The notes beneath the pieces were generated by a model that saw nothing but the letters and a program-made list of their open reading frames with translations, had not been told where the DNA came from and did no database searches. 46,365 nt of DNA, from NCBI GenBank assembly GCA_030154525.1, contig JAGUQV010000090.1, positions 1 through 46,365 on the forward strand. Direction: 5' to 3'. Numbering within the stretch: the stretch's first letter is position 1; every line of letters starts with the position of its first letter. Below are positions 1 through 46,365 of this stretch, piece after piece. Source of the DNA: Mycoplasmataceae bacterium (lineage in GTDB: Bacteria; Bacillota_I; Bacilli_A; Mycoplasmatales; Metamycoplasmataceae). The position numbers were made by a program, and so were the translations under genes.

Positions 1-2268
1 GCTTTCTTAATTGCTGTCATAACATTTTTGTTTCCTTTTATATTTATGATAGCAGAGTTTGCATCATTAAAAAAGAGTTCAAAATCCGGTTTAACTAGTT
101 GAATTCATACTGCAGTTGGGAGAAAAACTGCATTTATTACTGCATTTATGTTTTGGTTTGCCAATCTTACATATTTTTTCTCAGCTGTTCCTTCAAGAAT
201 TAATTTTTTATCTTTTGCAGTGACAGGGCAAGATTTTACAACTGATTCAATTTATAAAATTGTGCTTCCATTTGTTGCTGTTGCATTTTTTGCAATAATT
301 ACATTGGTTTCAACATTAAATACAAAAAAACTATCTAAAATTGTTTCATTAGGTGGGGGGTTGATGTTAGCTTTAACAGCCTTCTTCTTTATAATGGCAA
401 CAATTGGATGAATAACAGGTGCAATTAATCCTGATCTATTACCTGGGACAGAAGCACCTGGTGTTGGTGACCCAAACATTTGAGGAGATACTGGAGGAAT
501 TAACTTTGCATGAATGTCAACATTTATTTGAGTGTTAATGGCTGCCGATGGTGGTCAATCGCTTGGTGTTTACGTTAAAGATGTAAGAGGTGGTAAAAAA
601 GCTTTTACAAAATCAATGATTATTTCAGTTATGGTTATTGGTGGTTGTTACATAATAGGTACTTTATTAGCTTCTGTATTTCCACCAACTGGAGGTTTAG
701 CTGCAGGTTGAGCAAATTCATTTGTAAATTTATTTACATTTATGTTTTCTCCAATGGGACTTGATCCAATAGCCATTCAAAAGTTTTCTTATATATTAAT
801 TGGTTCCATTTTTTTCATATCATCAATTGGAGGATTAATTATATGAACTTCAGCTCCAGTGAAAGTAATGTTTAGTGAAATAGCTCCTGGAATATTTGGC
901 TCTAAGTTATCAAAACAAAATAAAAATGGGGTTTGTTCTTATGGAGCATGGTTGCAATTCTTAATTGTAGCGCCATTTTTAGTTTTACTAATGTGACCAA
1001 TGGGTGACTCAGTGAGTGAGAATCTTTCATTGATAAAAGGAGCCGCTGGATGAATTGGAATGTTGCCTTGAATAGTTATCTTTGTTTCATATGTAAACTT
1101 AAGATTTAAAAAAGATCATGAAGAACGTAGTTTTAGAATGGGGAATAGAACTTTTGGAATTACAGTCGGAATTATTCTATCAATTATAACTATTATTATT
1201 TTGGTTGTTACATTTCTAGATACTGCCCCTTTAGAAAAACCAATTTCTGAATGACCTTCTAATTGATGAATTGGGCCTTTAATGAAAGTTGTTATGATTT
1301 CATTGATTGTTGTTCCAGCTTACTTATGATATTACTTTAAATATGAATATCAATTAAGAGATACTAAAATTTCTTCTAAAAATAATTTTTCAACAAAATA
1401 TGCGTTGATCAGATATTCTTTCACAAATAAATTTGTGTTGTGATTAAAACCTTCAATTTATGAAGAATATATAGCTAATAAAAATAAAATTTTAATTGAT
1501 GGTAGAAATGCATCTATCTCTATGTTAAATACAATAGAAGAGCAATTGGATATAAAAAGTTCAATTTCTATAAAATTAGAACAAGCTATTGAAGATGGAA
1601 ACTACATTAAAATAAGGAATGAAAATTTAGCAATTGACAGAGAAGCTTCAAAAAAAATTAGAGTCTTGAAAAAAGCCATAAACAAGAATGCCTGAAATAT
1701 AAGAAAAGATGTTATAAAATTGACAAAAAATTATAAATTAAAAATTAAAGAATATGGATTAACACTAAGACAAGAGACCAAATCATTTTATAGCAACACT
1801 ATGAAACCATTATTGGAAAATTATAAAAATAAATCAAAAGGACACGATAATAAATTAAAATCTTTAATGCAAGAAGAATTTAAAATAATTCAAGAAAAAG
1901 ATATTAATTTTGATGATTTTGATAACGAAAAATATGGCGATTATAAATCTTTTGAAGCACATACATATTATTCTCGTTTACAAAAAGTGAGATTAGATGA
2001 TAAAATAATAATGAATGAAAATGAAATCATCATTATTAGAAACTTCGCAGACTCATTAGTTGGAGAAAGATTAGGAATTAAAAATGTTAATATTATCAAA
2101 GAATCTATTGATAAAAATGTTAAATCTATTTCTTCAGGAATTTGAGATGAGCTAGAATTAGTTTCTATTACTCATGTTGAAAATAATCAATTTGAGAATC
2201 TAAAAATATATGTTAAAGATGCTGATGATTTTGTAAGTGAATTCAATAAATATAAACTATCATTTTAA
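1..2268 (+). CDS. Amino-acid permease, APC superfamily (5' end outside window)
   Basis: Reading frame 1 is open from the first base to TAA at 2266 if TGA is Trp. About the first 455 visible residues are strongly hydrophobic with many membrane helices, glycine-rich loops and the pattern of APC-type amino-acid/polyamine antiporters. After the last helix (sequence near 1320-1340) come about 300 charged residues with no membrane segment, rich in Lys, Glu and Asn and probably partly helical, so a long cytoplasmic C-terminal domain is attached to the transporter. Substrate cannot be read from the sequence. The next gene starts 27 bases downstream on the same strand, so the two may be co-transcribed. 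The start codon lies left of the window. The family call is firm; the role of the tail is unknown. Confidence 0.8.
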
Positions 2269-2295
2269 TAAATAATATGAGGGAAAGAATAGTGA

Positions 2296-4404
2296 ATGAA
2301 ATATAAAAACATAATTAATTATAAGAGTAATGCGGAAGCAGAAATTAATTTTCAATCAGTTCCATATGATAAAAATAATAATTATAAGGATACAAATAAA
2401 TCTAATGTATTTGCTGATAATGGATCTTGACATGGTTACTATTTACCAAAACATAAAAATTTAAGTTCTTTTTGTGGACCTCTAGTTTTATCTCAAGAAG
2501 TTCCGATAAACGTTGGTCCATATTCGAATAATTTAGTTATTCGATTTAAAGATAAATTACTAAATTTTGCAAAAGCAAAACAGGAATCATATTCACTTCC
2601 AGGAAAATTGATTTTATCTTTCGAGTTTGAAGAATTAATAATTAATAAGGAACTTATTTTTTGTAGCAATAGAACAGCCTTAATTGAAACAACGATAAGA
2701 AATAAAACAAATGAAAAAATTAATTTTAATCTTAATATTGAGGGTAGTTTTTACAATAAAGTTAAAACAAAATCAACAAATAAGTCGAAAAATGACTCAA
2801 AGCACTGATTTAATTATTTTAATTCTATTTCTAATTTTGGGAAATCAATTACTGTTGATTTTATTCCTGTCATTGATAAAAAAGTTAGAGAAAAAATAAC
2901 TTTTGAATACAGCGAAGAATATAAAAGTGTTCAATTAAGTCAAGAGAAAAATGAAATAAAATTTAGTTGTGATTTTGGAACTATAAATATTGCTCCTAAT
3001 AGTTATTTTTCAATAACTTCTTTTGAATCATTTACATTTAATGATGAAAAAATTGAATGTTTATTCGTGAACAAACAAAATTATATGTCTGAACACAAAA
3101 ATAGATGAGACAAATATATCAAAAATATTACAAAGATAAATGATAAGCCTGAATACGAAAATGTTGTAATTAAATCGCTACAAACACTCATTAGTAATTG
3201 GAGATCTCCAGCAGGAGTAATTAAAAAGAATTTTGTTATTCCTTCAATTACATACAAAGATTTTATTGGTGCTTGATCATGAGATAGTTGAAAAATTGCT
3301 GTTGGTGTTGCGCAATTTGATGCTAAATTAGCACAAGAATGTTTAGAAGTTATGTTTGATTTTCAAATATCTCACAATGATAAAGTTAGACCGAATGATG
3401 TTGGAATGATTCCTGATTGTATATTTTTTAATTATTCACCTGAGAGAAATGGTTTAGGGGAAAATTGGAATGAAAGAAATTCGAAACCTCCAATTGCATC
3501 TTGAGCTGTAAAGGAAATATTTGACATTTCAAATGATAAAGAATTTTTGAAAAGAATGTATCCAAAAATAATTAACTATAATAAATGATGGAATAACAAT
3601 AGGTCACTTAAAAAAGATAATATTTTACAGTATGGAGCAACGGTTGACAATAAAAATGATGAAAAAAATGATAAGACAATTATTGAAGCTGCAGCTTGAG
3701 AGAGTGGAATGGACAATGCACCTAGATTTGATTGAGATAGAGTGAAAGTTGAAAAAGTATTTGATGAAAAAACTTTAGTCGGTTATGTTATTGATCAAAT
3801 AAGTGTCGACTTAAATTCATTTAATTATTTAGATTTGATTTCTATTAGAGATATTGCAAAAGTATTGAAACACAGATTAGATTTTAAAAAATATAATAAA
3901 TATTCCGTACAAGTTAAAAAATTTATTAATGAACATATGTATGACCAAGCAACAAAATTTTATTATGATATAAAAGCAAACGATAATCGAAAAGTAGTTG
4001 ATTACGGTCAAGCTATGGAAGGTATAATGCCCTTATTTGCGAAAATTGCATTAAAAACTGATGCCAAGGATATTATTGAAAATATTAATGAAAAAACCTT
4101 TAATCAGTTTGTTCCTTTCCCATCAGCAGCAGTCAACAATACTAGGTTTTCACCCATGGATTATTGACGAGGTCCAGTTTGGATAGATCAATTATATTTT
4201 GGAGTTAAGGGAATTTTAAATTACGGATATGATTCATTTTCAAAAGAATTAGCTACTAAAGCAATTGCAAATATGGAAGGATTGTTTGAAGATTTACCAA
4301 TTAGAGAAAATTATAATACTCTAAATGGAGATGGATTATCAACTACTAATTTTAGCTGATCAGCTTCATTATTGTTACTTATAATTAAGGAAGTTATTAA
4401 TTAA
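2296..4404 (+). CDS. GH63/trehalase-like glycoside hydrolase
   Basis: The predicted 702-residue protein has a beta-rich N-terminal half and an (alpha/alpha)6-barrel-like C-terminal half, as in GH63 enzymes (mannosyl-oligosaccharide glucosidase, E. coli YgjK) and the related trehalase clan. Barrel signatures are GAWSWDSWKIAVG from residue 325, an acidic GLGENWNERN stretch near residue 390, and SPMDYWRGPVWIDQ ending near residue 629, the typical W-R-G-P-x-W motif. D330 is a plausible catalytic acid, but that is inference. No signal peptide is seen, so it is probably cytoplasmic and would act on imported oligosaccharides. The ATG at 2296 is chosen because the GTG and ATG just upstream run into TAA at once; GAGGG at 2279-2283 is a rather distant ribosome-binding site. 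Its stop overlaps the stop of the opposing RNase J gene. Confidence 0.8.
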
Positions 4405-6110
4405 GCAATTATTTCTTCATCTGGAGGATTTATCAATCTTAGATCATCGGTATAAAAAATTGTTGATGTAATAATAGGTCTTCTTCTTTTAATCTTATAA
4501 AAATAAGGTTGTAATCTTTCTTGAACTAATTTTTTCAATTGTTGAGTTGTTCAATTATCATGATTTTTAATTTTATATAAAATTGCGCCATGCACTAGTC
4601 TTCTGGATTCAGTAATAATTGGCAATGATGTTTTAACATAAAGCGTTCCTCTTGAAATTATTTTTGTTCTTCCCACAATTTCATTTTTCGCTCTATTAAT
4701 AATGACTACCACATGAACAAATCCACTTTCTCCTAAGACTTCTCTTTCTTTAATAATCTTAGAAGTCATATCAGAAGCTTTTTCACCATCAATATAAACT
4801 GGTGAAGAATCTATCATTTCTTTTGAAAGAGTTATTTTTCTATCCAACATTTCATAAACTTCACCATGGGCAGCTATTAAAATGTTCTCTGATTTAACGC
4901 CGTTTTCGACAGCAGTTTGACCATGAACAACAGACATTCTGTATTCTCCATGATATGGTACAAAATAATCAGGCTTTGTTAACTGAAATATTTTATCGTG
5001 CTCTTCTCTATAAGCATGTCCTGAAGTATGTAAATAACCATCTATTTTATTTTCCTTAATGTCCGCTCCCAGCTTATATAAGTTATTAATTAATAATTCT
5101 ATCTTCATTCTGTTTCCTGGAATTGGAGATGATGAAAAAATTATTAAATCTTTGTTCTTTATATGAACTTGTGGATGTTTTCCAATTGCCATTTTGGCAA
5201 GCGCAGCAAGTTGTTCGCCCTGAGATCCAGTTGTCAAAATAACAATTTCATTCTCTGCAAATTTAGAAATATTTTTTTTATCAATGAACACAGATGCATC
5301 AACATCAATATATCCTATATCTCTACCAATATTTACTCCATTAACCATTGAACGACCAAAAGCAACAACTTTTTTTCCTAATTCAGAAGCAATCTTAATA
5401 ATTGCACTAATTCTTGTCATATTAGATGCAAAGGCTGTAATAATAATCTTTTTTTCTGCCTTATCCATATAATTTCTAATATCTTTCAAAATATCCTTCT
5501 CAGAAGGAGAGTGAGATGGCCTCATTGCATTTGTTGAATCAGAAAATAAAACTGTTAAATTTTCATCTCCCATTTGTTTTAATTTATCGAAATCAGTAAA
5601 ATTACCAATTGGAGTGTAATCAAATCTAAAATCTCCTGTAAACATTAGTGAACCATTTGGAGTTGAAAATCTTATTCCAAAAGCATCAGGAATTGAATGT
5701 TGGGCTGTTCAAAAATCTACAACAACATCTCCGAAAGTAAATTTTTCATCCTTTTCAATTTCTATAAATTTAACATTAGTTTGAATTTTTCTTTCATCTA
5801 TTTTAGCTTCCAAATATTTAATAGCAATTTTAGGAGCATAGATAAATTTTAATTCTATCTCTTGTAGCAAATAAGGAATACCACCCATATGATCTTCGTG
5901 ACCATGAGTTAAAAATAATCCTTCTATTTTATTTTGATTAGCTTTTAAATATTTATAGTTTGGAATAATCCCTTTAATACCAGTAATAGAACCATTACCA
6001 AATTTTATTCCAGCATCTAAAATAAAAATTTTATCATTGTGCTCAATAACTAGTGTTGATTTTCCTATTTCTTGCATTCCGCCTAAACCAAAAAATTTTG
6101 TTGGTTTCAT
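4401..6110 (-). CDS. rnj: Ribonuclease J
   Basis: The 569-residue protein is full length for the family. It is a metallo-beta-lactamase/beta-CASP ribonuclease that matures and degrades RNA with 5'-exonuclease and endonuclease activity. The metal motif HGHEDHMGG lies at residues 69-77 and the later motif GDFRFD near residue 158. Near residue 355 is HTSGHAYREEHDK, followed by PDYFVPYHGEYRM, the beta-CASP/RMMBL signature. Two apparent breaks are TGA (Trp) codons. Start: ATG at 6110 preceded by AGGAGAC, a clear ribosome-binding site. The last residues run past a TGA near 4550 to TAA at 4403-4401, overlapping the converging hydrolase gene by four bases. Whether it is RNase J1 or J2 cannot be said. 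Confidence 0.93.
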
Positions 6111-6123
6111 AATGTCTCCTAAT

Positions 6124-6149
6124 TTTAAATTTGAATTCGTGAATTTAAA
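6124..6149 (-). promoter_or_regulatory. Inverted repeat in the rnj leader
   Basis: Eight-base arms TTTAAATT (6124-6131) and AATTTAAA (6142-6149) flank a 10-base spacer, just upstream of the rnj ribosome-binding site. In RNA it could form a weak hairpin beside the start. Function is unproven. Confidence 0.35.
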
Positions 6150-6211
6150 GTTTTTATGTTTTATATATTAATAATAATTATATTATATTTTGAAGTAGTT
6201 TATTGATTTAT

Positions 6212-6763
6212 TTACAAAATTGTCAAGTCTTTATTTTTAGTTCATATATTCTTAGTGTCAATATGATCAATAAATAATTTTCCTTCTAAGTGATCTAATT
6301 CATGTTGAAAAACAATTGCAACAAATTGTTTGCAATCAAAGCGTTTTAACTTCTTCTCATTGTATGAATATGCATCGACAACAATTCTCTCTGATCTTCT
6401 TATATAACCTTCTTGATTAGAGTCAGATTCCTTAACACTTAAACAACCCTCGCCCTGTTTTAATGCTGCGAGCCCCTCGCTTTTAGCAATAATTTGTGGA
6501 TTAATAATTACATCGCTAAAAATTATGTTATCTTCTTGATCCAAAATATGTACAAAAAACATGCGTTTAAGAACACCATATTGAACAGCCGCAACACCAA
6601 CAGCAGGTCTAAAAATAGAATTTTCTTTTGTACTATCAATAACATGATATATCATTTTTTTTGCCAACAAATCATCTTCATTACTAAGAGGTAATAGTAC
6701 ATCTAATGATTTTTGACGCAAAATTTTATTGGGTAACTTTATAATTTTTACTTCAAATTTCAT
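6212..6763 (-). CDS. def: Peptide deformylase
   Basis: The 183-residue enzyme removes the N-terminal formyl group from nascent proteins using a metal ion. All three family motifs are present: PAVGVAAVQ (form of GxGxAAxQ), GEGCLSV (EGCLS, metal Cys) and HELDHLEG (HExDH, metal His residues and catalytic Glu). The insertion between motifs 1 and 2 fits the type II, Gram-positive-like class. The frame stays open upstream, but the start is placed at ATG 6763 because the residues before it are unlike the family and TATAAT at 6776-6771 sits exactly seven bases in front of this ATG, with no ribosome-binding site. The C-terminus reads through a TGA at 6244-6242 and ends at TAA 6214-6212. Confidence 0.93.
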
Positions 6764-6770
6764 ATTAAAA

Positions 6771-6776
6771 ATTATA
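6771..6776 (-). promoter_or_regulatory. -10 box of def (leaderless)
   Basis: Minus-strand TATAAT, seven bases before the def ATG, so transcription should start at or next to the start codon. It lies inside an inverted repeat (6771-6779 with 6811-6819) shared with the divergent serS promoter. Confidence 0.6.
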
Positions 6777-6806
6777 AATAAAATAATTATTTTTTTATTA
6801 AAAATA

Positions 6807-6812
6807 TATAAT
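6807..6812 (+). promoter_or_regulatory. -10 box of serS (leaderless)
   Basis: TATAAT seven bases before the serS ATG; a second TATAAT (6814-6819) abuts the ATG and is probably too close to serve. No ribosome-binding site precedes the gene. Confidence 0.6.
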
Positions 6813-6819
6813 TTATAAT

Positions 6820-8073
6820 ATGTTAGATACAAAATTATTAAAAAATAATATTAATTCAATTATTGATAGTTTGAATTCAAGAAATTTTGACAAAACAGTT
6901 TTAAGTAAAATATCTATTTTGGTTAAGACCAGAAATGAAAATATTCAAAAGTTGTCTTTGCTTCAAGCAGAAAAAAATATTATTTCTAAAAAAATTCCTT
7001 TAGAAAAAGATAAGTCTACTTTATTAAAGCAAGCCAATGAAATTAAAGAAAAAATATTTATGATGGAAGAAAAAATATTATTACTGAAAAATGAATTAGA
7101 TATTTTGTTGCCAACGATACCAAATACTCCATTAGAAAATGTTCCAATTGGAAAAGATGAAACTGATAATGTTGTAATAAGTGAGTTTCCGGAAATTGGT
7201 AGAGGTTTGGTTAAAGTTATGAAGCCACACTATGAAATAGGTGTTGATAAAAATATTATCGACTTTGAAAGAGCTGTTAAAATGTCTGGTACTAGATTTG
7301 TTATTTACAAAAATGAAGGTTCTAAATTAGTGAGAGCATTAACTAATTTTATGCTGGATACTCACACAAAAAATGGATACACTGAAATGAGTGTTCCTTT
7401 ATTAGTCAACTCAAATACTATGTATGGCACTGGGCAACTACCCAAATTTGAAGATGATTTATTTAAGGTTGCTAAAACAGATTTGTGACTTATTTCTACT
7501 GCTGAAATTCCATTAACAAATTATCATAATAATGAAATAATTGATTTAACCAAACCAAAATTATTTTGCTCGTTCACACCTTGTTTTAGATCCGAAGCAG
7601 GATCGGCGGGTAGAGATACAAAAGGGATAATAAGATCTCATCAATTTTACAAAGTAGAAATGGTTAAAATATCAAATAAAGAAGATTCAATAAATGAATT
7701 TAACAAAATGGTATTGGATGCCGAAAATCTTTTGATCGCATTAGAAATTCCGTATCGTAAAATATTATTATGCACAGGTGATTTGGGTTTTAGTTCTAAA
7801 ATAACATATGATTTAGAATTGTGATTACCATCAGAGCAAAGATATAGAGAAGTGTCATCTATTTCATATTTTGGAGATTTTCAATCAAGAAGATCAATGA
7901 TAAGATACAAAGATGAAAATGAAAAAATTAATTTTGCTCATACCATTAATGGGTCCGGACTTGCTATAGATAGAGTGATTGCTGCAATATTAGAACAATA
8001 TCAAAATGATGATGGTAGCATAGATATACCTAAAATATTAATTCCTTATATGATGGAAGTAAAAAAAATATAA
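6820..8073 (+). CDS. serS: Serine--tRNA ligase
   Basis: The 417-residue class II synthetase charges tRNA-Ser with serine. The N-terminal 100 or so residues are the charged, long-helix tRNA-binding arm. The catalytic core follows, with motif 2 [16 protein letters not shown] and downstream [13 protein letters not shown], both diagnostic of SerRS, and a motif 3-like [15 protein letters not shown] close to the C-terminus. Two TGA codons are read as Trp. It begins at the first ATG after TATAAT with no ribosome-binding site. The stop TAA shares its last A with the ATG of the following ABC ATPase, so serS probably heads a four-gene operon ending with coaX. Confidence 0.96.
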
Positions 8074-9083
8074 TGAAAAAGTATTTAGAAAATTTGAAAA
8101 TAAATTTTACAAATTGAAAAAATGATAAGAGATTTAAAAATATTGATTTTCAAAATAATATTCCTGCAATAAGTATTAAGAATTACACTAAAAAATTTAA
8201 AGAATTTGTTGCTGTCGAAAATATAAATATGAGTGTCTCTCAGGGAAAGATACATGGTTTTATTGGTCCCAATGGATCAGGGAAAACGACTATCATAAAA
8301 ACTTTAATAGGAGCTTATTTACATCAAAATGGAGAAATAAAAATTAATAAATATGATGCCGGAACAATAGAGGCAAATTCATTAATTGGTTATATTCCTG
8401 AAAGAGCTTCTTTTCCATCTCATTTAAATTGTTTTCAATATCTTCAAAGTATGGCAGAAATATCAGGATTCACATCTAAAAATGCTCAGAAAAAAGCGAC
8501 TGATATTTTGATTGAATTAAAACTTTTACATTTAAGTAAAAAAAATCCTAACAAATTTTCTTCAGGAATGCAAAAAAAAATATTGCTTGCTCAAGCATTA
8601 TTGAATGATCCCAAAATTTTAATTTTAGATGAGCCTGCTGCAAATCTTGATCCTGTTGCAAGAAAAGAGTTGTTTGATGTTTTATTTACACTTAGAAATA
8701 GCGGTAAATCAATACTTATTTCTTCTCACATTCTCACAGAGTTGGAAAGAATAGTTGATGAAGTTACTTTTATTCATTATGGAAAAATAATTTATTCAGG
8801 TGATTTAAAGAGCTTTGAAAATCTAGAGCAAGATGTTTATATTAAAAGTGAAAATAATAAAAAGTTATCAAAACATTTAAATTCCCTTGGGTATGTGACA
8901 AAAATGAATCTTGGAAATGAACTTGTTGTACAAACTATGACAAAAGAACTAAAAGATGAATTATATTATAATATTTCAATAACCAATATTAAGATAAGTG
9001 TTTATCGTTCATCAGATTTAATGTCTATTTATGACTATTTATTGAAAAAAGAGGAAAGAGTTAATATAAATGCCAATATATAA
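8073..9083 (+). CDS. ABC transporter ATP-binding protein (exporter type)
   Basis: The 336-residue ATPase has Walker A GPNGSGKTT near residue 64, the ABC signature FSSGMQKK, Walker B ILILDEPAANLDP and the switch histidine in SSHILTELE. It belongs to the class that pairs with ABC-2-like exporter permeases. About 30 residues precede the usual domain start, and a 90-residue C-terminal extension follows the nucleotide-binding domain. The ATG at 8073 overlaps the serS stop by one base and gives continuous open frame; a later in-frame ATG near 8229 would remove the first strand of the domain and is rejected. A run of nine A residues (8572-8580) lies within the signature-motif codons. The permease gene downstream overlaps this gene by 14 bases. 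Confidence 0.9.
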
Positions 9084-10842
9084 ATCTACTTTTATTAAGT
9101 TCATTAAATCTGCATCTACATGATTGCCATTATTAGTTATTTTATTTATTATTTCGATAATAGGGGCCATTTTGCCATTGGTATTTTTAGATTTAAGATC
9201 TCCTTCTATTATTCAAACATACAAATTATATATTGTTGCATCAATAACAACAATTGGTTCTTCAACATCAATTGTTTCGGCAGCATTTGCAGCATATAAA
9301 TCAGTACAAATATATAAGCAAGAGATTGAGGAAGGAACTTTTCTTGTGTTGGTTTCCAAGCCACTAAGTAGAAAGAGAATAATTTTTGAAAAATGATTAG
9401 CTCTTTTGACAATTATTGCAATATATTCAGCTATCTTAATATCATTTTATATATTTTTAGTATTAATTCTTGATCCAGGAAATAAGATAGCAAACTTGGA
9501 CATCACTCCGCTTAGGGATCAAATATTTTATGTGGGATTAATTGTTATGATTATTGTTTTCATTTTAACATTAATGTTTTCTTCAATTGCTCTAATTCTA
9601 TCATCAAAATTAGCTTCATCAGCCACCATTGCGTTAGTTGCAGGTTTAGGAGCTATCATCCCAATTACAGGAATACTACCAACATTTACACAAAAACAAC
9701 CATTGAACATGATTACTCCACCAGTGAATGTTTTGTCAATTAATAAAATTCCAAGGCAAGAAACAATTACATTTGTAAATAGTTTTATACAAGATGAAAA
9801 TGTAAATAGTGACAATATCATTAACTTATTTGATACAGTTAAAATTAATGATGAAATTATTGATAATAATAAAAATTATATTAAAAACTTGGGAATTTCA
9901 TCGGGTGATTCAGACTTATATTCAAATCTTCATTTCTTTGATTTAAATTATCAAGTATCTACAATAGCAACTATAGCTAGTGATTTGTTAATTCCTAAAA
10001 AAGATCGGGATTTTATTGCAGCTAATGCCATAGCTGGTGGGTTTGTTCAATCTCCTACTTTAGGTGGCAAAATTGATGTTTCAAAAAAAAATATTCAAAT
10101 TCATGAATTGTCAAAAATGTTATTGGAAACTATCAAAAAATATGAAAATGTAACACGAGATGAAATGTATGGAAAAGGTATATATCCATTTTTCGATTAT
10201 ATTTTGAGAAATAAGAAAATTATTGCCGAACAAACTACAAACGATAATTTTAAAAATAATCTCATCAAACTAATAGTTTCATTTGGAATTAATTCTAGTG
10301 GTGGGTATAATTTGGAATTACAGAAATTTATATCTTCTCCAATAATTAATACAATCTTAGATGACCCCACCATAGACGAAAAGGATAAAAGAAAATTACA
10401 GAGTAAGGAAAACCCTTTTAGAGGTGAAATAAAAGCCATAGAGATATTGTTATTATTGAAAATAAATATTGCAATAGGTTCAGCAATAGACTTAATTATT
10501 TATAATAATTTTGTTGAAAATTTTTATAATAAAAATGAAATAGATAAATTTGTAACTATATCTGAAGCATTCGAATATTTAAATTCGGAATCAGTTAATA
10601 ATGAAGATCTTAATACTATAATTAATGATTATTCCAAAAGTGACAGTACAAATTATAATGATCAATCAATTATAAGATTGGCCAATACACTATTATTATC
10701 TGAAAAATCATCAGGTGGGATAAGTAGTTTTGAAATTGGAACTTATAGTAATAAATGAGTTGTCTTTAGTATATATATTGTAATTACATTTGGCCTTCTT
10801 CCAATATCATATTTGGTTATTAAAAAACAGGATATTAGATAA
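9070..10842 (+). CDS. ABC transporter permease
   Basis: The 590-residue membrane protein is partner of the preceding ATPase. Hydrophobic segments appear near residues 17-40, 57-78, 110-138, 154-178 and 185-208, and a last one near 562-585. Between about 215 and 560 there is a hydrophilic domain rich in Asn, Asp and Ile, which would face outside if the topology is standard. The topology resembles ABC-2/NatB-type exporter permeases with an inserted soluble domain. The ATG at 9070 lies inside the upstream gene, as expected for translational coupling. Substrate unknown. TGA codons (for example at 9394) are Trp. The pantothenate kinase gene follows after one base. Confidence 0.8.
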
Positions 10843-10843
10843 T

Positions 10844-11581
10844 TTGAAAAAGAAAAATAATTTATACATTTCAATCGGTAACACAACTACTACTTTTGCA
10901 TATTTTGAAAACTCAATTAATAAAATTAATACTATAAAGTTTAACACTACTAAATTCTTTAAAACATTAAATTTTGTAGAAATATTAAATAAGTTTGATA
11001 TTAGTATTGATAGGATTTTTGTTAGCTCAGTGAAAAAGTCACTAAATAAATTCATAATTTCATATTTTGAAAATAATAAAATTATTTTTTTAAAATGAAA
11101 TAATCAAAAAAATATTTCTTTGGATCTTTTAGATAATCCAAAAGAAGTTGGTAATGATATTATTGCTTCTGCAATTTTTGCAAATACTCTGGGGGACAAT
11201 ATGACAATTATTTCATTAGGAACAGCTACAGTTATTGCAAATATTTATAAAGGAAAGCTAACGGGTTGTACTATTTCTCCAGGATTAGAAACATCATATG
11301 ACTCATTATTCAAAAAAATATCAATCAATAAAATATCATTGAAGGAAATAGCAAATTATAATTTAAAAAAAATTGGATTGAACACAAAAGAATCTATTGC
11401 GATAGGAGTAATACAGGGTCACAAGCTAATGGTTCAAGAAATTGCTAATAGTTTTGATAATCAACAAAATACAAATTATGTATATTATGGAGGAAATAGT
11501 CATTACATAAAATTTGAAAATTGAAATAAATATAATGACATGGATTTATTGGGATTATATATATATTCTAAGAGTAAATAA
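10844..11581 (+). CDS. coaX: Type III pantothenate kinase
   Basis: The 245-residue protein matches CoaX, which phosphorylates pantothenate as the first step of coenzyme A synthesis. It has an N-terminal phosphate-binding strand YISIGNTTT (form of DxGNT), GNDIIASAIFAN near residue 103 (form of GxDRxxxxxGA) and ISLGTATVI followed by GCTISPGLE. The first Asp of the canonical DxGNT is replaced by Ser, and GxDR is changed to GNDI. No ATG lies near; TTG at 10844, one base after the permease stop, restores the expected N-terminus and suggests coupled translation. The gene ends two bases before the stop of the opposing helicase. Confidence 0.82.
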
Positions 11582-11583
11582 TT

Positions 11584-14500
11584 TTATTTCTTAGCGAATT
11601 GTTGATTATTAATCAAAGAATTTATAGAATGAATAATTTGACTTTTATTAATTATTCAATTCATCTTATTTATCTTAACAATTGGATATTTTTTTATTAA
11701 TAAAAAGTTTTTAAAATCTCTGTCCACTACATATTCATCATATGAATTAAAATATGAAAAATTATCAATTAAAAATCCTTGAATAAAATTTTGTGTAATT
11801 TTATCAATAATAGCAACATCAATTTTCATTGTTCCAATTGAAAAATTTTTGATAATTTCAATGCCAGGTAAATTATCAATTCCTTTCTCAATTCCTTTAA
11901 TAAAAGAGCCTAAAAGAACATCTTTTTTTGATTCTAACTTCAATTCCATATCTGTTAATGTATTTGATGTTAATTTTTGAATATAATTTTTCTTTTTATC
12001 ATCTGAAAAGTCTAAAAATCTTAATCATTCTTTAAAAATTCTTATATCCTCGCTGCCGCTAGGATTATTGATATCATCTGCCTTAATGGACTTTATAACA
12101 ATCATCTTGTCCTTAGCTCTTGAAATAGCAACATTAAGAGCATTCTTACCGCCCGGCTTTGCAACATATGATGAATGAAGCTTTGTATGTTTATCATAAA
12201 CAATAGTCATTATTACTAAGTCTGCCTCGTCTCCCTGAATATTTTCAATATTCCTAATTAACAATTGAGAGTTTTGAATAGCTTTTTCTATTTCTGGATG
12301 CTCAGTAAAAATTATTTTTTCAATTTTTGCTTGTTGAGAACCATTAAAACAAAGCAATATTATCTTTTTATATTTTGGTAAATTTTCTATCACTTCTTTA
12401 ATACAATATTCGACTTCTAATTTGTTTGTTGATTCTTCTCAAACACCTTCAACATTAATAACATCAATGGGTCTAATTTTATGATTTGAATTAACATCAA
12501 CAACATCTAATTCTCCCTTATAGAATATTTCTGAATTAAATGTCATTAGGGAAGCATAATTAGACCTATAATTTTTGTCAAGCAAAATACTATATACCCC
12601 TTTTGCAGAAGCAAAGTCAAGCAAAGATTCAATATCTCCGAAAGTATTTTCTCCTTCAACTTTTGCAGCAAATCAACGTGATGGTTGCATTTGTTGATCA
12701 TCTCCAGCTAATATTTTTATTTTAGCTAAATATAATATCGGGATGCCTTTTTCCAAAAAAATTTGAGAAGATTCATCAAGAATTGCATAGTCAAATTCAT
12801 TCTTTCCTCAAGACTGCAACTCAGTTTCAGGAGTTGTTATAATAATGGGAAAAAGTAACTTAATAATTTCCGAATGCTTTTTAATGAAATTATTTGGTTC
12901 TAGACTGGACGTCCTAACATCCAAAGCAAAAGAATTATATTTTAACTTCATATTTTTATCAAACTTTTTTATTTTATTGAAAATTATTTTACCCATCACT
13001 TCTTTTAGTTCCTTAGGATTATTAACTTTATCTTCATATTTATTTAAGTCAAATGAGTATAGCTTATCAATACTTTTTAAAATATCAAGATCAATAAATT
13101 TTTGGTTTTTAACAAAGTTATCTAAGTCAATATTTACATCAAGTAAATTGTTTCTGATTGCGTTAGTTGCATCTTTGACAGCGGGAGTTGTACGTGTAAA
13201 TATAGATTTTCTTAAATTATTTTTAGTCATTAAAAATCTACCAATATTTTTACTATCTTTTATCTTATCCAAATCATAAATTAGACTTGCTGGCATTTTT
13301 TTAATTATCTCAAAGACTTTTATATCAAATTTGTTTTGAGAAAGGTATCTAGAAAAAAAATTCATATTTTTATTTCCAGACGGTGTTGATTTTATTTTAT
13401 TAACTAATTTCATAAAATCTTTTTCATAATCAGAAATTATTTTAATTGGCTCTTGTGTAGAATTTGTATTAAGATTTTCCAAATATTGAATATATGCTTT
13501 AATTGGTGTATAAAATGATTTCTTATTCATTTCACGATCATTTAAAACAAAGAGACAAAACACTCCTAATTCTTCCATTCTATTTTTCAAAACTTCTAAT
13601 GCTGCTTTTTTTTGAGAAACAACTAAAGCTGTTTTTTCGTATAATAAAATGTTGGTAATAATGTTTGAGATTGTTTGAGATTTTCCTGTTCCAGGAGGAC
13701 CTCAAATAATGGTGTTTTGATTTAATGCAGAAACTACAGCTTTATCTTGGGACAAATTAGAATGTTGAATTTTATAAAAACCAAAATTTTTTTTAAACAT
13801 AATAGATTTTACTTTATCTTTATAAATATTTTTATCAAATTCAACATCTAAAATTTCATCAACACTCCCGCTCTCAATTATTTTTACCATCATTTTTCTT
13901 AAATATCCACCTGTAGGTTCGAAAAAACCCAATGTAACACCAGGCCAAAATTTTAGTTTTGAGTTTAATATTTCGTGATCCTTAAAATTTGGTGCCACTC
14001 CCTCTAATGTTTGTGGTATTTCAAAGTTTTGAGATCATGATAGTTTGATAGTTTCGTAAAGTTCTTTTATTGATAGTTTTGAAAAATCAAAATCAATATC
14101 AAATAAAAATCCATTTGATTCCAAAAAATATATAAGTTTTTCATTAATTTTAATATCTCCAATTGAAACTAATGATACATTAGAGTTTTTAATTTGTATG
14201 TTTACTTCTTTCAAAAACAATGGTGCTTGTATAGCTTTATTATCAATCTTAATTGTTACATAAATAAATCCTAAATGTAGTGGTCAAAGATTGTTTTGTT
14301 CGTTCATTGATTGTGCTTTGTTTAAAAGTATTTTTCAATTAAATGAAGATTTTTGTTTTTTAACTTCAGCAAATTTTATTATTTCTTCTTTGGCAAACAA
14401 CAATTTTTCTTCTGTCTGTTTTCCTGCTAAAATTTTTTGAATACCTTCAGGAATTGATTCGTTAAATGAATCATACAAATTTGAAATTTCTGAAAAATTT

Positions 14501-14754
14501 TCTATCAATTTAACTTCGTCTTTGAAAGAAATAATATCTGTCTCAGTTAGAGATAATAAAAAAAATTTATTGATAATCATTTTGTAAAAAAAATTGTTGC
14601 CAAATTTTTTCTCAATATCAAAGAAGTGATTATTATTTATATTTGAAAATATGCAAGAATCATTTGTTGAAATATTAAGCAAATTATTTAAAATTTTCTT
14701 ATAATTTTTAGTATTTTTCTTACTTAAATTCAAACTATTGGTATTTATATTCAT
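11584..14754 (-). CDS. Superfamily 1 (UPF1/DNA2-like) helicase, large AAA protein
   Basis: Seven apparent fragments share one frame and join through TGA codons into 1,056 residues. The N-terminal 340 residues resemble the poorly characterised domain found ahead of such ATPases. Walker A GPPGTGKSQT is near residue 350, Walker B AILDESSQ near 658, GDDQQMQPSR near 685 (motif III), LDKNYRS near 730 (motif IV), IQGDEADLVI near 840 (motif V) and VAISRAKDKM near 878 (motif VI). The last 140 residues look like a PLD/endonuclease-like tail typical of these proteins, but no catalytic motif was recognised. Whether it acts on DNA or RNA is unknown. TATAAT sits eight bases before the ATG and there is no ribosome-binding site. 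Confidence 0.85.
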
Positions 14755-14761
14755 ATTAAAA

Positions 14762-14768
14762 TATTATA
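14762..14768. promoter_or_regulatory. Overlapping divergent -10 boxes, helicase and thiT-like gene
   Basis: The two ATGs are separated by only 21 bases. TATAAT reads leftward at 14768-14763 and TATTAT rightward at 14762-14767, each eight bases before its ATG. The seven bases TATTATA thus appear to serve both promoters. Confidence 0.5.
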
Positions 14769-14775
14769 CATAATA

Positions 14776-15390
14776 ATGTTGATAAGTTATAATTTAAAAG
14801 GAATGAAAAACAAATTAATTATTAAAGATATTGCGTTGTCTGGCACCCTAGTTAGTTTGATTATTTTTTTAAATTTAATCTCTTCTTTGTTTCCAATAAT
14901 TTTAGGATATTCAGCGGATTTTTATTTAATCATTTTTGCAATCACATTAGTAATATTGAGAACATATTTTATAAAATTTTTAGTACTTATTTTTGTTCCG
15001 TGTTTATTATTGCTGTTTTCAAATGTTTATTGAATTAATTTACTGCAAGTATTATTTGAATATTTTTTTTCCGTATGATGTTTTTTCCCATTTATGTTTG
15101 GAAATAATTTAATTCAAAAAACATGCATGATTAACAATAAAAAGATTACAATAACCATTTTATTTTCTATCTTGTTTGTTTTTTGTTGAACCATCAAAAT
15201 GATGCTACATGTCTTGGCCGGTTACTACTGGTGGACTAGCAATAATTGGAGTGGTTCATTTGCAATTAATTTCCCTCTTGCACTAGTTAATATCATTCTA
15301 ACAATACCCATATTCATTATGATTTTCCCAAGAACACTGAAAGGAGCGAATACATATTATTCTAATATTTGAGATGACCAAAAAAGCTAA
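14776..15390 (+). CDS. ECF transporter S component, ThiT-like (probable thiamine)
   Basis: A 204-residue membrane protein with about six hydrophobic segments, the size of ECF substrate-binding subunits. Towards the C-terminus the stretch HVLAGYYWW, followed by a Trp/Ser/Asn-rich loop and a last helix, resembles the thiamine-binding region of ThiT, where a His-x-x-x-Gly pattern leads into aromatic residues. Thiamine is therefore the likely vitamin, but this is a motif-level inference. No ECF ATPases or T component are nearby, as is usual for stand-alone S components. ATG 14776 follows a -10-like box by eight bases; ATG 14803 is an alternative that loses nine residues. No TPP riboswitch can fit in the 21-base upstream gap. 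Confidence 0.55.
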
Positions 15391-15398
15391 TTTTATAC

Positions 15399-15404
15399 TA
15401 TAAT
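15399..15404 (+). promoter_or_regulatory. -10 box of lysS
   Basis: TATAAT 24 bases before the lysS ATG, leaving room for a short leader that carries GGGAG, in contrast with the leaderless genes nearby. Confidence 0.5.
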
Positions 15405-15428
15405 TAAATTAAATAATTGGGAGATAAT

Positions 15429-17728
<2,300 letters not shown>

Positions 17729-18565
17729 TTACAATATATTATCTTTTATAAAATGGTAAATACCGTCTTCGTTATTGCTTTTAGTAATATGAGTTGCTAC
17801 TTTTTTCAATTCATTAATTGCATTTTCCATTGCAACAGAATATTTAACTGCTTCAAACATTGAAATATCATTTTCAGCATCCCCAAAAACAATTGTTTTA
17901 TTTAAGTTTAGGGACATTAAATCACCTATAAATCTCACGCCATTACCTTTTGAAGAATTAATTGGTATAATATCCAAAATATTTTCTTGAGATTCCAATA
18001 ATGTAAAAAGAGGCATTTCAATTTTTGCTCATTTTCTAAAATTAGAAATAACACTGCCATTAATGTTATGTGTTGGTATTAAAAATTTCATTATTTTGTT
18101 ATCTTCAATCACAAATGTCTCACTAATTTTCTTTAATGACCAACGATGTTCAGGTAGAGAATCATTTATTCTCTTTGTCAATGAATTTATTCAAATATTA
18201 TTATCATCACAATCATAAAGCATATCTGTTGCAGTGTAAATTAGATATGGAATTTTATTATCAATAAAATATTTTCTTAATTTTTTAGATGAATCAAAGT
18301 TATATAACTCTGCATTAATTACCTTTTGATTATCTCAATCTATAATCAAGCCGCCATTTATACAAATTACATTCGAATTAACCTTTAGCTGTTCTAACTC
18401 GTGCTTAATCATAAAGGGTGGTCTTCCCGTTGCAACAAAGACATTAATATTAATATTTTTTAAATTTTCAATAATTTCAAGTGTTTTAGGAGAAATGGTT
18501 TTGTCGTTTTTTAAAGCAGTCCCATCAAGATCAATAAAAACATTTTCAATATCTAATTTATTCAT
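17729..18565 (-). CDS. Cof-type HAD phosphatase
   Basis: The 278-residue protein carries a complete HAD set: FIDLDGTALKND (nucleophile Asp and acid/base Asp), FVATGRPP, SSKGNGV (motif III Lys) and VFGDAENDISMFE. The cap domain lies between motifs II and III, as in Cof/YidA enzymes that dephosphorylate sugar phosphates or other small phosphometabolites; the substrate cannot be predicted. TATAAT is eight bases before the ATG and no ribosome-binding site is seen. Its TAA directly abuts the TAA of the opposing HAD gene, making a convergent pair of paralogous-fold genes, this one with canonical motifs. Confidence 0.9.
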
Positions 18566-18573
18566 ATTTATAA

Positions 18574-18579
18574 ATTATA
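18574..18579 (-). promoter_or_regulatory. -10 box of the Cof-type gene
   Basis: Minus-strand TATAAT eight bases before the start codon, with no ribosome-binding site in between. Confidence 0.45.
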
Positions 18580-18684
18580 CTATTAAATCAAAACTTTTTT
18601 TCAGATGGTATAAACTTTGTCAAAAAAATAATCATATTACAATGAAATATAAAGATTCATTAAATAATAAACATTTCAAATCTC

Positions 18685-18710
18685 ATCCTTTAATTTGTAA
18701 ATTAAAGGAT
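18685..18710. terminator. Perfect 12-bp inverted repeat, possible terminator or operator
   Basis: Arms ATCCTTTAATTT (18685-18696) and AAATTAAAGGAT (18699-18710) are separated by two bases. It lies in the 180-base gap between the hinT stop and the Cof-gene start. No T-run follows on either strand, so a classical intrinsic terminator is doubtful; an operator or a processing site is equally possible. Nothing else convincing is in this gap. Confidence 0.4.
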
Positions 18711-18745
18711 TAATGAAAGGTACAGTAAATTTTTAAAATGGGTAA

Positions 18746-19075
18746 TTAATTTGGTAATTTGGTAGATGGTATAATATGAATGTGTGTGTGAAAAACGACT
18801 TGATTAGAAGATGGTTCATTATTAACAACTAATTTAAATCCATCAGCCTTTTGCTTAATCATTTCTTTTTTTGCCAATTTTCTTGCAATAGAAAAACAAT
18901 ACCTTAAATCTTGTTCTTTAATTGTGATTAAATTTCTAGAATATGTTTTAGGCACAACCAAAAAATGTCCTTTTGTTTTTGGGTTAGTGTCATAAAAAGC
19001 AATTACTCTTTTGTTTTCAAATAGTATGTTTGATTTAATTTCTTTTTTGATAATTTTTAAAAATAGATTTTTCAT
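18746..19075 (-). CDS. hinT: HIT-family protein (HinT-like)
   Basis: The 109-residue protein has the histidine triad HTHIHIIP near its C-terminus and the HIT fold pattern FYDTNPKTKGHFLVVPK. The family hydrolyses nucleoside phosphoramidates and related AMP conjugates. It is the last gene of an operon behind two large membrane proteins; in Mycoplasma hominis the HinT protein is encoded with, and binds, membrane proteins P80 and P60, and the order here is the same. The start at 19075 is 14 bases after the P60 stop with no clear ribosome-binding site, so coupled translation is likely. Confidence 0.9.
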   Translation of the reverse strand: MKNLFLKIIKKEIKSNILFENKRVIAFYDTNPKTKGHFLVVPKTYSRNLITIKEQDLRYCFSIARKLAKKEMIKQKADGFKLVVNNEPSSNQVVFHTHIHIIPSTKLPN

Positions 19076-19089
19076 ATTAATAAATAATT

Positions 19090-21003
19090 TTAAATTTGCG
19101 GTCTAGGTTTTGCATAATCTGGTTTATTTTTAATATACAAAATTCCCATCTCTTCTAAAATTGCATTTACTTCCTTAATAACGCCTGGACGCAGAGCAAT
19201 ATCATTCAAAACCAAAACTGATTTAATTTCTTTAATTAATTCTGGATCATTCATATATAGGTAAAATGCCAATATTCTTTTAGAGGCTGAATCTTCTCAT
19301 GGTGTATCTTTCATTGAAAATTTACCAACAGCTTTAGGTTGATTGTTAATTGTTTTAATTTTCTTTTGGTTTGAAGTATTTTCAGTTTCTCAAATAAAAT
19401 TAGGTAATAATCTAATATAATAATCAACATTTATTTTTCCAGCTACAATAGGATTAATTCCATATAAATGTTGTTTTGCAAATGGTGTATTGGCCATTGC
19501 ATCATTAAAAGTGAATTTGTCTGATAATTCTGAAACGATTTGTGAATCAGAAGGACTGGGAGTTTGATTTCAATTAATGAAAACATCGTATAAATAATTT
19601 TCAAAATTTAATAAAGGAGTGGCAGGATCATTATAACCATATGCCATTTTTAATTGAATTGATTGAGCAGTACCTGATTTCAATATTGGAACTATATCAA
19701 TTATTTTTCATGTGTTAAACCCTTCTGTTAATTGGTTATTCAAAACTAGATCATTATTATTAAAAATTAAATCTTCCATAACAATTTGGTGCGATTTTTT
19801 ACGTATGGTTTCAGATAAATTATTAATTGAAATTGGAGCTAAAAAAGCTGAATTAGCGTTTTTAGCATTTATATCATTTATTTTTTTTCTAATGTCCAAA
19901 CTATCATAAGAAACCAATTTGTTTGTCTCAGTATTTAAAAGACCTGTTTTTGTTTTATTAAAAGTTCTAATTGTGTCTTCATTTATACTTAAATCGCCTT
20001 CTCCGCTAGGTGTTGATGATTCAAGAGTTATATTATAACCTTTAAATTTCAAGGCATTGTTATTAAATAATTGATCATTTGAATTAATTAATAAATTTTG
20101 TGAAAAAATAGTATTTAATGATTGTTTTCCTCTTGTTAATTCTAAATAATCAGAAGGATTTAAAATAAATTTATTTTGTCAATTTTCAATTTGTTCAGGA
20201 TCATCTGAAGCATAATTTCACTTAACTTTTGGAGCTTTTTGAACTAAGTATTTTTCTAAAAAATAAGTTGGACTATTAATATCAAAACTAGTTGCTGTTC
20301 AATGATCAATACTATTGACATCTTTATCAATAACTTGATTATAAGTAGTACCTTTTTGAATTAATTCTGCATTAGAAGCTGTAAAATAAAACTCTGCAAT
20401 AATCATATTTAATAATTCATTTTGAATTTCAGTTTGAACTATCTTATAAAGTAATTCAAATTCTTCTTTAAATTTTATTTTATCTGTTGATGAAGAAGAA
20501 TAACCGAATTCAGGTTTAAAATAGTTTTTAATATCATAAAAAGTTCCATTTACATTTAAAGATAAATTCTTTTCAATTCAAATTTCTTTTTGCTGTTGAA
20601 AATAAATTAAATTTGAAGAAGATTTTCAACTTGTGAAAAAATCAAAAGCACTAAATAAGTGATCATTTATTTCTGTAGATATTTCTAAAATTGGCTTTCC
20701 AGCAATTTCTGTTAAAGTTTCATCATCAAATTTTAAATCAAGCAAGTAATTCTTTACAGCTTCCTTTTCCCTTTTATCTATAGGATTTGTTGGATTTTTT
20801 GACTTCAAGTAAAGCTCTGCAAAAGCATCTCTTGACCAAAAGTTAGCATATGTAATTTTTGCTTCATCTGAAGTTAATTGCTCTAATTGTGAAGCAAGAT
20901 CTTCATCAAAATCAGGAATAACTGCACAAGATACAAATGATGTTGCAACAATTGGAACAGTAACAACAGATGGTATTCACAATCACTTTTTAAAATTCGA
21001 CAT
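19090..21003 (-). CDS. Lipoprotein, P60-like (HinT-associated membrane complex)
   Basis: The 637-residue protein starts with a short basic segment and a hydrophobic stretch ending in SFVSC. C26 fits a lipobox, so it should be a lipid-anchored surface protein. The rest is hydrophilic with no recognised domain. It lies between a P80-like gene (stop/start overlap TAATG at 21005-21001) and hinT. The P60 assignment therefore rests on gene order, length and lipoprotein character, not on direct similarity that can be checked here. Function in the P80/P60 complex is unknown. Several TGA codons are read as Trp. Confidence 0.7.
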
Positions 21004-23441
21004 TATTTACCACCTAAATTATTGACTGCTTTAATTTCAATTATTTTGTTTAATTTATTAAAGAATTCTGCATAAATTAAATTTAATCCTTGGAATGTTC
21101 CGACATTATAATTAAATCCATTATAGAAAACTAAATCATAATCGCTAGACGCAGTCTTTGTTTCTCTAAAGTCATAACTATTCATTGAGGACACTAAGCC
21201 ATCTATAAATTCGAAAATTCCCTCCAAAGCCTTTGTTCTTTCGGGATCAATAATATTATTAATATTTCCAATAATGTTTTCATAAACTGAATTAAATATC
21301 TTTGTAGATGACTCTGGATTTAATGTGCTATCCTTTTCAATTAATTTCAAAATTATGTAATCCTTATTTTCTTCCATAAGAATTTTAGTGATAATATTAT
21401 CATTGGCAATTTTATTATATTGAGCAGCAATGTCATATAGGACAACTTGGTCAGGATTGTCAGCAACATCAATAGTATTTTGAACATCTCTTTTCAACAT
21501 AGCTGTAGCAGAACTATCTACAACATTTTCTATGTTATATATTTTTAAACCTGTATCGTTCGCAAATAAATATGTTCCTGTTGGTCCATTAGGTGTTGGG
21601 AGACTTAATTCATATACAGTTCATTTCTTTCAATCTTCTTTACCAACAACATCTAATCCATCACCGTATGGATTGCTATCATAAAATGATTCTTTTATTA
21701 AATTACCAAAAACAATATTAAACGGACTATCATCTATTAAATCTATTTTTTCAAATAAATCAATGTTGTATTGATACAAATTAAAATCAATAGCAGGCGA
21801 AAATGCAACTTCGCTTTCCAAACTATCTGGAATACTAAATTTAGGAACAAGACTATCATTTAAAAATTTTGCTAAATCTTGAATTAGAGGACTAACGGTT
21901 GAAGTTGGTGATTGATCTATTTTTAAAATTTTATTCAAAAATATAATTAAAGGATTACTTTTACGTATTTTATATATTCCATCTGTTTCAGTAGGATTGT
22001 CTATTGCTGAAATAGCTGCAATATGAAATGCTCTAGATTCATTTTCGTTTGCAATTAATGATGCCTTAGAAGCTACCTTCGAAGATCCTAATTGTGATCC
22101 TGATGTTTGTGCAGCTTTTGTTGTGTCAGGAGTTCCAGTATCTGATGAAACCATAGTATTCAAAACTGTTTTATCAATTAATTGTTGTTCAGGTGTAGAT
22201 TGTGTATTTGCTCCTTTAAAATTTGAAAGATGTTCAAATGGAATAATTAATTTTCCACTTTCCGATCTTTTTACAGTAAATAATTGTTTAAGTACTGCTT
22301 TTGTAATGACTCAAGGCATTTTGGTACTAGATGTATTTTGCATAATTGGAATTGAAAAACTACTAATGTTAGTAGATTTGAAATAATCTTTATACAATTT
22401 AGGTAGACGATTAACTGGGTTTCTTTCTGATAAAACATAAGATTTATTTTCATAAACTGAAATTGGAACTTCATTTGAAGGAGTTAAAGGGTTTCTTTTT
22501 GAAGGTATTGCAATATTAGATTTTCCTGAACTTAAAAAATTATCTAATCCAACACCAATATCATCAGAAAATAATCTTGTTCCAGCAAAAATGGTTTGTT
22601 CCTTTCCATCATCATCTTTATATTTAATGTCTTGAATGTTTCTCAATGACAGGTCGCTTTCTTTTCAAATTGAAATATTAATGGATGCACTATTAAATCT
22701 AGCAAATGCTGCTGTCTTTGCAATGGTTTTTGTCATATAATCAATTGCTTCTTTTTCAGTGCTTGAATTACCATATAATTCATTGGTTTTTAACTCATTT
22801 TTTCATTTCTCAGGCCAATCCACAGGAAATGATTCTCTAATTGTCTTTTTGGAAGCATTTAATTGTGACTCTTGTGCGGATCTAATATCTTTATAAGATT
22901 TTGAAACGTCAACTCCGAATGAAGTTGCGCCAACTTTGTTTGTTGTTCCTAAATATTTAGTGTTATTAACAAATGCTTCGAATTTTAAGAATGCATTTCT
23001 TTCTTCATTATAAAGTTTTTCAACAATAATATTTTCAATTTTCTCAGTGTCAATATCAATTTGTTTTTTGTTTTTATTCTGATCTAAAATATCACCAACA
23101 ATAATTTGGTCGCCATCAGTTCCACCTAAAACTAAAGAGTCATTTGGTAACGCTTTCCTAACTTTATATTCTTCTCACCCCAAACCAACAGGTAAACCTA
23201 TTCCTAAAGACAAAAAAGCCAATATTGAAATACCGAAAAATCACTTTACTCTCTTATCTTTTGGATTTACTTGGACATTTCCATGATCAATATTTGATGT
23301 TGTATTAATACTAGAAATTTTTTGTGAAATTGACTTTTTAGGTTTTGGTGCTTTGATTATCTTTTCTTTTGGCGGCTTAATTATCTTCTCTTTGGGAGCT
23401 TTAATTATCTTTTCTTTTTTAGCTTTTTTTTCTTTTTTCAT
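21003..23441 (-). CDS. Membrane protein, P80-like (HinT-associated complex)
   Basis: The 812-residue protein has a very basic cytoplasmic N-terminus with near-perfect repeats (KEKIIKAP, KEKIIKPP, KEKIIKAP within residues 9-35). One membrane segment lies near residues 67-89 (WFFGISILAFLSLGIG), and a large predicted outside domain follows. The start is ATG 23441, preceded by GAGGGAG; an upstream TTG in frame overlaps this site and is rejected. Gene order P80-P60-HinT matches the M. hominis-type operon. The lysine-rich N-terminus could contact HinT or nucleic acid on the inner face, but that is speculation. Confidence 0.7.
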
Positions 23442-23502
23442 TAAAGGCTCCCTCAATTTATTTTCACCTAATATTTTATTTATAAGTGCTAAATTTATAA
23501 AA

Positions 23503-23511
23503 ATTATATCA
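23503..23511 (-). promoter_or_regulatory. Extended -10 promoter of the P80-P60-hinT operon
   Basis: Minus-strand TGATATAAT (a TG-N-TATAAT extended -10), about 60 bases before the P80 ATG. No -35 hexamer is visible at the right distance, consistent with an extended -10 promoter. Confidence 0.5.
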
Positions 23512-23538
23512 TTTTTAACATAAGGTAATAATATTTTA

Positions 23539-23567
23539 TAGTTTGTTTTAAACTAATTATATATAAT
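23539..23567 (+). promoter_or_regulatory. Promoter of the LicD-like gene with inverted repeat at -35
   Basis: TATAAT at 23562-23567 is ten bases before the ATG. Arms TAGTTT (23539-23544) and AAACTA (23550-23555) cover the -35 position and could be an operator. Confidence 0.35.
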
Positions 23568-23577
23568 AAGTTAATAT

Positions 23578-24294
23578 ATGAATGAAGTAGATAAAAAAGA
23601 ATATATTAATATATTTGAAAAATTTGTTTCTATATGTAGTAAAAATAATTTATGATATTCATTAGCAAATGATACTTTACTAAGTGCAAAAACTGACATC
23701 AATTATTTCCACAATAATGGTATTTTAGAAATTTTCATCACTAGTGAAACATTCACTTTTCTAAAGTTTAATTATAAAAAAAATATAATTGATTTCACTA
23801 ATTCAGATAAATTTTATTTGTCTACTCCTTTTTTTTATATTAAAAATAATAATAAGTTTATAAAAATAATAATAATAACTCCCACAAGTATAAAAAAAGT
23901 GGAAAATTTTTGTAATATTAAAAATAGAATAAAATATAACTATTCTAACTTTTTAACATTTGGGAGTAATGGTAAAATAATTAACAGTATTAGTTGTTTT
24001 ATTTTTAAATTATTTTCATATTTATTTTATCCCATTGACCATAAACAGTCTTATGATAAATTATATGTAGAAAATTATCAAGGTTTTTTTGCAATTAACT
24101 CATTGAATGAAACGCCAAATAAGAATTGGTTTCCTAATTTGACTTTCAAGAGAGAAGATATTCGATTTTTATCTATTAAAACACATGTATTTGTGGAATG
24201 CAATAGTTTTTTAAAATCAAGATATGGAGAAACATGAGCAGATGGTGTGGATATTAAACGTTCTAACTATGACTATATTAAAATAATAAAATAA
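23578..24294 (+). CDS. LicD-like protein (possible nucleotidyl/phosphocholine transferase)
   Basis: A 238-residue protein. NDTLLSAKTD near residue 35 resembles the GTLLGAxRH start of LicD proteins, and FLKSRYGETWADGVD near the end resembles their YG-x-x-W tail. LicD enzymes transfer phosphocholine or related groups to surface glycans and lipids. The acidic metal motif normally following (WDDDID) appears as NNGILEIF, so catalytic residues are missing or altered; it may be an inactive or diverged member. No signal peptide or membrane helix. Start ATG 23578, no ribosome-binding site. It ends ten bases before the stop of the opposing ABC ATPase. Confidence 0.5.
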
Positions 24295-24304
24295 TAAAAC
24301 GAAC

Positions 24305-25171
24305 CTATTTGTTTGTTTCATCTTGCACAATTTTGGAGTTAGATAATTTTATAACTCTTGTGGAATACTTAATAAGTTCTGGATCGTGCGAAACCATAAT
24401 AATGGTTTTTCCTAACTCCATATTTATTTTTCTTAAAAGTTCCATAACAATAGTTCCTGTTTTTTTATCAAGGGCTCCTGTCGGTTCATCAGCAAAAATA
24501 ATTTCACTATTTTTAGCTAATGCTCTCAAAATAGAAATTCTTTGTTGTTGACCCCCTGACATTTGAGAAGGATATTTATCAATTACATCAATTAAATCAA
24601 AATCTTCAAACATTTTTTTAATATCCTGTTGTTTCGATTTATCTTTTTGTAAATACAATCCTGTTTCTACATTATCAAATCCACTTAAATTATTAAGCAA
24701 ATTATAGCTTTGGAAAATAAAAGCTAATTTATTTCTACGAAATGTCGTTAGTTGCATATTTGATAAATATGGTAAGTTTTGATTAGAAACGATTAGGTCT
24801 CCTGAAGTTGGTCTATCTAAACCTGACATTAAATTCAATAATGTTGTTTTTCCTGATCCTGATTTTCCATATAATATAACAAAATCTCCAGTCTTAATAG
24901 ATAATGTTAAATCAGTCAAAACTCTGGTTGTGTTTCCACCTGAAATATAGTACTTATTTAAATTTTTAATATCAATTATGTTACCAACTTCATTTATTTT
25001 ATTTGCATGTTCATCAGATTTTCTTTTTGTGTTATTTGCTTTATTTAATTGTCTTTTTAATTTATAATCAATTTTAATGATTTGAGAATCTGAATGTAAA
25101 TTATCACTAGTGCTCTTTTCTTTTAAAAAATTCTTTAAAAATTTATCTTTTATATCTTTTATATCTTTCAT
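24305..25171 (-). CDS. ABC transporter ATP-binding protein, MacB/LolD-like
   Basis: The 288-residue ATPase has Walker A GKSGSGKTT at residues 102-110, signature MSGGQQQRISILRAL and Walker B IIFADEPTGALDKKTG, the pattern of ATPases that drive FtsX-type permeases. About 65 charged residues, opening with the repeat KDIKDIKDK, precede the domain; the repeat comes from a short tandem DNA repeat. The start ATG at 25171 has AAGGGAG upstream, and the stop of the giant permease lies between them, so the two are one operon. It probably forms a mechanotransmission-type complex with that permease. Stop is TAG. Confidence 0.92.
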   Translation of the reverse strand: MKDIKDIKDKFLKNFLKEKSTSDNLHSDSQIIKIDYKLKRQLNKANNTKRKSDEHANKINEVGNIIDIKNLNKYYISGGNTTRVLTDLTLSIKTGDFVILYGKSGSGKTTLLNLMSGLDRPTSGDLIVSNQNLPYLSNMQLTTFRRNKLAFIFQSYNLLNNLSGFDNVETGLYLQKDKSKQQDIKKMFEDFDLIDVIDKYPSQMSGGQQQRISILRALAKNSEIIFADEPTGALDKKTGTIVMELLRKINMELGKTIIMVSHDPELIKYSTRVIKLSNSKIVQDETNK

Positions 25172-25172
25172 A

Positions 25173-28100
25173 TTAATCTCCCTTCAATAACATTATTGGT
25201 TTGATTTTACTTAAATTAATTCACGAAATTAGAGAAGTTAATGAAAATACAACCACAACTATCGTTGAAGATAACAAGATGTTGACAAAATTAACAGAGA
25301 CAGACAAAGAAATTAATACTGAAGAATTAACAATGCTTGTAAATGCTGCTATTAAACCCATAGTTAGTGGGATTGACAATAAAATAGATAAGATAATTAT
25401 TGGAACATATAGTGAAAAGAATAAAATCATTTTCTCTCTATGATTATATCCCAAGATAGAAAAGATGGCTGCATTTCTCTCATTTTCATTAATTATTAAA
25501 GTAGATATCATTATCAATGTTGTGATTGATATTAATAATGAAAGCACAATGACCATAGTACTAACTGAGTTGATTGCGTTAGTTGTATTTGAAATAAATC
25601 CTGACTCAATATTTTTAGATTTAATATTCATAAATGTTGGAGATAGAATACTATTATTGCCATATATTTCTGCAAATAATTCTAGGGAGTTATTTACTCT
25701 AGATTCATTTCCAGGCTCAACAACTTGTGAGAGTGTAATGTCTTCTATTTGCAATAATTTTAGTATTAAAGATTCTATTTCGATCTCTGTAAAATTGGGA
25801 TTAATAATTTTTAAAGTGGTCGCAAATACTGAACCATTTATATAAGTATCAGTTGTTCCGAATCTTTTTACTTTAAAAAATAATTCTCTAAAAATATTTT
25901 TATTCTTCTCTTGTTGTTCAGTAGAATTATTCAATGATGATAAATCAATTTTTTCATCTGCTGCTCAATATCCATTTTCTGAATATAAACTTAGCGCTCC
26001 TGTCGCTTGCATTGGAATCTCTTCTGTGGAAAGTACTCCATTAAATGGAATTTCTTCATTATTAGATAATAGCGGATTATTTAAATAAGTTATCTCATTA
26101 ATAATTTCTTGACTTGTTGTTCACTCTTCATCAATGTAAGTTTCGTTTATCCCAATGACTTCAAACATTTGTGTAGTTTTTTCAATATTTCCTAGATTTA
26201 ATTTTTCCTTAATTACATTAGTGAAACGACCAGTATTGTTGGTAATTTTTAATTCTATTTTTGATCCAATATTCAAATTTCTAGAGTCTTTTACAACATG
26301 ATTAATTATAACTGGAACAACTGTCTTTGATTCTTTTCACATCATATTTGCTTTCTTAATAAGATTCTGACCTGAGGAGTCAACTATTTTTATTTGTTCT
26401 GAATTTTGATTATATCCATTAATGATAGGTGTATGACTAACATCTTTTTGGTCAACTGTAGAAGCATATGAAAATTTTTCATTTTTTTCATTATTAAAAA
26501 TGACACTTCCAAAAGTTATAAAATAATCTTGTGGTACTTCTGAAAAGATTTCATTCTCATCATAAACTTCATTTTTAGCACTAAGAGCTTTGTCATATGA
26601 AGTTACTAAGAAATCTCTATATTTATCTCTCAAACTTTTATTGTCTGGATCATATATCCCTTCTCCTGATATTACAATATCTTGATAAAAATAGTCTCCT
26701 GTTATTTCATTAATATTTCGATAAACAAATTTTGAATCTTGCGGACTTACTTCATTTATAATATATTTAAAATAAGGCACTTTAACTTGTTCGCCTAAAT
26801 CATTTGATGCTGATAATTTATGTTCATTATCCTGTCCATAATTTTCTAAATCTTGAGATCATTCTAGTCATTTTGAAGCATATTGAGATTTGGCAATTGC
26901 TGTTGATCTTTGAGAATCTGGCATAGAATTAAAAAGTGTATTCCAAACATTTACTTCAATTCCTCCACTATTAACAATTAAGTCTAAGGATGATTTTGTT
27001 ATTACATGTTTGTCTCATATTTTTGGCTTTCCATTCGGATAATAATTTTCATTACCTGAAGAAAAATTTATTACACCATTTGGGCCAGGTTTAAAGTAAT
27101 CTCCTAAATAAGTTGCGCCCTCATTTGGATTTCCAATTGGTACATATAAAAGATCTTCCAAACTTTGCTTGTCTAATATAGAAAGCGATCCCCCTTCAAG
27201 GGTTGGAGTTGTTAAATCAATTTTAAAATTATACTTTCTATTCTGATATGTTTTATGAATCGCATGACCAAAAGCATTATTTGAAGCTATGGAGAAACTA
27301 ATTATTGTGACAGTGAAAAGAAGTGAAACAAACAATGAAATTAGTTTTCATATTGAATTCAAAGAAAGCGATAATGTAAATTTGGACTTGATATTTTTCG
27401 ATTTAAATTTGGACTTGATAATCTCTGCTGATTTAGAATGGTTTAATTGAAAAGAACCATCCATCAATTCTGTAGGTTTTATTCTTAATAAATATAATGT
27501 TGTCATTATAGTCAATAAGATTAAACCAAACAATGGTAAAAAAACAGTTATAGCGAGTGAAACTATATCAAATTGAAGTGGAATTATTGGTAATGTCCAA
27601 TATCCTGAAAATACACCCATAATAGGTATCTGACATAAATAACCAACTATATAACCAAGTGATGCTCCAAAAAAAGTAACTATCAAAGGTAAAATACAAA
27701 TAGAAGCTGCTATTTGAATAGATTTGTAACCCTGCGCTTTTAGTATCCCTAATACCTTTGATTTTGATGAAATATATCGTTTTACAATAAATATGGTTAT
27801 GATTCCTATTAACGAAACTAAGATACTTGAAATTAGTATATTAGCATTATTAAGTGTAGATATTAGAGTTTCAATTGTTTGTACTCTTAGTGATCTTTCC
27901 GGATTTAATGGACTAAACTCATTATATAAAAATGCTTTTTTGTAAATAAAATTATTTTTTTCACTCTCTGATAAATCATCATAATTATTTAACCCTGTTA
28001 TATTCATATAAACATACTTATTGATTTTATTTCTTAAAACAGAAGGTGACAATCCCTTTGGTGAAATTAATAAAAAATACTTATCAATATTAGCGTTAGC

Positions 28101-31100
28101 ATTTGATTCTTTAACTCTATCAAAACCTTGTTGGTTTACATACATAAGAACTTGAGATTTAGTGTCAACTTGAATATTGTCAAGATTTGTTACTGGATAC
28201 AAGTAATCAACTGTTGAATCAACACCAACAATTAAAAATTCCAGTCCGTTAACATTGATTTTGTATTTTGAATCTAAACTTTTCAACAAACTGTCCATTT
28301 CAATTGAATTTGAAGGCATATTTGATGAATCTATTTTATATACTTCTTTTCTGTTTGCATTTAAATATGCTTCATTAATTTTAACTAAATATGAAGCAAT
28401 ATCTGAAATAACAATTTGAAAATCATCGATTTTCGCTTCCGTAAATGATCCGATGGCTTCTTGAAGAGCTTTTGCAGCATCTATTCCAAATATTTCTAAA
28501 TTATTACCTGTCTCTGGATTTACTAATAATTCGTTTACTAGGTAATCTAAATAATCTGCATCTAAAGAAAGAGTAATCATTTGATTCATACTGCTTGGAT
28601 TATCAATAAAAATTTCTCCCCCTATAATTTCATCAATTATTCCTTTAAAGCCCTCATAATTTATTCCTGTGTTATGCTCTGTTGTATTAAATTTATATAA
28701 TTTTTGTTTAATAATAAATTGTAAGTTTCCAATTGATGTTTCACTATTTGCAGCTTGATTAACAGTAAATCATAAAACAACAGGAGCATTTACAACACCA
28801 CTGAAGGGACTCATAATTGCGCTTGATAATCCTAAATTTTCCATAATTGCATTTGCAGGACCTGAAAGAGTGTTTAATGTTCTCAATCCGGAGGTCAACA
28901 TTATGTTTGATTCCTCTTTATCATTACGGAGAAACATTTCAATAAAATCTTTTGTAACTAAATCAGATAATAGGGTTTTTCGAGTATCAAATGGAATTAT
29001 TGATGATAAACCAGAAACTAGCGAAATTGTTTTACTGTTTATTTCAAACTTTCCATTATTATAATCAAAATAGTAATTTAGCGCTTCTCTTGGCAATCAT
29101 GTTTCTGGATTAGCATTAGCTAATTTTAACGCTGTTTCCTTAGCGTTTGAATAGCCATCCAATATTTTGAAACTCATTAATGCTCCATTAAACTCTTGCG
29201 ATGTATTATTTATTATTTTTCCAACTTGTGAATTTTTATCAAGAACGTTGCTAACCAAAAAAATGATTTGCTTTTTAACATCATCAATTGTCACTTCTTC
29301 ATTCTCATTCAAACTTAATTGTGTTAATTTCATTCAAAATGAATAAAAACTTAATATTTCAACTGTCATATCTCTTGATTGGAGTGGGTTATTTTTGGTG
29401 AAAAATTCACTATATACTTGATCCATAACAGTATCTCTAAATCCTGAACTCTTTTCTCTAACATTAGGATTGATTATATTTATAAATTTATCTGCTAGAG
29501 TGTTGGGTTCAGTTGGATTAGGTATATTGGTTCCTAAAACACCTCCACTTGACGGCACACCATTAGGATCAAAATTTTTAAATTCTGTTTGGTTCATAAA
29601 TTCCAAGTAAATATCAACTCTTTTTTTAATATCTTTATTTTTAATACTCACATCTGATTGATAATCAAAAATATAATTTGTTACATATTCTCCAATTATT
29701 GAATTTGGATCCAATACATATTCTGGATTTATCAATAAAATTGAAAGTTCTTGTAAGGAAATATTTAATTCATTTAATTTTGGTGTATGAGATTTCAAGA
29801 GTGATTGTAAATCTCTAATATCTAATTTATTTGGGTCTGAATCAGGTTGGTAAAGACCGATTCCCAGAAAACCAACTCATGATGTTTTTGATGAAACATT
29901 CATCATTTCAATAATTGCATTGAAAAGTGCATCATCACTATCATTATTTTTTCCTAATGAATCAAGTAATGATGCAAAAATTCCTGAAATTGAAATTGAA
30001 TTAATTAAATATTTCTCTGGTCCTTTTTCCTCATCAATGAAATATTCTCTAATTGCAGAGTTATTTTTAATATTTAGACCAAATGCATCAAGGTTAATTA
30101 AATCAATTATTTTGTTGAGCCCTGAATTAATATTCGTAAAATCTCCCACTGTTTCAAGATTATTTAATTGATCAAGTATCGGGCCAAATAATTCTAAAGA
30201 CTCACTATCAAGAATTTCTTCTTTAACATAATTAATTATTTTTGCAAAATTTAATTCTGAAATAATTTGTTTTAACCCAGCCTTGAAACCAAAACTTGGG
30301 TCAAGTGGATTATCAGGAGAAATATTATTTATTACTATAGGTAAAATATCTCCAACACCGATCACTTCATTTTTAGGTCTTTCAATATCATAAAAATTAT
30401 TTCAAATTTGTATAATGGTTTCGTCAATATTAATTGATGAAATTATTTTTCTTAATCCTTTGACCATTTCTTTTGGGTTATTAACAAAAGTCATAATTTT
30501 GGTCATGTCGAATGTTTCTCCCAAAATTGTACTTAATAATTTTGAAAGTGTTTTGATTTGATTTTCAATATTATTTTCGTCAGGGTTATTAATTATTTTC
30601 TCAAATATTTCATCTAAAAATTCATTTCAAAATAATTTTTCACTATGTTTGCTTCCTTCATAAAAAATACCAAATAAGATTTTTTGTAATTTTCTATTTT
30701 CAATTTTTGAAGGAAAAACTAGTACATCTGCAAAACCATTTTTTGTAAAAGATGTTGTCATTGATTCAACTAATATATTGAAATTAAGAGGTGATATTAA
30801 AGGTGCTACCAACTCTGTCATTGAACTAATTAAGTTATCACGAAAAACATTAAAATTATTTGATTCTTGTCAATTATTAATAATTGATGAACTAGGGATC
30901 ATTATTTTGAAGGGTATTGAGTATTTGTTTGAATAATTTTTGTTTTGTTTTGCTCAACCATTAGCTCCAACAACAGTAACTGGATCGCCATTAGATTTGA
31001 CTGATGCAAAATTTAAATTATTTGCTTTAATAAAGTTTTGCATTTTTTCTTCTGACCCATCAAATTCAATTGGGTTGTCTGAAATTCAGGTTTTTTTGCC

Positions 31101-33212
31101 ACCCTGAACTACTTCTTTTAAAATATAATATTTTCCATTTGTTTCATTAATTGTTGGTGTTTGTCTTGTGATACCATAAATTTTTGTTCCGCTTTGCATT
31201 CTTAATATTTTCGCATTTTTAAACACTTTAGTTGAGTTACTTGAATTTTGATAATAACTATAAGGTGTATAAGTATAATTTTCAAAAGTTACAACAGTAT
31301 TTATATAATTTTTGTCAACAGACATACCTTTGAATATAAGATCCATTATTTTAAAAATGTATGTTTGAGGTACTTTTGAAGATGAAATATCATCTTCAGA
31401 ACTAAGAGAAAATAATAATGACTTTTCATTCTCTTCATTATATAATTTTCCAACATTTTGTTGAATCGTAATATCGTTACTTAATTTTATTTCTTGATCT
31501 TTATTCCCACCATTAATAAAGTGAAAAATATTTGAATCTTTGTTATTAAATCCTGAAACAGTCAAACTTTCTCTCAAACCTATGTTTTCAATTGAACCAA
31601 CAAGTTTCAAAATTTCATGAAACAATTCCTCTTGTGCAATTGCTTTTGCACCTTCATCAATTTTTTTTATTCTTTCATTTTTAGAATTTAAATTATTTAT
31701 TATTGACTGAATGTTAATTGAAGTTTCACTATTAGGATTTTGAAGTAGTTGATCGATATCAGATTGTGATATGAAATTTGATTCTCTTTCAAATCAAAGA
31801 ATTGAATTGTTTATCACAGTTGTTGGAACTTTATTTGGTGCCCTTGGTCCATTAACTTTAGGTGATGGTTTTAACTTTAATTCTCTATTTAAATCTTGAA
31901 ATGTTATTTTTTGAGCCAATCTAATCGTCTCTTGTGGTTCTATAACAGTTATTCCATCATTGCCAACAATTTCAATAATTTGTGTTTTTCTTCAAAATGA
32001 AGTTTGACTATAATATTGTTTTTCTTCTTTAGATAAGTTAGAAATATAAGCACTATAATTTTTAGTTCATAATTTATTTTGTTCTGCTAAACTATTCTCA
32101 AAATCATAATTTATTTTTGAATAATATCTTTCAAATTCATAACTTATTTTTTCATTAACAACTCATGATGGACGAATAAATATTTGCTTATTTAATTCAA
32201 AAAATTGATTCAAAGAGTTCAAATTAAAATCATTCACCATTGTATCATTTAAATTTAAAGAGAACCCTCCAGATACCATAATTTTATTTAAAGATTCTCC
32301 CAATCTTCACTTTTTAGTTCCTGTAGGGCTTACTAGAGGGAAAAATCCTTTTTGATTATTAGTTGTATTGACTGAATAAACGCCACCTGAATCATGTTTA
32401 AAACCAAGCAGTTGTGCTACTTGATTAGAATTTATAGTTACTAAAACGCCTTGCTTCTCTCATGATTGCTTAACTGTTTGTGAAATTGTGGCCATTTTAG
32501 TATCCGCATTTATGTAAATGCTTTTAACATTAGTAATGCGATCATTGGTTGATCCAAAAAACGAAGTACTTCCAGGAATAACATTAATTAAATCTCCAAA
32601 AGTTATATTATTTCCAATAGCATCTTTGAAACTTGTTATTTTGTCAGTTGTTTTTAATTGATAAGAAACGGGCAAATTAACACCAGGTTTAATGTACTTA
32701 TTCAAAACTGTTGGCGAAAAATTAGAAGGGGCCACAAAATTATTCTCATCAATATAATTAATTATATTATTTGTCTGAAAAAAATGATATAAATCTTTTA
32801 CTTTAACATAATAATTGGTTTCTTCAGTTTCAGGAGTGATAAAAAGTTTTGAAATTTTTACATAAGGTTCTTTTGATGTAGGTTCAATTTCAATATCTTT
32901 TTTTGGAATTAAAATCACTTTTTTATTAGCACCAACATCATTCACTGATATATATTCTGTTTTTTCTGTATCTAAACCTGGTATATAAATTTGAGAAGGT
33001 TTTTCTCCATTGGCAACAATGTCAGTATCAACTGTTAAATCATGAATTTTAGAAACTTTTTTGTAATCATTAAATTGTGTGGTGTAACTTGTTTTGACAT
33101 CACTCAAAATTGTAAAAACACCTGAAGATAAAAAAGTTAAGACAATTAGTCCGAAAATTAGTGTTTTTGTATTTGAAAGTGATTTTCAAATTTCTTTGAA
33201 TAACTTTTTCAT
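25173..33212 (-). CDS. Giant FtsX-type ABC transporter permease
   Basis: Eleven fragments share one frame and join across TGA codons into 2,679 residues; I translated the longest gap (31.6-32.5 kb) and found it open. A membrane helix lies near residues 13-33. The first FtsX-like domain (about residues 1785-1925) includes KSKVLGILKAQGYKSIQIA. A further helix starts near 1960, and a second FtsX-like domain (about 2550-2657) includes NERNAAIFSILGYNHREK. Two hydrophilic regions (about 35-1780 and 1980-2540) would lie outside. Mycoplasmas are known to carry oversized permeases with a MacB-like ATPase (the MG468/MG467 pair of M. genitalium); this one is larger. Substrate unknown. The start at 33212 is followed by Lys-rich MKKLFKEIW. 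Confidence 0.85.
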
Positions 33213-33235
33213 CCTAATATCCATTCCAAATATAT

Positions 33236-33260
33236 TTAATATATATTAAGTATATAATTA
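33236..33260 (-). promoter_or_regulatory. Putative promoter and palindrome ahead of the giant permease
   Basis: A 14-base perfect palindrome TTAATATATATTAA (33236-33249) lies between a minus-strand TATAAT near 33255-33260 and the start codon. In such AT-rich DNA chance is a serious alternative. Confidence 0.3.
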
Positions 33261-33265
33261 TAACC

Positions 33266-33952
33266 TTAATTTGAATTTATTAATGCTCAAATTCTAGGAT
33301 AACCAAAAGGGGTGTTTTTGATTTTTTTGTATTTAAATAGATAATGTGTTTGTTCAGTATCATTATCTAATTTTAATTGAACAGTTGAAATTATTGGTTT
33401 TAATGATAATTCTTCAATCAATCAAGCAGCTTTTTCTTGCTCTTCGAAAACTTTTGGACCTTTTAAAAATGAATATTCTGCATTAATTGAGCCTACTTGT
33501 GATGATATCTCAATTAATTTATCCAAGGAAGTAACTGCTCTAGCTGTTATTAAATCAAATTTAATGTCTGATTTATAATCTTCAATTCTAATTGGTATGA
33601 ATGTTATGTTTAGCAACAACTTATCCTTAACAGTTTCCAAAAATACTATTCTCTTGTGTTTTGATTCAGAAATATAAAGTGAAAAATCCCTTTTGTAAAT
33701 TAAAAATGGAATAGAAGGAAACCCAACTCCGGCACCAATATCTAACATTTTTCTACTAGATGTTGATTTGAAAGATTCATTCAACAGTACTATTGATTGA
33801 TATATTCCATCTCTTCACAACACATCGCCTGTAAAACTTGTAAGATTAAATAACCTATTATTTTCTTCAATTAAATCAACATAAAAGCATAAATTTTTAA
33901 AAATTAACTTATCCTTACCTATTAATTCAAAAGTTTTCTCTTTAAAAGTCAT
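33266..33952 (-). CDS. rsmG: 16S rRNA (guanine(527)-N7)-methyltransferase RsmG
   Basis: The 228-residue protein is the size of RsmG/GidB, which methylates G527 of 16S rRNA in the 530 loop using S-adenosylmethionine. The SAM-binding motif is MLDIGAGVGFPSIPFLI, followed by ISESKHKRIVFLETV and the ITARAVTSLDKL stretch characteristic of the family. The ATG at 33952 overlaps the end of prs by 11 bases, and the frame extends further upstream without family resemblance, so this start is preferred. It is the last gene of the mnmE-tatD-rsmA-unknown-prs-rsmG cluster. Confidence 0.92.
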
Positions 33953-34925
33953 TTTTTTCTTTAATTTTTTCATACAATTGGGAAATAGACTTAGACCTAA
34001 TAGATGCTTTAATAACATCAGAGATAAATGGAGCTAAAGAGATAATCACTAATTTTTTTGAATTTATGGCATAGACATTTTCAACAGAATCAGAAACCAA
34101 TACCTTGTCAATAATATCTGACTTCTCAAATGATTCAAATGATTTTGTGAATAAACCGTGCGTGGCAGCAATATATATTTTTTTTGCGCCTTCCTTCTTT
34201 AATGCTGCTGCTGCCTTTAAAATGGTGTTTCCAGTGTCTATAATATCATCAATAATAATAATATTTTTCCCTGAAACCTTTCCTAGTATACCAAGTATTT
34301 CACTCTTATTTGGACCAGTGCGACGTTTGTCAACAATTGCAATTTTAACTGAATGAGAAACTAATTCTGCAAGTATTCTTGCTCTTACTGCTCCACCATG
34401 ATCAGGAGAAACTATTGAAAATTTCATATTTTCATCATTTTGCAAATAACTTGCTAAACTTATTGATCACCTTAAATCATCAACAGGTATATTAAAGAAA
34501 CCTTGGATAGAGGGGTTGTGCAAATCAACTGTAATTAACTTATTAGCTCCGGCAGTTTCAAGGATGTTTGCCATCAACCTTGCTCCTATAGGTTCTCTTT
34601 GCTTAGCCTTACGGTCTTGTCTAGAATATCCATAATACGAGTTTATTATTGTAATATTTCCAGCACTAGCTCTTTTAATTGAATCAACAAATAATAATAA
34701 TTCTAAAATTGATTCAGATGAAGAAGTATTGCAAATAATAAAAACATTAGCATTCCGAACTGTTTCTGGTGAATTTAAAATCATCTCTCCATCAGAAAAA
34801 GTTGTCTTTTTAATTTCAAGCAACTTAATTCCCGAAATTTTAGAAACGCTTTTTGCTAAAATTTGTGAATTCGGCATACCAAACAACTTTATATTTAAAT
34901 TATTTAGATCACTTATATTTTTCAT
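33942..34925 (-). CDS. prs: Ribose-phosphate pyrophosphokinase
   Basis: The 327-residue enzyme makes PRPP from ribose 5-phosphate and ATP for nucleotide synthesis and salvage. Diagnostic segments are GYSRQDRKAKQREPIGARL (ATP-binding region), ITVDLHNPSIQGFFNIPVD and the PRPP loop IIIIDDIIDTGNTIL. One TGA near 34467 is Trp. Several in-frame ATGs precede it; ATG 34925 is chosen because the GGGGGA formed by the preceding codons is a good ribosome-binding site and the N-terminus then matches family length. The 53-base gap upstream shows no promoter I can defend. Confidence 0.95.
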
Positions 34926-34978
34926 TTTTTCCCCCATATTATTTATTGAAATTTTCATATAAAAAGTAAACATTATGT

Positions 34979-35626
34979 TTACTCATTAAATATTATGGTT
35001 TTTCTTTTTGTGTTTATAATTTCTGAGAATTCAGGATTAATTGACAAGGCTTTCTCTCAATCATTGAATAAAAATGATTTAAAATCTTTCAAGAAAGTTT
35101 TTTCAATAAATCTAATAGTTGATTTCTTTTCCAATTCTATGTCTTCTTGATAAATATCAGCTTTATGTAAATCAATTAAATTAGTTATTGCTTCTGTATA
35201 AAATAATTCTAATTGAATTAATAGGTTGTATCTAACATAGATATTAAATCAATTTTCAAATAAACCTTCTGTATTTTTTATAATTCTATTAAAAGAGTCT
35301 TTTGAACCTAATTGATTTCTATAATACAATGCAAAAAAAGCAACTTGTTTTATAGTTAGTGCTTTCCCATTTTGGAAAATTTCTTCCACAATAGTTAAAA
35401 TGCCCTTCAAAAATATTGAATTTTCTGCATTTTCAAGAACTTTAGTAAAAAGTTCTTTATTAACAAACTTATCTCTTAAGTATCTAATCTCAGAAATTGA
35501 CAACGAAGGACGACCCTTTAAGTCCAAGAGCACTGTTTCTCTTGTTTTATGAATATCTTCTACTAGAACTTGTACATTACCAACATCAATTACAGATGTC
35601 TCAATTTTTTTATTGCTTATTGACAT
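34979..35626 (-). CDS. Conserved-looking protein of unknown function, helical
   Basis: A 215-residue protein I do not recognise. It is soluble, rich in Leu, Ile, Glu and Lys, and appears largely helical, with SLSISEIRYLRDKFVNKELF near residue 45 and ALTIKQVAFFALYYRNQLGS near residue 90. No membrane segment, signal peptide or metal motif is seen. AAGGAG four bases before the ATG and its place between rsmA and prs argue that it is a real, translated gene. An RNA- or nucleotide-linked job would fit the neighbours but is only guilt by association. Its one or two TGA codons are Trp. Confidence 0.75.
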
Positions 35627-35650
35627 ATAACTCCTTAATATTTATCTTAA

Positions 35651-35684
35651 ATTATAATACAAAATACATATTTTTTTGTATTTT
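35651..35684 (-). promoter_or_regulatory. -10 box and inverted repeat upstream of the unknown gene
   Basis: Minus-strand TATAAT at 35656-35651 is followed upstream by arms AAAATACA (35661-35668) and TGTATTTT (35677-35684), eight bases apart. The repeat covers the spacer/-35 area and could be an operator, or a weak terminator for rsmA. Confidence 0.4.
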
Positions 35685-35722
35685 CTTACATTTAAACTAT
35701 AAGTGATCAAAAATTACAATTA

Positions 35723-36496
35723 TTAACTGAAACATTTGAATAATTCGTAATACTGATTCAAAGTTAAAATTTGTGGCCTTACATCTTTATTTAAATTATT
35801 TTCTAAGTAAAAATGAGTGATTTTTTGTTCATCAAAATTTTTCTGAACTTTCAAATTGTTAATAAGAGTTTTTCTCCTCATTGCAAAACAAAATTTCACA
35901 AAAGATAAAAATTCTGTGTCATCTATAATTGGTTTAACCTTTTTAATCTTAATGTGAATTATTGATGAAGTAACTTTTGGAGAGGGGAAAAAGGCTTTGG
36001 GACTTATATCAAATAACTTTTTTACTTCTGCAAAATGAGATGAACTAACTGTTAATTTACCATAATTTGTTGACCCAGGAATTGCACTAATTCTCTCTGC
36101 TACTTCTTTTTGAACCATTAAAATAATTTCATCAAAATTTTGATTATTTTCAAAGATTTTAAATAATATTGAAGTGGTAATATTGTATGGAATATTGGCC
36201 ATTATAGAATATCCTTTATACTTCGAAAGATCAGCTTTTAAAAAATCCTCATTTATTAAAATAAAATTATTATTTTTGATTTCCAATTTTAAAAAATCAC
36301 ACAAATTATAATCAATTTCAAATGCAACTAATTGTTTTGCTTCTTGTAATATCAGCTTTGAAAGAGCTCCTTTTCCTGGGCCTATTTCAATAATATTTTT
36401 GCCTTTTAAATCCAGAGTAGAAGCAATTTTTTTGAGGACTGTTTCATCTTGTAAAAAATTTTGACCAAATCTTTTTAATGCATAATTTTTATTCAT
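35723..36496 (-). CDS. rsmA: 16S rRNA (adenine(1518/1519)-N6)-dimethyltransferase
   Basis: The 257-residue enzyme (KsgA) dimethylates two adjacent adenines near the 3' end of 16S rRNA. It opens with KRFGQNFLQDE, then the SAM motif IIEIGPGKGALS, the catalytic NIPYNITTSILFKI (NPPY-type motif as NIPY) and FFPSPKVTSS, all typical of KsgA/Dim1. The frame is open for 18 more codons upstream, but ATG 36496 follows GGAGAC by four bases and matches the family start. It overlaps the tatD stop by eight bases. Confidence 0.96.
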   Translation of the reverse strand: MNKNYALKRFGQNFLQDETVLKKIASTLDLKGKNIIEIGPGKGALSKLILQEAKQLVAFEIDYNLCDFLKLEIKNNNFILINEDFLKADLSKYKGYSIMANIPYNITTSILFKIFENNQNFDEIILMVQKEVAERISAIPGSTNYGKLTVSSSHFAEVKKLFDISPKAFFPSPKVTSSIIHIKIKKVKPIIDDTEFLSFVKFCFAMRRKTLINNLKVQKNFDEQKITHFYLENNLNKDVRPQILTLNQYYELFKCFS

Positions 36497-37274
36497 TTTT
36501 GTCTCCGCAAATATTAAAAATTGTAAAGATATTTTTGTTAACTTGTTCATTCAAAAAATCAACAGTCACTCCTTTTAAGTTGGCAATAAATTTGGCAGTA
36601 TGAATTGCGTAATGTGGAACATTAATCTTTCCTCTCATTGGCATAGGTGCAAGATAAGGGGTATCCGTTTCATAAAATAATTTATCAATTGGTGTTATTA
36701 TGATTGAATCTTGAACATCTTTTGCATTTTTAAATGTTGCTACACCTGAAAAGGACAAGTAAGCTCCAATATCTAAAAATTTTTGTACTCAATCTGGACC
36801 AGAAGAATAAGAATGAATGATTATTTTCATATCTTTATTTTTAGATTTATATGCTTTTAATATATCGTATGTTTCTTGAGTTGCATCCCTTGTGTGAACA
36901 ATAATAGGAATATTAAATTCATTAGCTAATTCAATTTGATATCTAAAAAATATTTGTTGTTGTTCAAATGATGGTGAATTCTCATAATGAAAATCTAGCC
37001 CTATTTCTCCAATCCCTACAATTGAAGAATCAACTAATGTTCTTAGAGTGTCTAGATGTAATTTATCTTTAGCATTATTTGGATGAATCCCTATAATTGG
37101 AAAAGTAAAACCATATTTCGAAGATAATGATTTGACTTCTCTAGAATCTTCTAGTGATGTACCAACAATAAATATTTTACCAACTCCCATATCATATGAT
37201 TCTTCGATAATACTTTCAGGAAATTCAAAATATTCTTTGAAGGGGTGAGCATGTAAATCTATATATTTTTTCAT
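36489..37274 (-). CDS. tatD: TatD-family metal-dependent hydrolase
   Basis: The 261-residue protein has the TatD metal ligands in order: LHAHPF (HxH), GIGEIGLDFH (Glu), IIVHTRDA (His), IIHSYSSGPD (His) and YETDTPYLAP (Asp). TatD proteins are Mg-dependent nucleases/hydrolases involved in DNA or tRNA quality control. The usual first ligand pair DxHxH is intact as D-L-H-A-H. One TGA at about 36787 is Trp. It starts one base after the mnmE stop, with AGGT upstream, and overlaps rsmA, an order (tatD-rsmA) common in Firmicutes. Confidence 0.94.
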
Positions 37275-37275
37275 C

Positions 37276-38607
37276 TTACTTACCTAAACAAAAGTTAGAA
37301 AAAATACTGTCTAACAAATCTTCCTTATTAATATCACCAACAATTGACTTTATATTTTCTCACGTTTCAACAATGTCAACAATCACAACATCAAAACCCA
37401 TTCCATCATCTATCGCCTTCAAAGCCTCAGAAAGTAATTTTTGCCCTTTCTTAAGCAATATTATTTGTCTGCTATTAAATGAAAATGAATGGTCCAATAA
37501 AATGTTATTGAAATGTTTATTAAACTCCTGTTCAAGTTTCGTAATATCTTTATTTTTTGCAGAAATAATTATCTTTTTTTCTCAATTTTTTAGTTTGTTT
37601 TTAGGCAACAAATCACTTTTATTATATATTTTAAAATATAATTTACCTTTTGATTTTTCCTCTATTTGCATATCTATCTCATCAATAGTTTTATTAACAT
37701 CCATGACATGCAAAATTATTGAAGAATTTTCAATTTGTTGAAAGGATTTTTCAATTCCTATTTTTTCAATAACATCATTTGTATTTCTTATGCCTGCTGT
37801 GTCTTTAAATTTTAAAATAATATTATTAAATATTATTTCGCCTTCAACAACATCTCTGGTGGTTCCTGCAATGTCGGTCACTATTGACTTCTCTTCATTT
37901 AAAATTAAATTCATTAATTCGCTTTTGCCAACATTAGGTTGACCCACAATTACAACAGATTGTGGTTCCATAAAAATTTGATTTTCTTCTGAAATTTTAA
38001 TTATTGATTCTATTTTATTTTTTATCTCTTTTATTATTTTTATTATTTTTAATTGATCCATTTGTTCAATGTCATCATATTCTGGATAATCAATATTTAC
38101 TTCACAAATACCAATTATTTTTTCAATTATTTTTATTAAATCAGATATTAATTCCGAAGATTTGTTATTAAATTTTTGAATTGCAATTTGAGTCTGAATT
38201 TTAGTTTTTGAGTGTATAAGATCATTGATCGCTTCTGCTTTTATTAAGTCTATTTTGCCATTTAAAAAAGCTCTTCGAGAAAATTCTCCAGGAGATGCAA
38301 GACGAGCTCCATTTATAACAACTAATTGTAAAATTATGTTAGTAATAATTATTCCTCCATGAGCATTAATTTCAATAGTGTCTTCACCAACAAAATTATT
38401 TTTTCCTCTGAAAATACTAACGAGAACTTCGTCTATCTTGTCGTTGTTTTCATCAACTATATAACCAAAAGAAATTGTTTTATTTTCTCCAATTTTACCA
38501 GTGAAAATCCTAGAAATAATTTTTAGAGCCTCAGGCCCACTAATTCTTATTATCGATATGGCTTGGTTTATATTGCCCGAAGCTATTGCAACTATTGTGT
38601 CAAACAT
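37276..38607 (-). CDS. mnmE: tRNA modification GTPase MnmE
   Basis: The 443-residue protein is full length: an N-terminal tetrahydrofolate-binding domain (MFDTIVAIASG, ISIIRISGPEAL), a helical domain, an inserted G domain with GQPNVGKSELMN (G1), DTAGIR (G3) and NKSD (G4), and the C-terminal FCLGK that carries the catalytic Cys. With MnmG it makes the 5-carboxymethylaminomethyl (cmnm5) group at wobble U34 of tRNAs. TATAAT is exactly seven bases before the ATG and no ribosome-binding site exists, so the mRNA is probably leaderless. It is the first gene of a six-gene minus-strand operon ending with rsmG. Confidence 0.96.
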
Positions 38608-38614
38608 TATAGAT

Positions 38615-38620
38615 ATTATA
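38615..38620 (-). promoter_or_regulatory. -10 box of mnmE (leaderless)
   Basis: Minus-strand TATAAT, seven bases before the mnmE ATG. Confidence 0.6.
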
Positions 38621-38665
38621 TATTTTTTAGTTTATACTTATTAATAAAAGTTAAAAAGAGGTTAT

Positions 38666-39769
38666 ATGTCACTAAAAGCAGGAATTGTGGGATTACCAAA
38701 TGTTGGTAAAAGTACTTTATTTTCTGGTCTCACCAAAATGGAAGTAGAATCAGCTAACTATGCATTCACAACTATTGATCCAAATGTTAGTGTTGTGGAA
38801 TTAAATGATGAGAGAATTGATTTGTTGTCAAGTATTGTCAAAACAAAAAAAACAGTTAAGGCAACATTTGAATTTGTTGATATTGCTGGATTAGTTGAAG
38901 GAGCTTCAAAAGGAGATGGTTTAGGGAATAAGTTTTTATCAAACATTAGAGAAGTTGATTTAATTGTGCATGTTGTTAGATGTTTTAAAAATGACGATGT
39001 GCTTCATGTTGAAAATTCAATAGATGCTGTCAGAGACTATGAAATTATTAATTTGGAATTATTATTAGCTGATTTGCAAACAATTAATAATGTAAAATCT
39101 AGAATTGCAAAAAGAGCAATCAATACTGGAGATAAAAATTTAATTAAAGAAATGGAAATAGTGACAAAATTACTTAATGGTTTTAATAAAAATATTGCAG
39201 CAAGAGATTTAGATTTAGATGAAGAAGAATTGAAAATTGCAAAGTATTATCAACTACTTACAATTAAGCCAATGTTAGTTGTTGGAAATGTTAGTGCTAA
39301 TTTTGCCGCTGAACCATTGCAAGAATTAGAGTTTCAAAAAATATCGAAATTTATTGAAAAAACGAAAAACGAAATTATTGGTTTGTCAGTGCAAATTGAA
39401 TCTGAAATTGGCTTATTAGATTCTGAAAGTAAAGACTTATTTTTGGAAGAATATGGTCTTAAAATATCTGGTTTAGATATGTTGATTTCACTATCTTTTA
39501 AATGACTAAATTTATGCACTTATTTTACAGTTGGAGTTCAGGAAACTAGGGCTTGAGTTTTTAAAAAAGGTATGAGTGCAGCGCAGTGTGCAGGAATTAT
39601 TCACACTGATTTTGAAAAAAATTTTATTAGGGCTGAAGTTATTAGTTATGATGATTTTATTAAATATGATGGTGAAAAATCAGCTAAAGAAAATGGAAAA
39701 ATGAGTCTAGAAGGTAAAACATATAAAATTAAAGATGGCGATGTTTGTAATTTTAGAATTGGAAAATAG
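38666..39769 (+). CDS. ychF: Redox-regulated ATPase YchF (Obg-like)
   Basis: The 367-residue protein is an OLA1/YchF ribosome-associated ATPase of the TRAFAC class. The G1 motif [11 protein letters not shown] is at residues 8-18, then FTTIDPN, the switch [20 protein letters not shown] and a TGS-like C-terminal domain (from about residue 280) that binds the ribosome. One stretch of TGA codons between 39505 and 39572 encodes Trp. AAGAGG is six bases before the ATG. Its TAG stop abuts the TAA of the convergent methyltransferase with no base between. Confidence 0.96.
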
Positions 39770-40849
39770 TTATTTTCTTTTTTCAAGAACAATTAGAGAT
39801 TCAATATGTTTAGTTTGTGGAAACATATCGTATATTTTACTATAGATTATTTTATAATGTCTCTTCAATTTAGCAAAATCTGAAGCTTGTGTGCCAGGAT
39901 TGCAAGATAAATAAATTATTCTTTCTGGTTTAAATTTAAGAATAAGAATTTTAATAGCCTTAACACTCATCCCTTCTCTTGGAGGATCAACAATAAATGT
40001 ATTAAAATGACTATTGTTTTTCTTCAAAAATATGTCTACATCAGCCTTAATAAATCTTGTATTTGTTATTTGATTTTGCACAATATTATCAACTGCATTT
40101 TTATATGAATCTTTGTTATTTTCAACAGCTACAACTGACTCTGAAATATCACTAACATAGATGGCAATTGTTCCTATTCCAGAATATAAGTCTAGTGTTT
40201 TTCCGTTTGGAATAACAAATTTTTTAATATCCTTATATGCCTCTTCAGCAACTTCTTTATTAATTTGATAAAAAGACCCAATGCCAACATTAAATTTCAA
40301 ACCAAACATGGAATCTGTTGTTGAAATATTAGATTTTTTAGTACCTGAAATTAAAGTGTCCAATTGACGATAAATTATCTCGCCTTGTAAATTCTCATCA
40401 TATTTTATGGAAGAAAGTTTGTAATCATCAATTTTGATTTTATCTTTGGTTTGTTTTTGATAGAAATAACCATCATGTAATGTTATTTTATTTCTATAAT
40501 AAAATTCTTTTTTTCCCACAAAAACATCCAGTGTTTTTAATTCTGTCTTAGCAATATTGGCAAAATCATTTAACACACGTTCTTTTTTAAAATTTAATTG
40601 TTCCTCACGATTCATATGTATTAATTCATACCCACCTATTAAATTTGCATCCTTAATAATTTCCAATCTTCTATTAATAGATGGCTGGATTATTTTAACA
40701 ATTTTACCAATTGAATACTTTTCTTTTTCAGTAGTTATTGCAATCTCGAGCTCTTCACCTTTAATTCCACCAAATATATATATTGGTTTATTGTTTAAAA
40801 AGGCCACTCCCTCTCCATTTTGATTATATTTCTCTATTGTAACTGTCAT
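39770..40849 (-). CDS. RNA (uracil-5-)-methyltransferase, RlmD/TrmA family
   Basis: The 359-residue protein has an N-terminal TRAM-like RNA-binding domain (residues 1-55), then the SAM-dependent methyltransferase core: FYQINKEVAE, LDLYSGIGTIAIYVS (SAM motif), FIVDPPREGM and the catalytic cysteine YLSCNPGTQASD, ending in TKHIESLIVLEKR. The four cysteines that bind an iron-sulfur cluster in RlmD of proteobacteria are absent (the region reads DANLIGGYELIHM). The target, 23S rRNA or tRNA U54, is undetermined. GGGGAA precedes the ATG by six bases. Confidence 0.88.
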   Translation of the reverse strand: MTVTIEKYNQNGEGVAFLNNKPIYIFGGIKGEELEIAITTEKEKYSIGKIVKIIQPSINRRLEIIKDANLIGGYELIHMNREEQLNFKKERVLNDFANIAKTELKTLDVFVGKKEFYYRNKITLHDGYFYQKQTKDKIKIDDYKLSSIKYDENLQGEIIYRQLDTLISGTKKSNISTTDSMFGLKFNVGIGSFYQINKEVAEEAYKDIKKFVIPNGKTLDLYSGIGTIAIYVSDISESVVAVENNKDSYKNAVDNIVQNQITNTRFIKADVDIFLKKNNSHFNTFIVDPPREGMSVKAIKILILKFKPERIIYLSCNPGTQASDFAKLKRHYKIIYSKIYDMFPQTKHIESLIVLEKRK

Positions 40850-40878
40850 ATTTTGTTCCCCGTGCTAAAATATTTGTA

Positions 40879-40920
40879 TAACATTTTCCTAATTATATTT
40901 TATAATTGATAAAAATGTTA
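40879..40920. promoter_or_regulatory. Symmetrical bidirectional promoter, methyltransferase gene and tRNA-Trp
   Basis: AATTATA (40891-40897) and TATAATT (40901-40907) are mirror-image -10 boxes separated by TTT; they point left to the methyltransferase gene and right to the tRNA. Nine-base arms TAACATTTT (40879-40887) and AAAATGTTA (40912-40920) flank them, near the expected start sites. Confidence 0.55.
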
Positions 40921-40924
40921 AATT

Positions 40925-40998
40925 AAGGGATTAGTATAACGGTAGTGCTGCGGATTCCAAACCCGCCTGTGGGGGTTCGATTCCTCTATCCCTTGCCA
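40925..40998 (+). tRNA. tRNA-Trp (anticodon CCA)
   Basis: Folds as a tRNA: acceptor AAGGGAT/ATCCCTT, D-stem GTAT/GTGC, anticodon loop TTCCAAA (anticodon CCA), T-arm GGGGG-TTCGATT-CCTCT, discriminator G and encoded CCA at 40996-40998. The anticodon reads UGG; UGA, the main Trp codon here, needs a second tRNA (UCA). The closing pair of the anticodon stem is an A-C mismatch (A31-C39). Confidence 0.92.
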
Positions 40999-41021
40999 TT
41001 TCTCACAATTGAGGCCAAAAT

Positions 41022-41672
41022 TTAAAATAATAATCTACTTAAAATATTAAATATTTGTTTATTCGTTTCAGGCGAAGTGATACTTATATAATGATCAAGT
41101 GATTGTCCTAAATGATAAAATGATTTTAATAGTAATATTGGTGTTTTGCTCTTAGAATGATTTTTGCACAAAATGCCGCCTTGATAGACATCAAACGAAT
41201 GTAAATCTTGATTGGTTCCACACAAAACACAACTTGAAAAAGACAAACCCTCTCCATTAATATCTAATATCATAGATATTAAATAACTTTGATTTTTAAA
41301 AAAATTAACTCCTTCAAAATCACTAACTATTGAAGAGCAAATATCAAATATATCTTTATTATGATCTCTTATTTTTTTAAAAATCCTTATGATGGTTTCT
41401 ATTTTGTGAGAGTTTAATTTATTGATAGGTGGAAGCGAAGATAAGAGGGTGGCTTTTTTTAATAGGAAAAAACTTTCAGAAGAGTATTTTATTAATATTT
41501 CAAACTCAACTAACGAACATAATGAAATATTAGATCTATTCTTGCTCTCTAACTTCATAACTCCCTTAGCCAATATACTTATTAGTGCATCTGAGGTCAT
41601 AACATTTAAAATTTCATCATGTTCTAAATACTTATTCTTAGATATTATTATTCCTATTATTTTTTTTGTCAT
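41022..41672 (-). CDS. recO: DNA repair protein RecO
   Basis: The 216-residue protein fits RecO, which loads RecA and anneals single strands in recombinational repair. The N-terminal OB-fold region begins KIIGIIISKNKYLEHDEILNVMT, with the ILAKGVMKLESKNRS loop typical of the family. A zinc-finger-like C-terminal part has SCVLCGTNQDLHSFDVYQGGILCKNH, retaining three Cys and a His. It diverges from the regulator gene with 33 bases between their ATGs. TATAAT is nine bases before its start. Confidence 0.85.
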   Translation of the reverse strand: MTKKIIGIIISKNKYLEHDEILNVMTSDALISILAKGVMKLESKNRSNISLCSLVEFEILIKYSSESFFLLKKATLLSSLPPINKLNSHKIETIIRIFKKIRDHNKDIFDICSSIVSDFEGVNFFKNQSYLISMILDINGEGLSFSSCVLCGTNQDLHSFDVYQGGILCKNHSKSKTPILLLKSFYHLGQSLDHYISITSPETNKQIFNILSRLLF

Positions 41673-41675
41673 TAT

Positions 41676-41704
41676 ATTTTAATTATATTTTATATAATTA
41701 AAAT
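41676..41704. promoter_or_regulatory. Perfect palindromic divergent promoter, recO and OmpR-like gene
   Basis: Thirteen-base arms ATTTTAATTATAT (41676-41688) and ATATAATTAAAAT (41692-41704) around TTT fill the whole 33-base gap. Each arm holds a -10 box: leftward at 41687-41682 for recO and rightward TATAAT at 41693-41698, exactly seven bases before the regulator ATG. Confidence 0.6.
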
Positions 41705-41705
41705 T

Positions 41706-42416
41706 ATGAATCAAAGTTTAGACAAAAAAGTAAATAATGATCCACTTAAAATTGTTTTTGTTTGTAATGAACAAACAAACAAAAACGAAATAGAAGAGTT
41801 ATTTAAAATAGCGAAAATTTATTTAAATATTTCTTGAATTTTTATAGATGTCCAAGAAATAAAAGATATCGAAAATATTGAAACGCCGGATATTTTATTT
41901 ATTGATTATAAAGAAAATTTTGAAAAAATATTTAACTGAGAACAATATCATTATTTTCATCAAAAAAATAGTATTTTTATGCAAGTCACTGTATTAGATT
42001 CATTTCAAGAGCAAGATTATAAAATATTGAAGTTTGGGACAGACGATATAATCTATAAAAATTTTGGTTATGATTTTTTAAAATGAAAAATAATTGCAAT
42101 ATTAAGAAGAATGTGAGATTCTCATAGTAATAAAACCACTAAAATATATAAGGGAATGATTATTGATAATTTAAAGAATGTGTTTTATTTTAATGATAAA
42201 TTAATATATTTAACAAAAAAAGAATTTGAATTAATGGATTTTTTAATGACAAATATTAAACAAGGTTTTATTAGCAAAAAGAAAATATTTGAAGCTTTAT
42301 GAGGTGTAAAAGGAAATGATTGTTCAAGAGTTACAGATCAAATTATTTTTAAAATCAAAAAGAAAATTGGTAAAGATGTATTTCAAATTACAAAACAGGG
42401 AATAAAAATACTATAA
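41706..42416 (+). CDS. OmpR/PhoB-like response regulator with degenerate receiver
   Basis: A 236-residue protein. The C-terminal part (about residues 155-236) reads as an OmpR-type winged helix: LTKKEFELMDFLM, then SKKKIFEALWG and SRVTDQIIFKIKKKIG, ending in a hairpin QITKQGIKIL. The N-terminal domain follows receiver order: KIVFVCNE, DILFIDY with D67 at the phosphorylation position, a Thr in FMQVTVLDS, and GTDDIIYKNF with K118 at the conserved Lys. The acidic pair that binds Mg is lost (VCNE instead of VxDD), so normal phosphorylation is doubtful. No histidine kinase is in the window. It starts leaderless and precedes an S1-domain gene by ten bases. Confidence 0.8.
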
Positions 42417-42426
42417 TAGAATAATT

Positions 42427-42756
42427 ATGAGTGAAAAGAAATTTATTACAGGGAAGATAATCAGAATTACCAAAAATTTTTTTGAGATTGAAACCAAAGA
42501 GAAAAAACTAGGACTGATTTATGTTAATGATATATCAGATTTTTACATTAGAAATTTATCATCAATTTTTCAGCTAGGTGAAGAGGTTGAGGTTTTAATC
42601 AAATATTTAAAGGATGATATTTATTTTTGTGATTTCAAACATGGTCGAGCAGATTATTTAAATTTCCCTTTTGAATACAAAATTGAAAAAACTGAAAATG
42701 GTTTCAAAAACTTATATAATTATAATAAAAAAGAGGTTGCAAAATGAAAAAAATAA
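42427..42756 (+). CDS. Small S1-domain RNA-binding protein
   Basis: The 109-residue protein opens with GKIIRITKNFFEIETKEKKLGLIYVNDISD, the beta-strand and loop pattern of an S1 domain (GxVxxIxxxGxxVxL...G.lh.S), with LGEEVEVLIKYL filling the late strand. Such small proteins bind RNA or ribosomes (compare YugI/CvfD types). The domain covers roughly residues 5-75, and the rest is a charged tail. With UGA as Trp the frame continues through TGA at 42745 for two lysines to TAA at 42754, overlapping the pgi start by 13 bases. Confidence 0.75.
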
Positions 42757-44042
42757 AATTAGATATAAGTCGTGCCACTGATATGACAAATATAATGAAA
42801 TATGCCAAAAAAGTTCAAGATATACATAATAAAATGGAAAGTTATGAATCTTTAGGTAATGAATTTTTAGGTTGAAAGGACCTTCCAAATAACATTGATA
42901 TTCATGACATAAAGAAAATGGAATTGATTGCAAATCAATTACACCAGAATAAAATAGAAGTATTGGTAGTAATTGGTATTGGTGGATCTTACTTGGGTGT
43001 GAAAGCAGGAATTGATTTTATTTTAGGCAACTTACCAACTCCGCAAGAACGAAAAATGGAAGTTATTTTTGCTGGAGAATCATTGTCATCAACTGATTTA
43101 GCACAAAAATTAAAATATGTTGAAAATAAGAAATTTGCAATTAATGTAATTTCGAAGTCAGGAACCACAACAGAACCTGCTATTGCTTTTAGAATGTTTA
43201 AGAAATTACTTGAGGATACAATTGGGAAAAATAATGCAAAAGATTATATTATTGCCACTACAGATGCCAATAAAGGTTCTTTATTTCAATTAGCAAATGA
43301 TAATGGATATAAAAAATTTGTTATTCCTGATAATATTGGGGGTAGATTTTCTGTTTTAACACCAGTTGGCTTATTTCCGTTTGCTTGTGTTGGGTTAAAT
43401 ATTAAAAAAATGATAAGTGGAGCTAAATTAGCTAATGAAGATTATTCAATTGGATCTTTAGAAGATAATCTTGCATACCAATATGCTGTAACAAGATTTC
43501 TATTGTGAAAAGAGAGAGGTTTTGTTTCTGAAATGATTGTTGCTTATGAACCAAATGTAAATTTCTTTTTGGAATGATGAAAACAACTATTTGGAGAATC
43601 TGAAGGAAAACTAAATAAGGGTTTGTTACCACATAGTGCTATCTTCTCAACAGATCTTCACTCATTGGGACAATTCATACAAGAAGGATCAAAAGTATTA
43701 TTTGAAACTGTCATTACTGTTAAAAAGCCGATTATTGATTTAGAAATAGTAGATGACAAAGATAATTTAGATAATTTAAATTATTTGATAAATAGAAGTG
43801 TACATGAAATCAACAACGTGGCTTTTCAAGCAACATTAGACGCACACTCATCAATAGGGCAAGTTCCCAACATTCATATTGAATTACCTGAATTAAATGA
43901 AGAATCTTTTGGGGCAATTGTAATGTTTTTTGAAAGAGCTGTATCAATGAGTGCATACTTGTTGGAAGTAAACCCATTTAATCAACCGGGTGTAGAAGTT
44001 TATAAAAGTAATATGTTTAGAATAATGAAAAAACCTTCTTAG
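42744..44042 (+). CDS. pgi: Glucose-6-phosphate isomerase
   Basis: The 432-residue enzyme interconverts glucose 6-phosphate and fructose 6-phosphate at the start of glycolysis, the main energy route of fermentative mollicutes. Landmarks are VVIGIGGSYLGVKA, NVISKSGTTTEPAIAF, GGRFSVLTPVGLFP (GPI signature) and the C-terminal QPGVEVYKSNMF segment with the active-site Lys. Length is normal for the short bacterial form. AAGAGG seven bases before ATG 42744 is a good ribosome-binding site. Two TGA codons near 43506 and 43575 are Trp. Stop is TAG. Confidence 0.96.
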
Positions 44043-44045
44043 TTT

Positions 44046-44056
44046 TATAATATAAT
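44046..44056 (+). promoter_or_regulatory. -10 box(es) of the SRP RNA
   Basis: Two overlapping TATAAT hexamers (44046-44051 and 44051-44056); the second places the start at about 44063, the first G of the RNA. Confidence 0.5.
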
Positions 44057-44062
44057 TAATAT

Positions 44063-44140
44063 GCCATTGAAATAGCAACCTTGTAACTTGGTCAGGACAG
44101 AAATGTAGCATCCACATCGAGAAGTGTTATGTTTGATGGT
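44063..44140 (+). ncRNA. ffs: Signal recognition particle 4.5S RNA
   Basis: The central GGTCAGGACAGAAATGTAGCA is the conserved SRP-RNA tip that binds Ffh. The ends pair as a long hairpin: GCCATTGAAATAG against GTTATGTTTGATGGT. At about 78 nt it fits the small mollicute SRP RNA that guides membrane-protein synthesis with Ffh. End positions are inferred from the pairing and the promoter. Confidence 0.88.
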
Positions 44141-44160
44141 TTTATTTTCAAAATAAAACC
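44138..44160 (+). terminator. Hairpin after the SRP RNA
   Basis: GGTTTTATTTT and AAAATAAAACC are perfect inverted arms around one C. The RNA end probably lies in or before it. The usual T-run is absent. Confidence 0.5.
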
Positions 44161-44283
44161 ACGGCAGTTATCCACATATAAAAAGACCGAAATGTATTGT
44201 GTTTTAAATCATTTTTTTATATTTTACACATTATTCACACACATTGTTATTAAAAACTAAAAAAGAAACTAAAAGGAAATAGA
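44161..44283. other. Candidate oriC / DnaA-box cluster upstream of dnaN
   Basis: Two exact matches to TTATNCACA occur: TTATCCACA (44168-44176) and TTATTCACA (44231-44239). A weaker TTTTACACA (44222-44230) adjoins the second. All have the same orientation, and an AT-rich stretch lies between them. The region is gene-free and ends at dnaN. Confidence 0.55.
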
Positions 44284-45390
44284 ATGAAAATTAAAGTCAA
44301 CGGTAAAGAATTTACTAAAATATTAGAAGAAATTAGTAAGTGTATTAATATGAGCAATATGTTTTTACCACTAAGAGGTTTTTTAATTGATGTTTTAGAA
44401 GATAGAATGACAATTACTGGTTCTGATGGTAATTTGTCTACCATTAAGACAATTTTACAAAAAGAAAACTTTCTTTTGATAGATGAACCCGGAAGAATAT
44501 TGGTACCTTCTTCCTTATTGACAAACATAATTAAAAAATGTGATGGTATGCTTGAAATGAACAATTCTGACAATATACTGTTTATTAATAGTGGTAAGGA
44601 TAAATATGAGATCAACTTGATGGAAATTAGTGAATATCCTGCAATAGACTTTGCTTTACTTGGTATTAAATTAACAATAAATGCGAAAGAATTGAGAGAG
44701 GCAGCTAAAAATGTGCTTTTTGCTGCTTCTTCAACGGATGTAGATGTCATTTTTAATGGAGTTAATATAGATTATAGTGACAACAAAATGAAACTGATTG
44801 CTACAGACTCATATAGAGTAGCTTATCAGGAAATCGATGTTGTAGATTCAAGGAATGTTAACTTTAATGTTTCTTTATTTGCCAAAAACTTAAAAGAATT
44901 CATTCCAGAATTCATTAATGGAGATGTAGAAATGTTTGTTAATGAATATAAAATCAACCTTATATTTGACAACACTATAATTCAATCTAAATTAATTGAT
45001 GCTCCTTATAAAGATGTATCAAAGATATTTCCAGAAACTTTTTCAAAACTCTTAACTATTGAGAAAAAAGAATTAATTGATGCCATTAATAAAGCAATAG
45101 TTATTTCTTCTGATTCGTTTCATAGGTTAAGATTTGAAATTGATCAAAAAGAAATTAAAATAATTTCTGTTAGGGAAGAAATAGGTAATTCTGTGGTAAC
45201 TATAGAGAATAAGAGTTATTCTGGGGAAGATTTTGTCCTTACTGTTAATTACAAGTACTTAAAAGAGGCTTTATCAGTCTTTGAAGGGGAAGTTAAAATT
45301 AATTTTAACAACAGTATTGATAGATTTGTAATTGTTGGTAAATCAAATCCGAAAAATAAGCAACTTATTGCTCCGCAAAGAAGCTATTAA
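44284..45390 (+). CDS. dnaN: DNA polymerase III beta subunit (sliding clamp)
   Basis: The 368-residue clamp tethers the replicative polymerase to DNA. It is the usual length, with the three clamp domains recognisable: MKIKVNGKEFTKIL at the start, FNGVNIDYSDNKMKLIATDSYRVA in domain 2 and the C-terminal FVIVGKSNPKNKQLIAPQRSY (the usual LVMPxR end is diverged). AAGGAAAT is six to seven bases before the ATG. It follows the DnaA-box region directly and is followed ten bases later by an S4-domain gene, as in the dnaA-dnaN-yaaA block of many Firmicutes; dnaA itself is not here. Confidence 0.96.
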   Translation: MKIKVNGKEFTKILEEISKCINMSNMFLPLRGFLIDVLEDRMTITGSDGNLSTIKTILQKENFLLIDEPGRILVPSSLLTNIIKKCDGMLEMNNSDNILFINSGKDKYEINLMEISEYPAIDFALLGIKLTINAKELREAAKNVLFAASSTDVDVIFNGVNIDYSDNKMKLIATDSYRVAYQEIDVVDSRNVNFNVSLFAKNLKEFIPEFINGDVEMFVNEYKINLIFDNTIIQSKLIDAPYKDVSKIFPETFSKLLTIEKKELIDAINKAIVISSDSFHRLRFEIDQKEIKIISVREEIGNSVVTIENKSYSGEDFVLTVNYKYLKEALSVFEGEVKINFNNSIDRFVIVGKSNPKNKQLIAPQRSY

Positions 45391-45399
45391 GGATAATTT

Positions 45400-45615
45400 A
45401 TGAAGGTAGAAATTTTAGGAGAATATATAAAATTAGGTCAACTTATCAAGAAGTTGGATTTAATTGATACTGGAGGACAAATAAAAGATTTCCTTAAAAA
45501 CAATATAATTAAAATCAATAATGAAATTCCGAAAGGTAGAAGTACAAAAGTCTTTGTTGATTCAACTGTTTGAATTGGTGATGAGGTTTATAAAATTATT
45601 AATTCAATTGCTTAA
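45400..45615 (+). CDS. yaaA: S4-domain RNA-binding protein, YaaA-like
   Basis: A 71-residue protein beginning MKVEILGEYIKLGQLIKKLDLIDTGGQIKDFLKN, the small S4-domain family encoded after dnaN in many Firmicutes. The S4 fold (KLGQLIKKLDLIDTGGQ, then VKxN-type IIKINNEIPKGRSTKVFVDSTVWIG) binds structured RNA and ribosomes. AAGGAT precedes the ATG and the spacing to dnaN supports one operon. The 105 bases after it contain no gene or clear terminator, only a weak inverted repeat AACAAA/TTTGTT. Confidence 0.88.
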
Positions 45616-45721
45616 ATGGTTATCTATTTAATTTATATTCATTTGAGTGTTTTTTAAAGTGTTGAGATGAAGAAAATATATAGCAACAAATATTATAATT
45701 TTGTTAAAGTGAATGCTTTAT

Positions 45722-46365
45722 TTATACATATAACATTCTAGAAGATATTAATTGACCGTTTGCTAATTTGTATTTTGGAGAATCTGTGATTTGAATTCTC
45801 CAAAATCCTGATCCAAAATTATCATTAGGCTTTAAAATTCCGCTATCAGTGAAGATTTTAATATTTAAATGAACTATTTTATCCATCTCTACTTTAGTTC
45901 CGTTATATAAGTATTCAATTATACGCATTGGTAAAACTCCCCTTCTGATAGATTCTATTTCCTGGGGGTCACTAATATAAGTATAAGAAGAGCCCGATAG
46001 AGCATTAATTCCCTCAACAATAGTTGGGATTCAATTTGTTTTAGTGATTCCCTTGTTGCTTGCACCAATGGCATAATTATTTATTCCAATTAATTTATAA
46101 GTTAGGCCTCTTATAACGCCATTAGTAATTTCCACAGTGATGGTAATATTGCTGATATTTTCTATAGTTAAATCACTACCAGAAAAGTTTTTCCCCAACT
46201 CTAATTTTTTATCATCATTTTTGTCACCATTAAAGATAGAGTCAATTCTTGCTTTTTCTTGATTTAGTTCAGTTTCATTATTAAAATAAATTATGTTGTT
46301 TTTAACAACAATATCTAAGGGATTAAGAGTAATATTATTAGTAACTAAAGTACCATTTAAAATTA
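45722..46365 (-). CDS. Unrecognised protein, probably surface (5' end outside window)
   Basis: The frame is open from the right edge of the window to TAA at 45724-45722, giving the last 213-214 residues with one TGA as Trp (near 46030). It is hydrophilic and Asn/Ile/Thr-rich with beta-strand character (for example VEITNGVIRGLTYKLIGINNY), like mollicute lipoprotein ectodomains; no membrane helix is visible. I recognise no family. Its start and any lipobox are beyond the edge. Confidence 0.6.

Follow-up and report, generated by a model that had tools for sequence, protein, structure and literature searches.

Two leaderless promoters, back to back, probably account for the palindrome that separates recO from an OmpR-like gene in a Mycoplasma-like gut bacterium

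The palindrome in the recO/OmpR-like gap

What is the role of a perfect AT palindrome that takes up 29 of the 33 bases between the start codons of two divergent genes? The gap in question lies in a window of 46,365 nucleotides—the whole stretch of DNA analyzed here—from an uncultured Mycoplasma-like genus represented by metagenome bins, which was translated with TGA as tryptophan. On its minus-strand side, it is bordered by recO (41,022–41,672), which matches RecO_N and RecO_C and falls slightly below the cut-off of TIGR00613. On the plus strand follows the gene of an OmpR/PhoB-type regulator of 236 amino acids (41,706–42,416, TGA read as tryptophan).

Between the two ATGs, positions 41,676–41,704 read ATTTTAATTATAT-TTT-ATATAATTAAAAT. 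The original prediction described an inverted repeat with 13-base arms around TTT in this gap, which is confirmed as the arms are exact reverse complements, and a −10 box in each arm, which is found as TATAAT at 41,693–41,698 on the plus strand and, on the minus strand, as the complement of 41,682–41,687. Among the perfect inverted repeats of the 46-kb window with loops of up to 8 bases, the one at 41,676–41,704 is the longest. Arms of at least 13 bases are expected about 0.16 times per window (average over 12 dinucleotide shuffles); when the gap alone was shuffled 100 times, such an arm never arose. Outward, the hexamers are followed by TAAAAT-T on the side of the OmpR-like gene and by TAAAAT-ATA on the side of recO. 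None of AGGA, GGAG, GAGG, and AAGG, which were looked for as ribosome-binding sites, precedes the ATG of either gene. TTGTCA at 41,666–41,671, in the neighboring start-codon region, was considered as a −35 element and rejected, as it would need a 21-bp spacer.

The −10 hexamer at the leaderless position

Gene calling followed a simple longest-ORF rule and covered about 263 kb of the window's own genome, together with most of the relatives G003 and G011. Upstream of ATG, TANAAT shows a sharp peak at −12 to −15 in two genomes. A hexamer confined to positions −15 to −7 accompanies 43 of 172 divergent genes in G003, 20 of 50 in the own genome, and 31 of 150 in G011, as against 17, 5, and 8 for the reversed control; at four more distant offsets, the counts are far lower. 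Expressed by its start, TANAAT begins 12 to 15 bases before the ATG in 21–40% of divergent genes, which is 2.5 to 4 times the reversed control.

Aligned on this hexamer, the promoters of the own genome and G003 yield the consensus TATAATTWWWWW-ATG in upstream DNA of about 82% A+T, and a conserved −35 element is not seen among them. As the hexamer ends about 7 bases before the ATG and no clear −35 accompanies it, transcription is predicted to start on the start codon itself and, hence, to give a leaderless mRNA. Leaderless hexamers and ribosome sites appear to avoid each other, but this is partly mechanical, as the two ranges scanned overlap, and it was left out of the evidence.

This layout resembles the leaderless promoters of other Mollicutes—Mycoplasma and Mesoplasma florum—with TAWAAT about 12 bp before the ATG and no clear −35 (PMC7745072, PMC3160421). 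Across five Mycoplasma genomes, 18.3% of genes are leaderless on average (PMC3160421). Both hexamers of the recO gap sit at this genome-wide leaderless position, starting at −13 for the OmpR-like gene and at −15 for recO.

Conservation of the gap in relatives

The divergent adjacency of recO and the regulator is maintained in the genus, and both TATAAT hexamers, one on each strand, are present in all eight aligned gaps. The divergent pairs of G007 and G009, whose gaps look different, stand outside this alignment, and the recO matches of G001 are split over two contigs. The spacer between the hexamers amounts to 5 bases in three gaps, 4 in four, and 1 in the remaining one, and the symmetric match beyond the hexamers extends over 6, 6, 2, 2, 2, 1, 0, and 0 bases. 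Judged from these alignments, what is conserved is the pair of hexamers and not the full palindrome.

The match of 6 outer bases occurs also in G008 and is absent from the other six aligned gaps. For two random independent leaderless promoters, a match of at least 6 has P ~0.01, which is uncommon and counts against a reading of the gap as two promoters placed back to back. Under that reading, the full length of the palindrome would therefore reflect modest luck or shared descent with G008.

Palindromes in divergent gaps genome-wide

From the repeated symmetric −10 boxes, the original prediction had also proposed a compact class of palindrome-marked bidirectional promoters. Genome-wide counts lend this no support: the 12 genomes contain AATTATA-N1-7-TATAATT 34 times, compared with 33 for the reversed and 32 for the convergent pattern. 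Divergent gaps of 120 bp or less do not exceed their own shuffles in palindromic symmetry (mean p 0.57 and 0.66). With no excess over either the control patterns or the shuffled gaps, a genome-wide class of palindromic promoters is rejected. The proposed two-way promoter is thus supported at the recO gap, by position statistics and conservation, but not as a member of a palindrome class.

Two probable promoters back to back

We consider it very probable that 41,676–41,704 consists of two sigma-70-type, −10-only, leaderless promoters arranged back to back as ATTATA-N5-TATAAT. RNA polymerase would read TATAAT at 41,693–41,698 toward the OmpR-like gene, with a predicted start at about 41,705, leaderless or nearly so with respect to the ATG at 41,706. 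In the other direction, it would read the mirror TATAAT from 41,687 to 41,682 (ATTATA on the plus strand) toward recO, with a predicted start at about 41,675 and a leader of 0–3 nucleotides before the ATG at 41,672. In both directions, transcription would begin at, or no more than about three bases from, the start codon, and both mRNAs would be translated without a ribosome-binding leader. Two promoters would in this way be packed into about the shortest gap able to hold both. The symmetry of the palindrome then arises because each half repeats one consensus, TATAATTAAAAT-ATG, facing outward. This reading is bound to gene starts from the longest-ORF rule and to predicted transcription starts.

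The hexamers are 5 bp apart and the predicted starts about 30 bp; polymerase should therefore be unable to serve both directions at once, and the two should compete. From the general footprint size of polymerase, we infer that an enzyme bound at one hexamer would cover the other.

A precedent comes from 5′-RACE in M. florum, which described −10-only promoters, leaderless starts, and one divergent pair whose promoters overlap back to back (PMC7745072). The recO gap resembles that pair in its back-to-back arrangement. Unlike the known Mollicute promoters, its two promoters—with starts that are predicted here—form a perfect palindrome filling nearly the whole gap. All in all, the recO palindrome is best read as an ordinary mycoplasma promoter design that is unusually tidy, and not as a new kind of element.

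As far as can be told from sequence, a gene-dense and AT-rich mycoplasma would thus fit two divergent promoters into 33 bp, with space saved on the leaders by leaderless transcription and on the −35 elements by −10-only recognition. A striking palindrome can come about without any regulator when an ordinary promoter consensus is present twice, which calls for caution when operators are assigned in low-GC genomes.

The OmpR-like protein and a possible operator

A rather unlikely alternative takes the palindrome for an operator: a symmetric dimer of the OmpR-like protein would bind it and thereby repress or activate both the regulator gene and recO, with the likeness to −10 boxes being partly incidental. 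What speaks for it is chiefly the neighbor, as a DNA-binding protein of OmpR/PhoB type is encoded directly beside the palindrome and the gene pairing is kept in the genus. The Pfam winged helix is present in all nine OmpR-like homologues tested, while the Pfam receiver domain is found in none of the nine. The predicted model (mean pLDDT 81.9) shows an α/β domain, predicted to be receiver-like, followed by a winged helix. Its fold matches full-length response regulators at low full-length TM-scores (~0.35–0.45), which may be an effect of the domain arrangement. All nine homologues share Asp67, which lies where the third long strand of the N-terminal domain ends.

A search of 12 genomes of the genus for HisKA kinase domains gave no match, as expected of an orphan regulator; HATPase_c gives one or two matches per genome, which may be gyrase/topoisomerase subunits. 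The situation is reminiscent of HP1043, an orphan regulator binding inverted repeats: an OmpR-family gene stands beside an inverted repeat with no HisKA found, and the repeat is a putative site proposed from sequence. HP1043 is, however, a stated exception among OmpR/PhoB proteins, most of which bind direct repeats (PMC3960148). Moreover, an operator of an OmpR/PhoB regulator would be expected to keep a constant half-site spacing across orthologues, whereas the spacing in the recO gap changes among 5, 4, and 1. The symmetry of the outer arms, too, is lost in relatives. The motif is in excess nowhere else, and each half is accounted for by the genus-wide promoter consensus, so that no extra function is needed. 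As an observation on its own, the orphan OmpR/PhoB-type gene at 41,706–42,416 stays beside recO through a Mycoplasma-like genus without detectable HisKA.

Promoter spacing and further alternatives

Another improbable reading takes ATTATA-N4-5-TATAAT as a selected switch, in which two mutually exclusive leaderless promoters would serve either recO or the orphan regulator and the regulator itself would bias the choice. Among three genomes, 13 divergent gaps bear a hexamer at the leaderless position on both sides, with inner spacings of 4, 4, 5, 5, and then at least 30. The lack of spacings between 4–5 and 30 is in keeping with such a switch. Of the four compact spacings, three belong to the recO gap and one to an unrelated gene pair of G011; the bimodal spacing is interesting, yet it comes from only two independent loci. 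The second locus (G011, C3 69,874–69,906, within L197) is a 33-bp divergent gap between a nucleotidyltransferase-like gene and an uncharacterized gene, in which the ATTATA-N5-TATAAT layout appears again.

It is very doubtful that the gap holds a bidirectional promoter of the type described by Warman and Grainger, in which a single near-symmetric −10 hexamer is read both ways. Promoters of this kind abound in bacteria (PMC10268837, PMC12825309), and the recO gap shares with them the symmetric −10 DNA, the divergent transcription, and the expectation that the two directions exclude each other. By definition, however, their starts lie 7–25 bp apart, most often 18 (PMC10268837), whereas in the recO gap 5 bp separate two distinct hexamers and the predicted starts are about 30 bp from each other. 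Same-direction genes with leaderless promoters likewise argue against a shared hexamer, as reversed hexamers are not in excess around these promoters. With the predicted starts, the reciprocal −10 overlap of this promoter type is absent, and it is rejected on geometry.

That the palindrome is a chance product of AT-rich DNA, with one or neither half a working promoter, is in keeping with the base composition and the missing overall enrichment of palindromic gaps, but hardly credible for the longest palindrome of the window, with both hexamers in eight of eight aligned gaps and at the genome-wide leaderless position.

Other predicted −10 pairs in the window

Two further sites had been likened to the recO palindrome. 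For the looser one, in the divergent gap of def and serS (6764–6819; gene names from recognizable motifs in the translations, without family search), the likeness is partial. A −10 hexamer sits at the leaderless position on each side, at 6771–6776 on the minus and 6807–6812 on the plus strand, 30 bp apart, but the gap contains no palindrome beyond chance (p 0.96, gap shuffles).

The similar arrangement between a methyltransferase gene and tRNA-Trp is real. Here, rlmD (39,770–40,849, minus strand), encoding a 23S rRNA uracil-5-methyltransferase, and tRNA-Trp (anticodon cca; 40,925–40,998, plus strand) enclose the symmetric pair AATTATA-TTT-TATAATT at 40,891–40,907 (AATTATATTTTATAATT), which is shorter than the recO palindrome. 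Its plus-strand hexamer at 40,901–40,906 is the predicted −10 of tRNA-Trp. The minus-strand hexamer at 40,892–40,897 is the one predicted for rlmD, which would bear a leader of about 36 nucleotides with a GGGGA ribosome site before the ATG at 40,849. The core ATTATA-TTT-TATAAT upstream of tRNA-Trp is retained in all seven genomes compared. In this hexamer pair (40,892–40,906), the spacer is exactly 3 bp in each of the seven, whereas the spacer of the recO gap varies.
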